DNA from: a virus
Reading direction: 5' to 3' (one strand)
Length of the DNA: 64,000 bases
Virus record (IMG/VR): IMGVR_UViG_3300024348_000023
Location: 1-64,000 of that record
Made by a program: the position numbers and the translations under genes. Below the pieces are notes generated by a model. That model ran no database searches. It was not told the origin of the DNA and saw nothing but the letters and a program-made list of their open reading frames with translations. This document shows positions 1 through 64,000 of the stretch, one piece after another; position 1 is the stretch's first letter, and every line of letters begins with the position of its first letter.

Positions 1-8
1 GTTCTTGA

Positions 9-254
9 CTATAAGCCATCAATCTCATCCTTTACTTCAATGGGTGTATATGCAGGTTCAGGGCCAAGTAAGAATCCCTTTTCATGATATGCAACCATCT
101 TTTGCACTTCTTCCCCGCCAACAATCTTGTCAGCAATTAATGAAAGAAGATCATATATTCTATGCAGCATGATATAGGTAACCATCGGGATATTATCTTC
201 AATGGTTCCTGCATCTTTAATTACTGCCCCATCGGGCAGATCTTTTTCATTCAT
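9..254 (-). CDS. Hypothetical 81-residue phage protein
   Basis: I do not recognise a family. The protein is acidic at both ends, with a central helical, hydrophobic stretch (about residues 24-45, MVTYIMLHRIYDLLSLIADK) and no cysteines or obvious catalytic motif. It is the last gene of the leftward run that begins at the lysin. Its ATG overlaps the end of the upstream cysteine-rich gene by a few bases, which indicates translational coupling. It could be a small structural or regulatory protein; nothing in the sequence decides this. Confidence 0.7.
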   Translation of the reverse strand: MNEKDLPDGAVIKDAGTIEDNIPMVTYIMLHRIYDLLSLIADKIVGGEEVQKMVAYHEKGFLLGPEPAYTPIEVKDEIDGL

Positions 255-414
255 TTATATTCCCATCTGTCATAGGAAACACCACAGGTTGTTTCCAGTC
301 GTATGTACTAAATCCAGAAGATTCAAATTGAAGCTCTTCTACCGCCGACGCACTTTCTGTTGAAATTTGTAGTCCTTGACCACAATTGCAATTACCACAT
401 TTACAATCAGACAT
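247..414 (-). CDS. Small cysteine-rich protein, 55 aa
   Basis: This short reading frame starts at an ATG sharing one base with the TAA of the upstream 233-residue gene (TAATG) and ends overlapping the start of the next gene. Such couplings at both ends argue it is real. The N-terminus reads MSDCKCGNCNCGQG: four cysteines in a C-x-C-x2-C-x-C arrangement, resembling metallothionein-type or small metal-binding clusters. The rest is acidic and lacks cysteines. There is no family assignment; metal binding is inferred from the cysteine spacing only. Confidence 0.6.
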   Translation of the reverse strand: MSDCKCGNCNCGQGLQISTESASAVEELQFESSGFSTYDWKQPVVFPMTDGNINE

Positions 415-1115
415 TATCTGTATTCCTTTCTTTGCCAGAATTTGTTTTTATACCATCCAATGATATGCTTTAATGATTCGCTACGTGCAAGCTTGGCTTC
501 TTGAAGTAAGTCTGTATTTCTTTCAAGTTTCCATGGCTCAGTTTTGATTGGAATAATTTGCGCTATTGGGGTACCAGCTTTTATTATACCCTCAAATCCC
601 ATTTGAAGAAGAAAAGGCATCTTCCCGCCGTTCATTGGATAGTTTGCATCTACGATTCCAGACATTGTCCTAAATGGCAGATCATCTCTATTTAAAGGGT
701 GTGTTATTAATAGACTATAGCCTTTTTCAACTTTTAGTATTTGCTTGGTGCTCCAAGAAAAATGGTTATCGTGAAATCCTTGCGGAATAGGCAGTGTTGG
801 AACCATGCCCTTATTTCTTTCAATAACAAAATCAGTCTCTTTGTAATCAAAGTCAAAAAAATTCCAGGTTATCCTTGGACCGTTTGGAGTTTGCTCAACA
901 AGGAAATCAACTGGTGCTGGAATGTAGTATCCAGTTAAAAAGGCATCCATAAATGGTGCACAACTTTTTACTGTTATTGTAGAAGGCAGAATGCTAAGCT
1001 TGCCTCCAGAAAACTTTTCTATTTTTTTAAACCATTCAGGCATAACATCTTTCATGTATCCTATTTGTTCAAATACTGGATGATATATGTCGTGTTCTAA
1101 TTTTTTAGGCTTCAT
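414..1115 (-). CDS. Conserved phage protein, possibly DUF6065-like
   Basis: A 233-residue soluble protein without signal peptide or membrane segment. Visible landmarks are a Trp/Phe-rich middle (ITWNFFDFDYKETDF), a THPLNRDDLPF segment around residue 138, MSGIVDANYP after it, and GIIKAGTPIAQIIPIK near residue 178. The last pattern (glycine, hydrophobics, PIAQIIP) recalls the beta-rich core of dUTPase/dCTP-deaminase-type folds, but the catalytic residues of those enzymes are not evident. The resemblance to uncharacterised phage proteins of the DUF6065 type is from memory. It overlaps the upstream 69-residue gene by 11 bases and lies in the leftward lysin run. Function unknown. Confidence 0.6.
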   Translation of the reverse strand: MKPKKLEHDIYHPVFEQIGYMKDVMPEWFKKIEKFSGGKLSILPSTITVKSCAPFMDAFLTGYYIPAPVDFLVEQTPNGPRITWNFFDFDYKETDFVIERNKGMVPTLPIPQGFHDNHFSWSTKQILKVEKGYSLLITHPLNRDDLPFRTMSGIVDANYPMNGGKMPFLLQMGFEGIIKAGTPIAQIIPIKTEPWKLERNTDLLQEAKLARSESLKHIIGWYKNKFWQRKEYR

Positions 1116-1314
1116 GTTTAACCGCCTTAACTATTTTTTCATAAATTTCTAAACCGATATTATTTTTATATTCACAGGAAAGACAGTAGAGATATACTGA
1201 GTCGTCTACTGCTAAGTTACATAGAAGAGAGCCCTGATCCATTGGACATTCAAGTCTAGGAACAAGGCCCTCTTCTGATAAGGCTATGTACTTAGATACA
1301 TATTGTATCTGCAT
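1105..1314 (-). CDS. Small zinc-ribbon-like protein, 69 aa
   Basis: The sequence shows a cysteine pattern typical of small phage zinc-ribbon proteins: CPMDQGSLLCN in the first half and CLSCEYKNNIGL in the second, with a short acidic C-terminal helix. A C-x2-C knuckle is clear (CLSC); its partner would be Cys23 and perhaps Cys32. Such proteins usually bind one zinc ion and may contact nucleic acid or another protein, but the target is unknown here. It sits directly downstream of the lysin and overlaps the following gene, so it is part of the leftward transcript. Confidence 0.6.
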   Translation of the reverse strand: MQIQYVSKYIALSEEGLVPRLECPMDQGSLLCNLAVDDSVYLYCLSCEYKNNIGLEIYEKIVKAVKHEA

Positions 1315-1319
1315 TTGAC

Positions 1320-1871
1320 CTACTTTTTCTGATCAGTCGGGAATTGCAATAGCCATTCCTTTGCTTTTGGGGTCATACCCTTCCAAGCTGACCAATCACT
1401 GCCGCCATCGGTCATATAATACGTTATCTCTGCGTTTGTTACTGGGTCGAATAACTCTTTGTTACTCTTTAGGTCGAACTTCTCAAGTCTTTCAGGACCA
1501 AGATTTCCGATCATGTTAATCTGGAATATTCCGTAAGAACTATCTCCAGTTTTCCTATTCCCGTTATAGGCAAGCGGTCTTCCGTTAGATTCACGCTTTG
1601 CTATTGACCAAGCTTTTTTAAGGCTTGACCCTTCGAATCCTACAGTCTTAAGAAGCAATAGCAACTCTTCGTCTGTAAGCATCTCAGATGGCTTGTAAAT
1701 CTCTTTACTAAAACTATCTAAGACTTCTTGCTTTAATTGGGCTTCAGTTTTCACTAAAGGTTTTACTACTAAGGCATTTGCAGGCTGTACAGGAAACAAA
1801 AATAATGTTATCATTACTATTGTGACTATGTTATGAGCCAAATCACTTACCTGTTGTTTTATTTTCTCCAT
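1320..1871 (-). CDS. Lysozyme/transglycosylase-like lysin with signal peptide
   Basis: Predicted cell-wall hydrolase that cleaves the glycan strand of peptidoglycan. Residues about 10-35 form a Sec-type signal: basic start, hydrophobic run IVTIVMITLFLFPVQ, then an ANA cleavage-like site. The C-terminal half carries the lysozyme-like SLT signature: AKRESNGRP supplies the likely catalytic Glu, followed by DSSYGIFQINM. I chose the second ATG because the AGGAGG site lies 8 bases before it; an ATG at 1877 is only 2 bases from that site. It heads the leftward operon behind the promoter at 1905-1934. A holin candidate lies 3 kb away on the other strand. It could instead be a virion-associated lysin; no endopeptidase or binding domain is visible. 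Confidence 0.8.
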   Translation of the reverse strand: MEKIKQQVSDLAHNIVTIVMITLFLFPVQPANALVVKPLVKTEAQLKQEVLDSFSKEIYKPSEMLTDEELLLLLKTVGFEGSSLKKAWSIAKRESNGRPLAYNGNRKTGDSSYGIFQINMIGNLGPERLEKFDLKSNKELFDPVTNAEITYYMTDGGSDWSAWKGMTPKAKEWLLQFPTDQKK

Positions 1872-1904
1872 TGGCATTTCCTCCTCTAGAGATAACGAAC
1901 TATA

Positions 1905-1934
1905 ATCATAACATTAATTTAGTAACCCTGTCAA
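1905..1934 (-). promoter_or_regulatory. Promoter for the leftward lysin run
   Basis: Reading the minus strand, a perfect TTGACA -35 (1934-1929) is separated by 18 bases from TATGAT (-10, 1910-1905). Transcription would start near 1898, about 27 bases before the lysin ATG, with AGGAGG in between. A forward TATAAT at 1901-1906 overlaps this -10 and may serve the divergent glycosyltransferase gene, but its -35 (TTCCTC) is poor. Confidence 0.7.
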
Positions 1935-1956
1935 GCCAGTCGACCAGAAAGAAAAC

Positions 1957-2958
1957 ATGAATATATCTTATTATACAATTAAAGCTGGACTTAATCCTGC
2001 AGTCGGTTTTGGCTATGCGGGAAAAAATATAGTTAAATCTTTAAATAACCTTGGTCATTTTGTTACATACGCTGACCCTAAAGCAGATATACAAATTAAT
2101 TTTACACAGCCTCAACATTTTAAAATGCATAGGAAGCAGTATCAGATAGGATACACTCCGTGGGAATCTACTTCAATGCGCCCAGACTGGGTTGAAAGAT
2201 TTAATCATTGCGACGAGGTTTGGACTACATCAGATTGGTGTGCTAAAGTATTTAAAGATAATGGAATAACAAAACCAATATACGTTTATCCTCACGGCAT
2301 TGAAGATTTTTGGGTTCCAAAGCGTAGAGTAGTTAATGAAGGCCAGCCAATAAAATTTTTGCACATAGGCGAGCCATCACCAAGAAAAGACGGGCAGTTA
2401 GTAGTAGATACTTTTGCTAAGATATTTGGAAATAATCCAGACTATCAACTTACATTAAAGTGTCATAACTCAAATACTACTAGAATGTATAATAAAAATA
2501 ATGAATTCGTAACACCAGATACAATATATTCAAATATCAAAATAATAACTGATGAATATCCAGAAGAACAGCTTTTAAGCTTATATCATAGTCATCATGT
2601 ACTTTTATATCCTACTTGGGGTGAAGGATTTGGCTTTATTCCTCTTCAAGGCCTTGCAACAGGAATGCCAGTAATATCAACATATGACTGGTGTCACTAT
2701 GAAAAATATTTAGGCCCATTAAAATTGAAATCTAAACTTACAGATGAGACTTTGCCAAAATCAGTTGGCGATGATTACATAGGAAAAATGTTTAAGCCAG
2801 ATGCAAAGCATTTAGAAGATCAAATGTATGAAGCAGTAATTAACTTCAAAGCATATTCAGGATATTATTATGCACAAGCAAACAATATTCATAAAGAGTA
2901 CAACTGGGACCAGTTGACTAAGAATGCATTTGATCATTTAGTTAAAAAATTCTCTTAA
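1957..2958 (+). CDS. GT-B glycosyltransferase, GT1/GT4-type
   Basis: A 333-residue GT-B transferase expected to move a sugar from a nucleotide-sugar donor to an unknown acceptor in the cytoplasm. The N-terminal half has the acceptor-domain pattern (VGFGYAGKNIVKSL; IGYTPWEST; EVWTTSDWC). The C-terminal donor-binding half has FLHIGEPSPRKDG, then PTWGEGFGFIPLQGLATGMP with the E-x7-E-like loop (the second Glu is Gln here). There is no signal or membrane segment. It is divergent from the lysin and upstream of the ribonucleotide reductase. The acceptor may be phage fibre protein, DNA or host envelope; the many Thr-rich fibres in the window make fibre glycosylation attractive but unproven. Confidence 0.85.
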   Translation: MNISYYTIKAGLNPAVGFGYAGKNIVKSLNNLGHFVTYADPKADIQINFTQPQHFKMHRKQYQIGYTPWESTSMRPDWVERFNHCDEVWTTSDWCAKVFKDNGITKPIYVYPHGIEDFWVPKRRVVNEGQPIKFLHIGEPSPRKDGQLVVDTFAKIFGNNPDYQLTLKCHNSNTTRMYNKNNEFVTPDTIYSNIKIITDEYPEEQLLSLYHSHHVLLYPTWGEGFGFIPLQGLATGMPVISTYDWCHYEKYLGPLKLKSKLTDETLPKSVGDDYIGKMFKPDAKHLEDQMYEAVINFKAYSGYYYAQANNIHKEYNWDQLTKNAFDHLVKKFS

Positions 2959-2982
2959 CCCCTTCCCCTTTAAATGCTTCTT

Positions 2983-2991
2983 TGGTAGAAT
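2983..2991 (+). promoter_or_regulatory. Extended -10 promoter before the reductase gene
   Basis: TGG followed by TAGAAT (2986-2991) matches the extended -10 pattern seen repeatedly in this window (also at 4981, 34724, 54584 and 18490). The -35 position (TTCCCC at 2963) is weak. Transcription would begin near 2998, giving a leader of about 45 bases to the ATG at 3044. Confidence 0.45.
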
Positions 2992-3043
2992 AGGATCTTC
3001 ACTCAAAAAATTAAACCGCAAGGCGGAGAAACAGGTATTATAA

Positions 3044-4978
3044 ATGTCAAAGACTATTGCTAACCCATATGAAAACTTTATTGCGCTATCTCGATATGCA
3101 AGATGGATTCCAGAAGAGAATAGACGTGAAACATGGGGAGAAACAGTAGATCGCTATTTTGCGTTTATGCTAAACCATTTAAAACAAAATCATAATTATA
3201 TTCCAGATGAAAAGCTTGTAGCGGAATTAAAAGACGGTGTATTTCAAAGAAATGTCATGCCGTCTATGCGCTCCGTTATGACATCTGGAGCAGCATTAGA
3301 AAGAGATAACGTTGCAGGATATAATTGCTCATTTGTCCCAGTAGATAGCCCAAGATCATTTGATGAAACAATGTATATTCTTATGTGTGGTACAGGAGTT
3401 GGATTCTCCGTTGAATACAAGTACGTTAATAAACTTCCTGCCGTCCCAGATTCTTTTGAGAAGTCAGACACAGTCATTGTTGTAGAGGATTCAAAGCAGG
3501 GTTGGGCAAAGGCTTATCGTGAACTACTAGCACTCCTTTGGACTGGACACATTCCAGCAATTGATGTTAGCAAAGTTCGTCCAGCTGGTGCACGTTTAAA
3601 GACAATGGGTGGACGCTCATCAGGACCACAACCATTAATCAATTTGTTTGATTTTACAATTGCAAAGTTTAAAAATGCAGCAGGCCGTCAACTAAAACCA
3701 ATTGAAGCACATGACATCATGTGTAAAATAGGTGAAGTTGTTGTTGTAGGAGGAGTTCGTCGTTCAGCAATGATTTCTCTTTCTAATATTAATGATATTG
3801 AGATGGCAGCAGCAAAGTCAGGCAACTGGTGGGAAAATAATACACAACGTGCATTATCAAATAACTCTGTTGCGTATTCACGCAAGCCAGAGATGGAACA
3901 GTTTATTGCAGAATGGAAATCTTTGTATGATTCAAAATCAGGAGAACGAGGCATATACAATGTGGCCGCAGCTCAAGCCCAAGCAGCCAAGTATGGAAGA
4001 AGAGATCCAGATGTACACTATGGAACTAACCCTTGCTCAGAGATTATCTTACGTCCTTACCAGTTTTGTAATCTTTCAGAAGTCGTACTTCGTGAAAAAG
4101 ATACAGTTGAAGAGGTTGCAAATAAAGTACGCCTTGCAACAATTCTTGGCACGTGGCAATCAACATTAACAGATTTCAAGTATCTTCGTAAAATTTGGAA
4201 AGACAACACAGAAGAAGAGCGCCTACTTGGAGTTTCTTTAACAGGACAATTCGGACACAAATTCTTTTCAGGAAAAGAAAATATTAAAAAGCTAGAAGAT
4301 ACTTTAAGCGGTCTTCGTGAATATGCAAGAGAAACAAATAAAGAAGAGGCTGGGAAAATTGGGATTCCTGAGTCTGCAGCTATTACATGCGTAAAGCCTT
4401 CTGGAACAGTGTCTCAATTGGTCGGGGTATCTTCAGGAATGCATCCATGGCATTCACCATATTATATTCGTACAGTACGTGGCTCAAAGGGAGATCCAAT
4501 CTCTACATTTTTAAAGGAAGTTGGAATTCCTGTAGAAGATGATGTAATGAAGCCAAATGATACATACGTATTTTCATTTCCAGTTAAGGCACCAGAAGGT
4601 GCAATTGTTAGAAATGATCTTACAGCACTGGATCATTTGAACACATGGCTTGTCTATCAACGTGCATGGTGTGAACATAAGCCATCTATCACTGTTTCTG
4701 TAAAAGAAGAAGAGTGGATGGAAGTCGGTGCTTGGGTGTATAAGCATTTTGATGAGGTTTCTGGAATTTCTTTCCTTCCTCATTCAGATCATACATACAA
4801 GCAAGCTCCTTATCAAGAAGTTGATAAAGCAGAGTATGATGCACTTGTTGCAAGGATGCCAAAGAGCATTCGCTGGGAAGATTTATCTTTTTACGAAACA
4901 GAAGACGGAACTTCAACAAATGCTACGCTTGCATGTACTTCAGATGGCAATTGTGAAATAGTAGATATATCTGCCTAA
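3044..4978 (+). CDS. nrdJ: Adenosylcobalamin-dependent (class II) ribonucleotide reductase, RTPR-type
   Basis: Converts ribonucleotides to deoxyribonucleotides using a thiyl radical generated from coenzyme B12, so it needs no oxygen-dependent small subunit. The visible core set matches monomeric class II enzymes: Cys95 in GYNCSFVPVD; Asn329, Cys331 (thiyl radical) and Glu333 in NPCSEIILRP; Cys342 in FCNLSEV; and the C-terminal shuttle pair Cys631/Cys637 (ACTSDGNC). PSGTVSQLVG and GGVRRSAMISLS are further family blocks. At 644 residues it is shorter than the roughly 740-residue Lactobacillus enzyme but all catalytic cysteines are present. No NrdI/thioredoxin partner is seen nearby. It boosts dNTP supply during phage replication. 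Confidence 0.93.
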   Translation: MSKTIANPYENFIALSRYARWIPEENRRETWGETVDRYFAFMLNHLKQNHNYIPDEKLVAELKDGVFQRNVMPSMRSVMTSGAALERDNVAGYNCSFVPVDSPRSFDETMYILMCGTGVGFSVEYKYVNKLPAVPDSFEKSDTVIVVEDSKQGWAKAYRELLALLWTGHIPAIDVSKVRPAGARLKTMGGRSSGPQPLINLFDFTIAKFKNAAGRQLKPIEAHDIMCKIGEVVVVGGVRRSAMISLSNINDIEMAAAKSGNWWENNTQRALSNNSVAYSRKPEMEQFIAEWKSLYDSKSGERGIYNVAAAQAQAAKYGRRDPDVHYGTNPCSEIILRPYQFCNLSEVVLREKDTVEEVANKVRLATILGTWQSTLTDFKYLRKIWKDNTEEERLLGVSLTGQFGHKFFSGKENIKKLEDTLSGLREYARETNKEEAGKIGIPESAAITCVKPSGTVSQLVGVSSGMHPWHSPYYIRTVRGSKGDPISTFLKEVGIPVEDDVMKPNDTYVFSFPVKAPEGAIVRNDLTALDHLNTWLVYQRAWCEHKPSITVSVKEEEWMEVGAWVYKHFDEVSGISFLPHSDHTYKQAPYQEVDKAEYDALVARMPKSIRWEDLSFYETEDGTSTNATLACTSDGNCEIVDISA

Positions 4979-4983
4979 TATGG

Positions 4984-5033
4984 TAGAATTATAGTATTGG
5001 GGTAAATCCCCAAAATTCTGGGCACCCCGCCCA
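4984..5033 (+). promoter_or_regulatory. Extended -10 promoter and double hairpin leader of the holin gene
   Basis: TGG-TAGAAT (4981-4989) predicts initiation near 4996. The transcript would begin almost exactly with a hairpin, TTGGGG (4997-5002)/CCCCAA (5008-5013), followed by a second, TGGGC (5019-5023)/GCCCA (5029-5033). The GGAG ribosome site (5038-5041) follows 8 bases before the holin ATG. No U-tract follows either stem, so these look like leader structures rather than a terminator. No good -35 is visible. Confidence 0.45.
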
Positions 5034-5049
5034 AAATGGAGATGATAAA

Positions 5050-5289
5050 ATGGCTAAATTCAATAAGTTGGATTTAAACAAAGACGGAAAGGTAACAATG
5101 ACAGAACAGATCTTAGCAGCACTTGGAACATATGCTCGTGCATTTCTTTCAGCAGCAATTGCTTTGTACATGACTGGCAATACAAACCCAAAGGACCTTC
5201 TTCTAGGTGGAGTAGCAGCAGTTGCACCAGTAATCCTTAAGGCCCTAAGCCCAAGTAACCAAGAGTTTGGTTTTAAGGCTCCAAAGTAA
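5050..5289 (+). CDS. Holin-like membrane protein with an EF-hand loop
   Basis: 79 residues. Two hydrophobic segments (about 24-42, LAALGTYARAFLSAAIALYM; and 50-66, LLLGGVAAVAPVILKAL) joined by a polar turn NTNPKD fit small phage holins, which form membrane lesions that release the lysin. The N-terminus contains DLNKDGKVTMTE, a complete canonical EF-hand loop (D1, N3, D5, G6, V8, T9, E12) at residues 8-19. Calcium binding would be unusual for a holin. The lysin is encoded 3 kb away on the opposite strand, so the two are not in one operon; a terminator follows this gene. It could be another small phage membrane protein. Confidence 0.65.
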   Translation: MAKFNKLDLNKDGKVTMTEQILAALGTYARAFLSAAIALYMTGNTNPKDLLLGGVAAVAPVILKALSPSNQEFGFKAPK

Positions 5290-5311
5290 AATTTAATACG
5301 AATTAGGGATG

Positions 5312-5342
5312 CTCCTGTGCTAAAATAAGTACAGGAGTTTTC
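5312..5342 (+). terminator. Rho-independent terminator after the holin gene
   Basis: CTCCTGTGCT (5312-5321) pairs with AGTACAGGAG (5328-5337) through 10 positions, one of them G-U, around a 6-base loop. TTTT and further T-rich sequence follow. It separates the holin transcript from the fibre cluster, although the fibre gene at 5360 starts only 18 bases on. Confidence 0.75.
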
Positions 5343-5359
5343 CTATTTTAGGAGATATT

Positions 5360-5707
5360 ATGTCGGCGCAAAAGAATTTTGAGATTGATCAAAACACCAC
5401 CTTTTCATTTATTGTTGAATATAAAGACAATAATGGAGCTCCTATAGCTTTAACCTCAGCATCAGCAAAAATGCAAGTTCGTGATACAAAAGGTGGGTCA
5501 AAATTAGCCTTTACTTTATCATCACCAACCAGCGGAATTGTAATAGATCAGCCAGCTGGAAAACTAACAGTAGTAATGACTGCAGCACAAACAAATAGTC
5601 TTTTCTATCCAAAATCTTCTTATGATATTATGGTAACAGATTCAAATGGAAATAGAACAAAGCTTCTTGAGGGATATATAACTCTAAGTAGATCGGTGAC
5701 AATATGA
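5360..5707 (+). CDS. Beta-rich virion protein, 115 aa, at the head of the fibre cluster
   Basis: A predicted beta-sandwich small protein. Landmarks are ENTTFSFIVEYKD-like strands near the start (here DQNTTFSFIVEYKDNNG), a GIVIDQPAGKLTVVMTA strand pair around residue 60, and YDIMVTDSNGNRTKLLEGY near the end. Small proteins of this design often accompany tail-fibre genes in phages. No enzymatic motif is present. GGAG precedes the start, and the stop overlaps the next start in an ATGA junction. A baseplate or fibre-attachment role is inferred from position. Confidence 0.65.
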   Translation: MSAQKNFEIDQNTTFSFIVEYKDNNGAPIALTSASAKMQVRDTKGGSKLAFTLSSPTSGIVIDQPAGKLTVVMTAAQTNSLFYPKSSYDIMVTDSNGNRTKLLEGYITLSRSVTI

Positions 5708-6147
5708 GCGTAGATAAAGTAGTAGTAACGGAAATAAAAAATGATGTCGTTATATCCTCTCCTGGCCCACAAGGCCCAAGAGGAAAAACCATACTTAATG
5801 GAAACGGAGCCCCATCAAATTCACTAGGGCTCGAAGGTGACTTTTATTATGACAAGGTCACAACAAGATTTTATGGTCCAAAAGTAAATGATCTTACTTG
5901 GGAGAATGCTCCAAGCTACCTTTTAAGCACAGGAACTCTTACTTATACATGGAACATAAACCAAGTAACAGGACCAGTTTCTGGTGTATATCGCCTTGTT
6001 ATAGTCCACAATCTAGGATATAACCCTAATGTGACTATTAAGAATAGCGCAGGGGACATATTAGAAACGGGAATAGACTATAATAGTATTAACCAAATTA
6101 CACTGACGATGGCACAACCATTTTCAGGGACAGCGTACCTGTCCTAA
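5704..6147 (+). CDS. Short collagen-tagged fibre protein, 147 aa
   Basis: After a short N-terminus comes a tiny collagen-like stretch (PGPQGPRGK), then the module GLEGDFYYDKVTTRFYGPK...LTWENAP, a version of the repeated fibre motif (Gly...YYD...N..YGP..W) seen many times in this window. The C-terminus is beta-rich, with VYRLVIVHNLGYNPNVTIKNSAGDILE, a HNLGY..N..V domain that also closes the next protein. It is translationally coupled to the preceding gene and likely encodes a virion adhesin component. Confidence 0.7.
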   Translation: MSVDKVVVTEIKNDVVISSPGPQGPRGKTILNGNGAPSNSLGLEGDFYYDKVTTRFYGPKVNDLTWENAPSYLLSTGTLTYTWNINQVTGPVSGVYRLVIVHNLGYNPNVTIKNSAGDILETGIDYNSINQITLTMAQPFSGTAYLS

Positions 6148-6159
6148 AGGAGAAGAAAA

Positions 6160-7569
6160 ATGTCAAGATTATTTGTCACGAACATTGACCTCAATAAAAA
6201 TGAGTTGCTCAATGCAAGAATTCAGAATTTAAGTTCAGCACCATCAAACCCAGTACTAGGTCAGATTTACTATGACTCATTAACAAATGTAATGTACTAC
6301 TACAATGGGCTTGCTTCTCCTAATGGCCCATGGATGCCAATGTCTGGATCTTCAGAGGTTATCCAAGATCTCATTGGTTCATCAGTTATTGGCGGAGTTG
6401 GTTTAACATCAACATACAGCGATTCTGCTGGAACACTAACAATTGATCTTGATAATACAGCAGTAACAGCTGGCTCATATGGATCAACAACAAAGATTCC
6501 AACTTTTACAGTAGATGCACAGGGTCGTTTAACTGCTGCAAGCGAAGCAGACGTAGCAACAAACCTTTCAATTGCAGGAGACACTGGAACAGATACTGTT
6601 AATCTTTTAACTGACACATTAACTGTTGCAGGTGGAGAAGGAATTGATGTAGCTGTAACAAATAATACAGTTACCGTATCAGCAGAAGATGCAACTTCGT
6701 CAAATAAAGGTGTTGCAAGCTTTGACTCAACAGATTTTACAGTAACATCAGGCGCAGTAACATTAAATGCTGAGCGTGTACAAGATATCGTTGGCGGAAT
6801 GGTTACAGCTCCAAATACTGAATCAGGTATTTCTGTAACATACGATGATACAAACGGAAAATTAGATTTTAATGTAGCAGATCCTACAATTACTCTTTCA
6901 GGAGACGTAACTGGTTCTGCAACAATGACAAACCTTGGCGATGTAACAATTAATGCTACTATTCAGCCAAACTCAGTTGCACTTGGAACAGATACAACTG
7001 GAGACTATGTACAAAACATTCAGGGCACAGCCAATGAAGTAACAGTTTCTCCTACATCAGGTGAAGGAACAACAGTAACAATTGGTCTTCCAGATGATGT
7101 AACAATTACTAATAATTTAAACGTTGGCGGAAACTTAAATGTAACTGGAACAATTAACTCAGTAAATACCACTCAGGTAAATATTGTTGATAATAAGATT
7201 AACCTTAATACAGACTTTACTGGGGCTCCAACAGCAGATGCTGGAATCCGTGTAGAGCGTGGCGAAGGTACAGATGTAGAGATTCTTTGGAATGAAACAG
7301 ATGACCGCTGGACATTAACAAATAATGGAACTAACTATCATGCAATTGCAAGAAAGTATGCAGCGAATCTAGCAAATCCATCAAGCTTAACATATATTCA
7401 AGTAAACCATAACTTGGGAACATCAGATGTCACAGTTCAAGTTTTTGAAACAGCTGGTTCTAAAGCATTAGTTGAAGCAGATGTAGAGCGTACTTCTGAT
7501 GACGCAGTAACAATTAAATTTGCAACAGCACCAGCAAGTGGAGCATACAGAGTCGTAATTACTGGTTAA
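6160..7569 (+). CDS. Tail fibre or virion decoration protein, 469 aa
   Basis: A Thr/Asp/Gly-rich beta-repeat protein. The start contains the module PVLGQIYYDSLTNVMYYYNG. The middle is built from fibre repeats such as VGLTSTYSDSAGTLTIDL, TFTVDAQGRLTAA and ISVTYDDTNGKLDFNV; related repeats recur in the 895-residue protein at 15795. The end (YIQVNHNLGTSDVTVQVF... APASGAYRVVITG) matches the tail of the preceding protein. Similar architecture occurs in T4-like and cyanophage fibres. A strong AAGGAG site precedes the start. Role inferred: receptor contact or fibre shaft. Confidence 0.75.
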   Translation: MSRLFVTNIDLNKNELLNARIQNLSSAPSNPVLGQIYYDSLTNVMYYYNGLASPNGPWMPMSGSSEVIQDLIGSSVIGGVGLTSTYSDSAGTLTIDLDNTAVTAGSYGSTTKIPTFTVDAQGRLTAASEADVATNLSIAGDTGTDTVNLLTDTLTVAGGEGIDVAVTNNTVTVSAEDATSSNKGVASFDSTDFTVTSGAVTLNAERVQDIVGGMVTAPNTESGISVTYDDTNGKLDFNVADPTITLSGDVTGSATMTNLGDVTINATIQPNSVALGTDTTGDYVQNIQGTANEVTVSPTSGEGTTVTIGLPDDVTITNNLNVGGNLNVTGTINSVNTTQVNIVDNKINLNTDFTGAPTADAGIRVERGEGTDVEILWNETDDRWTLTNNGTNYHAIARKYAANLANPSSLTYIQVNHNLGTSDVTVQVFETAGSKALVEADVERTSDDAVTIKFATAPASGAYRVVITG

Positions 7570-7579
7570 GGAGATTTAA

Positions 7580-9296
<1,717 letters not shown>

Positions 9297-9297
<1 letters not shown>

Positions 9298-10673
9298 TGG
9301 CAGTTAGAATTCAAGTAAGAAGAGATAGCTCAATAAACTGGACATCAAATAATCCAATTTTACAAGTTGGTGAATTTGGTTTTGATACAACAGTAAATAG
9401 ATTTAAGGTTGGCATTGCTTCAAATGACACATCTAGGTGGAACGCACTTCCTTATTTAAATGTTATTCCAAGCGAATTAGCTGAGCTTGCTCAGGATGCA
9501 GTAGAAGCAGCAATTGCGGCAGGAACTGGAATTGCTAAAGTTTATAATGACAACGCTAACACTATTACTCTTTCAGTAGATAGCACAATTGCTAATAAGA
9601 CATATGTAGATACTGCTATTTCAGGATTAGGTAATACGGTGTCAACTGGGTACATCCCCTTATCTCTTAAGGGTAACGTAGACGGAGTTGCAGAGCTTGA
9701 TGAAAATGGCTATGTTCCACAAACACAATTAACAAATACATTAAACGATATAACTTATTATGTTGATGGTGCAGTTGCGGGAATAGTTAATTCCGCTCCA
9801 GCAGCCTTAAATACATTAAAAGAATTATCAGATGCTTTAGGAGCAGATGCAAATTTTGCTACTACAACAGCCACAGCATTAGGAACAAAAATAACTGCAA
9901 CAAGCCAAGACACACTTAAAAATAAAATTATTTCTATATCAAATGGAATTACTTCAGTTTCACAGTATGATACAACAGCAGGATTTTATGGACAAAATAA
10001 TATTCCAGTAATTCAAAATGGCGGCTCAGGTGCAGCAATCAATATATCAGGTACAGGTGTAATTACTGTTGCATCTTCTGGAATTGGATACACTTCTGGT
10101 ATAGCTATTATTGGCGGTGGAACAAGAATACTAATTGAAATTGGTGGCAATACGCTTACTGGAACAAAAGCTCAATTTAATGCTGCAATGACAGATGCAG
10201 ATTTTGCAACCTTAACAGGTACAGAAGAATTGTTAAATAAAACTTTAAACTCTCCAATAATTAATCAGCCATCTGGACTATTGAAGTCAGATGTTGGCCT
10301 CAGCAATGTAGATAATACTTCTGATTCTAATAAGCCAATATCAACTGCAACACAAACTGAGTTAGATACTAAATTAAATAAGCTTGTTCAAACAAATGCA
10401 CAAGCAGGTTCATATCAACTTACAGTAGGAGATGCCTTTAAGTTAATTGAAATGAGCGGCGGCGGATCCTTAACAATACTAGATTCTGGCCTATTTCCAA
10501 TAGGATATACTGTAGATATTTTACAAACTGGATCTTCTCAGGTAACAATTCAGGGTAATGGTTTTACTCCAAATGCTACGCCAGGGCTAAAATTAAGAAC
10601 ACAGTGGAGTTCTGCAACTTTAATTAAAAGAGCATTAAACTCATGGGTTGTTCTTGGCGATTTAACCGCTTAA
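9297..10673 (+). CDS. Tail fibre protein with Mtd_N-type N-terminus, 458 aa
   Basis: The N-terminus (VRRDSSINWTSNNPILQVGE, then FGFDTTVNRFKVG) is a second copy of the anchoring domain found at 7882. Next come DNANTITLSVDSTIANKTYV and GVAELDENGYVPQTQL, a block nearly repeated in the protein at 15795 (GVAELDENGYVPQAQL). GLSNVDNTSDSNKPISTATQ is the common phage fibre block. The C-terminal beta domain (LTVGDAFKLIEMSGGGSLTI) is typical of fibre tips. No collagen repeats. Its start overlaps the previous stop (TAATG), so the two fibres are made together. Confidence 0.8.
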
Positions 10674-10688
10674 AAGAAAGATACATAA

Positions 10689-11582
10689 ATGGCAATTAGG
10701 AACTTTGGTAAACATGGCAGGCGCAAAGTGTCTGTCCCAAACGTAACTGGATCAACCAGGTCTAATGCTCAAATAGCAATTACTTCAGCTCAATTAACAT
10801 ACTCAGAGTCTTCAACAAATACATCCGATATTGGTCTTTCGCAAGTAGTTCAAAGCCAAGGAGTTTCTTCAGGGTCTGTTGTTTTAATAGGAAGTAATAT
10901 CCCATTTACTTATTATAACTATGTCGCACCCCCAGTCGTTCCACCAGTGGTTCCACCAGTCAACCCTCCAGTCAACCCTCCAGTTGTTCCTCCAGTAACC
11001 CCACCAGTTGCACCTACAATTAATTCAATTACAGAGTCATCAACATGTACAACTATCTCTATTAATTGGTCAGGAAGCAATGCTGCTTCATATGCTGTTA
11101 CAAATTCTACAGGTTGGACTTCTCCTACATCAGGTGAAGGCGGAAATTCTGGATCTTGGACAGGAACTATTGGTGCTTGCGGTACTACAAGAACAGCAAC
11201 CCTTCGACTCTACTCTGGCCCAGGACAAACTGGACTTTCAACATCACAAGCGTTCTCTATAAGTACAATATCTTGTGCTACCTGTTTCCCTCCAGTGGTT
11301 CCTCCAGTGGTTCCTCCAGTGGTTCCTCCAGTGGTTCCTCCAGTCAACCCTCCAGTCAACCCTCCAGTCAACCCTCCAGTCAACCCTCCAGTGGTTCCTC
11401 CAGTGGTTCCTCCAGTGGTTCCTCCAGTGGTTCCTCCAGTGGTTCCTCCAGTGGTTCCTCCAGTGGTTCCTCCAGTGGTTCCTCCAGTAACTCCAGCGGT
11501 TGATTGTTCTACAGCATCTTGCGCTAACGACCCAGGCAGAGCTTGTTGCTTCTATTTAAGAGGCGTTTGTCGTGCTTGCTAA
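10689..11582 (+). CDS. PASTA-domain protein with polyproline spacers
   Basis: Residues about 15-80 match a PASTA domain: SVPNVTGSTRSNAQIAITSA then VVQSQGVSSGSVVLIGSNIP. PASTA domains bind muropeptides or peptidoglycan in serine/threonine kinases and penicillin-binding proteins. A first Pro-Pro-Val spacer follows, then an Ig/FN3-like beta domain (TINSITESSTCTTISINWSG), then a second spacer of 16 V-[V/N]-P-P units, and a cysteine-rich tail (CSTASC...ACCFYLRGVCRAC) with six cysteines. This looks like a wall-binding virion appendage with rigid polyproline arms. A weak terminator follows. A role in cell-surface recognition is inferred. Confidence 0.75.
   Translation: MAIRNFGKHGRRKVSVPNVTGSTRSNAQIAITSAQLTYSESSTNTSDIGLSQVVQSQGVSSGSVVLIGSNIPFTYYNYVAPPVVPPVVPPVNPPVNPPVVPPVTPPVAPTINSITESSTCTTISINWSGSNAASYAVTNSTGWTSPTSGEGGNSGSWTGTIGACGTTRTATLRLYSGPGQTGLSTSQAFSISTISCATCFPPVVPPVVPPVVPPVVPPVNPPVNPPVNPPVNPPVVPPVVPPVVPPVVPPVVPPVVPPVVPPVVPPVTPAVDCSTASCANDPGRACCFYLRGVCRAC
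11292..11483 (+). repeat. Sixteen tandem 12-base repeats (polyproline-coding)
   Basis: Units CCAGTGGTTCCT (PVVP) and CCAGTCAACCCT (PVNP) occur as 4 + 4 + 8 consecutive copies, nearly identical at the DNA level. A shorter block of the same units lies at about 10928-11010. The low divergence suggests recent slippage or unequal exchange; every change would be in frame. Confidence 0.9.
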
Positions 11583-11584
11583 AA

Positions 11585-11612
11585 AATAAGTAATTTACTA
11601 TTTATTTTTTTT
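11585..11612 (+). terminator. Weak AT-rich hairpin with T-tract
   Basis: AATAAGTAA and TTACTATT can pair with one bulge just after the PASTA gene stop, and eight consecutive T residues follow. The stem is all A-T except one pair, so termination would be inefficient. A promoter-like -10 follows at once. Confidence 0.4.
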
Positions 11613-11620
11613 GTTAGATA

Positions 11621-11629
11621 TGCTATACT
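11621..11629 (+). promoter_or_regulatory. Extended -10 promoter for the oxygenase/transferase group
   Basis: TGC-TATACT (-10 at 11624-11629) with TTTATT 17 bases upstream as a poor -35. Initiation near 11636 would give a short leader with AAGGAG before the ATG at 11655. The same TGC-TATACT occurs before the gene at 24686. Confidence 0.5.
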
Positions 11630-11654
11630 AAATATTAAAATCAAGGAGAACATT

Positions 11655-11870
11655 ATGTCTAATAGAAAAATTGCCATGATTAATAACAATAATATTGTTA
11701 CTGAAATTATAGTTTTTGATGGAACAGATATTGCTGAACAAGGTGTTATTGCTGGAATGCTTTCTGATCCAAAGTGTTTTGAAATAGATTCAAATTCAGG
11801 AGCAACAATGGGATGGACTTATGTTAATGGAATAGCATACCCTCCACAAGAAACACTTGAGGTTATATAG
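11655..11870 (+). CDS. Small fibre-accessory protein, 71 aa
   Basis: The pattern (NNNIVTEIIVFDGTD ... CFEIDSNSGATMGWTYVNGI ... PPQ) resembles the short N-terminal domain of phage tail-fibre assembly chaperones: a strand stating the current value, an acidic helix, then GWTY.NG..YPP. The next gene encodes a shorter relative. A strong AAGGAG site precedes the start. These paired proteins may assist folding of neighbouring fibres; that is inferred from similarity in layout and from position. Confidence 0.6.
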   Translation: MSNRKIAMINNNNIVTEIIVFDGTDIAEQGVIAGMLSDPKCFEIDSNSGATMGWTYVNGIAYPPQETLEVI

Positions 11871-12062
11871 ATGATAAAAAAATTTATTTTAGTTGTTGAT
11901 GAAGATGTTGTTACAGAAATGACTATGCCAAATGTAAATAAGTTTAGTGAGCTTATTGATACATTATCAAATAATCCAAGATTTGTTGAAATACCAATAG
12001 ATTCTGAAATAGAAAAAGGCTGGGTCTGGGATGGAAATAATTTTTATCCACCACAAAATTAG
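11871..12062 (+). CDS. Small fibre-accessory protein, 63 aa, relative of its upstream neighbour
   Basis: Starts on the base after the preceding stop. Its pattern (LVVDEDVVTEMTMPNVNKF ... RFVEIPIDSEIEKGWVWDGN ... YPPQ) parallels the 71-residue protein, so the pair probably arose by duplication. No catalytic or metal-binding residues are visible. A chaperone or adaptor role for fibres is possible; the evidence is only the shared GW-x-[WY]-x-[GN]-N-x-[FA]-YPPQ ending. Confidence 0.55.
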   Translation: MIKKFILVVDEDVVTEMTMPNVNKFSELIDTLSNNPRFVEIPIDSEIEKGWVWDGNNFYPPQN

Positions 12063-12073
12063 ATTGGAAATTG

Positions 12074-12316
12074 ATGTCAGAAAATAAAAAATCTTTATGG
12101 CAACAGTATAAAGAAAATCTAGGAGAAACCAGACCTTGGGATTTAATTAATCCAAATTCTGAATGGGCATCTGAAGAAGAAGCAGAAAAAAGGTATGCTA
12201 TTTGTAAGGGATGTCCAGAGCTTATTCAAGCAACAAAACAGTGCAAAAAATGCGGTTGTTTTATGGCAGCAAAAACTAAATTACAAAAAGCTTTATGCCC
12301 ATTAGGAAGGTGGTAA
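12074..12316 (+). CDS. Cysteine-rich zinc-binding protein, DUF6171-like
   Basis: 80 residues. The C-terminal half has CKGCPELIQATKQCKKCGCF, then CPLGRW: C-x2-C, C-x2-C-x-C and a final Cys, a pattern I associate with DUF6171 proteins that often lie beside phage oxygenase genes. It probably binds one zinc ion. The ATG at 12074 is preferred over a TTG immediately before it. It directly precedes the prolyl-hydroxylase-like gene with a one-base gap, so the two are co-translated; a substrate-presenting partner for the oxygenase is conceivable but unproven. Confidence 0.65.
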   Translation: MSENKKSLWQQYKENLGETRPWDLINPNSEWASEEEAEKRYAICKGCPELIQATKQCKKCGCFMAAKTKLQKALCPLGRW

Positions 12317-12317
12317 T

Positions 12318-12884
12318 ATGAAAGAATTAGCAACAGGAATTGTTTTATTTGAAAACGTATTTCCCGAATCAATGGAGTATATAAAAAAGATAGAAGAGTC
12401 AGGCATTTCTTGGAGAGCCGCAGAGGTACTTGTAAATGAACAAGAGCATGAATCTGGAACAAATACAAAAGCTAGAGATACAGATTTAATTATGCTTCCA
12501 CATCATGCTGATCAAGGATACTCCGTTCTTAATGAATTTACAAAAAGGTTTCATGAGCAGATGAAGCCATGCTTAGATCAATACATGGCAGCCTATTACG
12601 CAAAGATAGAAAAGTTTGAAAGTCCACAATTGCTTAGGTATGGTAAAGAGCAAAAATTCCATGATCATATTGATGACCATCCATTTTTTACTCGTAGAAT
12701 ATCTTTGACTTATTATTTAAATGACGAATATGAGGGTGGAGATGTTGAGTTTAAAAGACACGGCCTTAGATTTAAAGCAAAAAAGAATGATCTTTTAATA
12801 TTTCCATCAAACTTTTTATACAACCATGAAGTTCATCCAGTTGTAGATGGATTAAGATATGTGGTGGTTCAATGGATGGCATAA
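12318..12884 (+). CDS. 2-oxoglutarate/Fe(II) oxygenase, prolyl-4-hydroxylase-like
   Basis: A 188-residue double-stranded beta-helix dioxygenase that should hydroxylate a substrate using O2 and 2-oxoglutarate. The metal triad is visible: His117 and Asp119 (HIDDHP, an HxD motif) and distal His170 (NHEVHPV), with Arg180 (GLRYVVVQW) positioned to bind the co-substrate carboxylate. RRISLTYYLNDEYEGGDVEF is the typical central block of P4H-type enzymes. The substrate is unknown. Neighbours include collagen-like and polyproline fibres, two more oxygenases and glycosyltransferases, which favours protein hydroxylation, but nucleotide or glycan substrates cannot be excluded. Confidence 0.85.
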   Translation: MKELATGIVLFENVFPESMEYIKKIEESGISWRAAEVLVNEQEHESGTNTKARDTDLIMLPHHADQGYSVLNEFTKRFHEQMKPCLDQYMAAYYAKIEKFESPQLLRYGKEQKFHDHIDDHPFFTRRISLTYYLNDEYEGGDVEFKRHGLRFKAKKNDLLIFPSNFLYNHEVHPVVDGLRYVVVQWMA

Positions 12885-13429
12885 ATAAAGAAGTTGGATT
12901 AATTAAAAATGTTTTAAGCTCTACAGACTTTGATAGACTTTGTATGCATTTTAAAAATCATGAAGGCCTTGATATAGCCCCTACCGATGAATTTGGTAGA
13001 AAATTGGCGGGAGATAAATCAGAACCAATATTAAAAGAATTTAGTGAGCTGTTATTGCCAAAGGTACGAGAGTATTTTGGAAGTCAAACAATGCTTCCTT
13101 CATATTCTTTATTTGCAGAATATTCTGATGAGACAATCAGTCTTCATAAGCATAAAGACGCAAATGCTTGCACATACACACTTGATTTAGTTCTCTATCA
13201 AGGAGATCCCTGGGCATTGTATGTAGACGGAAAACCCTACATAGCAAAACCAAACGAAGCAATTCTATTTATGGGTGAAGATTACGAGCATTGGAGAGAA
13301 ACACTTTATAACAATACTGGCAAAATAGGTGTTGTATTTTTCCATTACGTAGAGCCAGATCATTGGTATTTTACAAAAGGCCCAGAATACGTGAAAGAAA
13401 TATGGGCACAGCGACAGACACAGAAATAA
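12872..13429 (+). CDS. 2-oxoglutarate/Fe(II) oxygenase-like protein
   Basis: 185 residues with a probable oxygenase core: His94-x-Asp96 (LHKHKDAN), distal His140 followed by Arg142 (YEHWRE), and a terminal block VFFHYVEPDHWYF. It is clearly related to the 238-residue protein at 15028, which shares the same H-x-D, H-x-R and EPDHWFF blocks, and only distantly to the P4H-like protein upstream. It overlaps that gene by 13 bases. The substrate is unknown. Uncharacterised phage oxygenases of this shape are common; here the context of fibre, glycosyltransferase and sulfotransferase genes hints at a modification pathway. Confidence 0.7.
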   Translation: MDGINKEVGLIKNVLSSTDFDRLCMHFKNHEGLDIAPTDEFGRKLAGDKSEPILKEFSELLLPKVREYFGSQTMLPSYSLFAEYSDETISLHKHKDANACTYTLDLVLYQGDPWALYVDGKPYIAKPNEAILFMGEDYEHWRETLYNNTGKIGVVFFHYVEPDHWYFTKGPEYVKEIWAQRQTQK

Positions 13430-14364
13430 ATTTTCTTCATCCAGGGGTATCTTACAGTAATGTTAGATCTTTTGACCATGAAGAAAATACCGTTTATGAG
13501 TTTGATAATGTTAGATATGCTAAAACAAATGAAGAAACAAGAATAAGAAAGCTAAAGGGAACCTATCTTCCAATAGTCCCAACACCTCATTATTTTCATT
13601 TCCTTAAAGAGTACCTAGGATCTTTTTTATATTATCGGGAGCATGTAGATCCTAACGCTAAAGTCTTATGGATAAATCTACACTGGGAAGCTCAAGACTA
13701 TCATGACACGCATGAGCCAATTCAAAAAACATTAGATCTTTTATCAGAAAAAAATATTCCAATTGTCTTTTTAAGTATAGACTCTATTTTTAATAATAAT
13801 ATAGAATTTGAAAAAGTAGCAGTAATTTATGACACAGCAACATTTTTTGTATCTACGGAATTTCCTTATTTTGATCAATTTAAACATACAAATAACGAAC
13901 AGGTTAGAGATTTTTTTAAAGACTTTATGTTAAAAGACACAGCCTATCCTAAAAAAGTATATGTTTCTAGAAGAAGTGTAAGTAAGTATTTAGATAACCA
14001 CGATATGAAAAATCACATATCTAGATATAATGAAAAGCATGTTGAGGATGCACTAGAAGATTTTTTTGTTCAAAAGGGGTACCATGTAATAGATTTTTCA
14101 GGCATGCCAATACAAGAACAAATTATGTATATGTACAATGCCACTCATGTATCTGGCCTAATGGGTGCAAATACGTGGAATGGAATTTTCTGTGATAATG
14201 GAGTGAAACACTATTGCCTACAAACTCATATGTGGTTTAATCACGAATATGATAAAGATATTGAAAAAGTAATTGATTTTGAATACCAGCTAGTAAAAAT
14301 ACATAATCTTGAGTCTTATGAGTCCGTATTCAAGGATCTCTCTGATCAAATTGTTGATGCGTAA
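13402..14364 (+). CDS. GT61/DUF563-like glycosyltransferase
   Basis: Likely glycosyltransferase of the GT61 type, the family that includes eukaryotic EOGT and xylosyl/arabinosyltransferases. The C-terminal block is diagnostic: PKKVYVSRRSVSKY, a VEDALEDFFVQKGYHVIDF segment, GMPIQEQI, and HVSGLMGANTWNGIFCDNG. No signal peptide. The frame is open to an ATG at 13363 but that would overlap the upstream gene by 67 bases; the ATG at 13402, after GAAAGAAAT, is preferred. EOGT acts on Ser/Thr hydroxyls of proteins, an intriguing parallel to the Thr-rich collagen fibres, but the substrate here is unknown. Its 3' end overlaps the convergent sulfotransferase-like gene by 19 bases. Confidence 0.72.
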   Translation: MGTATDTEINFLHPGVSYSNVRSFDHEENTVYEFDNVRYAKTNEETRIRKLKGTYLPIVPTPHYFHFLKEYLGSFLYYREHVDPNAKVLWINLHWEAQDYHDTHEPIQKTLDLLSEKNIPIVFLSIDSIFNNNIEFEKVAVIYDTATFFVSTEFPYFDQFKHTNNEQVRDFFKDFMLKDTAYPKKVYVSRRSVSKYLDNHDMKNHISRYNEKHVEDALEDFFVQKGYHVIDFSGMPIQEQIMYMYNATHVSGLMGANTWNGIFCDNGVKHYCLQTHMWFNHEYDKDIEKVIDFEYQLVKIHNLESYESVFKDLSDQIVDA

Positions 14365-14969
14365 GAGTACAACTCAATATCTTTTTTATTGTATTCTTTA
14401 ATAGTATCTAAAATTTCTTTGTTGCTATTTATTAGACTCAAAAAAGGATCCTCTATTGGCATAAAGGTTTGTTCATAATCTTGAGGATAATATGGAAACT
14501 CATGGGATATTTCAAGAGCAGATAGCACCTTGTTTCTAAATTTATTTTCATTGCCCTGCAAACCTTCAACACGAAGAAGCATATTTATTCTTGAAAGGTT
14601 ATTACCAATAGTTTGAGATTGATAGTTTCTAACGTGTTTGGTATCAAGCCACACTAAAAGGTTTTCTATGGTAAGGGTTGGGCAATCTCTGTCTCTCCCC
14701 TTTCCGTGAGTTCTAACCCCATTTTCCCCATAGTTAGACCACCATACAAAATCCGAAAGGGTCCTCCAAACTGGATCCCTAACTAAACATAATATAAAAG
14801 TTTGAGAGTCAAAGTCTTTCCAGTGGTTGTGATCCGCATGGTTTTTATTTAAGCTTATTGCAGATATACCTTTTTCTTCAATGGCCTTATATAAGCCATC
14901 AAACATCCTAACCCCTGCCGTTTTTGCAGTTATTTTGTCAAGATGTAAAAAATAAAATTGATTATACAT
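14346..14969 (-). CDS. Sulfotransferase-like protein on the opposite strand
   Basis: 207 residues. FYFLHLDKITAKTAG (5-19) resembles the N-terminal PAPS 5'-phosphosulfate loop of Sulfotransfer_2-type enzymes (usually F.H.PKTGGT), and TFILCLVRDPVWRTLSDF (57-74) matches the 3'-phosphate-binding RDP..R..S block. These two blocks at the correct spacing support transfer of sulfate from PAPS. The first loop is longer than usual, so activity is uncertain. It is the only minus-strand gene in the fibre cluster and starts from the palindromic promoter at 14976-15001 with almost no leader. Sulfation of sugars or tyrosines on phage or host surface is a possible role. Confidence 0.6.
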   Translation of the reverse strand: MYNQFYFLHLDKITAKTAGVRMFDGLYKAIEEKGISAISLNKNHADHNHWKDFDSQTFILCLVRDPVWRTLSDFVWWSNYGENGVRTHGKGRDRDCPTLTIENLLVWLDTKHVRNYQSQTIGNNLSRINMLLRVEGLQGNENKFRNKVLSALEISHEFPYYPQDYEQTFMPIEDPFLSLINSNKEILDTIKEYNKKDIELYSYASTI

Positions 14970-14975
14970 ACCCTT

Positions 14976-15001
14976 TATAGTATATCAAATGATATACTAT
15001 A
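14976..15001. promoter_or_regulatory. Palindromic bidirectional promoter/operator
   Basis: A perfect inverted repeat, TATAGTATATC, loop AAAT, GATATACTATA (11-base arms). Each arm contains TATACT, on the plus strand at 14993-14998 and on the minus strand at 14984-14979. It lies exactly between the divergent sulfotransferase-like gene and the oxygenase at 15028. It could serve as two opposed -10 elements, a repressor site, or both. -35 elements are poor. Confidence 0.5.
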
Positions 15002-15027
15002 GGTATCTAGACCAATAGGAGAAAACG

Positions 15028-15744
15028 ATGACAGTTAAAGTTGAAGCAAGATCAATAGTGGATTTTTTCCCACAAGAGCTTTTTGAAAAAGTTAAAGCTC
15101 AGGTTTTATCTTTAAACATGGGTCCAGGCGGACCGCATTTTTATCATCCAGTCGCTGGAAGATGGCTAACAGAAATTAATTTTGACGATGAAACAGAGTC
15201 TGAAATACTTGAGATAGCAAAAAAGACCTTCGGAGTGGATACTATAAAAAGAGCTGGTTTCCATACTGCTAGATATCAAAAACAAAATGGAATTAAGCCA
15301 CAGCTGTGGAAGCATGTAGACCAGTCAGCATGCCAATACTCTTTAGATATTTGTATTGAAAAAACAGTCGACTGGCAATTAGTAGCAGATGAAAAAACTT
15401 TTGACGAAGCTCCAAATCAATGTATAGTTTTTTGTGGTAATGATCACATGCATTATCGCCCAGAATATCCAACTGAAGATGAAGACAAGTATGTAACTTT
15501 GTTGTTTATGCAATTTGCTGAGCCAGATCACTGGTTCTTTTCAGAAAACAGATCTGAAGGATTTGCAGAAAATAGCTGGAAAAATGATTTTAAGTTTAGA
15601 GCTAAATACGGTTACTGGGCTATGCCAGACTATAGTAACAATAGGCCCATTTGCAAATGCTGCGACTACAGGCATGTAGCTAACTTTGAAGAAAAATATC
15701 AAAATGAAAAAGAATATTGGGACTCTCAGTACTCCAATTCTTAA
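15028..15744 (+). CDS. 2-oxoglutarate/Fe(II) oxygenase-like protein, 238 aa
   Basis: Paralogue of the protein at 12872. Metal-ligand candidates are His96-x-Asp98 (LWKHVDQSA) and distal His142 with Arg144 (DHMHYRPE), and AEPDHWFFSE forms the closing block. A C-terminal extension of about 50 residues carries CKCCDYRH, a possible small metal site absent from the paralogue. AGGAG precedes the start. It is divergent from the sulfotransferase-like gene, sharing the palindromic promoter region. Substrate unknown; co-location with transferases suggests successive modification of one polymer or protein. Confidence 0.7.
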   Translation: MTVKVEARSIVDFFPQELFEKVKAQVLSLNMGPGGPHFYHPVAGRWLTEINFDDETESEILEIAKKTFGVDTIKRAGFHTARYQKQNGIKPQLWKHVDQSACQYSLDICIEKTVDWQLVADEKTFDEAPNQCIVFCGNDHMHYRPEYPTEDEDKYVTLLFMQFAEPDHWFFSENRSEGFAENSWKNDFKFRAKYGYWAMPDYSNNRPICKCCDYRHVANFEEKYQNEKEYWDSQYSNS

Positions 15745-15781
15745 GGTTAGTAGTATAGAATAGCCGTAAAAGGTTTGGGGG

Positions 15782-15787
15782 TATAAT
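15782..15787 (+). promoter_or_regulatory. Candidate leaderless promoter of the 895-residue fibre gene
   Basis: TATAAT (15782-15787) lies 7 bases before the ATG at 15795, with no ribosome site, so transcription would begin at or next to the start codon. The -35 region is weak and a second overlapping TATAAT exists at 15787-15792, so this is the least certain of the leaderless candidates. Confidence 0.4.
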
Positions 15788-15794
15788 ATAATAT

Positions 15795-18482
15795 ATGGCA
15801 ACATCATTTCCTACCTCTAAAGACGACTTTGTAAATCCTCAATCAACGGATTCTGTACAAACGGTATCTCACGCTGCCCAGCATGCTAATGCTAATGATG
15901 CTATTGAGGCACTTGAGAATAAGGTTGGTGTTAATAATTCTACCGACCCTAATTCTTTAGATTATAAGGTAAAACAACTTGAGCTAAATTTCCTAGACGG
16001 GGAAGAGGTTCAAGATTTAGCTGCAGCACTTTTAGATCATGCTGATCACTCCAATGTAAATGTAACCTATAACGACATAGCCAATAAGCTAATATTAACC
16101 GTTTCAAATGCCCCATCTGCTGGGTATACATCTATTGTAAAGCATACAGTAAGAGCTGGCGAAGGAATGGTTGCGGGTACCCCAGTTTATGTAACTTCAG
16201 CAAATGGAACAAACATGATTGTTTCAAAAGCTAGCAATGCTGGAGAAGCAACATCTTCAAAAACTTTAGGACTACTCGCTCAAAATTTAAACGTAAATAC
16301 AAATGGTTTTGTTATTACAGAAGGACTACTTGCAGGATTAAATACAAGTGCTGCTGCAGCAGGAGATCCAGTATGGCTTGGACCCACAGGCACACTAATC
16401 TATGGATTAACAAATAAACCAAAAGCGCCAAATCATTTAGTTTTTATAGGTATAGTAACAAGATCCAATCAAAATAATGGTGAGATATTTGTTAGAGTAC
16501 AAAATGGATTTGAGCTTGAAGAACTTCATAATGTTAACATAACTGCTCCAGCAACAGGCGAAGTTTTAATATATAATGCAACCACAGGGCTATGGACCAA
16601 TACAAATACAATTGCCTCAAAGTCATATGTGGACACAGCGATTTCTGGATTAAGCAATACAGCATCAACAACATATGTGCCACTTTCCTTACTTGGAAAT
16701 GCAGATGGAGTTGCAGAACTTGATGAAAATGGATATGTTCCGCAAGCACAGCTTAACATAGATGAAAGAATTCAAGATGTAGCTGCAAAGCTAATAACAG
16801 ACGGAACTCACTATAATATATCTGTCTCATATAATGATACAAACGCAACACTAAGTTTAAGTGCAAATTATGACGATGAAGAAGTAATGGATGCAATTGC
16901 TACGTCATTAACGGCGGGCAATGGAATAACAAAGACTTACAATGATGCTGAAAATACAATAACCCTTGCAGTAGATACTTCCGTTATAGCAGATAGAGCA
17001 TATGTAAATACAGCAATATCAAACCTTATTGATGGTGCACCCGCACTTCTTGATACATTAAATGAAATTGCAGCAGCAATTGGCGATGATTCAAATTTTG
17101 TAACAACAATAACAAATGCTCTTGCCACTAAATTAAATATAGATACTGCTGCAAGCACCTACCTGGCTATTGCTAATGCCGACGAAATAATTCAAGACAC
17201 CGTTGGCGGTATGGTATCTGGAAATACAGAACCAACAGGGCTTTCAGTTACATATGATGATCCAACTGGAAAACTTAATTTTGCAGTAACTACAGCAGAC
17301 CTACCAGGCTTTACAGAAGCAGCACAAGATTCCGCTGCAAGCTTATTTACTCATTCAGGACACTCAAATGTTACGGCAACTTATGATGATGTAGCAAATA
17401 GAATTAATCTTGCGGTAACTGCACAGTTAACTCAAGAACAAGCTCAGGACTATATTGCGCCACTTTTTACACACGGCTTAAACCCTAATATCAGTGCTAC
17501 ATATGATGATCAAAACAATCGTTTAATTCTAGAAACAATTATTCCGCCATCAAAAGCAATTGTCTCAGCATTTGCTCCCTCAAACCCAGCAGATGGAGCA
17601 TTCTGGTTTGATTCAGACGAATATAGAACTGGAACCACTAAAGCACTAAAGGTTTGGCAAGCATCTACAAGCACATGGGAGTATGTTGCCTCAGATCTTT
17701 CGTTGTCAACAACAAATACATGGACTTCTAAGAACACATATACAAATGGTGTAATTATTGGATTAGATGCCGCACCAGCATCACCAGTACACGGACAAAT
17801 ATATTACAATAAACCATTAAACAAACTTAAGGTTTGGGATGGCATCCTCTGGCAAGATATTCAAGGCGCTGGCGGCGGCGGAGGACTTACATTAATTCCA
17901 ACAGATGATACAGCCCCACCAAGCACATTCTTTGTTGGCCTAATTGCACCACCATCAGGAGCAACTACAACAGGTGATCTTTGGATTGATGTTGATGATA
18001 TTGATACTCCATTCAATCAATTTTATACAGGCGGAGTAGCACCAGATCCAGCTCAATATGAATTTTGGGTTGATAATGTTGAACCAATTCAAGAATTAAT
18101 CTATAGCGCAAATGAGCCAGGAACACCAAGTTACCCTGGAGAACTTTGGATTGACACAGATGATTATGATGGAGCAATTGTAGAATTTGGAGCTACTCCA
18201 CCAAATCCAAATAACGTTCAGCTATGGGTGGATATAAATGAAAATGAAAGCCCAAGCTATTATAAAGATTTAACATTTACTAACTATGCAACAGTTGCAG
18301 ATTTTCCATCTAATGCTCCAAATGGATATGTTGCTTCTGATGCATCAAGTGGGTTGGCATATGTAAGAAGCCAAGGTCAATGGTTGGCTATAGTAACTTC
18401 AGCAAATATAAATACGATTATTTCTTCAAACTCAACAGTATTTGAAGATTTGAAAGCCCTAACCTGGATGGGATTTGAATAA
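15795..18482 (+). CDS. Large tail fibre protein, 895 aa
   Basis: A long modular fibre. The N-terminus (PTSKDDFVNPQSTDSVQTVS, HAAQHANANDAIEALENKVG) is a common phage fibre start. The centre has repeats EVQDLAAALLDHADHSNVNV, ITKTYNDAENTITLAVD-like segments and SYVDTAISGLSNTAS with GVAELDENGYVPQAQL, the last nearly shared with the fibre at 9297. The C-terminal third has several display modules (NPADGAFWFDSDE; PVHGQIYYNKPLNKLKVWDG; GDLWIDVDD; GELWIDTDD). No collagen repeats. No ribosome site is visible at the start; see the leaderless promoter candidate. Likely a receptor-binding or shaft component. Confidence 0.78.
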   Translation: MATSFPTSKDDFVNPQSTDSVQTVSHAAQHANANDAIEALENKVGVNNSTDPNSLDYKVKQLELNFLDGEEVQDLAAALLDHADHSNVNVTYNDIANKLILTVSNAPSAGYTSIVKHTVRAGEGMVAGTPVYVTSANGTNMIVSKASNAGEATSSKTLGLLAQNLNVNTNGFVITEGLLAGLNTSAAAAGDPVWLGPTGTLIYGLTNKPKAPNHLVFIGIVTRSNQNNGEIFVRVQNGFELEELHNVNITAPATGEVLIYNATTGLWTNTNTIASKSYVDTAISGLSNTASTTYVPLSLLGNADGVAELDENGYVPQAQLNIDERIQDVAAKLITDGTHYNISVSYNDTNATLSLSANYDDEEVMDAIATSLTAGNGITKTYNDAENTITLAVDTSVIADRAYVNTAISNLIDGAPALLDTLNEIAAAIGDDSNFVTTITNALATKLNIDTAASTYLAIANADEIIQDTVGGMVSGNTEPTGLSVTYDDPTGKLNFAVTTADLPGFTEAAQDSAASLFTHSGHSNVTATYDDVANRINLAVTAQLTQEQAQDYIAPLFTHGLNPNISATYDDQNNRLILETIIPPSKAIVSAFAPSNPADGAFWFDSDEYRTGTTKALKVWQASTSTWEYVASDLSLSTTNTWTSKNTYTNGVIIGLDAAPASPVHGQIYYNKPLNKLKVWDGILWQDIQGAGGGGGLTLIPTDDTAPPSTFFVGLIAPPSGATTTGDLWIDVDDIDTPFNQFYTGGVAPDPAQYEFWVDNVEPIQELIYSANEPGTPSYPGELWIDTDDYDGAIVEFGATPPNPNNVQLWVDINENESPSYYKDLTFTNYATVADFPSNAPNGYVASDASSGLAYVRSQGQWLAIVTSANINTIISSNSTVFEDLKALTWMGFE

Positions 18483-18489
18483 GCATTCT

Positions 18490-18498
18490 GGTATACTT
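18490..18498 (+). promoter_or_regulatory. Extended -10 promoter before the small collagen-like gene
   Basis: TGG-TATACT (-10 at 18493-18498) predicts initiation near 18505, followed by GTAGGAGG and the ATG at 18519. No convincing -35 is seen. The motif matches other extended -10 elements in the window. Confidence 0.4.
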
Positions 18499-18518
18499 TA
18501 GGGTAGGAGGGTCATAAC

Positions 18519-19139
18519 ATGTCACTAAAAAGATGGAATGGTAGCTCATGGGTTACCGTCGCTGGTTCAAGACCAGGACCCCAAGGTGCTACAGGACCTA
18601 CAGGTCCAGCAGCAACTATTTCTGTAGGAACAGTAACAACTGTATCAGCAGGAACTTCAGCAGCAATTACAAATGGTGGAACATCATCAGCTGCAATATT
18701 TAACTTTCAAATTCCAGCAGGACCAACTGGTGCAGCAGGTGCTGCAGGATCACAAGGTGTGGCGGGACAAAGAGGTTCTTATACTTTTACAGGAATCAAT
18801 AATCCAACATCACAGAATCCAGCAAGTAAGCTAGGGCTAGACACATATTTAAATACAACAACTGGAGATTATTTCCAATATAATTCTTCAAACTCTACTT
18901 GGGTACTTCAAGGAAACTTAAAGGGCCCAGTGGGAACAGCTGGCACACAAGGTATTACTGGCCCAACTGGAGCAACAGGGCCAGCTGGAGAGACAGCAGT
19001 AAATAATGTTATAGCAGAATTAAATAGTTGGAAGGCAGACCAGATACTTAATCTTGGTGTATACTATCCAAAGTATGAATTCTTAACAAATACGTCACAA
19101 AACAATGCAACAATTTTAGCAACAAGCATGATATTCTAG
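18519..19139 (+). CDS. Collagen-like fibre protein, 206 aa
   Basis: The start SLKRWNGSSWVTVAGSRPGP carries the W.G..W module joined directly to Gly-X-Y triplets (GPQGATGPTGPA). A spacer of the type ATISVGTVTTVSAGTSAAI...GGTSSAAIFNFQIP follows, a unit repeated several times in the collagen-like protein at 29468. More triplets come after ([23 protein letters not shown]). The C-terminal 40 residues are helical to mixed. A strong AGGAGG site precedes it. Likely a short fibre or connector co-assembled with the large protein that follows. Confidence 0.75.
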   Translation: MSLKRWNGSSWVTVAGSRPGPQGATGPTGPAATISVGTVTTVSAGTSAAITNGGTSSAAIFNFQIPAGPTGAAGAAGSQGVAGQRGSYTFTGINNPTSQNPASKLGLDTYLNTTTGDYFQYNSSNSTWVLQGNLKGPVGTAGTQGITGPTGATGPAGETAVNNVIAELNSWKADQILNLGVYYPKYEFLTNTSQNNATILATSMIF

Positions 19140-19151
19140 GAGACAAAAACT

Positions 19152-22100
19152 ATGGCAAGAAAAATTCTAAACGCAACAGACATTGAGTTTGAACCACTAA
19201 CAGGAACTTTAAAGATTCCTCAACTCATTCATAGAAGCAAGTTGTTGCTAATTACTAACGTAACAGTAAACAAAATTGTTTATAATTTTGCAGATCCTGC
19301 CCTAGGTTTATATGACCACATTCTAGATAATACAACAAATCCAGCACGTGGTTCTACAACTCTTGTCTTACAGTACAATACAGCAAACATGCTTTCAACA
19401 GATAAGTTCCAAATTGTATATGATGAGAATAATGAAAGATTTGAGCCAGCAGACTATATGGTTGATGCTGTAGGTAAGCTTCGTACATCTAACCCTAAGT
19501 CTCTTATTGATACTGACTTTGAATACGGTATCCAGAACTCTAAGTGGGAAACACTTACAATGATTCAAAATTACCCAGGTTTCTACGGAAGATCCTCTGG
19601 AGGAAATGCTCTTGATCTTCAGATTGTAGTTGGAGATGGAACAGCAACATCATCAAGATTTTCAAAGATTACAGTAACATGTAATTCACCACACGGACTT
19701 TCTGCAGGAGATGTTATTTCTGTTCAAGAAACAACAACAGATAATGCAGACGGAACATTTTTATGTACTCCAACAGGAGCAAATACATTTGAATACACAG
19801 CAAAAGGTATTGTTACTGGAAATATTCTTGATGGAACTTTGACATCTATTTATGGTGGAGGCATTTTTGATAATGCTCACATTATGGGTGGAGTTGTTGG
19901 AAACCTAGGAGCTTTTTCTGCAGTATCAGATCAAGCAACTCCTTCAAGAATTACAGTAGTTTCACCAAAGCCTCATGGACTTCTTCCAGGCACACCAATT
20001 CTTATTACACAAAAAGAAGGAAGCAATTTTTACGGAAGCTTCTTTATTGATACAGTAGACACACCAAACTCAATGTCATTTATGGCAGCAGGACAAATTA
20101 ATAATCCAATTAATACAACTGCACAAGGTTTGTATGCAAAGCCAGAAGGCTATGTAAATCACAGACCACATGATGGTGGAGTTATTCTTTCAACAGGAAA
20201 TAACGTTTGCGGAACACAGACAATGCGCCAAACACGTAGATTCTTTAGATACCAGTCGGGTAAGTCAATTCAGTTCTCAACAGGAACAAAGTTCACACCA
20301 ACATTCCAGGCTGAATATATTGCATCAACAGGACTTGTTCCAGGATCACAAAACATTACAGTTACAACAAATGCTTCTCACAATTTACAGCCAGGAGCTT
20401 TTGTAAAAATTGAAGGTGTTGAAGTTTCAGGAACATATAACCCATTCAATGGTATCCACCTAGTAACAGCAATTATTGACGCAACAACATTTAGATATAC
20501 AGTAGTATTTACAAGTACATTATCAGCAATTGATCAAATCCCAGGTGGAGTTAACGTATTCGTTACAGCCTACCGCTGGAAGGGTGCATCAACTAGAGCA
20601 GGCCTATATTCAGAGCAGGATGGTTTCTTCTTTGAGTATGACGGATCTGGAATTTTTGCTTGCCGTCAATGGTCAACATCAACACTTAGAGGTAATATTG
20701 CGGTAACAAGATATAACTCTACAGTCACGGGAACAGATACAATATTTAGAAAGCAGTTAGTCTCAGGAGATAAAATTGTTATCCGTGGACAAACATATAG
20801 AATTCTACAAATTGCATCAGATACATCTATGACAATTGCACCAGCTTACCGTGGAGCATCGCAGCCGAATGTTAAGGTTAGAAAGGTTCAAATTATTAAG
20901 GTTCCTCAATCACAGTGGAATTTGGATAAGTTTGATGGCACTGGACCTTCAGGACACTTATTTGATCCTTCAAAGATGCAGATGACATACATTGATTACT
21001 CATGGTATGGAGCTGGAACCATTAGATATGGATTTAGAGGACAAAGTGGAAAGATTACCTGGTGCCATGAAATTTCAAATAACAATACTAACTTAGCAGC
21101 ATATCAAAGATCAGGTAACCTACCTGCTAGATATGAAGCAATTAATGAGCCAACAAAGTTCTCAAAGCTAGTAGCTGGAGGAACTGCGGTAAGAGGGTCA
21201 AATCTTCTTCCACAAGATACAGTTATGTATGTTGATAATGTTGATTACTGGCCAGCAAATGGATACATTAGAATTCAAGATGAAAACTATGTAGAAATTG
21301 CACGTTATACATCAATTGGTGCTTATAATAATACAGCAAAGGGCTTCGCTATGAATCTTATTCGTAGACAGCCTTATGTTACATATTATTCTGGAGCAGC
21401 ATATAGTCTTAATGGAACATATGTAGCAGCAACATTTAGACCAGATGCAACAATTCCTGGTGGTTCAGGTTCTGCTCAGGTTTCAGTACAGGTTATCTCT
21501 CAGGAATGTGCTCCAGTTATGAGCCACTGGGGATCTTCAGTAATTATGGATGGAGGCTTCGATGATGATGCTTCGTTCATCTTTACAGCTGGTATGCAGC
21601 GTTACTTACAGGTCGGTGGTTCTGGATCTGTTTCAGCAACAATCGTATCTAGAGTAAGAACATCAGGAGTTGCAACAGTAACAACATCTGCACCACACTC
21701 ATTGCTTGCAGGATACAATGCAACAATTTCAGGTATTGATGATATATCTGTAATTACATATAAGCAGCTAACTTCAAATACAGCAAGCTTGACAACATCT
21801 GTTGCTCACAAGCATAGAGTTGGACAAACAGTTGTTGTATCTGGTGTAGACTCAGTATTTAACGGAACATGGACAATTACTGGTGTTACATCTACAACAA
21901 TTTTGTATGCTAGAACTGCAACAAATATACCATTCCAAGCAGCAACTGGATCAGCAATTACATCAAGTTATTACAATGGAACATTCCTTATCAATAACGT
22001 AACTACAAATACAATTTCATATGCAGTTGCACAAGCTGATGAAGCTTCACAATCTGTTAATCCAAATGGTGCTGTTGTTCAAACATTCGGTGCTACACAG

Positions 22101-22640
22101 CAAGCACGTCCTCTAATTTCTCTTAGAGTGGCACCTTCTGTAGATAATGGTACTGGACGTAACTTTGGTCTTCGTGAATTATCAAATAATATGCAGCTAA
22201 AACTCTTTAACATTAACATTCTTTCACAGGGTCAGTTCCTTATAGAAGGAATTCTTAATGCACAGTCACTTAACGGTGTAGTAGTTCCAGATGCATGGGC
22301 AAGTAATAGAGTGGGTTCAGGATCACTTGCTCAAATTATTTATCACGATGGAACAGGAACAACTGGTTCACCAGTTCTTTCTCCTACAAATACCGTTTCT
22401 GGAGGTGACCGTGTGTTTGCATTCTACACAGATAACGCTGGTGGTACTAACTACTCAGTTACTCGTGTAGATCTTACAAAGGCTCGTGACCTAGGAAACT
22501 CAATTCTTAATGGAGACGGCAGCACGGCTTGCCCAGGCTTCCCGAATGCTCCAGATATCTTGACAATTCTTGCAACCAACCTTGGTTCATCAGCGGCTAA
22601 TATTTCAGCTACGCTGTCATGGACAGAAGCGCAGGCGTAA
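19152..22640 (+). CDS. Large virion structural protein, 1162 aa
   Basis: One of the largest fibre-region proteins. The pattern DAVGKLRTSNPKSLIDTDFE, followed by YGIQNSKWETL, is shared with big structural proteins of T4-like cyanophages and other marine phages. Several copies of a beta module with SPHGLSAGD / KPHGLLPGT / ASHNLQPGAF / APHSLLAGYN and SGT-Y/F-NG (around residues 180-480 and 840-960) suggest repeated Ig-like or adhesin domains. No signal or enzyme motif. AGGAG precedes the start. Probable role: fibre base, wedge-like adaptor or decoration protein. Confidence 0.75.
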   Translation: MARKILNATDIEFEPLTGTLKIPQLIHRSKLLLITNVTVNKIVYNFADPALGLYDHILDNTTNPARGSTTLVLQYNTANMLSTDKFQIVYDENNERFEPADYMVDAVGKLRTSNPKSLIDTDFEYGIQNSKWETLTMIQNYPGFYGRSSGGNALDLQIVVGDGTATSSRFSKITVTCNSPHGLSAGDVISVQETTTDNADGTFLCTPTGANTFEYTAKGIVTGNILDGTLTSIYGGGIFDNAHIMGGVVGNLGAFSAVSDQATPSRITVVSPKPHGLLPGTPILITQKEGSNFYGSFFIDTVDTPNSMSFMAAGQINNPINTTAQGLYAKPEGYVNHRPHDGGVILSTGNNVCGTQTMRQTRRFFRYQSGKSIQFSTGTKFTPTFQAEYIASTGLVPGSQNITVTTNASHNLQPGAFVKIEGVEVSGTYNPFNGIHLVTAIIDATTFRYTVVFTSTLSAIDQIPGGVNVFVTAYRWKGASTRAGLYSEQDGFFFEYDGSGIFACRQWSTSTLRGNIAVTRYNSTVTGTDTIFRKQLVSGDKIVIRGQTYRILQIASDTSMTIAPAYRGASQPNVKVRKVQIIKVPQSQWNLDKFDGTGPSGHLFDPSKMQMTYIDYSWYGAGTIRYGFRGQSGKITWCHEISNNNTNLAAYQRSGNLPARYEAINEPTKFSKLVAGGTAVRGSNLLPQDTVMYVDNVDYWPANGYIRIQDENYVEIARYTSIGAYNNTAKGFAMNLIRRQPYVTYYSGAAYSLNGTYVAATFRPDATIPGGSGSAQVSVQVISQECAPVMSHWGSSVIMDGGFDDDASFIFTAGMQRYLQVGGSGSVSATIVSRVRTSGVATVTTSAPHSLLAGYNATISGIDDISVITYKQLTSNTASLTTSVAHKHRVGQTVVVSGVDSVFNGTWTITGVTSTTILYARTATNIPFQAATGSAITSSYYNGTFLINNVTTNTISYAVAQADEASQSVNPNGAVVQTFGATQQARPLISLRVAPSVDNGTGRNFGLRELSNNMQLKLFNINILSQGQFLIEGILNAQSLNGVVVPDAWASNRVGSGSLAQIIYHDGTGTTGSPVLSPTNTVSGGDRVFAFYTDNAGGTNYSVTRVDLTKARDLGNSILNGDGSTACPGFPNAPDILTILATNLGSSAANISATLSWTEAQA

Positions 22641-22643
22641 AAA

Positions 22644-23306
22644 ATGCCAGATTACTCATCATTAAGTACTCAGATAGATAAGTTTAAAACAGCAGCAACT
22701 GCTTTAATGAATAGCGGAACTTTATCTGCAAATGATCTCCAACTTGTTGGAGCGGCATTGAATCAAATGGGTAATACTTTGGGTGTTGCTGATATAAATA
22801 ACTCTGTTGTAGATGGAATTGCAACAATAAACTTTTATAAAGATTCAGCAATAACAGCCTTTAATTCAGGTACAAATGGTACAAGATTAACAACAGCAGA
22901 ATCAAACATTACTAATTTGCAGGGCAGAGTTACAAATGCTGAAGGATTTATTTCTACAAATGGTGCTCAATACACAACACTTCAGTCCACAGTTTCTGCT
23001 CTTCAAACATCTTTATCCACAGTTCCTTCCTCATGGAAGATTATTACAGCTAACTATACTGCCTTAAATAACGAAAGAATATTTGTTAACCAGGGCGGAA
23101 TTACAATAACTCTTCCACTAAATCCAACACTAGGATGGCAGGTTCAGCTCGTAGATATGACTGGAGCAGCAGGAACAACAAACTGGACTGTTGCAAGAAA
23201 TTCACAAAGAATACAAGGAACTCAAGAAAACCTTGTAGTTAATATTAGCGGAGCTAGAATGACGCTAGTCTACACAGATGCCGTGAGAGGATGGACACTA
23301 ACCTAA
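22644..23306 (+). CDS. Coiled-coil fibre protein with shared N-terminal module
   Basis: 220 residues. The first 50 (MPDYSSLSTQIDKFKTAATA ... LNQMGNTLGVADI) are repeated in diverged form at the start of the 110-residue protein at 24686, which points to a common attachment module. A coiled-coil-like stretch follows (TAESNITNLQGRVTNAEGF; TLQSTVSALQTSL). The C-terminus (ITANYTALNNERIFVNQGG; ITLPLNPTLGWQVQLVDMTG) is a trimeric fibre-tip domain known from other phage fibres. It is followed by a coupled gene at 23306, probably its partner or adhesin. Confidence 0.72.
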   Translation: MPDYSSLSTQIDKFKTAATALMNSGTLSANDLQLVGAALNQMGNTLGVADINNSVVDGIATINFYKDSAITAFNSGTNGTRLTTAESNITNLQGRVTNAEGFISTNGAQYTTLQSTVSALQTSLSTVPSSWKIITANYTALNNERIFVNQGGITITLPLNPTLGWQVQLVDMTGAAGTTNWTVARNSQRIQGTQENLVVNISGARMTLVYTDAVRGWTLT

Positions 23307-24241
23307 TGCCAAATTTTTCAGATGTATATATTCCAACAACGGGGGTAACCCAGACATCCCTAGGTATTACAGCGCAAACGCTTGGAATTCAAAGTGGTCT
23401 TAATTCAGTATATCCAGAAGTAACGGACGGATCAAGAAGACCATATCAAATACCATCTATATACTCAGTTAACATGCGTGGAAATGCAATGTTTAACAAC
23501 TACTCATGGGATAACTCAGATGACTGGACAAACTTCTATACTTATTTAACAGGCACACAGCCATGGGATGCCGAGAGAGCATTCTGGTATGCACTTGGTG
23601 GATATAGAAATATGAATGAAAATCGAAAGTCATTCTGGTCAGCAGCATATAAGCGTATGGATTTTGCTACAAATAATATGTGTGGAATCTCAAATTCACG
23701 CTTGCATACTTGGCCTAGAACTACATGCTACGGTCCATTTGGTTCTCGTGTAATGTTTATCAGAAACTTTGGCTCTACAGCACAAACTGTATCAGTTTGG
23801 GGATTAGTCGGAACATACTGGTGCAGCGGATACGATGGGGCGGGACTTCAAGTTGGAAGACCAACATATTCAACAGGAACTAAATATTCGGCAGCAAATG
23901 GAATGTCTTGGACAAACCTTGCAACTTTAACAGGATCAAGCTCATCTAACGCTGGAATTTCAGGTTCATTTACATTAAACGCAGGAGAATCTTGCGTAGT
24001 CCTACTATGTAATACATTTACATTTTGGACAGACACATCAAACAACTATCACTGGAATGAGAATAATGCATTCTATAACTTACAGGGTACATTTACTGGA
24101 TCAAACAACTTTATCCAACCAGATATGAGATTAACTCAAGCAGCACAAATATTTAATGAAGTAAATAATGCTAACTATACATCAACAATCGATTCCCATA
24201 AAATTTGGAATTTTGCAGCTACAGTATATGGAGACAGATAA
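23306..24241 (+). CDS. Putative fibre adhesin, 311 aa
   Basis: A Trp/Tyr/Asn-rich protein of predicted beta structure with no recognised family. Dense aromatics (SWDNSDDWTNFYTYLTGTQP; FWYALGGYRN; HKIWNFAATVYGDR at the end) and SGSFTLNAGESCVVLLC-like strands are compatible with a surface-exposed, carbohydrate-contacting domain. The frame is open to an ATG at 23291, but the ATG at 23306 shares a base with the preceding stop (TAATG), the junction type used across this region, so I prefer it. The chaperone-like gene at 24241 is coupled to its end. Confidence 0.65.
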   Translation: MPNFSDVYIPTTGVTQTSLGITAQTLGIQSGLNSVYPEVTDGSRRPYQIPSIYSVNMRGNAMFNNYSWDNSDDWTNFYTYLTGTQPWDAERAFWYALGGYRNMNENRKSFWSAAYKRMDFATNNMCGISNSRLHTWPRTTCYGPFGSRVMFIRNFGSTAQTVSVWGLVGTYWCSGYDGAGLQVGRPTYSTGTKYSAANGMSWTNLATLTGSSSSNAGISGSFTLNAGESCVVLLCNTFTFWTDTSNNYHWNENNAFYNLQGTFTGSNNFIQPDMRLTQAAQIFNEVNNANYTSTIDSHKIWNFAATVYGDR

Positions 24242-24648
24242 TGACTGAATTTAAAAAATATGCTAGATTTAGCTCAAGCCACGACATTCAAGTTGAAACA
24301 AGAACATGGCATGAGTTACCAACTGACAACACAGAAGATGGGTCAGAGTGGTTTGAAGTTGATGAGTCGTTTACTGGTGAAAGACATATGGTTTATAACA
24401 ATGGTTCACCAAGATTGATGACAGATGAAGAACACGAAGACTGGCAGGCTGGAATTAATTTAAGCGGTGCCCTAAATGTTGGAAGAACAAAAAGAAACCA
24501 ACTATTAAAATTATCAGACTGGGTTGAAACATCCTCAATGTCTGATGAGAAGAAGGAAGAGTGGAGAGTCTATCGACAAGCCCTCAGAGATCTTCCAGAA
24601 ACCATAACAGATTATAATATTGTGTATCCTACGGAGCCTACATTATAA
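24241..24648 (+). CDS. Tail fibre assembly chaperone-like protein (Phage_tail_APC type)
   Basis: 135 residues from the ATG at 24241, which overlaps the upstream TAA; a longer version from 24205 would overlap by 37 bases. The C-terminal half matches the phage tail-assembly chaperone pattern: RTKRNQLLKLSDWVET, then EEWRVYRQALRDLPE and YPTEP, equivalent to the familiar R..LL..SDWT...W..YRQALRDLP...WP..P. Such proteins fold or cap fibre tips. Placed directly after a putative adhesin, it likely serves that protein. Confidence 0.75.
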   Translation: MTEFKKYARFSSSHDIQVETRTWHELPTDNTEDGSEWFEVDESFTGERHMVYNNGSPRLMTDEEHEDWQAGINLSGALNVGRTKRNQLLKLSDWVETSSMSDEKKEEWRVYRQALRDLPETITDYNIVYPTEPTL

Positions 24649-24656
24649 TGCTATTA

Positions 24657-24665
24657 TGCTATACT
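24657..24665 (+). promoter_or_regulatory. Extended -10 promoter for the second fibre cassette
   Basis: TGC-TATACT (-10 at 24660-24665), identical to the element at 11621. Initiation near 24672 precedes GAGGTGATC, a near-perfect match to the 16S 3' end, and the ATG at 24686. The -35 (CCTACA at 17 bases) is poor. Confidence 0.45.
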
Positions 24666-24685
24666 ATACAAAGAGGTGATCAATA

Positions 24686-25018
24686 ATGCCAGATTATGCA
24701 AGCTTAACCGCTCAAGTAGATCTATTTAAGACTAAGGTAGCAGCCCTTAGCGGATCTTCCCTGGGCGCACAAGAATTGGTTTATTTAGCAAAAGCTATTG
24801 AGTCAATGGGAAATCTTTTGGGAGTCAACGATGTTTTGGCAGCTACAAACACAAAGCTCAATGATATCTCAACTGCAGTAACTGGCGCTGTAACAACAGT
24901 TGCGTCTGCAGGAAGTACACAAGTAGCAGCGGTAGCTGCAGCAGGAGCAACACAGGTAGCAGCTGTTGCAAATGAATTAAATAACTTTACAATTTATCAG
25001 AATATGGGAGTAATATAA
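24686..25018 (+). CDS. Short fibre-base protein sharing its N-terminus with the 22644 protein
   Basis: 110 residues. MPDYASLTAQVDLFKTKVAA ... AKAIESMGNLLGVNDV mirrors the start of the protein at 22644. After this module comes an Ala/Val/Gly/Thr-rich stretch (GAVTTVASAGSTQVAAVAAA, GATQVAAVANEL) predicted to be a helical rod. There is no tip domain, so it may be an adaptor for the adhesins encoded just downstream. An almost ideal ribosome site (GAGGTGATC) suggests high expression. Confidence 0.65.
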   Translation: MPDYASLTAQVDLFKTKVAALSGSSLGAQELVYLAKAIESMGNLLGVNDVLAATNTKLNDISTAVTGAVTTVASAGSTQVAAVAAAGATQVAAVANELNNFTIYQNMGVI

Positions 25019-25019
25019 T

Positions 25020-25340
25020 ATGCCAACAACAGTTAGTTTACCAGCACGTTTCTATGCAGGAACACTTACAAACGCAGAAGTAGGAGTTTGGACAGTACCA
25101 GCAGCAGAGACAGATGTAATTACATCAATTACAGTACAAAACATCACACTTGCTGCACAGACATTTGATGTTAAGATGGCAGGAACATTCTTAGCTTACC
25201 AGCTAAGTCTTCCACCACAAACATTTATGACATTAGATATTAAGCAAGTTCTTAACACAGCTGAGAGTATTTTAGTAAAGGCTTCAAATAACAATGCCGT
25301 TACAATGTTTATCTCAGGCGTAAAAATAACATCATCTTGA
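25020..25340 (+). CDS. Small beta-sandwich virion protein, 106 aa
   Basis: The pattern VSLPARFYAGTLTNAEVGVW (start), DVITSITVQNITLAAQTFDV and LAYQLSLPPQTFMTLDIKQV fits a small phage beta-sandwich that decorates tails. The N-terminal part of the collagen-like protein at 29468 has the same arrangement ([20 protein letters not shown]), so this is probably a stand-alone version of that attachment domain. It follows the previous stop by one base, so the two are translated together. Confidence 0.65.
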   Translation: MPTTVSLPARFYAGTLTNAEVGVWTVPAAETDVITSITVQNITLAAQTFDVKMAGTFLAYQLSLPPQTFMTLDIKQVLNTAESILVKASNNNAVTMFISGVKITSS

Positions 25341-25357
25341 TTTAAGGAGTAATAAGA

Positions 25358-26350
25358 ATGCCATCATCATCAACCTCGCAGTCCGTTTATTTACCAGGAC
25401 TTACGACAACAATTAATACAGCTATCACTGCAGGGCTTAATGCTGGTATTACCGCAGAAGCAATTGCAGCAGGTGGAGTAAGCTCTATGTACTTGCCACT
25501 AGAAAGCAGAATTTATAACTCTGGTAACTGGACACGTCCAGCCAACTCAGGACCAGTTGTAAAGCTTATCCTCATTGGTGGAGGCGGAGCAGGTGGATGT
25601 GGTGTTTCATGGTCACATAATGGCTCAGGTGGCGGAGGAGCTGGACAGCTTGTTGAAAGATGGTTAGATATTTCTTCAGTAGCAATTGGAGGAACAATTC
25701 CAGTTACAATTGGTGCAGGCGGACCAGCAGTTGGTGGAAACTCTAATGGTAACAATGGAGGTAACTCTTCATTCGGTGTTAACGGAAACTCATTTTATGT
25801 AATTGCATACGGTGGCGGTGGCGGTGGCTATCCTTACGGTTCTGGCAATAACGGAAACTCTGGCTCAATGGGTCAGGGTATGTCAAATCAAAACGGTGGA
25901 GGCTCAGGCGGAGGCGGAGGAGCTGGCGGAGATTGGCAGTACGGAGCAGCAGGCGGAGGCGGAGGCGCTGGCGGAGCAGGTGGCGCTGGAAGAAATACAA
26001 CATCTAGCAACGGAACTGGATCACCAGGCTATGCTGGTGGATTTGGTTGGGGACCAGGAGCATCTGGTGGTGCTGCAGGATCAAATCACAGCTGGACATC
26101 ATGGATTGGTGTCGGAGGATTTGGCGGAGAAGGAATGTACGGACTCGCAGGCGGTGGTGGCGGTGGCGGAGGAGCTGGTGGCGGAGGTTCGTGTGGCGGA
26201 GGAGCTGGTGGATCACAGACTACTGATAACTCAGGCGGAGCAGGTAGAGATGGAACAGGCTCAGGTGGCGGAGGAAATAATCACACAGGTGGTAATGGTG
26301 CAAAGGGAGGAAACGGCGTAGCTATTATTACATACTACGTTAAGGCATAA
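25358..26350 (+). CDS. Glycine-rich adhesin, 330 aa
   Basis: The N-terminus (SVYLPGLTTTINTAITAGLN) is shared with the protein at 26876. The block NWTRPANSGPVVKLILIGGG starts a glycine-rich domain of the type seen in many phage fibre tips, and long Gly-Gly-Gly-X stretches follow to the end, closing with GVAIITYYVKA. In T-even relatives such as phage S16, a Gly-rich tip adhesin (Gp38) packs as polyglycine-II helices with variable loops that bind receptors; the layout here is compatible with that. Strong AAGGAG site. A small chaperone-like gene follows. Confidence 0.75.
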   Translation: MPSSSTSQSVYLPGLTTTINTAITAGLNAGITAEAIAAGGVSSMYLPLESRIYNSGNWTRPANSGPVVKLILIGGGGAGGCGVSWSHNGSGGGGAGQLVERWLDISSVAIGGTIPVTIGAGGPAVGGNSNGNNGGNSSFGVNGNSFYVIAYGGGGGGYPYGSGNNGNSGSMGQGMSNQNGGGSGGGGGAGGDWQYGAAGGGGGAGGAGGAGRNTTSSNGTGSPGYAGGFGWGPGASGGAAGSNHSWTSWIGVGGFGGEGMYGLAGGGGGGGGAGGGGSCGGGAGGSQTTDNSGGAGRDGTGSGGGGNNHTGGNGAKGGNGVAIITYYVKA

Positions 26351-26352
26351 TT

Positions 26353-26631
26353 ATGAGAAATTACGTATTTATTAATGAAGACGGTACAGTTCATAACATA
26401 TTAAACCTAGTTGGCCCAGAAGCAATTGCTGCAAATGATGATTTAAAGGATTTGCTACATTTTGATTACACAGATTGGGCAGAAGAAGACAAGCCAGCCC
26501 CAAGCTGGACATATAACAGAGAAACAGAACAATGGAATAAGATTTTGCCATTTACTGCACCAATTCCAACAACACATCTTGTAGAGATTACAGAGCCAGC
26601 AGCGGATGAATTAGCAGGAGGTAATGAATAA
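26353..26631 (+). CDS. Small fibre-accessory protein, 92 aa
   Basis: MRNYVFINEDGTVHNILNLV at the start and PAPSWTYNRETEQW in the middle fit the accessory proteins found after fibre tips (compare the 71- and 81-residue proteins in this window). The C-terminus is Pro/Glu/Ala-rich (PIPTTHLVEITEPAADEL). No catalytic residues. Located two bases after the Gly-rich adhesin and coupled by TAATG to the next accessory gene, it is probably a folding helper or tip cap for that adhesin. Confidence 0.6.
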   Translation: MRNYVFINEDGTVHNILNLVGPEAIAANDDLKDLLHFDYTDWAEEDKPAPSWTYNRETEQWNKILPFTAPIPTTHLVEITEPAADELAGGNE

Positions 26632-26876
26632 TGTCAAAGACATGGGCAATTTTAGTAGATAATGTTATTGGAAATGTTGTAGTTGCAGACCAGGAGTTTA
26701 TTGAGTCTCATCCAGATTTTTCACAGTTAGATAAAATTGATATTACTGATTATGATCCAATGCCAGGAGTAGCATGGAAATTAGAAGATAATAAATTTAT
26801 TGCACCAGAGCATGTAAAGCCAAAAGCAGATCATGTTCTAGATGACGGACTTCATGAAATCGAGGTAAAAGCATAA
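26631..26876 (+). CDS. Small fibre-accessory protein, 81 aa
   Basis: Resembles its neighbour in layout: SKTWAILVDNVIGNVVVADQ, a helix SHPDFSQLDKID, then MPGVAWKLEDNKFIAPE, the strand-helix-(G..W....N.F..P) pattern of fibre accessory proteins. It is coupled by TAATG at both ends, linking the first Gly-rich adhesin cassette to the second. Function inferred from position only. Confidence 0.6.
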   Translation: MSKTWAILVDNVIGNVVVADQEFIESHPDFSQLDKIDITDYDPMPGVAWKLEDNKFIAPEHVKPKADHVLDDGLHEIEVKA

Positions 26877-27811
26877 TGGCAACATACGGAACAATTAATC
26901 AAATTTATGTACCAGGATTAGATACAGCAATTCAATCTGCAACAACAACTCTTTCAACATCAGTTGCTGTTCCGCTAATTGCTGCAAATCTTGCAGGGTT
27001 TTATAATGCTTATGAAGTAACAATTCTAAGCGGAGGATCATGGGTGAGACCAGTAAACAGCGCACCAATGGTAGAAGTAACACTCGTTGGCGGTGGCGGT
27101 GGCGGAGGCTGCACAAATGGATCTGTTAATCATGGTGGCGGTGGAGCAGGACAACTTTTAAAAAGAATTGTGAGCATTGCTTCAGTACCAGTTGGACAAG
27201 GAATTTCAATTGGAATTGCAGGAGGCGGAACTTGTAATGCACAGGGTGGAAACTCAACATTTGGAACTTCAGGACAGCCATTCTATATGGTTGCATATGG
27301 TGGAGGATCAACACAAGGTAATGGTCAATCTGGTTCATGTGGTCCAGGAGCAGATAATATTACAGGAATTGGCTCAGGTGGCGGAGGTCAAGGAGAATGG
27401 GTAAACTCATGGGGAGCAGGCGGTGGCGGTGGCGGAGCAGGCGGTGCTGGACATCAGCCTAACGTTCACTTTACAAGCTCAGGAGGATACTCAGGATACT
27501 TTGGTGGATCAAGAGCATCATCAGAAGGATCTTCAGGCGGTGGCCCAGGATGGGCAAACTCAAATGATTCTGGAAGACGTGCACAAGGTGGACAAGGTGG
27601 TTCAGGACTTTATGGACTTGCTGGCGGTGGCGGAGGATCAGGAAGAGGCACAGGTGGCGGAGGATCAAATGGCGGAGGCCAAGGTTATGGAGACTACATT
27701 GGAACACCAAGAGCAGATGCACAACCAAATACAGGTTCTGGTGGCGGTGGCGGTGGAGGAAACACTGGTGGTTCAGGAGTCTGCAAGATTACCTATTGGG
27801 TAAAAGCTTAA
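26876..27811 (+). CDS. Second glycine-rich adhesin, 311 aa
   Basis: Paralogue of the protein at 25358. The start (GTINQIYVPGLDTAIQSATT), the SGGSWVRPVNSAPMVEVTLV block, the following GGGGGGG tract and the ending CKITYWVKA correspond, while the glycine-rich loops between differ considerably. The conserved frame with diverged loops fits duplicated adhesins adapting to different receptors. Repetitive GGTGGC codons leave several false frames open on both strands. It overlaps the preceding stop (TAATG). Confidence 0.75.
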   Translation: MATYGTINQIYVPGLDTAIQSATTTLSTSVAVPLIAANLAGFYNAYEVTILSGGSWVRPVNSAPMVEVTLVGGGGGGGCTNGSVNHGGGGAGQLLKRIVSIASVPVGQGISIGIAGGGTCNAQGGNSTFGTSGQPFYMVAYGGGSTQGNGQSGSCGPGADNITGIGSGGGGQGEWVNSWGAGGGGGGAGGAGHQPNVHFTSSGGYSGYFGGSRASSEGSSGGGPGWANSNDSGRRAQGGQGGSGLYGLAGGGGGSGRGTGGGGSNGGGQGYGDYIGTPRADAQPNTGSGGGGGGGNTGGSGVCKITYWVKA

Positions 27812-27838
27812 TAATTAAAGAAATAAAAGGAGAATAAA

Positions 27839-28276
27839 ATGCCAGTATCAATGACCCCACAGGCTGTTACACCATCTTTGTGGACATACACATACCTTCA
27901 AGCACCAATTAATGGTCAAGGGTTTACATACTTTAACATTCCAGTAGAGTTTTCTGATTTGGGAACAAGAAACGCTGGAGGAACAGCAACCTGCGATTTA
28001 TCAGCAGCTGGGGTATTCAAGGTGATTGCAAACGGAAATATGACTGTAGCATTCACAAACTTTCCATCAACAGCAAAAGCTGCTTTTTGGCAAGTTGAAA
28101 TCAAGGCTGGTGGATCATACACAATTACATGGCCAGGAGTCGTTAAGTGGGATGGTGGCGGAGCTGCAAACGTAGCACCACTTCTATCAACAAATACAAC
28201 ACTTTTGAACTTCTACACAAAAGACGGTGGAGCAACTGTCTACGGCGGATACGCATTCGCTGATCTATTTATTTAA
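27839..28276 (+). CDS. Beta-rich fibre domain protein, 145 aa
   Basis: Contains the phage fibre domain seen as FSDLGTRNAGGTATCDLSAA, VFKVIANGNMTVAFTNFPS, SYTITWPGVVKWDGG and LLNFYTKDGGATVYGG (residues 37-138). This domain commonly appears inside long fibres; here it stands almost alone. An AAAGGAG site precedes the start. Possibly a separate receptor-binding subunit; the following gene looks like its accessory protein. Confidence 0.68.
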   Translation: MPVSMTPQAVTPSLWTYTYLQAPINGQGFTYFNIPVEFSDLGTRNAGGTATCDLSAAGVFKVIANGNMTVAFTNFPSTAKAAFWQVEIKAGGSYTITWPGVVKWDGGGAANVAPLLSTNTTLLNFYTKDGGATVYGGYAFADLFI

Positions 28277-28293
28277 TATTAAAAGGGGAATCC

Positions 28294-28737
28294 ATGTACG
28301 CAATAGTTAAGGATAAAGAAATCATCAACGTTGGTGAAATAACAGTATTATTTCCAAATACTTCATTTCCTGCTAGTGGCGACTATGGAGACTTTATAAA
28401 AGAAAATGATCTATATCCAGTTGTTACTGATTTAGATTATGATTCAAATACTGAAAAGCTAGTACCATGTGCTCCTTACATTAAAAGCAAAAAGGTTTAT
28501 AATGTTGAAGTTCAACCAATTTCTGCAGAAGATCAAAAAGATATTTTGCTGGCGCATATCGACTTTGAACTTATTTCTACAGAAGGCTTGGAAACAAAAT
28601 CTGATTTATCTGCAAAAGATAAGCAGGCGTGGGTAAAGTATAGAGAAAAGCTTAACTTATTAAAAGAATATTCAAATGTATCAGAGATTACATGGCCAGA
28701 AAAGCCTGTAGTTTATGGTGGAACAGAGGAAAACTAA
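28294..28737 (+). CDS. Tail fibre assembly-type accessory protein, 147 aa
   Basis: The N-terminal part, a metal-free beta/alpha domain (YAIVKDKEIINVGEITVLFP), is followed by DQKDILLAHIDFELISTEG and QAWVKYREKLNLLKEYSN, then ITWPEKP. The latter matches, loosely, the W..YR..L......WP..P pattern of phage tail-assembly chaperones, as in the gene at 24241. AAAGGGG precedes the start. Probably serves the upstream fibre domain or the lectin-like protein downstream. Confidence 0.65.
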   Translation: MYAIVKDKEIINVGEITVLFPNTSFPASGDYGDFIKENDLYPVVTDLDYDSNTEKLVPCAPYIKSKKVYNVEVQPISAEDQKDILLAHIDFELISTEGLETKSDLSAKDKQAWVKYREKLNLLKEYSNVSEITWPEKPVVYGGTEEN

Positions 28738-29454
28738 TTGCTACCTAATCAGCGTTCAAATTTTCGTAGAGCTAGATTTACAACATTAGGTCTAAGACTG
28801 CATTTAGATGCTTCTCTTCCAGCGACAGTCATTAGAGACGGATCTAACTTTGTTTCAGCATGGAACGATAAGTCTGGCGCAGGAAGACACATGGTACAAG
28901 CAACACAGGCGAATAAGCCACAATTTCAAGTAACAGGACTAGGTGGACTCGGTGCCATTCAGTTTGATGGTGTGGATGATTTTATGACTTTCTCAGATCA
29001 AACCCTGGCATATATTGCTGGAAGATCTTTTACAATTTTTTATGTTGCATCAAAACCAGCAAATAATAATACATGGGTTTTTGGTGGAACAAATACAGGA
29101 ACAAGAACAAATCTTTATGCAGGCAACTTGACAGCTAATACACACAGAGTTGGATTTTATAATGACGATCAAGGATCTATTGTCACAGCAGCTGCTTCAG
29201 GAATAACAGAAATTTATACAATTATTTATGATTCATCAAATAACCAGAGAACTATAAGAAGAAATAGGGTTGAAGTATCTCGTGCCGTAACTAGTGGATC
29301 AGTTGCTTCAATGACTGGCCAAGCAATTGGTAGATATGTGTCATCTTATGGCAACTTTAAAATTGGAGAATTCTTAATTTACGATAGAGCTTTACAGTTT
29401 GCAGAACAAGAAACTGTTGAAAAAGATCTAATATCTAAGTGGTCTATAGTCTAA
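28738..29454 (+). CDS. LamG/concanavalin-like lectin protein, TTG start
   Basis: 238 residues with a laminin-G-like beta-sandwich: LRLHLDASLPATVIRDGSNF near the start, GAIQFDGVDDFMTFSDQTLA, then SFTIFYVASKP and IGEFLIYDRALQFAEQETVE at the end, the usual strand order of LamG_3 domains that bind sugars. The only upstream start is TTG directly after the preceding stop, with AGAGG 8 bases before it. A carbohydrate-binding virion protein is likely; the ligand is unknown. Confidence 0.75.
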   Translation: MLPNQRSNFRRARFTTLGLRLHLDASLPATVIRDGSNFVSAWNDKSGAGRHMVQATQANKPQFQVTGLGGLGAIQFDGVDDFMTFSDQTLAYIAGRSFTIFYVASKPANNNTWVFGGTNTGTRTNLYAGNLTANTHRVGFYNDDQGSIVTAAASGITEIYTIIYDSSNNQRTIRRNRVEVSRAVTSGSVASMTGQAIGRYVSSYGNFKIGEFLIYDRALQFAEQETVEKDLISKWSIV

Positions 29455-29467
29455 GGGGGATTAAAGT

Positions 29468-31837
29468 ATGTCATATGCTCCAATTAGATTTGCAGGACCT
29501 TCTTTAATCCCAGCATCTCCAGCTAAAATTTACACAGCTGTATCTACAATAATCATTAAAGAATTTACCGTAACAAATTTTAGCGGTTCAACTTTGCCGT
29601 TCAGCATATTTTTATTAGGTGAAAATGGCGATCAAGTAATTAATCTTTATGGTGTAAATAGATCTAGTTTGGATCCCTATACACTTTATGGAAATGTAAA
29701 TGTACAAAATAACACAACACTTAAACTAGAACATTCATTAATTTTAAATGCTGGAGAGTCAATTGCAGCAGTTACAACAACACCAAATTGCTACTCATTA
29801 ACAATATCTGGAGTTGATCTTTCAGGTACACTTTCAGGTGGAGGATCAGGCGGAGGAACAACAGGAGCATCAGGAGCAGGTTATTCAGATATTACTTCAA
29901 TAACAACAAATGCTGTAACAACAGGATCAAAAGTATTTTATGTAAATAATAGCGGGGCTTATACTGCAGGACAACGTGTGCGTGTAATTAATCCACTTGC
30001 ACTAACAACTTATGTTGAGGGTACAATTACACAAGTTGTAAAAAATGTAAGTATAACTGTAGCAGTAGATGCAAAAAATGGAACAGGTACTTATTCTGAT
30101 TGGGTATTTGCTGTAACTGGAAATCCAGGAGTTAATGGCACAATTGGAGTTAATGGTGCAGCTGGCCCAACTGGTCCAACTGGAGCAGCGGGAGCAACAG
30201 GCCCAACTGGTTCTACAGGCGCAACTGGACAAGGACTGACACTTCAAAATGTTGTTGCTAACGTTGGAGCACTACCAACAACAGCACCACTTGGCGCAGC
30301 ATATATAATTTCATCAACTCAAGAAATTTATATTTATAGTGGGCTTGCCTGGGTAAATGGTGGTACATACAAGGGGCCAACAGGTTCTACTGGGCCAACA
30401 GGTTCTACTGGGCCAACAGGATCAACAGGAGCAACTGGCGCAGCTGGAAGATCAATTAATGTTAAAGGCACAAAAGCCAATGTTGCAGCTTTACCATCTT
30501 CAGGAAATGTTTCTGGAGATTCATGGATTGTTTTAACAGACTTACACTTGTATGTTTGGGATGGAACAGCTTGGTTAGATGCTGGGCAGTTCCAGGGCCC
30601 AACAGGTGCAACTGGACCAGCAACGATATCTATTGGAACAGTTACCACTACAGGACCAACAGGCGTTGCATCTATAACAAATTCTGGTTCAGGCACAGTT
30701 GGAGTTTTTGATTTTGTTTTACCACAAGGACCAGTAGGAGCAACTGGAGCAACTGGAAATGCTGCAACTGTCGCAATAGGAACTATAACATCTACTGGGC
30801 CAACTGGAATTCCTTCTGTTACAAATGTTGGAACACCAACAGCAGCACTTCTAGACTTTTTATTAAAACAAGGTCCAACAGGCCCAACAGGTCCAGCAGG
30901 TCCAACAACCATAACAATTGGATCGGTAACCCCAACAGGCCCAACAGGTGTTCCAGGGATAACAAATTCAGGTACTACAACAGATCTTGTTTTAAATTTC
31001 ACACTAGCACAAGGTCCAACAGGTGCAGTAGGAGCTACAGGACCTACAGGTGCAGCAAGCACAGCAGTAGGCCCAACTGGCCCAGCAGGTGTCACAGGTC
31101 CTACAGGTGCAACAGGAACAGCTGGGGCTGATGGAACATCAGTAAGAATATTAGGCACCTATGCATCAGAAGCTGCACTTAACGCAGCACGTCCAACAGG
31201 AACATTGGGTGACGGATACTTAATTACTGGACAACTTTATGTTTGGACGGGATCTGCTTGGGTAAATGTTGGAAGCATTCAAGGCCCAACAGGCTCAACA
31301 GGGCCAACAGGTGCATCTATTACAGGGCCAACAGGCCCAGCAGGCGCAACAGGTGCAACTGGCTCAAACGGCTCTAGCATTCAGGGACCAACAGGTCCAG
31401 CAGGTGCAACGGGCCCAGCGGGACCAACAGGTGCAACAGGTGCAACTGGGTCAGGCTTACAGGGACCAACAGGTCCTACAGGCGCAACAGGGCCTTCTGG
31501 AGGACCAACTGGCCCTACTGGAGTAAGTATTGTACAGAATTTCCAGGTAACAAATAGCGGTTCAAGCGGATATTCTGTTGATGGAACAAACAATAAAGCT
31601 TTAACATTAGTAAGAGGCCAAACATATTTCTTTACTATAAATGCTGCAGGACACCCGTTCTGGATTAAAACAACACAATCTACAGGCACAGGTAACCAGT
31701 ATAATACTGGAGTAACTAATAACGGATCTGAAGTTGGTGGAATTACATTTACTGTTGACGCAACTGCCCCAAATACGTTATACTATATTTGTCAGTTCCA
31801 CTCTTCAATGACAGGTGCCATAAATATAATTGGCTAA
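29468..31837 (+). CDS. Collagen-like fibre ending in a cupredoxin-like domain
   Basis: 789 residues. 1-120: beta-sandwich attachment domain. About 218-256, 303-327 and scattered blocks to about 690: Gly-X-Y tracts ([20 protein letters not shown]) separated by modules such as [20 protein letters not shown] and [20 protein letters not shown]. 690-789: a plastocyanin-like domain with [19 protein letters not shown] and [17 protein letters not shown], giving His729, Cys775, His778 and Met781, the ligand types of type-1 copper sites. The C-x2-H-x2-M spacing is shorter than plastocyanin's C-x2-H-x4-M. The copper site, if real, would sit at the fibre tip. GGGGGATT precedes the start. Confidence 0.82.
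30139..31530 (+). repeat. Interrupted collagen-coding repeat tracts
   Basis: Blocks of Gly-Pro-Thr, Gly-Ser-Thr and Gly-Ala-Thr codons alternate with non-collagen spacers throughout this part of the fibre gene. Their three-base periodicity keeps an antisense frame at 30334-31158 open, encoding only Pro-Val-Ala runs. The spacer unit ending in a [10 protein letters not shown] / [10 protein letters not shown] / [10 protein letters not shown] pattern recurs at least three times. Confidence 0.8.
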
Positions 31838-31855
31838 ATAAAAGTCAGGATGTAA

Positions 31856-32917
31856 ATGAAAATAGCAGTATACACAATTGCTTTAAATGAAGAGCAATTT
31901 GTTGAGCGTTGGTACGAGTCTGCAAAATATGCTGACTGTTTATTAATTGCAGACACAGGCTCTACAGATAAAACAAAAGAAATAGCATCAAAACTTGGTA
32001 TAGAAGTTCATTCTATATCCGTGGCTCCCTGGCGATTTGATGATGCTAGAAATGCAGCACTTGCATTAATTCCTTCAGATATAGATTACTGCATATCTTT
32101 AGATATGGATGAGATATTATCAGAAGGTTGGCGGGAAGAATTAGAAAAACTGCCATCTACAGTAACAAGACCAATACATAGGCTTGTAACATCATTTGAT
32201 GAAAATGGAATTCCAGGCGTTGAGTTTGATGCATTAAGAATTCACTCAAGACATGGACATCGGTGGAAATATCCAATTCATGAATCTGTTGCATTTTATG
32301 GCATAGATGAAGTAAGACAGGATGTGGATATTAAAATATTTCACCATCCAGATAATAATAAATCTAGAGGACAGTACTTGCCTTTGCTGCAAATGGCAGC
32401 ACAAGAAGATCCAACAAGCGATAGATGTGCTCATTATTATGCAAGAGAATTGTACTACTATGCCAGGTATGAAGATGCAGCAGCAGAATTTAAAAGACAT
32501 TTATCGCTGCCTTCCGCATTCTGGAAACCAGAAAGATGTGAGTCAATGCGCTACATTGCAAAGTGTGAGCCTAACGATAGAGAGTATTGGCTTAGACTGG
32601 CTATTGCAGAGTGTCCAGAAAGAAGAGAGCCTTTTGTAGATCTTGCTCAATATTTTTATGAGCTTAAAGAGTGGGATAGAGTAAAAGAGTACTCACAGCT
32701 TGCCTTGAATATAAAAGAAAAATTCTTGGGTTATTTTTGTGAAACAGATGCTTGGGGCTGGAAGCCTCATGATCTAATGGCTTTGGCCAACTACAATTTA
32801 GGGCTAGATGAAGAGGCATTACTTCATGGTAAAATTGCATTAGATCTTAATAATGATGATAGGCTAAAAAAGAATGTAGAATTCTACGAGCTAGCCTTGT
32901 CAAACAATGGAGAGTAA
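31856..32917 (+). CDS. GT2 glycosyltransferase with TPR-like C-terminus
   Basis: 353 residues. GT-A fold start (KIAVYTIALNEEQFVERWYE; LIADTGSTDKTKEIA) and the metal-binding DxD in SLDMDEIL identify a family 2 inverting transferase. Residues about 175-350 are helical repeats (CAHYYARELYYYARYEDAAA; WDRVKEYSQLALNIKE; LGLDEEALLHGKIALDL) resembling TPRs, an arrangement known from protein-modifying GT2 enzymes such as SunS. It lies between the cupredoxin-tipped collagen fibre and a lectin-like fibre and overlaps the latter's start, so a fibre is a natural acceptor. Acceptor and sugar are unknown. Confidence 0.85.
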   Translation: MKIAVYTIALNEEQFVERWYESAKYADCLLIADTGSTDKTKEIASKLGIEVHSISVAPWRFDDARNAALALIPSDIDYCISLDMDEILSEGWREELEKLPSTVTRPIHRLVTSFDENGIPGVEFDALRIHSRHGHRWKYPIHESVAFYGIDEVRQDVDIKIFHHPDNNKSRGQYLPLLQMAAQEDPTSDRCAHYYARELYYYARYEDAAAEFKRHLSLPSAFWKPERCESMRYIAKCEPNDREYWLRLAIAECPERREPFVDLAQYFYELKEWDRVKEYSQLALNIKEKFLGYFCETDAWGWKPHDLMALANYNLGLDEEALLHGKIALDLNNDDRLKKNVEFYELALSNNGE

Positions 32918-34677
32918 TGTCATATCGCTTAAAGGTAATAAAAGATAGCCCTATTGGTTTCTGGATGCTTGATGAATCATCAAGCAGTACAGTGGCTATG
33001 GATTATTCTGGTTGCAATAATAATGGATCGTATACAGGTTCTCCTGCAACAAACATGTTGCCTTTAGTAACAGGCGGAGGATCAGGTACAAAAATTACTA
33101 ACTCAGCATATGTAACTTTTCCATTAACAAACAACTATTATACAAGCACAACAACACCTGGGATGGCAACTAAATACTCATCCGATAACGATTTTACTAT
33201 TGAATGCTGGATTAATCAATCAATTAAGTCTAGCTCAAAAACAATATTGTTTGCTGACGATACAAACAAGATTGGTCTGTATTGGGATAACGGAGATATT
33301 GTTTTTAACATTTCTCAAAATGATGAAATTAGATACCCAGTCACTTACTCAAAAAGATCAATGCATATAGTAGGAGTTTATTCTATATCTTCATTTTCCT
33401 TATATGTTGATGCAAGGCTTGTTGCAACAAAAGCATTATCTCCAGAATTTAAATTTACAAATACATCAATATCTTTGACATCAGGACCTACATCTAGCGC
33501 ATTAGATTCTTTTGTGTTTGATGCTCCAGCAGTATATAGATATTCTTTATCTCCTCAGTCTATATTAAATCATTACAATGCAGGAAGCGTTTCTGCCTCA
33601 GCAATACAAATTGTAGCTCCAGACGAAGGCGTACTATTTTCTGGAACAGACGCATCTATAAGAGCTCAGTTTCAATACTCCTATCCTATAAATAGAAGGT
33701 GGACTGAGTTTCTGGATGAAAATACTTATTATGATGAAAATGCAGGTTATATTTCTTTTTACAAAACAGATACCTCTACATCAAGAACTTTTGTAATTAA
33801 TGATTTTCTTATGGTTCCAAGCGGTATACCTTATACAACTTCTAAGGTGGAGTGGAGAAATGATTTAAATATTTCTGTTGAGTCCAGCGTAGATGGAACG
33901 TCCTGGTCAAATTGCACAAATGGAATGCCTCTGCCTCAGTATACAAAAGATTCGTTTAGCACAACAGGCTTAGTCTATATTAGAATAACAATGACAACAC
34001 CTGATGCAAGCAAGTATCTTCCAAGGCTTGCTTATTTTGCTATTAGTTTTTATACAAACAAAGACGTATATGCAGATAATGGGGGATACAAAATAACCTC
34101 TCCCACAGAATACTATATAGGCTCATTAAATTATCCTGTGCTTTCAAGACATTACGATAATGGAATTAGAACAAAGCCAGGGTCTGGATTTAACCTGTCC
34201 GCTTCTTCTAACGTGCATGCCATAGAAATGCTTTTTACGCCCTCTACAAGCGCCGCTAACACCCTTATATATATTCCCGCAAGTGGATCTGTGGCAGAAA
34301 CAAAGTATGCCTGGAATGGCTCAGGAACGGTTTCTAAGGCCAATGTGCTAGAAGTATTTGTAAATGGTGTAGACAGGACGGCAGCAACAAATATAAGCTC
34401 ATTCCTAGTTCCAGAAGAAATTCACCATATTGTAATTACTTTAGCTAGCCCAATAAAGGGAGATATACAGTTTAATTATTTAGTATCTGGTGGACCAACG
34501 TGTCTATATAACAATATAGCTGTATATCCAGACGATATAACTCAGCAGATTGCAATAAACCACTACAACCTATATATCGGAAAAATAATAACATCAGTAT
34601 CCGATCCGTCCATTGTTGTAACAGAAAAGCCATTCAAGGCTTACAATAATGACTGGATAGTGTTACAAAGTATATAA
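32917..34677 (+). CDS. LamG-type lectin fibre protein, 586 aa
   Basis: The N-terminus (KVIKDSPIGFWMLDESSSST) followed by DFTIECWINQSIKSSSKTIL and HIVGVYSISSFSLYVDARLV forms a LamG-type lectin domain (about 1-225), ending in AVYRYSLSPQSILNHY. The middle is a discoidin-like beta region (RTFVINDFLMVP; VYIRITMTTPDAS), and a second LamG-like part lies near the C-terminus (NVHAIEMLFTPSTSAANTLI; IHHIVITLASPIKG-like). Likely a glycan-binding virion protein. It starts at the stop of the glycosyltransferase gene (TAATG) and ends the fibre cluster before the head genes. Confidence 0.78.
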   Translation: MSYRLKVIKDSPIGFWMLDESSSSTVAMDYSGCNNNGSYTGSPATNMLPLVTGGGSGTKITNSAYVTFPLTNNYYTSTTTPGMATKYSSDNDFTIECWINQSIKSSSKTILFADDTNKIGLYWDNGDIVFNISQNDEIRYPVTYSKRSMHIVGVYSISSFSLYVDARLVATKALSPEFKFTNTSISLTSGPTSSALDSFVFDAPAVYRYSLSPQSILNHYNAGSVSASAIQIVAPDEGVLFSGTDASIRAQFQYSYPINRRWTEFLDENTYYDENAGYISFYKTDTSTSRTFVINDFLMVPSGIPYTTSKVEWRNDLNISVESSVDGTSWSNCTNGMPLPQYTKDSFSTTGLVYIRITMTTPDASKYLPRLAYFAISFYTNKDVYADNGGYKITSPTEYYIGSLNYPVLSRHYDNGIRTKPGSGFNLSASSNVHAIEMLFTPSTSAANTLIYIPASGSVAETKYAWNGSGTVSKANVLEVFVNGVDRTAATNISSFLVPEEIHHIVITLASPIKGDIQFNYLVSGGPTCLYNNIAVYPDDITQQIAINHYNLYIGKIITSVSDPSIVVTEKPFKAYNNDWIVLQSI

Positions 34678-34703
34678 TTCTGTCACACTAGTTGACAAAA
34701 AGC

Positions 34704-34732
34704 TGGACTTGAGTAGATAATAATGGTAAAAT
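34704..34732 (+). promoter_or_regulatory. Leaderless promoter for the portal operon
   Basis: TGGACT (34704-34709), 17 bases, then TAAAAT (34727-34732) with an upstream TGG. The ATG of the next gene is at 34741, 8 bases after the -10, and no ribosome site lies between, so the mRNA should begin at or just before the start codon. A perfect TTGACA at 34692 is too far (29 bases) from this -10. Confidence 0.65.
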
Positions 34733-34740
34733 AAAGACCT

Positions 34741-35082
34741 ATGGATATTAATAACACTAAGTATAAAGTACTTGATGAAGAGAGCACACTAGGCATCTAT
34801 GTCTGGGAGATGCCAGACGGACGTTGGATTGGAGACGATGATGGGAATTTTCTTTCAGTCACGTCAAAAAAGAACAACCGATCAAGAATGGATGCTTTGG
34901 CTAGAGAAGTTCGCTCATACGGTATTTATGAGGGCCAACCTAAATTCCTTTCTGCAAGAAGAAAAATTGATGACGAAGAATTTGAATACCAAAAACAAAG
35001 ACTAAACTGGGGATTAATTCCAGACCCTATGGATATTGGTAATTACAAAGATGAAATGAAAAAGATGGGTGGCATGAGATGA
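34741..35082 (+). CDS. Pre-portal protein, 113 aa
   Basis: Unrecognised small protein that opens the head operon. Visible patterns are IYVWEMPDGRWIGDDDGNFL and MDALAREVRSYGI, then an acidic/basic helical C-terminus. It appears leaderless (see the promoter at 34704) and overlaps the portal start by four bases, so it is expressed with the portal. Small proteins in this position in other siphophages are uncharacterised; a packaging or portal-assembly role is a guess from position. Confidence 0.65.
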   Translation: MDINNTKYKVLDEESTLGIYVWEMPDGRWIGDDDGNFLSVTSKKNNRSRMDALAREVRSYGIYEGQPKFLSARRKIDDEEFEYQKQRLNWGLIPDPMDIGNYKDEMKKMGGMR

Positions 35083-36653
35083 TTGAATTTCAAGAAGAAG
35101 ACGGAAGCACAATTGATATATCAAACACAGCAGACTGGTTTTCTTTTAAAAAAGAGCAACCAACAAATGACCCATTTTCTATAAGCGGAGATGACCTAAG
35201 AAAAGTCAGAGGTTTGGGAGCATCTTTTAAGAGAAAGATTAATCGAGAATTCTCAAAATCATTTACAGGAATTGAAGGCGTAGGCACACAACAAAATCTT
35301 CTTGCACAAGCTATTAGCGGCTATGCAATGTTTGATCTTATTGAACCACCATACAATCAAGAATATCTGTCTAAAATCTATGAGGTCTCAACATATAATT
35401 ATGCAGCAATCAATGCAAAGGTTGCTAACATTGTTGGATTAGGCTATGACTTTATTGAAACAAAAAAGACAAACGATGCATTTGATTCAATTACAGATGA
35501 AAAGCAATTAGAAAGAGCCCGTAAGAAGCTTAACAAGCTGCGTCAAGATTTGCACTCATGGCTTGATACAACAAATGAAGAGGATACCTTTACTCAAACA
35601 CTAATTAAGGTTTATACAGATTTAGAAGCAACAGGCAATGGCTACATTGAAATAGGAAGAACAACAGGCGGAAACATTGGATATATTGGGCATATTCCCG
35701 CAAAGACAATGCGTGTTCGCAGATTAAGAGATGGTTTTATTCAATTGCTTTATGGTAAGGCAGTTTTCTTTAATAATTTTGGTGATTCAGAAACAGAAAA
35801 TCCTATTGCTGGACAAGAAGACCGACCAAATGAAATTATTCATTTAAAGAAATATACACCAATGAACAATTACTATGGCGTTCCAGATATTGTAGCAGCA
35901 CAAGTCGCCCTAACTGGTAATGAATTTTCTGGAAGATACAACCTAGACTATTTTGAAAACAAGGCGGTCCCAAGATATATCATTACAGTAAAGGGAGCAA
36001 AGCTTTCACCAGAGTCAGAAAGAAAGCTTCTTGAGTTTTTCCAAGTTGGCCTTAAGGGCAAAAATCATAGATCCCTCTATGTACCACTGCCATCAGATAC
36101 TCCAGACTCAAAGGTTGAGTTTAAGATGGAGCCAATTGAAGCGGGCAATCAAGAAGGCTCATTTGAAAAGTATCGTAAATCAAATAGAGATGAAATACTT
36201 CTTGCTCACCGTGTACCAATTAATAAGATTGGAACCCCAGAAGGAGTTAATTTAGCAGTTGCTCGTGATGCAGATAAGACATTTAAAGAGCAGGTTTGCC
36301 GTCCAGCACAAATGATTTTAGAAAAGAAAATCAATAAAATATTTGACGAGAAGACAGATGCCTTAATATTAAAGTTTAATGAGCTGACATTGACCGATGA
36401 AGATACTCAGTCTAAAATTGATGAGAGATATTTACGCATGCAGGTTATTACGCCTAATGAGGTTAGAATCAGAAAGGGCATGATTCCAATTGATGGTGGA
36501 GACCAGGTTGTTGAATTAAAGCCACAAGCAGCAGCAGAAGCAAAAGCCCAAGCTGGAAATACCAGACAAAGATCACAAGATCGCCAAGCAACCGCTCCAG
36601 ATGTCTCTGGAGAAGGCAGAAATGCCAAGGGTGATGGCAGACAAGTTGACTAA
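35079..36653 (+). CDS. Portal protein
   Basis: 524 residues. Forms the dodecameric ring through which DNA enters and leaves the head. The portal pattern is clear: YNYAAINAKVANIVGLGYDF, TLIKVYTDLEATGNGYIEIG, GYIGHIPAKTMRVRR, HLKKYTPMNNYYGVPDIVAA, then FEKYRKSNRDEILLAHRVPI with NKIG, which is characteristic of PBSX/SPP1-related portals. The C-terminus is Gln/Ala/Arg-rich and disordered. It lies before the protease and major capsid protein, as expected. Terminase would normally be nearby but is not in this window. Confidence 0.88.
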   Translation: MIEFQEEDGSTIDISNTADWFSFKKEQPTNDPFSISGDDLRKVRGLGASFKRKINREFSKSFTGIEGVGTQQNLLAQAISGYAMFDLIEPPYNQEYLSKIYEVSTYNYAAINAKVANIVGLGYDFIETKKTNDAFDSITDEKQLERARKKLNKLRQDLHSWLDTTNEEDTFTQTLIKVYTDLEATGNGYIEIGRTTGGNIGYIGHIPAKTMRVRRLRDGFIQLLYGKAVFFNNFGDSETENPIAGQEDRPNEIIHLKKYTPMNNYYGVPDIVAAQVALTGNEFSGRYNLDYFENKAVPRYIITVKGAKLSPESERKLLEFFQVGLKGKNHRSLYVPLPSDTPDSKVEFKMEPIEAGNQEGSFEKYRKSNRDEILLAHRVPINKIGTPEGVNLAVARDADKTFKEQVCRPAQMILEKKINKIFDEKTDALILKFNELTLTDEDTQSKIDERYLRMQVITPNEVRIRKGMIPIDGGDQVVELKPQAAAEAKAQAGNTRQRSQDRQATAPDVSGEGRNAKGDGRQVD

Positions 36654-36670
36654 CTTTACTCAACTGTTAT

Positions 36671-36699
36671 TTGCCTTTTTATATATAAGTCGCTAAAAT
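36671..36699 (+). promoter_or_regulatory. Leaderless promoter of the protease gene
   Basis: TTGCCT (36671-36676), 17 bases, TAAAAT (36694-36699), then 7 bases and the ATG at 36707, with no ribosome site. The same two hexamers with the same spacing recur at 42332-42360. Confidence 0.65.
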
Positions 36700-36706
36700 T
36701 AAGCAT

Positions 36707-38062
36707 ATGAATATTGAAAAGTCTTTGTGGTCCAGTCATGGCGACAACATCAGTCTATCGGTTCCCTTTACTAAGGTTAACCGTGAAAAAAGAACGGTGT
36801 CTGGATTTGCCACATTAGATAACGTTGACCAAACAGGTGACGTTGTTACAGCAGAAGCAAGCATGAAAGCTTTTGAAAATTTCAGAGGGAACCTTCGTGA
36901 GATGCATAATTCTGTTGCTGTTGGAAAAGTTGTTTCTTTTAAACCAGAAACTTATTATGATCCAACTACAAAAAAGTTTTATAATGGCGTTTATGTAGAT
37001 GCTTATATTTCAAAGGGTGCACAAGATACATGGGAAAAGGTTCTTGACGGAACTCTTTCAGGTTTTTCAATTGGCGGAAAGATTAATGATTCAGATAAAG
37101 AAGTTAATAAGTCAAACGGTCAAACAGTAAGATTTATTAAGGATTACGATCTAATTGAACTTTCTATTGTTGATTCACCAGCAAACGAACTATGCAATAT
37201 CATTTCTATTCAAAAAGTAAATGGTGCATTGATGTTTAAAGGAATTGCAACTGAAGTTACAACTGAAAATATTTTTTATTGTGAAGATAGTAATTCTGTT
37301 TTTATCTCAACAGAAAAAACATATGACTCACCAGTATCTGGAAAGCCAGCTCAACTAATTGGTTGGGTTGAAAGTTCAGATATTAATAAGTCAAAAGAGA
37401 TTGATAAGATTCTTGATGCATATAAGCACTCAAGATTTACGTTGCCTGATACACAAATAGCAAAACAGGCAAACGCAGAAGGAGGTAATGAAGTGTCAGA
37501 AAATACAGAAAACGTAGTTGTCGAAGATGCAGCAGTCGAAGCAGCAGCTGAAGCAGTAGCACCAGAAGCAACCGTAGAAGAGACAGCAGTAGTTGCAGAT
37601 GATGCAGCACCTGCAGTCGAAGATGCTCCTGCAGAAGAAGCAGCAGCAGAAGACACAACTGCCGAGACTCTGGAAAAAGCAGCCGACGTATCAGAAGATA
37701 AGGTTGATGAACCTGATTTTGCAAAGATGTTAGGCGATCTAAAAGGCTTTTTTTCAGAAACTCTAAACAAGGCATCAGAAGTTAATGCAGCACAAGTAAC
37801 AACAATCCAAGAGACTGTTGAAGCTTTTAGCAAGAGCGTAGATGCTAGAATTTCAGAGTTGGCAGAACAACACACAGTGCTTTCAAGCGCTGTAAAAGAT
37901 ATCAAGAGCACGATTGATGGTGTACAAAAGCGTGTCGATGCAGTAGAGTCCGAGACTGCAATTAAGAAGTCTTCTGATCTTGGCCGATCAGAGGAAGTAA
38001 CAATCAAGAAATCTAAATGGAACGGTTCTTTCCTCGGTTCCGTGAACGAAATATTTAACTAA
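36707..38062 (+). CDS. Prohead protease fused to a scaffold domain
   Basis: 451 residues. Residues 1-170 are an HK97-type (S78) prohead protease: FATLDNVDQTGDVVTAEA, His67 in REMHNSV, Ser121 in SGFSIGG, and DLIELSIVDSPAN as the third-residue region. Residues 171-250 are an extra domain without a recognised family. From about 263 onward comes an Ala/Glu-rich disordered segment and a coiled coil (TTIQETVEAFSKSVDARISE; VQKRVDAVESE), typical of delta-domain scaffolds. The protease matures the head by removing scaffold. The gene contains an in-frame internal start at 37493, so one gene can make the fusion and free scaffold. Confidence 0.85.
   Translation: MNIEKSLWSSHGDNISLSVPFTKVNREKRTVSGFATLDNVDQTGDVVTAEASMKAFENFRGNLREMHNSVAVGKVVSFKPETYYDPTTKKFYNGVYVDAYISKGAQDTWEKVLDGTLSGFSIGGKINDSDKEVNKSNGQTVRFIKDYDLIELSIVDSPANELCNIISIQKVNGALMFKGIATEVTTENIFYCEDSNSVFISTEKTYDSPVSGKPAQLIGWVESSDINKSKEIDKILDAYKHSRFTLPDTQIAKQANAEGGNEVSENTENVVVEDAAVEAAAEAVAPEATVEETAVVADDAAPAVEDAPAEEAAAEDTTAETLEKAADVSEDKVDEPDFAKMLGDLKGFFSETLNKASEVNAAQVTTIQETVEAFSKSVDARISELAEQHTVLSSAVKDIKSTIDGVQKRVDAVESETAIKKSSDLGRSEEVTIKKSKWNGSFLGSVNEIFN
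37493..38062 (+). CDS. Internal in-frame scaffold protein, GTG start
   Basis: Inside the protease gene, AAGGAGG (37479-37485) stands 7 bases before GTG at 37493, in the same frame. Translation from there gives a 189-residue protein beginning at the Ala/Glu-rich segment and containing only the scaffold part. Nested scaffold genes in frame with a protease are established in lambda (Nu3 within C). The ideal ribosome site in the middle of a gene that itself lacks one at its own start is the main evidence. Confidence 0.7.
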   Translation: MSENTENVVVEDAAVEAAAEAVAPEATVEETAVVADDAAPAVEDAPAEEAAAEDTTAETLEKAADVSEDKVDEPDFAKMLGDLKGFFSETLNKASEVNAAQVTTIQETVEAFSKSVDARISELAEQHTVLSSAVKDIKSTIDGVQKRVDAVESETAIKKSSDLGRSEEVTIKKSKWNGSFLGSVNEIFN

Positions 38063-38077
38063 GGTAGGTAAAATAAT

Positions 38078-39127
38078 ATGAGCAATGAACTATTAGAAAA
38101 AGCAGCCGCAGCTGGTGCAACAGTATCAACTGGATTTGGCTCAACAACTGGTGGAACAGGAGTACACAGAGCTTCCGAAAACGGAAACGGTGGACTACTT
38201 AACCCAGAACAATCTGCTCGCTTCCTAGACTATATGTTCGACGCAACCGTAATCGGTAAGGTTGCCCGCACAGTTAGACTTAAGGCAGACACAGCAGAGA
38301 TTGACCGCATGTCAATTGGCGAGAAGCTTATGCGCCTCGCATCAGAAGGAGAAAACACTGGTGAAAACAGTGCAGTAACTTTCTCAAAGATCTCTTTGAC
38401 AACAAAGAAGCTTCGTATGGACTGGGAGCTTTCAACAGAGTCTCTAGAAGACAACATTGAAGGTGCAGACCTTGAAGATCACATTGCCCGCTTGATGGCA
38501 ACACAAGCAGGAAATGACATCGAAGATGTTATCCTTAACGGAAACACAGCTCTAACAGGAGATGCTCTTTACAAGTCATTTGATGGCGTTGTAAAGAAGG
38601 CAAAGGCATCAGGACGTGTCGTAGACGCAAACGGTGCTGGAGTTTCTCGTGAAGTATTCAACAAGGCACTTAAGGCTATGCCACGTAAGTACAAGCAGCG
38701 TCGTGGAGACCTTCGCTTCCTTGCTGGATCAAACTTGATTCAAGACTTCCTATATGCTAACAGCATTGGAACAAATCAGACAATTCCACAAGATATCGCT
38801 TCAAGCGTTATCCGTGGAGGAGTTGCACCACTAGGTGGACCTGCAGGATATGTGGCACCATTCGCATTTGGTATTCCAATTGTTGAAGTTCCACTTCTTC
38901 CAGAGACACAAGCTGGAGATTACTCAGGACAAACTGGTTCACACGGAGATATCCACTTGACATTCCCAAATAACGTAGTTATTGGTATCAAGCGTGATGT
39001 AACTGTTTACCGTTTCTTCTGGCCACGTAAGGACTCAATCGAGTACACAATGTACACACGTGTTGGCGTCCAGATCGAACAAGCTGATGCTTGGGTAGTC
39101 GTAAAGAACGTTAAGGTTGCTTCTTAA
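38078..39127 (+). CDS. Major capsid protein, HK97 fold
   Basis: 349 residues. The N-terminal arm is short because the scaffold is separate. Landmarks of the HK97 fold include GLLNPEQSARFLDYMFDATV, GENSAVTFSKISLTTKKLRM (E-loop/P-domain region), SLEDNIEGADLEDHIARLM, NDIEDVILNGNTAL and the A-domain FAFGIPIVEVPLLPET, ending with RVGVQIEQADAWVVVKNV. Codons are more biased to C-ending forms than in the fibres, consistent with high expression. It follows the protease-scaffold gene and is followed by a strong terminator. Confidence 0.9.
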   Translation: MSNELLEKAAAAGATVSTGFGSTTGGTGVHRASENGNGGLLNPEQSARFLDYMFDATVIGKVARTVRLKADTAEIDRMSIGEKLMRLASEGENTGENSAVTFSKISLTTKKLRMDWELSTESLEDNIEGADLEDHIARLMATQAGNDIEDVILNGNTALTGDALYKSFDGVVKKAKASGRVVDANGAGVSREVFNKALKAMPRKYKQRRGDLRFLAGSNLIQDFLYANSIGTNQTIPQDIASSVIRGGVAPLGGPAGYVAPFAFGIPIVEVPLLPETQAGDYSGQTGSHGDIHLTFPNNVVIGIKRDVTVYRFFWPRKDSIEYTMYTRVGVQIEQADAWVVVKNVKVAS

Positions 39128-39143
39128 TTAGAATTAACCCTAG

Positions 39144-39175
39144 AAAGGCCCCCAATTAATTTTGGGGGCTTTTCA
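39144..39175 (+). terminator. Strong terminator after the major capsid gene
   Basis: GCCCCCAA (39148-39155) pairs perfectly with TTGGGGGC (39162-39169) around TTAATT, with additional A-T pairs outside, followed by TTTTCATTTTAATTT. The -35 of the next promoter overlaps the T-tract. Confidence 0.9.
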
Positions 39176-39198
39176 TTTTAATTTAACAATGCTATAAT
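39170..39198 (+). promoter_or_regulatory. Promoter for the connector genes
   Basis: TTTTCA (39170-39175), 17 bases, TGC-TATAAT (-10 at 39193-39198). Initiation near 39205 precedes AAAGGAG and the ATG at 39224. It restarts transcription directly after the capsid terminator. Confidence 0.7.
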
Positions 39199-39223
39199 TG
39201 AAGAACCTAACAAAGGAGAATAT

Positions 39224-39631
39224 ATGTCATTTGAGACATTAAAAGTTGCAGAACTCAGAAAAATTGCAGAGGACTTTGCAGTTGATACTGATGGAATTAA
39301 GAACAAGGCAGACGTTATTGCCGCACTTGCCGAAGAGGGCGTAACATGGTCTGTATATCAAAAGACAATTAAAGATGTTGAAGAGGCGGCTGAAGAGTTT
39401 GCTGAAACAGAAGAAATCCTTCCTAGATTTGATCCAAAGTCAGATAAGCCAGAGGACACAGTTCTAGTTAGAATGACTAGAGAAAATTATAGATACGATA
39501 TAGTTGGATACACTTTTACAAAGGAGCACCCTTTTGTTGCAATGACAGAAGAAGATGCTCAGAAAATTTTTGACAAGGAGGAAGGTTTCCGCATAGCAAC
39601 CCCTAAAGAAGTTCAGGATTACTACGCTTAA
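39224..39631 (+). CDS. Head-associated protein with HeH/SAP-like N-terminus, 135 aa
   Basis: The first 45 residues (LKVAELRKIAEDFAVDTDGI, KNKADVIAALAEEGVTW) match the short helix-extended loop-helix (HeH/LEM or Rho-N-like) motif found in many phage head-region proteins. The rest contains ENYRYDIVGYTFTKEHPFVA and FRIATPKEVQDYY, similar to small proteins placed between capsid and connector genes. Possible DNA or capsid contact; role unproven. Confidence 0.65.
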   Translation: MSFETLKVAELRKIAEDFAVDTDGIKNKADVIAALAEEGVTWSVYQKTIKDVEEAAEEFAETEEILPRFDPKSDKPEDTVLVRMTRENYRYDIVGYTFTKEHPFVAMTEEDAQKIFDKEEGFRIATPKEVQDYYA

Positions 39632-39641
39632 CCTTTATTAA

Positions 39642-40622
39642 ATGGAGATATTAGTAGGTACAAACTCACCAGTAAAGCACAAGGTTTATTGGAAGGGCTC
39701 TCCAAGAGATGCTGATAGTCTTCCTGTTGTTAGAGTTTATGACATAACGGAAGACCCAGCAATAACTCCTGCTATAAATCCAGGAACACTTCTTACAACA
39801 TTAACTCCAACAAAAATGGAAACAGATATTGGTGTTTATGAGGTGTATCCACCACACTCACTAACAGATAGAAATAAACAGTTAAAGCTTGTTTGGCAAT
39901 ATAGCGTAGATGGAACTACTATTACAAAAGAGCATAAGCTTTTTGTTGTAACTCCTTATGTTGATATTACTCAAGCAGGAGATGTCTTAAAGTTGGGGTC
40001 GGATCCTTCTGACCCAAACTACAAGTCTTATTTTGAAATTGCAGAAGCTGAAAGATATGCAAGAAAGATAATTGAAAATTATACTGGACAAACATTTAGT
40101 CTCTACGACGATGTCCATACCGTATACGGTGCAGGAGCAGATGTATTGCCTTTGCCATTTAAGCTTGCAGATTTACATGAGCTTTATCAAAATGACGTGT
40201 TGCTAGTTGACACTATTAACAATGTAAATAACTGGAACTACAGCACTATTATTTCTGAAAGCGGTTTTGGGCTAAGAATTAATCGTGTAGATATGATTGA
40301 CAACACAGTCTATGTGGCAAATGGTATGATTCCTCCATCTATAAATGACATGGGTAACGGAGCATTTGCAAAAGATAGCGTATATCGTGTTGCAGGTAGA
40401 TACGGTTGGGATCAAGTTCCAGATGAAGTTGAGCTTGCAGCAATTGAGCTTATGAAAGATTATTTCTCAAAGGATAAGGTCTGGAGAGACAAGTATATGA
40501 AGAGCATATCAACATTTGACTGGAAGTTTGAATATAATTCTGAGACATACAGGGGCACTGGAAACGTTTATGTTGACCAAATTCTATTGCCTTATGTAAT
40601 CAATCAGATGGTAGTTATCTAA
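39642..40622 (+). CDS. Head-tail connector (adaptor) protein
   Basis: 326 residues. The N-terminal half is a beta domain (VGTNSPVKHKVYWKGSPRDA; YEVYPPHSLTDRNKQLKLVW). The C-terminal half has the connector helical pattern (YFEIAEAERYARKIIENYTG; ELAAIELMKDYFSKDKVWRD). In this position between capsid and closure proteins, an adaptor that binds the portal is expected. Its start lacks a clear ribosome site and lies 11 bases after the previous stop, so it may rely on re-initiation. It is coupled by TAATG to the next gene. Confidence 0.65.
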   Translation: MEILVGTNSPVKHKVYWKGSPRDADSLPVVRVYDITEDPAITPAINPGTLLTTLTPTKMETDIGVYEVYPPHSLTDRNKQLKLVWQYSVDGTTITKEHKLFVVTPYVDITQAGDVLKLGSDPSDPNYKSYFEIAEAERYARKIIENYTGQTFSLYDDVHTVYGAGADVLPLPFKLADLHELYQNDVLLVDTINNVNNWNYSTIISESGFGLRINRVDMIDNTVYVANGMIPPSINDMGNGAFAKDSVYRVAGRYGWDQVPDEVELAAIELMKDYFSKDKVWRDKYMKSISTFDWKFEYNSETYRGTGNVYVDQILLPYVINQMVVI

Positions 40623-41050
40623 TGTTTAATATTATAGATTCAGTATTAAGCATGAAGATGGATGTTTACAAGCAAGTAGACTACCAAGACTCAAATACTG
40701 GTGCTCTTAAAAGAGAGTGGCAATATGACAGAAGTATGGCATGTCATGCAAAAGGCGTCATATCAAACTCTGCTTCAACAAGAACTGGTGATAAGCAGGT
40801 CTTAAGTAATAGATATACAAATGATCAGATTCTTCAAATTAGAACAACAGAAAAAGTAAGCCTTCGTGAAAAGATTACAAACATACTTGGCTCAGATGGC
40901 ACAAGCATCTGGGTAGAGGCAAACTTTCCAACAGACACCCCAACAGTTTTTGAGGTTATGGGATCAACACCAATGACAGATCCTTTCGGAACTGTTGTTG
41001 GCTACAATACTACTGTGAAAAGATCGGAAAATCAAACAATTGGATACTAG
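40622..41050 (+). CDS. Head closure-like (stopper) protein, 142 aa
   Basis: A small beta-rich protein with DVYKQVDYQDSNTGALKREW at the start and LRIRTTEKVSLREKI-like strands (QILQIRTTEKVSLREKITNI) in the middle, ending in PTVFEVMGSTPMTDPFGTVV. Size and position after the adaptor match head-completion proteins of siphophages that seal the portal after packaging. There is no strong family signature, so the call rests largely on order. Confidence 0.6.
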   Translation: MFNIIDSVLSMKMDVYKQVDYQDSNTGALKREWQYDRSMACHAKGVISNSASTRTGDKQVLSNRYTNDQILQIRTTEKVSLREKITNILGSDGTSIWVEANFPTDTPTVFEVMGSTPMTDPFGTVVGYNTTVKRSENQTIGY

Positions 41051-41834
41051 TGCCGTATTAGTAAAAGCAGCCAGTGGTTTACAGAAAACCATGGGTGGAA
41101 CTAAGGGCACAATTTTACAAGATAGCACAGTAGCTCAAATATCTGCAGCTATATATTATCAAGCATCTGTTGTTTCAAAGATAATAACTAATAAACAATT
41201 TCAGTCAAAATTTCAAAGCATTTTGTTTTCACAGATTAAAAAAGATTTTGGAAACTATGTAGACTCTCAAGCTAGAACAAACCCTAAAAGTTTGCATCAT
41301 GTCTACGAATGGAAAAAGGTTGGAACCCCATCAGCAAGACTATTTGATTTAAAGATAGCTGGAACAGAGGGACTTTCTTTTAAAATTGTTTCTGAATTCA
41401 AGCCATCTAAATCAATGGTTCCAACAAACTTTGGTAAAGCAAGACATGTATTTACAAACAAAGCTTCCGTGATGGAGGCTGGAAATCCAGTAACGATTAG
41501 ACCTAAAAATGCAGAAAGACTTGTTTTTGAAATGGATGGCGTTGTTATTAGAATGCCTAAAGGTATGCCAGTTGTAGTTAAAAGACCAGGCGGCGGAAAA
41601 GCTACTGGAAGATATAAGATAGAGTACGCTAGATTCTTTACTGGTAATCTTGTAAACCTATCAATCAAAAATTCAAAGTTTCAGCAAATATTTAATTCAT
41701 CTGTAAGCAAGGCAATAAAATTGCCAGCAGATATTAAAAAGGTTAAATATTCTTTTTCACCAAATACAGTCAACATGCAGGCTGAGACAGCCCTTGCACT
41801 AGCTTTTGGAGGCTCAAATGACAACGGATTATAA
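41040..41834 (+). CDS. Neck protein, HK97 gp10-like, 264 aa (TTG start)
   Basis: Starts at TTG overlapping the previous gene by 11 bases; no ATG is available nearby. The protein is basic (many Lys) with helical segments (YYQASVVSKIITNKQFQSKF; KDFGNYVDSQARTNP) and a beta part (LVFEMDGVVIRMPKGMPVVV). Between the closure and tail-terminator genes, the usual protein is a neck or tail-completion factor, which fits the size. Function inferred from order. Confidence 0.6.
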   Translation: MDTSAVLVKAASGLQKTMGGTKGTILQDSTVAQISAAIYYQASVVSKIITNKQFQSKFQSILFSQIKKDFGNYVDSQARTNPKSLHHVYEWKKVGTPSARLFDLKIAGTEGLSFKIVSEFKPSKSMVPTNFGKARHVFTNKASVMEAGNPVTIRPKNAERLVFEMDGVVIRMPKGMPVVVKRPGGGKATGRYKIEYARFFTGNLVNLSIKNSKFQQIFNSSVSKAIKLPADIKKVKYSFSPNTVNMQAETALALAFGGSNDNGL

Positions 41835-42330
41835 TTATGATGTAATGCTAGATCTTCGTAAGCATTTATGGAGTCAGCTTAAGTCTAATGACCTATTTGA
41901 GGCATCAGATTACTATAGCGATAATCTGGGCGAAGAGCTTATTCCAATTATTCCAGTTCAACAGCAACCAGAAATGAATCAGTTTTTGAGCGGAAAAAAG
42001 CATATAGTATACGATAAGATAGGCATGTCTTACGAGGATAACTGGGTCATATGCTGTGAACAAATCCTATTTACCATATATTCAACAGATATATCTGAGA
42101 TCAACCAAATTAGAAACCTAATGACAGATCTATATAGAAGAATGGATGAGTCTGCAAGGGATGCTAATCGGTATAGCGGAATATCTCAAAAGTTTAAATT
42201 TTACAGCATATTTGTAGCAGACATATCCCCTACGGCCCCTTCAGAGGAGCTAGCAGGCTTTTTATCAGCAGATGTAATACTTGAAGTAAAGTATGCAAGG
42301 CACGTAGGCACAGACGGCAGATTCCTATAG
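41818..42330 (+). CDS. Tail terminator-like protein, 170 aa
   Basis: The ATG at 41818 is chosen because GGAGG lies a few bases upstream; an ATG at 41806 would be inside that site. The protein has an alpha/beta layout (DVMLDLRKHLWSQLKSND; ISEINQIRNLMTDLYRRMDE; SADVILEVKYARH) like the tail-terminator proteins that cap the tube and join it to the head. It directly precedes the major tail protein, the expected position. Confidence 0.65.
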   Translation: MTTDYNYDVMLDLRKHLWSQLKSNDLFEASDYYSDNLGEELIPIIPVQQQPEMNQFLSGKKHIVYDKIGMSYEDNWVICCEQILFTIYSTDISEINQIRNLMTDLYRRMDESARDANRYSGISQKFKFYSIFVADISPTAPSEELAGFLSADVILEVKYARHVGTDGRFL

Positions 42331-42331
42331 T

Positions 42332-42360
42332 TTGCCTTTTGGGGCATTATACACTAAAAT
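42332..42360 (+). promoter_or_regulatory. Promoter for the major tail gene, with about 80-base leader
   Basis: TTGCCT (42332-42337), 17 bases, TAAAAT (42355-42360): the same hexamers and spacing as the protease promoter. Unlike that one, it gives a leader from about 42367 to 42447, containing an AT-run (TATATATATA) and an AGGAGG site before the ATG at 42448. Confidence 0.7.
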
Positions 42361-42447
42361 TGGATATAGAGGAAAGGGCCTAGCCAGCCACGATTTCAAA
42401 AAAGTTTAACAATATATATATATTTTTAAAACAGGAGGTAAGACACA

Positions 42448-43134
42448 ATGGCATTTAACTCAGCCAAAAATATTCTTGTGGGAGCTTCACCGCTTTACAT
42501 CTCGAATTCAGATTCATCAGTAACAGGTTATGTTGAAAACCAAGAGCCAGGTGTTGCAAAGGTTGCAACAGCTGGAAAGAAAGACGGAGTACCAGCATAT
42601 TCATCATCTGCTTCATACCGTACAACTCTTGATGCAGCACAAACTACAGCAGATAATGCTTACCGTAACGTAGGTTATACAAACAATGGTCTTCAGATCA
42701 CTTATAACCCAACTTACGATTCAGTAACTGTTGACCAGTTGCTTGATACAGCAAAGCTTTTCAAGTCTGCGATGGAAGTTATGATCGCAACAGAAATGGC
42801 AGAAGGAACACTAGAGAACGTTCTAGTTGTTTTCGGACAAGGACAATCAACTCTTACAAATTCAGGTAAGACACTTGGATTGGAAGCAGGTGCTCTTGGA
42901 GTTGCTCCAACAGAACGTCAGCTAATCGCAATTGGACAAGCTCCAACTGAGACTTCAGCTACAACAGAGCGTATTTACTATGCACGTCGTGTATTGTCTG
43001 TACAACAGACACAATTCTCGCTTGCACGTAATACTCCAACATCATTCCCAGTAACATTCCGTCTGCTACCAGACGCAGGTTACACTGGTTCAGAATACGG
43101 AAAGATTATTGACCGTACTTGGACAGTAGCTTAA
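42448..43134 (+). CDS. Major tail (tube) protein
   Basis: 228 residues. It carries NILVGASPLYISNSDSS, LQITYNPTYDSVTVDQLLDT and RRVLSVQQTQFSLARNTPTS with FPVTFRLLPDAG, the layout of siphophage tube proteins that polymerise around the tape measure. C-ending codons, a strong AGGAGG site, a dedicated promoter and a dedicated terminator all indicate high expression. It lies before the chaperone pair and the tape measure. Confidence 0.82.
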   Translation: MAFNSAKNILVGASPLYISNSDSSVTGYVENQEPGVAKVATAGKKDGVPAYSSSASYRTTLDAAQTTADNAYRNVGYTNNGLQITYNPTYDSVTVDQLLDTAKLFKSAMEVMIATEMAEGTLENVLVVFGQGQSTLTNSGKTLGLEAGALGVAPTERQLIAIGQAPTETSATTERIYYARRVLSVQQTQFSLARNTPTSFPVTFRLLPDAGYTGSEYGKIIDRTWTVA

Positions 43135-43148
43135 TTAAATTTAAGTAA

Positions 43149-43180
43149 ATAAAGCCCCCAGAAATGGGGGCTTTATTGTT
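43149..43180 (+). terminator. Strong terminator after the major tail gene
   Basis: A perfect 12-base stem, ATAAAGCCCCCA (43149-43160) with TGGGGGCTTTAT (43165-43176), closed by a GAAA tetraloop. The trailing sequence (TGTTG) is only partly T-rich, but the A-run before and T-run inside the stem satisfy a bidirectional terminator. Confidence 0.88.
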
Positions 43181-43207
43181 GTACTGTTAACTGCAATATG
43201 TTATAAT
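43179..43207 (+). promoter_or_regulatory. Promoter for the tail chaperone and tape-measure genes
   Basis: TTGTAC (43179-43184), 17 bases, TATAAT (43202-43207). Initiation near 43214, then CCTAGGAGG and a TTG start at 43235. It immediately follows the major tail terminator. Confidence 0.75.
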
Positions 43208-43234
43208 AATTAAGACGATCCTAGGAGGATTAAA

Positions 43235-43567
43235 TTGGCAACTACAGTATATAGTGTAGAAGAAATTACACTACAAGATGGCTCAACAGCTAAGCTAAAG
43301 CCCCTAAGCATTAAAGAGCTTAGAGAGTTTATGAAGGCACTACAAGGTGCAGCAGATTCAACATCAGAAACAGAAACACTAAATGTTTTAATTGATGCAG
43401 TAGCAGTAGCACTGAAAAAGCAACTACCAGATTTGGTAGCAGATAGAGATGCACTTGAAGATGCACTTGACGTACCCACAATTAATCGCATCCTTGAGGT
43501 ATGCGGTGGGATTAAGATGGATGACCCAAACCTACTAGCGGCAGCGGTTCTGGCTGGTCAGAACTAG
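43235..43567 (+). CDS. Tail assembly chaperone, short form (gpG-like)
   Basis: 110 residues, starting at TTG with AGGAGG 8 bases before. Helical acidic protein (LSIKELREFMKALQGAADST; AVALKKQLPDLVADRDALED) typical of the gpG partner that coats the tape measure during tail assembly. It carries the slippery heptamer at 43525-43531 and terminates 36 bases later. It is positioned between the tube and tape-measure genes, the hallmark position. Confidence 0.82.
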   Translation: MATTVYSVEEITLQDGSTAKLKPLSIKELREFMKALQGAADSTSETETLNVLIDAVAVALKKQLPDLVADRDALEDALDVPTINRILEVCGGIKMDDPNLLAAAVLAGQN

Positions 43568-43905
43568 ATCTTGCCGCTTTAGAGGGTGAAGTATTTCTTT
43601 TAGGAAACTGGAGGAACTACGAAGAACTAGAAGAAAATCTTTCAATGCCAGAGCTTATTCAAACATTGAAATCTTTTAAGAAGCAAAAGTCGGAAGACAG
43701 AAAATTTGCTGCAGGACTTAAAGGAATAGAACTTAATATAGATGAAGATGAAGAAGAAGTTCCGCAAGGAAAAACCTTTGAAGATATTCGAAGAAAAGCA
43801 TTAGGTATTAATGCATCAGGTGATGATATACTTTCATTACAAGGTCCATTAGCATCAGATGCAGGATTTGGAATCGGAGCTGGTTTAGGTTATTCAAGGG
43901 AGTAG
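43235..43905 (+). CDS. Tail assembly chaperone, -1 frameshift product (gpGT-like)
   Basis: A second frame, -1 relative to gpG, is open from 43525 to a stop at 43905. Shifting at C CCA AAC (43525-43531) joins 99 gpG codons to 124 more, giving a 223-residue protein. The extension begins TSGSGWSELDLAALEGEVFL and contains NYEELEENLSMPELIQTL plus an acidic run (DEDEEEVPQ), as in lambda-type gpGT, which is made at low frequency and recruits tube protein to the tape measure. An isolated ATG at 43645 is internal to the extension and has no ribosome site. Confidence 0.8.
43525..43531 (+). other. -1 ribosomal frameshift site C CCA AAC
   Basis: The heptamer fits X XXY YYZ in the gpG frame (GAC-CCA-AAC). 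In the -1 frame a stop (TGA) lies at 43522-43524, immediately before the site, so the extension can be entered only here or later. Confidence 0.8.
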
Positions 43906-43916
43906 TATATAGATAA

Positions 43917-46900
43917 ATGGCTGATGAAAATATTGTAACTAATATAGTTGCCAATGCTGATTTTTCAGGTCTTATTGCAGATGTCAATAAGGTCACAGCA
44001 TCACTATCTAAGTTACAAAGCCAGTTAATTGCTTCAGATGCCAAGCTTGCAAATCAAGTTGCGGTAATGAACAGATCTTTCTCAGAAAACTTGAGAAGAA
44101 CTGGACAATTTTCTACACATTTTGTTACACTAACTTCAGATACTGAAAAGTTTGGTAAAAGCCTCGATGGTGGGAAGCTTAAGCTAAGAGACTACTTTAG
44201 AACTTTTCAAGAGCATACAAAAACTTCAGGCGGAATAATTAGAGATCTCGCTAAGCAGCAGGTAGCTCTACAAAATGCAATTATACAACCCCTGGGCAAA
44301 AATGCCCAGGGGCTTATGCAGTTTAACGTACAGGTTCCACAAGGCCTAGATAACATTAAAAACAAAACTGCTATTGCAAGACAAGAACTTCAGATATTAA
44401 ATAAAGTAGTTCAAGATGGCGGAGTTCAACTGATTAACTGGGGTAAGAATACACAGTGGGCAGGACGCCAGCTTACAGTTGGTCTTACAGTACCTCTTGC
44501 TGCATTTGGTAAAGCGGCAGCAGATGCATTTAGAATGGCTGATGCAGAACTTACAAGATTAACAAAGGTGTATGGTGGAGTAGCCGCTACATCCGCAACA
44601 GAACTTTCTAAAATAAGAAATGAAGTTTCTTCAACCGCAGCGGAGTTGTCAAAGGGTTACGGAGTATCTTTTAAAGAAACTATTGCGTTAGCAGCAGACA
44701 TAGCAGCAACTGGAAAAACAGGAAACGAATTGCTTTCTTCTGTTAAAGAAACAAGTAGACTTGCAGTTCTGGGTGAAGTTGATAGACAAGAGGCGATGAA
44801 AGCAACTCTTGCAATTCAAAGTACTTTTAAACAAAATACAGAACAGCTTGCAGAATCAATTAACTTTTTAAACTCTGTTGAAAACCAAACTTCAACAAGT
44901 CTTGCAGATTTAGTAGAAGCTATTCCAAAAGCAGGTCCAGTAATTCAGGGAATGGGTGGAAGCGTTAAAGATCTTGCTCTGTACTTAACTGCAATGAAAG
45001 AAGGCGGAATTAATGCATCAGAAGGCGCTAATGCACTAAAGTCTGCTCTTGCATCTTTAATTAATCCAACTAAGGTTGCTAAAGAAAAATTTGCAGAGAT
45101 GGGTATTGATCTAGGTGGAATCGTTGCACAAAATGCAGGAAATCTAACAGGAACAATACTTGCTCTTCAATCAGCACTAGATGAGCTGGACCCATTAAAA
45201 AAGCAACAAGCAATCGAGCAGTTGTTTGGAAAGTTTCAGTTTGCAAGACTAAATGCTTTGTTTGCTAACTTAGGAAAACAAGGAAGCCAGACCCTTCAAG
45301 TTATGGATTTAATGAAGACCAGCTCTCAAGATCTTGCAAATGTTGCAGGACGAGAATTAAGTATGGTAACAGAGTCTGCATCTGGTAAATACAACAGAGC
45401 AATAGAAGGCCTAAAGGCAGATCTTGCGGGTATTGGCGAAGAATTCCTTAAGGTTCAAACATTTTTTATAAACGTTGTAGATGGAATTATTGACTTTACA
45501 ACTAGCTTGCCAAAACCTATTAAGCAAATTTTAACTTTTGCAGGAGGCCTAACAGCAGTTATTGGTCCAGTTATTATGTTAACTGGTGTGCTTGCAAACT
45601 TCTTTGGATATGTAATTAAAGGTGTATCTCACTTTAAAGCATTATTTAAAGGCGGAGAAGGCTGGAAGATGCTTACTCCAGAAATCCTTGCTGCTCAAAA
45701 AGCAGGAAGCCTTGTGGAGAAAACATTTTATAGCGATGCTGCAGCAGCAACAGTATTAAAAACTGCAATAGAAGGACTAGTTGCAGAATTTACTATATTG
45801 CAATCAAAGGCTCAATCTGGAGCAATTTCAGTTGCACCAGCACTAAAGGGTATGGTTGCAAATGCAACAATGCAAAGAGTTGTAAATCCAGATCACCCAT
45901 TATTGAGTCCTCAAGATACAAGATCAATGTCACATATGAATCCAGTTGGAAGAATGACTGCGGATCAAAAAGAAGGACAAACAATATTTGGAGTTGTACC
46001 TGGAGCACCTAAAGTAAATCAAGTAATAGGTAACAACCCACAAATTTATGCTAATGCCGATTTGCCAGATGTTCCAGGACTAACTAGAATTGGAAAAGCT
46101 TCCACTGGAGTTGTTGCTAGCGAAGCAGCTAAGTGGCATGCAATGACTGGTGCTCTTGCAATGCAATCAGAAGCAGAAATAAAAGCATTAAAGACAGAAG
46201 TTTCTAGAACAGGATTAATTACACACGAACTTTCTGCTTCGTATCAAGCTCTTTTACCAGAAATGACAAAGCTAACACAAAAAGCAGCAGCAGAGTCTGC
46301 AGAAATTGTTGCAGAGCTTCAAGCAAGCAAAATAACAGTAGATCAAGCAAGAGCAAAAATTATTGCATTAAATGCACAAATAGAAGCAGCAATGGGTGCA
46401 GCTGCTACAGATATTGCAGGACAACAGGGTAGATCTATTTCTTTAACTTCGGTTCCATTGTTAAGTCAACCAGTTGTAGATAAATCTGGAAAATCTAACA
46501 TGAAGGAGCTTGCTCGTCCAGGAAGAACAAGAGGTCTTCTTAATCAAATTGCACGAGGACTTGGCGTTAAAACATTTGGTGCACCATACAGCATAGAAAC
46601 TACAAGACCAAAGAGATTTGCAACAGGCAATCTAGTTCCTGGAAGCGGAAATTCAGATACAGTTCCAGCACTCCTAACACCTGGCGAATTTGTTATTAAT
46701 AAAAAAGCAACAGCCGCAAATCTTCCACTACTTGAAGCAATTAATAACGGTGGTCAGGCAAATGGAATGGGAATGGAGTATGGAGGATTCCCAGAAGACA
46801 GATATATATCTGCAGAACAATCTAATGTTGTTCTAAGTAAGTTTGGAATTGCAAGCAAGAGTGACAAAGAAGCAAAGCTGCTAGGAAGATGGGGCATGAT

Positions 46901-49900
46901 ACTTCCAGGCGGAGTAAATTCAAATCTTGCTAGACATGGTGTTGATGGGGCAAATCTTAGACAGTATTTTGATGAGCCAGGTAGACTTATTGATCTTGAT
47001 GACTTTTTAACTCACAACGGTATTGCTGAAAAAGATAAGCATTCAATACTTTCTTCAGTTGCTTCTCAGATGCAAGGAGAATTAAAAGACGGAGTTGTTT
47101 ATAAAGATAAAGAGCTTGGAGACATTGCTTTTAGAACTATAGATAAAGAAATTAAAGCTCTTGAATCAAAATATCCAGGAATAAGCTTAAAGTATCAAAA
47201 AGATAGAATGACTCCAGGAAGAAGAGATACCAGAAAGAGACGTAGGCCTGGAGAAACACAAGCTGAGGCAAATAGAAGAGGTGGCGGAAGTCCTACAGCA
47301 ACTAATGTTCGAGGTGGAAGACCAAGTAACTATAGAACAGAAAGAGCAAAAGCATTTGGAGAAGGCCAAGTATGGGCTCACTTTGATGATCAAATTTTTA
47401 ATGAAAATGTAGAGCAGTTAGCTGGCTATCACGGTGTACCATTTGGTTCACTTCCAACAATGACTGGAAGAAATCCTAATGCTGCAAAGTTTCCAGATGC
47501 GTACTTATCTCAAGCTCATTCAAAATCATTTGTTGGAATGCCATTAGTTAGAAGAGGCACAGGATTTGGAAGATTAATGGATACCATTAATACTCTTAAT
47601 GCTAATAGTCCAAAGCCTTTCTTACCAAGAGGAACATATACTCCAGGAGCATATAAAGGATTTAATAGAAGAAATAAGGGCGGCATAATTGGATTAAACG
47701 CTGGAGGTATGGTTCCAAGATATCACGGTGGTGGTTTTGTTGGAGGATTTAACTCACAAGCAGATAAGGGTTTCATTGGAAAAGGAATGCTAAAGCGTCC
47801 TGAAGGCGGCGGGATGAGCATGGGAGCCCAAATGGGAATGATGATGGGCGGATCAATGGCAGGCCAAGCAATAGGTGGAAACCTTGGTACTGGAATAACA
47901 ATGGCTGCAAATATTCTTCCATGGCTTCCTTTACAAAAAATTATGCCATTAATTGGCAAGCTTATGACAAACCTAAGAACCCTTTCTGGAATAGCAAATA
48001 TTGCTGGCAAGGCAATGGGTCTATTATTTAGAGTTGGTCCAGTTGGTGCAGTTGTTACTGCAGTTGGACTTGCTGTACTTGCTTATAGAAAATACACTAA
48101 AGAGCTAGAAGAAACTCGTAGAGAACATATAATGCTAAATGGCATTACCGAAAAGGGTGCTAAAGAAGCAGGAATTAGCTATAAGAATGTAGCTAACTCA
48201 ATTAAGGGTGTAAGAGAGCAGTTCAAGCTTCAACAACAACAAGGTTTATCCGCATACGAATCAATGACTGGCTCTGGTGTACAGGGCCTTACATTGACAA
48301 TTGCACAGCTAAAAGAATTAAAGAAAACTGCAAAAGATACAATGCCAGAGCTGGTTGGAACTTTTAATACTATAGATACAAGCAAAGTAAATGATCTTGC
48401 AGCAAATCTAAAAGCACAGTTTGTGTCTGCAGGAATGTCTGCTCAAGATGCAACAAATAAAATTTATGCAATTATAGAAGCATCAAATAAAGCTGGAGCA
48501 GGACTTGGTGCTATAACTAGTACAGGGTTTACTGCAATAACAGATAAGGGAAGCGCTGCTTCTACTATTGTTAAAAACTTAATTGATAGTCTTGCAGACA
48601 TTGAAAATATTGATCCAAAAGCATTTGCATCAAATATTGACACTGTGATATCAAGCCTAGATGCAGCAACTGCTGCGCTTGTTGGAACAAAAGATGCACA
48701 GGGTAACACAATTACTGAGTCTATGGCAATGACAATGCAATGGGAAAAGCTTGTAAAGCTTGGTGCTGACTATACTCAAATTGGAGAAAAGGCTCTTGCT
48801 AACCTAAAGAAAGAAAGACCTGAGCTTGCTGCAATATTAAAGAGTACAGACACTGTTGCAGGAATGTATGCTAAGTGGCGAGTATTACTAGCTGGAGTTA
48901 ATATTGATCTTAAGAATATAACATCTCAACAAGCAATGGGAATTGCAGCTTATGAGCAGGCTTTAACAATGGCAGCAGATTCTGCTAAGGCAAATACTAA
49001 TACATCTGGAGCCCTGGGAACTGCCAATGCTGCTACAAATAAACTAACAGAGTCTATCAAAAAGGGTGAAAACGCAGTAAAGAAGTATTCAAATACAGAA
49101 GCTGGGTTAAGTAAAGCTAGAATAAAAGCAATTCAAGACGAGATCAAGGCTATCCGTGATCGTGCTGATGAAAAGAAGAAGGCATTAAGAGCAACTGTAG
49201 AAACAGAAAATACAGAACTTGAATTGCAAAAGCTTAAGCTTGAAGCTCAAGGAGCTTTAGCTCGAGGAGATAGAGATGCTTATGAAGCTGCAAATATTGC
49301 AATTGCTCAACTTACAAAAGAAACTCAACTAAAGAAAGCTGAAGATAAGATTGATGCAAATGCTAAGAAAGAAGAGGCTAAGCTTCAGGCACAACTTGAT
49401 GCAGATCAGGCAAAGAAAGATGCAGCAGCGGCACTAGTTGCTGGCGCACAACGTCAAGGCGCTTCAGCTACAGAGACACTTGGAGAAATAAATAGCATTA
49501 AGTCTTTGCTAGCACAACTAGCTATAGACAAAATTGAAAATGATAAACTTAAGGATCCAACTAAGAAAGCAGACGGGCAGAAAGCTCTTGACGGAAGGCT
49601 TCAAACTATAGTTGCAACACTTGAAAAGTCTTCAGATGCAGTTCAAAAAGCATTCCCAGAATATGTTGATGCAAAAACAAATAAAGGAAAGCTCGGTGGC
49701 GGAGGGGGAAGCTACGTTGGTTCTATGTTTGTTCCAAATGCACAAGGAGAAGGTAATCAAGCTTTTTCTAAATTAGTTAGCGAAATATCAGTTGGAGCAA
49801 AAGCAAATTTTGAAAAGTTAGGAAAAGAAATTACAGGCGGAGCAAACCTTAAAATGGTTGTAGAGGCAATGGGTGGCAAGGTAGACAAGAGCAAAACTCT

Positions 49901-50462
49901 TAATCAGGAAGATATTACTGCCGCAATTATATCTAATCAGGGTAATTCTTCTGGATTCTTAAAAGATCAAACAAAAGATGATGGTTCTCTTGAAGAAGGT
50001 GTAAGACAGGCTATTATACAAAAATATAACTTTAAAGAAGGAGACTCTTTTAAGTTTGGAACCATCACATACAATGTTAAAAAAGGAATGTTTGGCAAAG
50101 GACTTCAGGCTGTTAGAAAAGCACTTGGAGGCGCTGTAGCCGCTGGACAAACCTATACTGTAAATGATAGAATTAACTCATTAGGAGTACAACAAGAAGG
50201 CTTTATGCCATTTACTCCAAAGGTAAGCGGAATGATTTATCCAAATGCAGATACCATGCCTAGATATGATATTGCAAGCGGTGCTGTAACAGGTATGCGT
50301 GGAGGAGTTAATAGCTCTTATAACAATAACTCATACGCAATTAATATTGCATTAAACGGAACCAACGTAACAGCAGATGATGTAGTAAGAAGATTTAAGG
50401 CAGAGATGGCATTAGTTCATGCAAAAGAAGGAAGATCGAGATCGGTTGGGGGACAAGTTTAA
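43917..50462 (+). CDS. Tape measure protein, 2181 aa
   Basis: Sets tail length and is ejected with the DNA. Residues about 150-450 match the TP901-type tape-measure core (GVAATSATELSKIRNEVSST; GYGVSFKETIALAADIAATG; LADLVEAIPKAGPVIQGMGG; YLTAMKEGGINASEGANALK). Hydrophobic segments follow (ILTFAGGLTAVIGPVIMLTG; near 1380, VGAVVTAVGLAVLAY). Gly-rich parts (NKGGIIGLNAGGMVPRYHGG) and NSDTVPALLTPGEFVINKKA are standard in large tape measures. A basic insert lies around 1100 (RRDTRKRRRPGETQAEANRR), and a long Lys/Glu/Ala coiled coil around 1740-1850. By the usual 0.15 nm per residue the tail would be about 330 nm. Confidence 0.92.
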   Translation: MADENIVTNIVANADFSGLIADVNKVTASLSKLQSQLIASDAKLANQVAVMNRSFSENLRRTGQFSTHFVTLTSDTEKFGKSLDGGKLKLRDYFRTFQEHTKTSGGIIRDLAKQQVALQNAIIQPLGKNAQGLMQFNVQVPQGLDNIKNKTAIARQELQILNKVVQDGGVQLINWGKNTQWAGRQLTVGLTVPLAAFGKAAADAFRMADAELTRLTKVYGGVAATSATELSKIRNEVSSTAAELSKGYGVSFKETIALAADIAATGKTGNELLSSVKETSRLAVLGEVDRQEAMKATLAIQSTFKQNTEQLAESINFLNSVENQTSTSLADLVEAIPKAGPVIQGMGGSVKDLALYLTAMKEGGINASEGANALKSALASLINPTKVAKEKFAEMGIDLGGIVAQNAGNLTGTILALQSALDELDPLKKQQAIEQLFGKFQFARLNALFANLGKQGSQTLQVMDLMKTSSQDLANVAGRELSMVTESASGKYNRAIEGLKADLAGIGEEFLKVQTFFINVVDGIIDFTTSLPKPIKQILTFAGGLTAVIGPVIMLTGVLANFFGYVIKGVSHFKALFKGGEGWKMLTPEILAAQKAGSLVEKTFYSDAAAATVLKTAIEGLVAEFTILQSKAQSGAISVAPALKGMVANATMQRVVNPDHPLLSPQDTRSMSHMNPVGRMTADQKEGQTIFGVVPGAPKVNQVIGNNPQIYANADLPDVPGLTRIGKASTGVVASEAAKWHAMTGALAMQSEAEIKALKTEVSRTGLITHELSASYQALLPEMTKLTQKAAAESAEIVAELQASKITVDQARAKIIALNAQIEAAMGAAATDIAGQQGRSISLTSVPLLSQPVVDKSGKSNMKELARPGRTRGLLNQIARGLGVKTFGAPYSIETTRPKRFATGNLVPGSGNSDTVPALLTPGEFVINKKATAANLPLLEAINNGGQANGMGMEYGGFPEDRYISAEQSNVVLSKFGIASKSDKEAKLLGRWGMILPGGVNSNLARHGVDGANLRQYFDEPGRLIDLDDFLTHNGIAEKDKHSILSSVASQMQGELKDGVVYKDKELGDIAFRTIDKEIKALESKYPGISLKYQKDRMTPGRRDTRKRRRPGETQAEANRRGGGSPTATNVRGGRPSNYRTERAKAFGEGQVWAHFDDQIFNENVEQLAGYHGVPFGSLPTMTGRNPNAAKFPDAYLSQAHSKSFVGMPLVRRGTGFGRLMDTINTLNANSPKPFLPRGTYTPGAYKGFNRRNKGGIIGLNAGGMVPRYHGGGFVGGFNSQADKGFIGKGMLKRPEGGGMSMGAQMGMMMGGSMAGQAIGGNLGTGITMAANILPWLPLQKIMPLIGKLMTNLRTLSGIANIAGKAMGLLFRVGPVGAVVTAVGLAVLAYRKYTKELEETRREHIMLNGITEKGAKEAGISYKNVANSIKGVREQFKLQQQQGLSAYESMTGSGVQGLTLTIAQLKELKKTAKDTMPELVGTFNTIDTSKVNDLAANLKAQFVSAGMSAQDATNKIYAIIEASNKAGAGLGAITSTGFTAITDKGSAASTIVKNLIDSLADIENIDPKAFASNIDTVISSLDAATAALVGTKDAQGNTITESMAMTMQWEKLVKLGADYTQIGEKALANLKKERPELAAILKSTDTVAGMYAKWRVLLAGVNIDLKNITSQQAMGIAAYEQALTMAADSAKANTNTSGALGTANAATNKLTESIKKGENAVKKYSNTEAGLSKARIKAIQDEIKAIRDRADEKKKALRATVETENTELELQKLKLEAQGALARGDRDAYEAANIAIAQLTKETQLKKAEDKIDANAKKEEAKLQAQLDADQAKKDAAAALVAGAQRQGASATETLGEINSIKSLLAQLAIDKIENDKLKDPTKKADGQKALDGRLQTIVATLEKSSDAVQKAFPEYVDAKTNKGKLGGGGGSYVGSMFVPNAQGEGNQAFSKLVSEISVGAKANFEKLGKEITGGANLKMVVEAMGGKVDKSKTLNQEDITAAIISNQGNSSGFLKDQTKDDGSLEEGVRQAIIQKYNFKEGDSFKFGTITYNVKKGMFGKGLQAVRKALGGAVAAGQTYTVNDRINSLGVQQEGFMPFTPKVSGMIYPNADTMPRYDIASGAVTGMRGGVNSSYNNNSYAINIALNGTNVTADDVVRRFKAEMALVHAKEGRSRSVGGQV
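44289..44312. other. Perfect GC-rich hairpin inside the tape-measure gene
   Basis: CCCCTGGGCA, AAAA, TGCCCAGGGG: a 10-base perfect stem with a 4-base loop, encoding PLGKNAQG. It stands out in AT-rich coding sequence. No T-run follows on the plus strand. Confidence 0.7.
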
Positions 50463-50932
50463 TGGCATTAACATTACCTAGAGGTTCAATTTTTAGCATA
50501 GAGGCTAAAGATCTTTTGGCAACTCCAGCAGGAACAACCAACCAGTGGAATAAGGTTACAGAGCATAACCGTACAGACTTTAGCATTAATGTTGAAAGAA
50601 TTGAAAAAGTAGTAAGAACTTCAAATGGAACTCTAAGAAAGAATTTTATTAAAGACAAGCGCAAATTCTCAACATCTTGGGACATGCTTCCATCATATAG
50701 AACCTTAACAGTAGACGGTGCATGGGGAGCAGAAGACTTAAGATCATTCTACCTAGGAGAACAGGGACAGGGTAGTTTTAAAATTAGATTAAATATAGCA
50801 AAAAATGGAGTCTCACAGGAGTCATCTGGTTACGAAGAGTATACAGTTGTTATTACAGACTGCAGTTTTGCAATTGCCAAACGAGGCTTACAGCCCCACT
50901 GGAATGTATCCCTGAGCATGGATGAAGTATAA
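50462..50932 (+). CDS. Minor tail protein, 156 aa
   Basis: Follows the tape measure directly (TAATG junction), the position of distal-tail or tube-initiator proteins in siphophages. The sequence is beta-rich: LPRGSIFSIEAKDLLATPAG, TDFSINVERIEKVVRTSNG, KFSTSWDMLPSYRTLTVDGA and HWNVSLSMDEV, resembling a tail-tube-like fold. No enzymatic motif. It is probably the first ring of the tail tip. Confidence 0.7.
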   Translation: MALTLPRGSIFSIEAKDLLATPAGTTNQWNKVTEHNRTDFSINVERIEKVVRTSNGTLRKNFIKDKRKFSTSWDMLPSYRTLTVDGAWGAEDLRSFYLGEQGQGSFKIRLNIAKNGVSQESSGYEEYTVVITDCSFAIAKRGLQPHWNVSLSMDEV

Positions 50933-52800
50933 TGCCAGTATATGCAAGCCCATCAGCCAAAACAAAGCTTGAGCAAAGTACATCTTTAAATCTTAACGTA
51001 GGTTGTACTATTGAATATAATATGAATAGACTTGTAGACAACATAACAGTAACGGGTGCAGATATTGTTAAGCCAGATGGTAGCAAGCCTTTTAAGAAGT
51101 TATTTCCTGTAGACTCAATAATTAAGGCCAACCGCCCAAATGGAGCGGGAGTTAAGTATGGAATTACTGGAGATGTCTCCGCTGGAACATATAGAGATCC
51201 AAGAGCTAGTACATACCCATTAAGTTATAGAACATACTACCCAGGTGCAGATACATACTACAAGTACTGGCTAAGTGCAATTAGCACAGGTGTAGATTTA
51301 ACTATTACATATCCAAAAGCAATACTAACAAATAAGGTAGTTGCAAAATTTGAAATATCACATTCAACTCCAGGAACCTGGAATATATTTTTAAATGGAT
51401 CTTCTGTTGCAAATGGAACAAGTGCACAAATAAAGGCCTTTGGTGCTGGCACATATGATGCTGGTACTCTAACTATTTATTATAATGGAACTTCATGGGT
51501 AACTACAGAGCCAGCAGTTTTAGGTGCTCCAGTAAGCATAACTACATTAAAGCTAACTACAGCAGGAGTTGCAGGGAAGTATATTGGTGTTATTGAGCTT
51601 TCTCCTAAATGGGTAGTAGATATATCAGAAGCAATTACAGATATGTCTATATCAAAAGAATCTTCTACTAGCTCAGAAGACATACTTCCAATTGGAAAAG
51701 TTTCAGCAAACTCTCTATCTTTAGGTCTTGTATCTTATGAAGCTACACGTAAAATAATTTCTTTTGACAAAACATTTGCATTTGATGCTTCTAAGATTTA
51801 CCTATATAAGCAGATTGAAATAAATCCATACTATAAGCTATACAATTCTGATCAAACTTACGAAAAGATTAATCAAGGAGTTTTCTATCTGGACAATTGG
51901 TCTTCTTCAGAGTTTGGAGATATATCATTAACAGCTCTTGATGGAGCAAAAATTTTACAAGAAATAATTGCGCCAAGTATTATTTGTGAAGGATACTCAA
52001 CTACTGCAATCTTAAGAAGATTACTTGATACAGTAGGATTTGTAAACTATAAGTTTAATATGTCTGAAACAGATACTTCAATATTTACACCGAGATTCTG
52101 GTGGACAGATGATAGTAAACCAGTATGGAATGCCATACAAGAGCTTTGCAGAGATTCTCAAATGACGGCTATATTTGATGAAAATAATGTGCTTCAGTTT
52201 TATACAAGAGACTACATGTTTTCTTCAACAAAAGGTATAGACTGGGCATTTAGATATGATGCAGATGGATCTAATTTGCCTAACATAGTTTCTTTTTCTA
52301 AAAACGAACTTGCAAGTGCAAATCAAGTTAAAGTGCTATGGAATAGCGTAACTACATCAGAATATACTGGAAATTCTCAACCTCTGTGGAAGTCTGGAAA
52401 TACTTCAATGGGCGCTCTATCTCTTGATCAAGATTTGCCATCATCAATTGGCGCAGGTGGATATATAAACCTTTCTCCAATAACCGTAAACAGCTATGAA
52501 AGCAAAAGGGTTTTATACGAGTACAGCGGGTACCTAGTAATTGATTCAGAAATTATAGAGTACGATGCAATACAATATGAATATGTTTCTGGAGGAAATA
52601 AGACCCAGGTTTGGATAACAACAGAGTCTGATGTTTTAAAATATCTAGGGCTTTCAAATGTTGGTTCTGCAAACTACCAACCAACAGGCAAGTATAGAAT
52701 TAAAACAAGAGGTGCATTTAATACAACACCTGCAAATCATTATGCTGCAGCGTCGACTATATTAAATTCATGGAGTGGATATGAGGTGAAGTGGGTCTGA
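50932..52800 (+). CDS. Minor tail / tail-tip hub protein, 622 aa
   Basis: Long beta-rich protein placed second after the tape measure, the site of tail-associated or baseplate hub proteins. Segments: an Ig-like N-terminal region (IEYNMNRLVDNITVTGADIV), an inserted lectin-like domain (RTYYPGADTYYKYWLSAIST; GTWNIFLNGSSVANGTSAQI), then a hub-like block (IYLYKQIEINPYYKLYNSDQ; GVFYLDNWSSSEFGDISLTA; IQELCRDSQMTAIFDENNVL). No peptidase signature is visible. Likely links the tube to the adhesins. Confidence 0.7.
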   Translation: MPVYASPSAKTKLEQSTSLNLNVGCTIEYNMNRLVDNITVTGADIVKPDGSKPFKKLFPVDSIIKANRPNGAGVKYGITGDVSAGTYRDPRASTYPLSYRTYYPGADTYYKYWLSAISTGVDLTITYPKAILTNKVVAKFEISHSTPGTWNIFLNGSSVANGTSAQIKAFGAGTYDAGTLTIYYNGTSWVTTEPAVLGAPVSITTLKLTTAGVAGKYIGVIELSPKWVVDISEAITDMSISKESSTSSEDILPIGKVSANSLSLGLVSYEATRKIISFDKTFAFDASKIYLYKQIEINPYYKLYNSDQTYEKINQGVFYLDNWSSSEFGDISLTALDGAKILQEIIAPSIICEGYSTTAILRRLLDTVGFVNYKFNMSETDTSIFTPRFWWTDDSKPVWNAIQELCRDSQMTAIFDENNVLQFYTRDYMFSSTKGIDWAFRYDADGSNLPNIVSFSKNELASANQVKVLWNSVTTSEYTGNSQPLWKSGNTSMGALSLDQDLPSSIGAGGYINLSPITVNSYESKRVLYEYSGYLVIDSEIIEYDAIQYEYVSGGNKTQVWITTESDVLKYLGLSNVGSANYQPTGKYRIKTRGAFNTTPANHYAAASTILNSWSGYEVKWV

Positions 52801-54575
52801 TGTTAGCATATGATTTGATAGACGGAGGCGGCGGAGTCCCAACAGCACCAGTTCCAGCAGACTATAAGCTGCCATGGATATCTGTTAAGGCAGTATCCCT
52901 TACATCAATAGAAATTACACTGGGGTCACCAAACGCTACACCTGGAAGCTATGGAGGATCAATAACTACTTTATCTTTTAATGATCCAGATTTTACCTTC
53001 ACATCTACTTCTCCAGTAATTACAAAAATTGGACTGGTCCCTGGACAAAAATATAATATACGTGCAAGATCTTATAGCGGACTAAATGCAACTGGAATGT
53101 ATGGTGACTACATAACAGATACGTTTACTATGCCAGCATATAATCCGCTTACTGGGATTGTTTCTACAACAACTCCAGTCCTCACTCCTCCAGGATCCAC
53201 TGGAACAAATCCTACAGTATCCTCTGGTAACGGAGTTCAATTAAATAATACTGGATCAGCAGATACTGGAGAAGATGACGCAGTACCAGTTCAATATGTT
53301 ACTGGATCCTCATCTGCCGTTAGCGGTAATAGACAGGTTGAAAAGTCTTTATTTAGAGTTACAAATAATTCACCTGATCCTACTGCATACTCTATTGCTA
53401 CTAAAGACTTTGAGATATCTACCTCATACTCACATTATACTTTTGGAACAGGAATGTTTTTTCAAAGTAGTGTTTCAGATGTTAATGCAGCAGGAGGAAT
53501 GGGATTCTTTACAGATTCGTTGGGAAAGAACGGATACTACGTATTGCTACAGACTACTTCTAATCTATCAAAAACAGATGATAAAGAAGTAAAAATAATT
53601 AAAGTTGTAAACGGTAAGAAAAAGATTTTAAATGATACTCAAAAAAATAATGCTAAAACGTTAACAGGAATTTTAGGAGCTACATCTTATAAGGTTGACA
53701 TAAAAGTAAAATGTACTGCAACTGTAAGAGTCATTGATGTTTATATTAATAACTTTAAGATTACAGCAACAGATACAAATTCTCCTACTAGCACTGATCC
53801 AGTAGATAAGGTTTTGCCAATAACTTCTAATGTATCAATGTGTGCAACAACAGGATCAGCTTATTATGACTATGTATACGCAATGCCGATAGAAGAAGCT
53901 CAATACAATTCTGGCATTATGCAAAATGTATATAACGGCCAATTTAATAATACAATGTTGAGCTTTTTATACGGAGAAAAAGTTTTAAGTAATTTTAATA
54001 AGACAACTATTTCAAATGGAAAGCTTGAAGAGTTTGGAACTGTAGCAAGAGAGCTTAGAAAAGTAAGCATTAAATATGAATCTCGTCCAGGATATCCATT
54101 ATACCCAAGCTTAGGAATAAATAAATTTGTTAATGTCTTAGGTTCTAGATTGACCTCATTTGGAGCAGAAGTGTATTTAATTAATAATGCTGGAACTTGG
54201 GTGCCTCTAGATGACTCCTCACTGCATTCATTTAGCGTAATCGGTAACTATGTGGTAACTTCGGGTCAGCATGAATACACTGATAAAACAATTAATGAAT
54301 ATTCAAACCCAGAGCCAGTCATATTTCAATCCTCATGGATTCAAAAAGAAGATGATGCAAAGTCAATATCTAAATGGATAAAAGATCTATGGTCAAAACA
54401 ACAGTCTGTTGTAAATATGCAAGTATTTGGAAACCCGCTGGTATCAGTAGGAGACATTATAACGATTAACTATCCGTCAAATAATTTAGACGGAAGCCAA
54501 AAGTTTGTTGTAATGAATGTAAATAATTCATTTAATGAGGGATTGGAGACATCAATTACAGCTAGGACATTATAG
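52800..54575 (+). CDS. Minor tail protein with FN3 and lectin-like regions
   Basis: 591 residues from the ATG at 52800, which overlaps the preceding TGA; a GTG at 52791 with GAGG just upstream is an alternative. The start has an FN3-like domain (LPWISVKAVSLTSIEITLGS; PGQKYNIRARSYSG). The centre (about 190-370) is a jelly-roll lectin-like region (YTFGTGMFFQSSVSDVNAAG; YKVDIKVKCTATVRVIDVYI). The C-terminus (GNPLVSVGDIITINYPSNNL; NSFNEGLETSITARTL) resembles baseplate hub endings. A carbohydrate-contacting tail-tip role is inferred. Confidence 0.7.
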   Translation: MLAYDLIDGGGGVPTAPVPADYKLPWISVKAVSLTSIEITLGSPNATPGSYGGSITTLSFNDPDFTFTSTSPVITKIGLVPGQKYNIRARSYSGLNATGMYGDYITDTFTMPAYNPLTGIVSTTTPVLTPPGSTGTNPTVSSGNGVQLNNTGSADTGEDDAVPVQYVTGSSSAVSGNRQVEKSLFRVTNNSPDPTAYSIATKDFEISTSYSHYTFGTGMFFQSSVSDVNAAGGMGFFTDSLGKNGYYVLLQTTSNLSKTDDKEVKIIKVVNGKKKILNDTQKNNAKTLTGILGATSYKVDIKVKCTATVRVIDVYINNFKITATDTNSPTSTDPVDKVLPITSNVSMCATTGSAYYDYVYAMPIEEAQYNSGIMQNVYNGQFNNTMLSFLYGEKVLSNFNKTTISNGKLEEFGTVARELRKVSIKYESRPGYPLYPSLGINKFVNVLGSRLTSFGAEVYLINNAGTWVPLDDSSLHSFSVIGNYVVTSGQHEYTDKTINEYSNPEPVIFQSSWIQKEDDAKSISKWIKDLWSKQQSVVNMQVFGNPLVSVGDIITINYPSNNLDGSQKFVVMNVNNSFNEGLETSITARTL

Positions 54576-54592
54576 TCTGTAAATGGTATAAT
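54564..54592 (+). promoter_or_regulatory. Leaderless promoter of the tail gene at 54599
   Basis: AGGACA (54564-54569), 17 bases, TGG-TATAAT (-10 at 54587-54592), six A residues, then ATG. No ribosome site is present. The -10 is perfect and extended. Confidence 0.7.
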
Positions 54593-54598
54593 AAAAAA

Positions 54599-54994
54599 AT
54601 GGCAACTGAGAGAGTATCAACCACAAGCGTAACAGCAGACGCACCTATTGCCCTATATACAAATTCTCCAGAAAATGCAGATTTAAGCACGAACTACAAA
54701 AAGTTGATACCTGGTAATTCCGTGGGAGCAATGTATCTTGCTTCAAACGATATAGGGTATAATGAAATAGACGGAACAACTATTGCCATAGAAGAAAGCT
54801 CTGCATCATCAGGAGCAGAAGGTGGTGAGTCTGCAGCAACGGCTGCTGCCCCATCTCTTTCAGATATACAGGTAATCTCAAGAGAAGTTGTATATGATTC
54901 AGCAGGCAATCCATCTGTTCAAGTCGTATTTAAAATTAAAAATTCAAGTGATAAAAAATTAAAAGGAATTAATGCAAGAGTGGAGCTATTATGA
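54599..54994 (+). CDS. Small tail protein, 131 aa
   Basis: Predicted to be translated from a leaderless mRNA. The N-terminal part is polar (STTSVTADAPIALYTNSPEN), a Ser/Glu/Ala-rich linker follows (EESSASSGAEGGESAATAAA), and the C-terminus is a beta domain (DIQVISREVVYDSAGNPSVQ; KIKNSSDKKLKGINARVELL). It is not recognised as a family. It is coupled to the next gene by an ATGA overlap, and the separate promoter suggests different timing or level from the genes upstream. Confidence 0.65.
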   Translation: MATERVSTTSVTADAPIALYTNSPENADLSTNYKKLIPGNSVGAMYLASNDIGYNEIDGTTIAIEESSASSGAEGGESAATAAAPSLSDIQVISREVVYDSAGNPSVQVVFKIKNSSDKKLKGINARVELL

Positions 54995-56076
54995 TAACAA
55001 AGTTTGGTAAAAGATTTTTAACAAGCCACCTAGCTGGATTAGTTGATTTTACAACAAAAGATATAGTTTTAGGAATAGGTGATACAACTCCTAATCAATA
55101 TGGCAATGACACAAGATTAGATTTTGAGTTTTATAGGCTACCAGCAACTTTAAGTAGCATAGATATTAGATCTGCAAACATAACAGGACTATCTACAAAT
55201 GGATCATCTGTAACATATACAGCAGAAAATAATTTTAGTCCAGGACAGACAGTAAAGATAACTGGAATTGTTCCAACTCAATATAATGTTTCATCTGCCG
55301 TGGTTACAACAGCAACAAATTCAACATTTACAATATCATCAGCAGCATCAGGATCTTACGTATCTGGTGGTTACGCCTCTTCATATTCAGCAATATTTTC
55401 AGCCACAATACCGCAGGACGTATCTGGAGTTATATCTGAAATTGGATTATATCCAGGTTCAAGAAAATCAGCAAATAATTTTGATAGCAAGTTTATAACA
55501 TCTTTTGATAATAATTTAAACTGGACAGATGGTTCCTATAATCCAGGCATCACATATAACTCTGGAGCTTTTCAATCTAAAATTGGCGACAACATGATTA
55601 CTGTAACTGCTTCAGCAAACACATCAAAAGAATATGGAAATTCACAAACCTACTATGATATTTCTGGATACAGTATAAATGATAGTATAGCTATTGCTTA
55701 TAAAAAAGTTGATACAAATGTGTCTAAAATTAGAGTAAAGTTTTACAGTTCACCAACCTCTTATTGCTGGGTAGATTTTACTCCGCTATCTGGAACAGGT
55801 GACAAGATACAGTCTTTAACTTTAAATAATTTGTTTTCAAACACAACAGCAACTCCTCCAGATCTTACATCAATAATTAAGGTAGGTATAGAGGTTACCG
55901 CAGGTTCAGGCGGAGCCACAACTGTACACTTTGATGGGATTCGAATTAATGATGAAGACACATTTGATCCGTACTACGGTTTAATTAGCAGATCTGTTTT
56001 AACTGGATCTGATATATTAACAAAAGTTTCTGGAAGACAAGTGGACATAGAATACAAGCTAGCTCTGGAGTTCTAA
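54991..56076 (+). CDS. Tail-tip structural protein, 361 aa
   Basis: The N-terminal part (GKRFLTSHLAGLVDFTTKDI; YRLPATLSSIDIR) resembles adaptor domains of siphophage tail-tip proteins. A beta module with SVTYTAENNFSPGQTVKITG and SGSYVSGGYASSYSAIF follows, similar to the SPHGL..GD modules of the 1162-residue protein. The C-terminal half is a jelly-roll-like region (SYNPGITYNSGAFQSKIGDN; VGIEVTAGSGGATTVHFDGI). No enzyme motif. It lies immediately before the large FN3 protein. Confidence 0.65.
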   Translation: MITKFGKRFLTSHLAGLVDFTTKDIVLGIGDTTPNQYGNDTRLDFEFYRLPATLSSIDIRSANITGLSTNGSSVTYTAENNFSPGQTVKITGIVPTQYNVSSAVVTTATNSTFTISSAASGSYVSGGYASSYSAIFSATIPQDVSGVISEIGLYPGSRKSANNFDSKFITSFDNNLNWTDGSYNPGITYNSGAFQSKIGDNMITVTASANTSKEYGNSQTYYDISGYSINDSIAIAYKKVDTNVSKIRVKFYSSPTSYCWVDFTPLSGTGDKIQSLTLNNLFSNTTATPPDLTSIIKVGIEVTAGSGGATTVHFDGIRINDEDTFDPYYGLISRSVLTGSDILTKVSGRQVDIEYKLALEF

Positions 56077-58923
56077 ATGGCAGATGCATTAGGCGATTTA
56101 GCAATAGTTCCAGTAACGAGTAGTGATACTAATTACTTTTTGCGTAAAGTAACTGGATTAAAAATTGATAAAACTTATTCATTTAAATTTCAATGGGTTT
56201 TAGAGGATGGAACAGTAAGTGATTGGTCTCCAGGATATCAAATAGTAACTCCTACAGAAAGCATACCCACAGCCCCTTCAGCAGTAGTTCCTTCTACTTC
56301 AGTTGGTAATATTCCAGTAACACTTTCTGCATTCCCAGCAAATGCTAAGCGTGTAGATATATATGTAATAGGTGGAATTTATGGATCAGGTAAAGTTGTT
56401 GATTCATTTTTGTCTGCGGGAACAAAAACAATTTCAATTTCAGAGCCAGGGGAATACTTAGTTACATTAATATCTGTTACTCCATCAGGCATTAATGGAA
56501 CTCCAACAAATTCATTTGCAATTACAGTTTCAGCAAGCAGCGTTGACACCACAGTTCTACCTGGAGCCCCTGCATCAGTTGTTGTAACAGGCTTTAATGA
56601 ACCATCAGACCCATTAAATAGAACTGGGTATGTAAACATAAGCTTTACCGCAGGAAGCTCGGCAAAAGGACATACGATTGGTTTATGGACATCAAATCCA
56701 GGATCAAATGATCCAGTTAAAGTAATAACTGCCGACGGCACATCAACAAAAATTGATGGCTTGTTTGTAGGTTCAACATACTATTTTAAAGTAAGATCAT
56801 TTAATCAATTTAATAACACCTCTTCCTGGGTTGCACCTCTTGCAAATTATCCAGTTACTATACCTGGAACAATACTGGTGCCTGGCGCAGTTACTATTTC
56901 TGGAACAGCTGCACCAAAAAGTATTGTAGTTTCATGGGGAGATCCATCAAGCAATGCATCTCTTGTAACAAATGGAGGGTATTATGAAGTAAATTTATAT
57001 ACCAATAGTTCTGGAACAGGATCACCTATTGAAACTAGAAAAGCTTGGAGTAATCAAGCTTCTTTCTCAGGTTTAACAACAGGAGTTTCATATTGGGTTA
57101 CAGTTAAACCATATACAGCAGGAAGCACACCTATTGCTGGAACTCTATCATCAGTTTATGGGCCATTAATTCCTACAGCAATTGATAACCCAGATTTAAA
57201 GGGCGACTTTATATTAGCAAGTAATCAGTTGCAAGTGGGTTCAACAAGCGGGGCAAACGATATACATTTAAGTGCATATACAAAAACTGTAGATTCACTA
57301 TCCACAGCTGGAAGAATTTATATTGGTGGTCCAGAAACTAGCGGAAGTGTTGCGGTAGGACTCTATAATAATTCGGGTACACCATTCTATGCAGATAACC
57401 TAGGAAGATTTTCATTAGGAGATAAACTAACATGGAGTGGTAATTTAGCTACACCAGCACTAAATATAAAAGGAACAATAGATGTAACTGGGCCAAGCAC
57501 ATTCTCTAGCTATGTACTATCTGGTGCAACTAGCTCATCTTTTGTTGGAATTGGGTATCAGGTTCCATATAGACTTTCTAATACATTGCAAACTGGTGCA
57601 AATGGATTAACTGGTCTTGTAATTAATAGCAGTGGAACAGTTGCAAATAGTGATTATATAAAATCAGATGGAACATTTAGACTTGCCGCTGGCGCATTAA
57701 CATTTAGCAGCGGAGTTCTTGCGGTAACTGGAAATATTACAGCAAATGCTATTGCGGCTAATACAGACATTAGTGGAGCAACGGGAACTTTTACTGGGCC
57801 TTTGAGCGTAGGAACAACCACTCTTGCAAATATTACAGGGGCATCTTCTGTAACAGTAAATAGCGTTACTAGAGTAAGATTTATTGCTGAAAATGCTTTA
57901 AGAGCAAATGATTCTGTTACTATAAGTGGTATTGCACAAAACCAAGTCTTTGCTTACTGGGCTGGACCAGGAAATACTAATCCAGTATATAATTATTTTA
58001 ATAATCCATTTAATTTAGGAACAGTAACTGTTTATGAAGCAGGTGCAACCTATTTTGATATTCAAAGCAGTGTAACTGGAACGTATACTTCTGGTGGAAC
58101 AGCAACTGGAACTGCCTTTAGAGTAAGTTCTACTGGATTAGTTAGAGGCGCAGCAGGACAAATTGGTGGTTGGGTTATTGATGTAACTAAATTAAGAAGC
58201 GCATCAGGCTCAATATCTTTAGATCCAATAACCCCACAGATAACAATACAAGGATCTGGTGGGTACTCTGGATATAATATAACACTTGCACCTCCAACAG
58301 GAATAACAGCAGGATCAACATTTTCTGTAACTCCAGCAGGATATCTTACTTCAACAAGTGGTAGTATTGCTGGCTGGTCAATTGGATCAAGCGCTATTTC
58401 TAAATCTACTACCTATACCGACCCAACCTTTGGTCTAACAACTTTAACAACTACACTCGGATCTTCTGGAAATATTACTATATCATTAGATACAGGCTCA
58501 GACTTCTTAAAAAATTCTTTATTCGTTGTAAAGAGTACAGCAAGCGAAACTCAAATAGGTCCCTCATATATAAATATGCAAATTGCAGCAGTTCCTGCTT
58601 TTTCAGTTCCATCTGGAAGCATGTACATGGGTGTGTCAGCTTTGTCGCCAAGTTCATATTCAATATATTGGCAAGGATCATCACAGTCATCTGGGTATTC
58701 ATCCTTTAAATGGCAATGGCTTAATTATCAAGGTGCCGAACGAACAGCAAATACTGCAGGAGCACAAGGATATGATACACTTCCTCAAAACGTAAGACCT
58801 TTGGTTGTAGATACGCAAGGTTATCAATGGCTTGGAGCAACAAATTATTTTTCAACAACCCAAACAACAACACCGTCAACTGGCACAGGGCAAGATGGCG
58901 ACTTCTTCTTTAGTACAGCGTGA
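56077..58923 (+). CDS. Large FN3-containing tail protein, 948 aa
   Basis: The first 400 residues hold several FN3 or FN3-like domains (TYSFKFQWVLEDGTVSDWSP; GYVNISFTAGSSAKGHTIGL with YYFKVRSFNQFNNTSSWVA; KSIVVSWGDPSSNASLVTNG with YWVTVKPYTAG). The remainder is built of repetitive beta-fibre segments (SSGTVANSDYIKSDGTFRLA; GAAGQIGGWVIDVTKLRSAS; SIAGWSIGSSAISKSTTYTD), the GGW.I....L layout often used in phage fibres and spikes. Probably the main tail-tip fibre linking to receptors. It starts directly after the previous stop. Confidence 0.75.
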   Translation: MADALGDLAIVPVTSSDTNYFLRKVTGLKIDKTYSFKFQWVLEDGTVSDWSPGYQIVTPTESIPTAPSAVVPSTSVGNIPVTLSAFPANAKRVDIYVIGGIYGSGKVVDSFLSAGTKTISISEPGEYLVTLISVTPSGINGTPTNSFAITVSASSVDTTVLPGAPASVVVTGFNEPSDPLNRTGYVNISFTAGSSAKGHTIGLWTSNPGSNDPVKVITADGTSTKIDGLFVGSTYYFKVRSFNQFNNTSSWVAPLANYPVTIPGTILVPGAVTISGTAAPKSIVVSWGDPSSNASLVTNGGYYEVNLYTNSSGTGSPIETRKAWSNQASFSGLTTGVSYWVTVKPYTAGSTPIAGTLSSVYGPLIPTAIDNPDLKGDFILASNQLQVGSTSGANDIHLSAYTKTVDSLSTAGRIYIGGPETSGSVAVGLYNNSGTPFYADNLGRFSLGDKLTWSGNLATPALNIKGTIDVTGPSTFSSYVLSGATSSSFVGIGYQVPYRLSNTLQTGANGLTGLVINSSGTVANSDYIKSDGTFRLAAGALTFSSGVLAVTGNITANAIAANTDISGATGTFTGPLSVGTTTLANITGASSVTVNSVTRVRFIAENALRANDSVTISGIAQNQVFAYWAGPGNTNPVYNYFNNPFNLGTVTVYEAGATYFDIQSSVTGTYTSGGTATGTAFRVSSTGLVRGAAGQIGGWVIDVTKLRSASGSISLDPITPQITIQGSGGYSGYNITLAPPTGITAGSTFSVTPAGYLTSTSGSIAGWSIGSSAISKSTTYTDPTFGLTTLTTTLGSSGNITISLDTGSDFLKNSLFVVKSTASETQIGPSYINMQIAAVPAFSVPSGSMYMGVSALSPSSYSIYWQGSSQSSGYSSFKWQWLNYQGAERTANTAGAQGYDTLPQNVRPLVVDTQGYQWLGATNYFSTTQTTTPSTGTGQDGDFFFSTA

Positions 58924-58928
58924 TATAA

Positions 58929-61049
58929 ATGCCTAGTATATGGAGAAAAACTGGCGGAAGCTGGGTTAAACTTAAAACAGTTTATAGAAAAACTGGTGGA
59001 AGCTGGCAGTCTGTAAAAAGAGTGTGGAGAAAAACAGCAGGAGCTTGGCAACTTGTTTTTTTGCAAGCGCTAACTCCATCAATTCAAACTAAAGTTACTA
59101 TATCAGCTTCAACTTCTGCTACTCAAACCAGAACTCTTGTCGGAAGAGTTTACTTCTGGTCTAATGCTACGGGGGTAACTTATCAGTTTGCAAAAAGCAT
59201 AAACGATATATCTTATACAAACATCACTGGTGCATCAGGAACATCAACAAACCCTTCATCTGGTGGAAGCAATACCAATGATCAATATTTTTTAAGTCAA
59301 TCTGATTTAACACCAAATACAACAAATTATTATAAATATATCTCTAAGGCAGTCAATTCAACTTTTGGAACAGAGCAAACATCTTCTTCGGATTCTATAG
59401 CAATAGAAGCCCCAAGAGACTTATCTCTTTCTGCAACAAAGACATCTAAGACCGTAACGGTAAATTTTACAAATGACACCTACTCTGGAAGATACGAATA
59501 TCAATATAAAAAAACTGCAGACACTGCGTGGAGTTCATCTTTTTATGTAGCACCTGGTGCAACTGAAACATCTTTTACTGTTAGTTCTTTAGATAGCAGC
59601 ACTAATTATAGCTTCCAGGTAAGAGGCTGGACTGGAACCGCTAATGGTTACGGATATTATGGAAACTGGGCTACTGTATCAGCAACAACAAATGCTCCCG
59701 CTGTGCCAAATCCGCCAACAAACATTACTTATAATACAATATCAAAAGACTCATATTTTATTCAATGGACATCTCCAGTTACTGATGCAACACATGATGC
59801 AGCAACAGGATTTGATTTTGGTTCAAGCTCTAGCAATACAACTCAGCCAGCAACAGAGGTAACCGCCGCTGGAGTTTCAAACACTCAATGGAAAACTATT
59901 ACAATAGTAGATAGACCAAACAACAATGAACTAATAAGCAGCCTAGCAGCTGGCACAACATACTACGGTTGGGTTAGATCAAGAAATGCAGGAGGAGTTT
60001 CTGCATGGGCAGTAGGAGCAGCTGTTACAACAACTGCATTAAAACCACCAAATAATATAACTGGTCTTGCAAAAGATACGACTGTAGATTCAGAAACAAG
60101 TTTAAAATTTACTTGGACAGCTGGCGCTGCTACGAGTACAAATGGAGCCGCAACAAGCTTTATGTATTCTTACAACACCTCAAATACTGCCCCTACAGAT
60201 GGAGGCACATATGAAACATCTGACTCTACAACAAACGTTACTTTAACAGGCTTAACAGCAAATACAACCTATTTTATTTTTATTAAAGCAAAAAATGCTG
60301 ACGGACTATCAAGCACTTGGGTTAGCGCAAGTGGAAAAACAAAAGCAACAGCAAATCCTCCAGGTCCCGTAGCAACTGCTTCTGCAGGAAATGCATCACA
60401 ATCAGGATTTAGATTTTCTTGGACACAAGGAACTGGAGGAAATCCTACAACATATTTAATTGCATTAAGCACATCAACTACAGAGCCAACTAGTGAAAAT
60501 ATTTTTAGCTATGATAATTTTTATTATGAATCAGGGACTGGAACAAACTATACATTTTCAGGTCTTTCCTCTAGTACAACTTATTATTGTTGGGTAAAAG
60601 CTAGAAATGCAGACGGTACATCAACTTCTGTTAGAAGAACGGCAACGACAGCTGCTGCTCCAACTGTAGGAGCCCCATCATGGACTTCGGCAACAAACTT
60701 TCAAAGAGTCACATCTGGCACGGCAAACTTTAGGTGGGGGTGGGGAAATACAGGCACACTATCTCCAACAACTGGAACTTATACAACAATGACTAGAAAC
60801 GGAATGTTTTGGGAATTTTATACATCGCTTACTGGTACAACCCCTTCCAACTCAGGATATAAATCTCAAACTACAACAAATGACAATAGAGTAGCCGTAA
60901 ATGGAACTAACTTTCCCTATTTATTGTGGAGTGCGGGTACATCTCCAGATGTTACTTATAGCGCCAATCCAAGATATGTTAGAGTTCAAGCTGACTCCTA
61001 TGATTATGAAGGAAAATTTTGGCAGTCTGCATGGACGGCACGAATATGA
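58929..61049 (+). CDS. FN3-repeat tail protein with triple RKTGGSW start
   Basis: 706 residues. The first 45 residues contain three 14-residue repeats: WRKTGGSWVKLKTV, YRKTGGSWQSVKRV, WRKTAGAWQLVFL. At least four FN3 domains follow with the characteristic ..Y.W.R..N..G.S.. strands (TTYYGWVRSRNAGGVSAWAV; TTYFIFIKAKNADGLSSTWV; TTYYCWVKARNADGTSTSVR). The C-terminal domain is Trp-rich (ANFRWGWGNTGTLSPTTGTY). FN3 domains in tail proteins commonly give weak carbohydrate binding. Probably the outermost tail-tip protein; it ends the large structural genes. Confidence 0.75.
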   Translation: MPSIWRKTGGSWVKLKTVYRKTGGSWQSVKRVWRKTAGAWQLVFLQALTPSIQTKVTISASTSATQTRTLVGRVYFWSNATGVTYQFAKSINDISYTNITGASGTSTNPSSGGSNTNDQYFLSQSDLTPNTTNYYKYISKAVNSTFGTEQTSSSDSIAIEAPRDLSLSATKTSKTVTVNFTNDTYSGRYEYQYKKTADTAWSSSFYVAPGATETSFTVSSLDSSTNYSFQVRGWTGTANGYGYYGNWATVSATTNAPAVPNPPTNITYNTISKDSYFIQWTSPVTDATHDAATGFDFGSSSSNTTQPATEVTAAGVSNTQWKTITIVDRPNNNELISSLAAGTTYYGWVRSRNAGGVSAWAVGAAVTTTALKPPNNITGLAKDTTVDSETSLKFTWTAGAATSTNGAATSFMYSYNTSNTAPTDGGTYETSDSTTNVTLTGLTANTTYFIFIKAKNADGLSSTWVSASGKTKATANPPGPVATASAGNASQSGFRFSWTQGTGGNPTTYLIALSTSTTEPTSENIFSYDNFYYESGTGTNYTFSGLSSSTTYYCWVKARNADGTSTSVRRTATTAAAPTVGAPSWTSATNFQRVTSGTANFRWGWGNTGTLSPTTGTYTTMTRNGMFWEFYTSLTGTTPSNSGYKSQTTTNDNRVAVNGTNFPYLLWSAGTSPDVTYSANPRYVRVQADSYDYEGKFWQSAWTARI

Positions 61050-61291
61050 TGTTTTCTTTATATGATAAAATAGGTATGGTTGAAGATCGGATAATAACAA
61101 AATCCAAAGAAAGAGATTTGCTGTGGGAAAAAATTAATTCAGAGGGTCTTTATTGGGAGGATATCCCAGACCATGAGTATATGAAGCAGATGGAAGTTTT
61201 CAGGGTAGTAATTAATGCTTTAATGGTAGAAAGAAATACCTTGTATGAAACGATAGAGAATGATATAATGGGTAAAGGAGGTCCACAATGA
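61046..61291 (+). CDS. Small helical protein, 81 aa
   Basis: Starts in an ATGA overlap with the preceding stop; an earlier ATG at 61019 would overlap further. The protein is helical and charged (YDKIGMVEDRIITKSKERDL; MEVFRVVINALMVERNTLYE) with no cysteines. The first of three short helical proteins at the end of the tail operon, each coupled or closely spaced; they may be assembly factors. No family recognised. Confidence 0.6.
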   Translation: MMFSLYDKIGMVEDRIITKSKERDLLWEKINSEGLYWEDIPDHEYMKQMEVFRVVINALMVERNTLYETIENDIMGKGGPQ

Positions 61292-61512
61292 CTTATGAAC
61301 TAGGAAATGAAGAAAAAATTAATATGGTAAATCAGCATATTAAAAACTTAAGCTACTCTAAGTATGATTTAGAGCTATCAAAGCTGGAGGCTTTGGCAGT
61401 ACACACAGCCGAAGAGGTTGCTGCTATGGCATATCAAAATCAAATAGATGAAGTTACATCTAAAATACTAAAATTAGAAGAAATTTTAGACACACTAGCC
61501 CCAACAGAATAG
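61288..61512 (+). CDS. Small coiled-coil protein, 74 aa
   Basis: ATGA junction with the gene before. Predicted helical throughout (EEKINMVNQHIKNLSYSKYD; NQIDEVTSKILKLEEILDTL), with heptad-like hydrophobics at the end. No cysteines or catalytic residues. Similar small coiled-coil genes often follow tail fibres, but the function is unknown. Confidence 0.6.
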   Translation: MTYELGNEEKINMVNQHIKNLSYSKYDLELSKLEALAVHTAEEVAAMAYQNQIDEVTSKILKLEEILDTLAPTE

Positions 61513-61522
61513 GGATATTAAA

Positions 61523-61693
61523 ATGGATAAAGCTGAATTAATTATAACTGCATTACAGCAAAGAATAGGTGAAATTGTCTCAAACTACGAGACACAGATT
61601 GCAATTCTTCGTGCAGATATAACGCAACAAATGCAAGAGTTTGAAGAAAAAGAAAAAGCAGTAAAAGAATTTCAAGATTCTTTAGAGGCATAA
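61523..61693 (+). CDS. Small coiled-coil protein, 56 aa
   Basis: A short frame from ATG 61523 to TAA 61691-61693, following the previous stop by 10 bases. The product is MDKAELIITALQQRIGEIV, then an amphipathic helix (YETQIAILRADITQQMQEFE; EKEKAVKEFQDSLEA) with regular hydrophobic spacing. Its neighbours are of similar type, and it fills an otherwise empty gap, so it is likely real. Assembly or scaffold role is a guess. Confidence 0.6.
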   Translation: MDKAELIITALQQRIGEIVSNYETQIAILRADITQQMQEFEEKEKAVKEFQDSLEA

Positions 61694-61706
61694 GGAGAAA
61701 TAAAAA

Positions 61707-62126
61707 ATGGCATTTAATGACGGAGAGCCAATTGACGCAGCCAAACTTGGCGCATTAGAAACATCTCTTGCAGAAATAAAAGCAAAGGTTCCTCAATTTG
61801 GATCCTCTACTACTAATATCTCAATTGACAATTCAAGCATTCAGAATGCTGTTGTTCCACAGATTTTTGGCGGGGTTAGCGGAGAAGTTTTAATTAATCC
61901 AGGACAAACTTCTACATTTACAATTAATTATTCTGCAGCTAAACTAACATCACCACCTAAATCTATTATATTAACACCATATAGAAACTCTGGAATTGCA
62001 CACAATCAGGCTTATGTTGTAAAGGATTCAGTTAGCAATACAACAGCACAGTGCAAAGTTTTTCAAGAAAAAGGCTATACTGCAGGTAAGACCTTGTTTT
62101 ATTTCTTAGTAATTCAACACTCCTAG
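61707..62126 (+). CDS. Small fibre-like protein, 139 aa
   Basis: Starts with NDGEPIDAAKLGALETSLAE, which is a common phage fibre N-terminus followed by a helix, then a beta domain (VLINPGQTSTFTINYSAAKL; SIILTPYRNSGIAHNQAYVV; KTLFYFLVIQHS) of the H-type/receptor domain type found at the ends of siphophage fibres. AAGGAG precedes the start. It closes the structural cluster, being followed by a promoter and a terminator-like hairpin. Confidence 0.65.
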   Translation: MAFNDGEPIDAAKLGALETSLAEIKAKVPQFGSSTTNISIDNSSIQNAVVPQIFGGVSGEVLINPGQTSTFTINYSAAKLTSPPKSIILTPYRNSGIAHNQAYVVKDSVSNTTAQCKVFQEKGYTAGKTLFYFLVIQHS

Positions 62127-62128
62127 TA

Positions 62129-62156
62129 TTGACAATTTAAACCTATATGTTACAAT
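62129..62156 (+). promoter_or_regulatory. Promoter with overlapping inverted repeat before the phosphoesterase gene
   Basis: Perfect TTGACA (62129-62134), 16 bases, TACAAT (62151-62156) preceded by TGT. The -10 lies within TGTTAC-AATTACT-GTAACA (62148-62166), a possible operator. Initiation is expected near 62163. Confidence 0.65.
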
Positions 62157-62168
62157 TACTGTAACATC

Positions 62169-62193
62169 AAAGTCACGTACCCGTGACTTTTTT
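62169..62193 (+). terminator. Terminator or attenuator hairpin
   Basis: AAAGTCACG (62169-62177), loop TACC, CGTGACTTT (62182-62190) and further T residues. The stem is perfect. It follows the inferred initiation point by only about 6 bases, so it may attenuate the new transcript as well as end the tail transcript. Confidence 0.8.
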
Positions 62194-62209
62194 CGTATTA
62201 AGGTAGACA

Positions 62210-63013
62210 ATGAGTAACGATTTAAAATGGATGTTATCATCCGATCAGCAGTTCCCGTATCAAGATGATAAGATGATAGCCCTATGGTTTAAGGTCATGA
62301 AGTGGTTTAAGCCAGATGTTGTGGACTACCTTGGAGATACAGACGACCAAGCCTGCTATAGCAAGTATACTGAAGGACGATCAGCAGAGTTTTTAGAGCA
62401 TCATAAGAATGATAGCAAAGATTTAATTGTTCCAATGATGCGCCATGAAGCAAAGGGCGCTAGAGATTTTTATACAAAAACAAGAGAGATGCTCCCAGAC
62501 GCACAGCTATTTTCTGCATTAGGAAATCACGACATCCGTATCTTTGATTATGTTGACAAGAAGCTTCCAGACTATGCAAGCGAAGTAACACCAGAGGCTT
62601 TGTGGAGCTTAGACTCTTTGGGGTACGACTATATTTATTATGATAGTCTTCCACGAAAGCGATTCGGAGATATTCACGTACACCATGGACTTTCAATTGC
62701 AGCAGGCGGGGCAGTAAGAAAAGATATGGAAGACATGCAGGTATCTTTAATTAGAGGACACTCTCACAGAATTGCATCGCATATGGTAACATATGAACTT
62801 AGAAACAATGGTGAGGGAGAGACCTTGCGTGGATACGAAATCGGTCACATGTGTGATGAAAAGGGTCCAGGCATGAAGTATACTCAACACCATGATTGGC
62901 AAAAAGGTTTTGCCATTGCACATATTGAAAATGGAGAGTACCCACACGTTCAAATGATTCATGTGTCTCCTAATTATACTTGTGTAGTTGATGGAAAGAT
63001 GTTTAGCTTATAA
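62210..63013 (+). CDS. Calcineurin-like metallophosphoesterase
   Basis: 267 residues. The dimetal phosphoesterase blocks are in order: SSDQQFP (D12), LGDTDD (D43), GNHD (N107, H108), VHHG (H159) and RGHSH (H184, H186). The usual first motif D-x-H is D-x-Q here (Gln14), a possible change in metal binding. The substrate is unknown; phage relatives are proposed to act on nucleotides, nucleic-acid ends or RNA. It starts a new transcription unit after the tail genes and is coupled to a zinc-ribbon gene (TAATG). Confidence 0.85.
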   Translation: MSNDLKWMLSSDQQFPYQDDKMIALWFKVMKWFKPDVVDYLGDTDDQACYSKYTEGRSAEFLEHHKNDSKDLIVPMMRHEAKGARDFYTKTREMLPDAQLFSALGNHDIRIFDYVDKKLPDYASEVTPEALWSLDSLGYDYIYYDSLPRKRFGDIHVHHGLSIAAGGAVRKDMEDMQVSLIRGHSHRIASHMVTYELRNNGEGETLRGYEIGHMCDEKGPGMKYTQHHDWQKGFAIAHIENGEYPHVQMIHVSPNYTCVVDGKMFSL

Positions 63014-63198
63014 TGTGGTGCGGTAAATGTGGAGGAAGAGTTTTTGTTGATAGAGTATTTTCACAAAAACTTCATTGTGAGCTTTTCTGCGTTATGTGCG
63101 GAAAACGCTGGATGGTTAATAAGGAAACGAGTGTTTTTGGTAAATGGTTAGACGCAAAAGAAACGGCAACCTTAAAGAACTACGGTATTTCTTCTTAA
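63013..63198 (+). CDS. Small zinc-ribbon protein, 61 aa
   Basis: Two knuckles are visible: CGKCGG (residues 3-8) and CVMCGKRW (32-39), giving a four-cysteine zinc ribbon, with an additional Cys in HCELFC. The layout resembles small zinc-ribbon proteins near phage DNA-metabolism genes, which often contact nucleic acid or polymerase. It overlaps the phosphoesterase stop by one base, and its end overlaps the next frame by 55 bases. Function unknown. Confidence 0.65.
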   Translation: MWCGKCGGRVFVDRVFSQKLHCELFCVMCGKRWMVNKETSVFGKWLDAKETATLKNYGISS

Positions 63199-63629
63199 AC
63201 GATAAGATACATAAAGTTTTAAGGTCATCTAGATCTAAAGATGAACTTGTTGCTTGGTGCTATCCAGACAGCAAAAGAGTTTTATATTCTTATTCTCAGG
63301 TGTATAAGCATTTGGGTAAAGCCTACAGCGTAAAGCAAGTAGGATTACTTTTAAATAAACATAGTGTAACTATTCATGATTATATAATTGAAGGTAAAAT
63401 AAAAACTCCATCAAAGATATATCCAATCGGTGATCCTACAAATGAAAACTGGTCTAAGTATTTATTTAGCGAATCAGACATATTGGACATACATCAATTT
63501 ATTTTAGACGCTGGGCATTCAAATAATATGCCATCAAGGGCGGAATTATTGGGGCTTCTCAAACACAACATTATATTGTATACTAAGAGCTCAGAGGGTA
63601 AGTTCATACCTGTATGGAAGGCGGAATAA
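63144..63629 (+). CDS. HTH-type DNA-binding-like protein, 161 aa
   Basis: The stretch AYSVKQVGLLLNKHSVTIHD then GKIKTPSKIYPI (residues 57-95) follows the excisionase/MerR-type winged-helix pattern (S..Q.A..L..S..TI..YI..G.I..P), and the downstream YLFSESDILDIHQFI supports it. The protein probably binds DNA. The start overlaps the upstream gene by 55 bases with no clear ribosome site, and no other start is available. Possible regulator of the next phage region; it could also be an excisionase-like architectural protein. Confidence 0.6.
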   Translation: MVRRKRNGNLKELRYFFLNDKIHKVLRSSRSKDELVAWCYPDSKRVLYSYSQVYKHLGKAYSVKQVGLLLNKHSVTIHDYIIEGKIKTPSKIYPIGDPTNENWSKYLFSESDILDIHQFILDAGHSNNMPSRAELLGLLKHNIILYTKSSEGKFIPVWKAE

Positions 63630-63739
63630 TGGCAAGCAGTCGTATAGTTATATGCCCTGAGTGTAATAAAGAGCTTGAAGTAAGATCTGATTTTGCACAC
63701 ATGACATTATCTAACCATATTAAGAAGGAGCACAGATGA
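63629..63739 (+). CDS. C2H2-type zinc-finger mini-protein, 36 aa
   Basis: ATG at 63629 shares a base with the previous stop (TAATG), and the TGA at the end overlaps the next ATG (ATGA). The product, MASSRIVICPECNKELEVRS followed by DFAHMTLSNHIKKEHR, has C-x2-C and H-x4-H, the ligand order of a classical zinc finger, with a hydrophobic core residue between. Couplings at both ends make it convincing in spite of its size. It may bind DNA or a protein. Confidence 0.65.
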   Translation: MASSRIVICPECNKELEVRSDFAHMTLSNHIKKEHR

Positions 63740-63936
63740 CAACAAGAGTTAAAGTAGACCTATCATTCACACGCAACCTTGGTAACTATGAAAGCATTAA
63801 GATTGGCGTAGGGGTTGAAGACGATATCCGTGATGGAGAAAGCGTAGATTCGGCTACTGAAAGAGTTTATAAGTTTGTTGAAGACAAGCTTATTGAAAAG
63901 ACTCGTGAGGTGGAAGAAGAACTAAAGCGTGGCTAA
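63736..63936 (+). CDS. Conserved small phage protein, 66 aa
   Basis: The sequence (KVDLSFTRNLGNYESIKIGV, EDDIRDGESVDSATERVYKF, VEDKLIEKTREVEEELKRG) resembles small conserved phage proteins encoded near replication genes, by recollection only. A beta-strand start and a long charged C-terminal helix are predicted. GAAGGAG precedes the start. Function unknown. Confidence 0.6.
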   Translation: MTTRVKVDLSFTRNLGNYESIKIGVGVEDDIRDGESVDSATERVYKFVEDKLIEKTREVEEELKRG

Positions 63937-64000
63937 TGAAAAACAGCCATATATTCTTATCGGGTTATATCTTTCTTTATACAAAGAGAAGTATAACAAA
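63929..64000 (+). CDS. Partial CDS running off the window, GTG start
   Basis: GTG at 63929 overlaps the end of the 66-residue gene and opens a frame of 24 codons (MANEKQPYILIGLYLSLYKE, KYNK) without a stop. An ATG at 63936 in another frame (MKNSHIFLSGYIFLYTKR) is also open, but its product looks less natural. The first, charged sequence fits the start of a conserved phage protein following this small gene. Too short to identify. Confidence 0.5.
   Translation, partial: MANEKQPYILIGLYLSLYKEKYNK

Follow-up and report, generated by a model that had tools for sequence, protein, structure and literature searches.

A conserved calcium-type loop on a putative dual-start holin of uncultured aquatic phages

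A small membrane protein gene carried by an uncultured virus is read here, with a probability of about 0.45, as a dual-start class II holin gene, in which the long form bears a calcium-responsive N-terminal F-hand tail that has been kept by selection. The gene lies in a stretch of 64,000 nucleotides (hereafter, the window) of the IMG/VR record IMGVR_UViG_3300024348_000023, a viral contig of 72,168 bases, and the features on which the argument depends are collected in Table 1. The timing of lysis is governed by holins, and the nature of their trigger is a long-standing question, with membrane potential as the known cue. The retention of the loop in hundreds of relatives suggests that calcium may help to control the timing of host burst. 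A holin clade with an apparently selected calcium site and with natural intact, lysine-substituted and deleted variants lends itself to a direct, easy test of ion-triggered lysis and, if the reading is true, a link would follow between the calcium level of the water and the lysis of aquatic actinobacteria by their common phages.

Table 1. Features of the holin-like locus and its surroundings, in window coordinates
Feature	Position	Strand	Evidence
SLT_3 lysozyme-like protein, a candidate for an exported wall hydrolase; hydrophobic N-terminus (signal or anchor)	1320..1877	-	Pfam SLT_3 E=2e-12; in 363/387 syntenic loci
Class II (B12) ribonucleotide reductase, the gene next upstream in all loop-bearing loci	3044..4978	+	Pfam; 67% identical to Yaboi reductase; synteny
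Extended -10 promoter-like site (TG-TAGAAT)	4962..4989	+	Consensus scan, alone no better than chance; TGGTAGAAT-like sequence kept upstream of relatives
Leader hairpin 1 (TTGGGG-TAAAT-CCCCAA)	4997..5013	+	Pairing kept in relatives with compensatory changes
Leader hairpin 2 (TGGGC-ACCCC-GCCCA)	5019..5033	+	Pairing kept in relatives with compensatory changes
GGAG, Shine-Dalgarno for the long-form ATG at 5050 (-12)	5038..5041	+	Sequence; conserved upstream of relatives
Holin-like protein gene, 79 aa	5050..5289	+	ORF; homologues adjoining endolysins
Canonical EF (calcium) loop of 12 residues, DLNKDGKVTMTE; no entering helix	5071..5106	+	Translation; ligand-specific selection
GGAAAGG, Shine-Dalgarno-like, in loop codons G6-K7-V8; GGA at -12 from internal ATG	5086..5092	+	Duplex energy; Gly6 codon bias
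Candidate internal start, Met17 = loop position 10	5098..5100	+	Start codon in 194/194 unique loops; loop-less relatives begin at this alignment position
Hairpin resembling an intrinsic terminator, at the end of the transcription unit	5311..5338	+	Stem of 11 pairs followed by a T tract; 1 observed vs 0.3 expected

The open reading frame translates to MAKFNKLDLNKDGKVTMTEQILAALGTYARAFLSAAIALYMTGNTNPKDLLLGGVAAVAPVILKALSPSNQEFGFKAPK, whose hydropathy (KD19 = 1.82) was the highest among the window's proteins of fewer than 150 aa. An AlphaFold2 model, obtained from a 50-sequence alignment and run without ions (mean pLDDT 69), placed helices at residues 17-41 and 47-66, and the size of the protein and its two predicted helices are those of class II holins. 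Four lysines stand ahead of helix 1 and the short turn has almost no net charge, and from this charge distribution a cytoplasmic N-terminus is more likely.

The loop occupies residues 8-19, and it had been described in the original prediction as a canonical EF-hand loop just before two membrane segments. All 12 positions indeed fit an EF loop, with D1, N3, D5, G6, K7 (through its backbone), V8, T9 and E12; however, no full EF-hand is formed, since the entering helix is absent and no helix was modelled in residues 1-16. Similarly, two helices do follow the loop, but helix 1 begins at loop position 10, and the final three loop residues are already helical. Because the entering helix is missing, the best description of the modelled region is an F-hand, that is, a calcium loop with an exiting helix, which would here be the first membrane segment. 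The loop itself had a pLDDT of about 55-62, i.e., low confidence and an ill-defined conformation in a model without ions. Residue 13, counted from the loop start, is a polar glutamine, and the PROSITE EF-hand pattern requires a hydrophobic residue at this position. The Pfam EF-hand_5 profile matched the protein with E=3e-4 and 20.5 bits, under its 25.9-bit cut-off, which agrees with the lack of an entering helix, and matched 31 of 51 family members at E<=1; Dockerin_1 reached 13.1 bits, below its cut-off of 22.9 bits and with the motif in a single copy, and gave sub-threshold matches in 18 of the 51. Most of the PDB hits, by sequence or by fold, were fragments of eukaryotic EF-hands or folds of no significance. 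Seven residues stand ahead of the loop in the window protein, and many relatives have only two or three there (MNRDLNKDGKVTMTEE..., MKEDLNNDGKVTMQEK...); this N-terminal stretch was found to vary freely. Single EF loops that have no partner usually bind calcium weakly; that this one binds the ion in vivo is considered fairly likely.

Relatives were gathered by queries both with and without the loop and, as the same contigs were found again by several scans, the counts were redone on distinct neighbourhoods. The loop-bearing clade comprises uncultured aquatic phages, apparently with actinobacteria as hosts, and the loop was intact in 222 of its approximately 235 distinct neighbourhoods, the others including nine with Lys at position 3 and four in which DGKVT had been deleted. 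Over the 387 loci with a reductase neighbour, the corresponding numbers were 364, 11 and 12, and this neighbour was found in none of 54 other loop-less loci. A core-only query, free of the loop, retrieved 80 loci, 75 of them intact and four with Lys-3, the last being a truncated contig. Conservation in relatives, which had been set beforehand as the check able to refute a functional loop, was thereby observed, together with the ligand-specific purifying selection described below. On a tree of the reductase, losses of the loop are found at shallow, scattered points, so that the loop is ancestral to the clade and was later lost on occasion, or else exchanged by recombination. The Lys-3 lineages (DLKKNGLVEMQE, DLKQNGLLEMQE) were also altered at loop positions 5, 7 and 9, as expected after the ion site is gone. 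These conversions and the DGKVT deletions (DLNK/MLEQ; DLGK/EASK) make up a natural loss series, represented by L431, L441, L137 (gene starts), L362, L406 and L432. The loop is broken or gone in about 13 of 235 neighbourhoods, whose phages presumably still lyse their hosts, so that neither the loop nor calcium binding is indispensable to the core function of the holin.

The nature of the selection was addressed by parsimony counts on a tree of 194 unique sequences, which was built without the loop. Loop codons 1, 3, 5, 6 and 12 had undergone nine amino-acid changes against 87 synonymous ones, compared with 45 against 71 at the remaining loop codons (Fisher p=6e-7). Six of these nine changes were D/N swaps, in which the ligand is kept, and three were N3K losses. 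Neither E12 nor D1 ever changed in amino acid, with 31 synonymous changes at E12 and only two at D1, and charge-equivalent swaps such as E12D or D1E were not found in any of the 194 unique loops. As read from the codons, this pattern is that of a metal site, and the loop has probably been selected as such. A chance origin of the loop was also considered, and was ruled out by the intact loops of the neighbourhoods (222 of ~235) and of the loop-free query (75 of 80), along with the codon analysis.

It had also been proposed that the loop might be a structural relic. A relic, or a coincidental resemblance with no present function, would be consistent with the minority of lineages that have lost the loop with no obvious harm. 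However, the loop is conserved over wide divergence, and purifying selection falls specifically on the ligands amid many synonymous changes, so that the proposal is unsupported for most of the clade and, being largely refuted by the codon analysis, is now very improbable.

The same selection could, on the other hand, have maintained a structural clamp rather than a sensor. In this case, the loop would always be filled with calcium, either through an N-terminus outside the cytoplasm or through tight binding, and would do no more than cap and stabilise helix 1 or pair with the loops of adjacent subunits in the assembled lesion. The EF loop is continuous with the helix cap in the AlphaFold2 model, holin oligomers would bring the loops together, and D1, G6 and E12 are invariant even in the Lys-3 lineages, in which the Lys at a ligand position and a new Glu9 could electrostatically stand in for the ion, suggesting that a folded loop matters more than sensing. 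Nevertheless, the charge distribution favours an N-terminus in the cytoplasm, where calcium is low, and the deletion lineages manage without any loop; such a clamp is rather unlikely, but it is the chief competitor of the favoured reading.

The assignment of the protein as a holin derives mainly from its genomic context. The window phage is a distant relative of the Stanwilliamsviridae, with a portal 58% and a ribonucleotide reductase 67% identical to those of Streptomyces phages, and its gene order is that of Yaboi: a minus-strand transglycosylase-like gene, a glycosyltransferase, the ribonucleotide reductase, the lysis slot, structural genes and the portal. The glycosyltransferase is 47% identical to that of Yaboi, and glycosyltransferase, reductase and portal are collinear at 47-67% identity. 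The slot that follows the reductase contains an Amidase_2 endolysin in Yaboi and BillNye and the holin-like gene in the window; the reductase lies directly upstream of this slot in the loop-bearing clade, Yaboi and BillNye alike. Among approximately 49 loop-less relatives outside the clade, 42 have a wall hydrolase nearby (CHAP in 30, VanY in 12), and CHAP genes are usually no more than tens of bases away. In BFVD, the top structural matches were annotated Holin (E=4e-3, 41% identity). The earlier description of the protein as holin-like is thus well supported. With respect to known holin profiles, no PHROG was found for the 79-aa protein, its 50 relatives matched only weak, mostly unnamed PHROGs, and no Pfam holin family was hit; holins form many unrelated families, and a match to a known profile is not strictly defining. 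Genome collections yielded one loop-less relative, in a metagenome-assembled bacterium, and plasmid collections yielded none. The kinship with Streptomyces phages and with phage DSL-LC01 points to actinobacterial hosts.

The minus-strand SLT_3 protein occupies the position of the Yaboi transglycosylase, with no significant sequence match between the two; its closest GenBank phage matches are from Streptomyces phages WheeHeim and Forthebois. Its hydrophobic N-terminus is followed by an Ala-x-Ala-like PANA, and it is possibly an exported or signal-anchor endolysin. In the loop-bearing clade it is the nearest wall hydrolase, about 3.2 kb away on the opposite strand, and no endolysin is adjacent. 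Near-complete relatives have one holin-like gene and one SLT_3 gene each, and in four of seven of them a CHAP enzyme is encoded about 40 kb from the holin-like gene. This second, endolysin-like gene has no evident signal and adjoins a nuclease-like gene (L446 4300-4923 (-), L447 5067-5684 (+)), and one relative has two tandem DUF2061-like (two-helix) membrane proteins close to it. Because of this remote CHAP gene, and of its DUF2061 two-helix neighbour in one relative, the holin assignment is strong but not closed; judged from sequence and synteny, the 79-aa protein is very probably a holin. The distance to the wall hydrolase and the immediate proximity of ribonucleotide reductase would agree instead with a non-holin small membrane protein, such as a factor for superinfection exclusion or a protein that partners the reductase at the membrane, that is only incidentally shared with lysis cassettes. 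This is improbable, since CHAP or VanY endolysins adjoin the loop-less homologues, Yaboi and BillNye hold an endolysin in the same slot, and the gene has its own promoter-like site and terminator. Other genes were noted in the window: a protein with long PPVV-type proline-rich repeats (10689-11582, +), a neighbouring tail protein with collagen-like G-x-T/A repeats (7882-9297) and, among the tail genes (12318-15744), auxiliary genes for a 2OG-Fe(II) oxygenase, a glycosyltransferase 61 and a protein whose PHROG match is labelled ferrochelatase.

A feature overlooked in the original prediction is an in-frame start codon inside the loop itself, which alters what mechanism is likely, as the loop would then belong to the long form only. 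It was observed that all 194 unique loops contain a start codon behind a Shine-Dalgarno-like GGR, as an ATG at position 10 (GTG in L285) or as an ATG at position 11 where position 10 is Glu. In the window, the codons ahead of the internal ATG are GGAAAGGTAACA, and their duplex energy with the actinobacterial anti-Shine-Dalgarno is -8.1, compared with medians of -6.4 for the real starts of this phage and -2.1 for its internal ATGs, only 2% of which reach -8.0. As about one quarter of synonymous shuffles match the observed ribosome-site energy, the signal from this single sequence is modest, and the base-rate test and a codon-column test were added after the weak per-sequence shuffle result. In the codon-column test, 10 of 12 synonymous events at Gly6 kept a purine ending, compared with 12 of 80 in the remaining two conserved Gly columns (p=4e-6, with only 12 events at Gly6), and GGG, otherwise rare, was common at Gly6. 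The predicted short form of 63 aa would lack the loop and agree in length and start with the loop-less relatives. Owing to the universal start codon and the purine restriction at Gly6, the gene looks like a dual-start holin gene with the calcium loop on its long product only, and the odds that the internal start is used are put slightly above even.

These observations could also mean that the extension is chiefly a dual-start device, in which a charged tail makes the long form an antiholin, the EF-like sequence being simply the version of that tail which became fixed in this clade, and calcium having no role. Besides the invariable start codon, the Gly6 restriction and the strong Shine-Dalgarno-like energy, it would account for the Met being kept in L431 and L441 in spite of the DGKVT deletion, and charged N-terminal residues distinguish known antiholins (PMC7312051, PMC13056207). 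However, it leaves unexplained why the amino acids D1, N3, D5, V8 and E12 are conserved in spite of synonymous variation in their codons, and why E12D and D1E are absent, and it is regarded as unlikely, more so than a clamp.

The gene is preceded by a dedicated leader (window 4980-5041), which comprises a TGGTAGAAT-type extended -10, two hairpins and then the ribosome site. Framed by the promoter-like site, the hairpins and the terminator, the holin-like gene is predicted to be its own transcription unit. An Rfam scan of the leader gave no credible match; the leader could regulate holin expression.

In the favoured reading, that of a dual-start holin with a calcium-responsive long form, the gene would encode a two-helix (class II-type) holin whose F-hand was present at the base of a clade related to Stanwilliamsviridae and was kept by selection for calcium ligation. 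Two products would be made, namely the 79-aa long form with the loop and the 63-aa short form that starts inside the loop and resembles the loop-less relatives. Free calcium is scarce in the cytoplasm and present outside. In the low-calcium cytoplasm, the loop on the charged tail of the long form would be empty and flexible, restraining lesion formation. Upon the first membrane leak, or exposure of the tail to the outside, calcium would fill the loop, neutralise its acidic residues and stiffen the start of helix 1, and the calcium-filled long form would then join the lesion, leading to abrupt lysis; filling of the loop on first leakage would amount to positive feedback. The loop, its conservation and ligand-specific selection, the lysis context and the internal start codon with its site were observed directly; calcium binding, topology, internal-start use and gating are what we infer from them. 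An effect of calcium on holin triggering, whether by gating of the lesion or by a response to leakage as suggested in the original prediction, is proposed tentatively, with odds somewhat short of even. The complete ligand-gated lysis switch, in which the long form is a calcium-sensing antiholin that becomes a holin at the first leak and the short form is a constitutive holin, is more speculative still and is regarded as doubtful.

Dual-start holin/antiholin pairs have been described for lambda and phage 21 (PMC7312051; PMC13056207). As in the phage 21 pinholin S21-68/71 and lambda S105/S107, a small membrane protein (with two helices in S21) is encoded here by one gene with apparently two in-frame starts, the long form differs only by a charged N-terminal tail, and an exported-type lysozyme, here SLT_3, is nearby. 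In contrast, the extension comprises 16 residues with a complete calcium loop, compared with 2-3 residues in those proteins, and no sequence similarity to them was found. DxDxDG loops are known to bind calcium outside full EF-hands (PMC3123361), and, like the F-hand of Dockerin type I and further DxDxDG loops with one helix, the window loop leads into an exiting helix and lacks an entering one; unlike that of Dockerin type I, it is single, has no cohesin-type partner and is joined to the membrane helix of a phage lysis protein. All 12 loop positions are those of canonical EF-hands (Pfam EF-hand_1 and EF-hand_5; PF00036/PF13202), from which the window protein differs in its lack of an entering helix or partner hand, its scores below the Pfam cut-offs and its polar residue 13. 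The loop-less homologues (Actinomycetia phage DSL-LC01 WJZ48444.1 and aquatic viral contigs) share the same two-helix core at ~50% identity, the conserved TxP turn and the FG tail, but have no calcium loop, and their gene is near an endolysin instead of ribonucleotide reductase. No calcium-binding holin was found in the literature searched, which included few subscription papers, so that this absence is weak evidence; the papers on EF-hands and holins dealt, to judge by title and abstract, mostly with endolysins. Calcium-dependent phage endolysins such as LysGH15, which contains an EF-hand-like site and a CHAP domain with calcium-dependent activity (PMC4022735), likewise carry a calcium site in a phage lysis protein, but in the enzyme rather than in the protein that makes the membrane hole. 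Holins, dual starts and F-hands are each known, and it is their combination in one gene that seems to be new.
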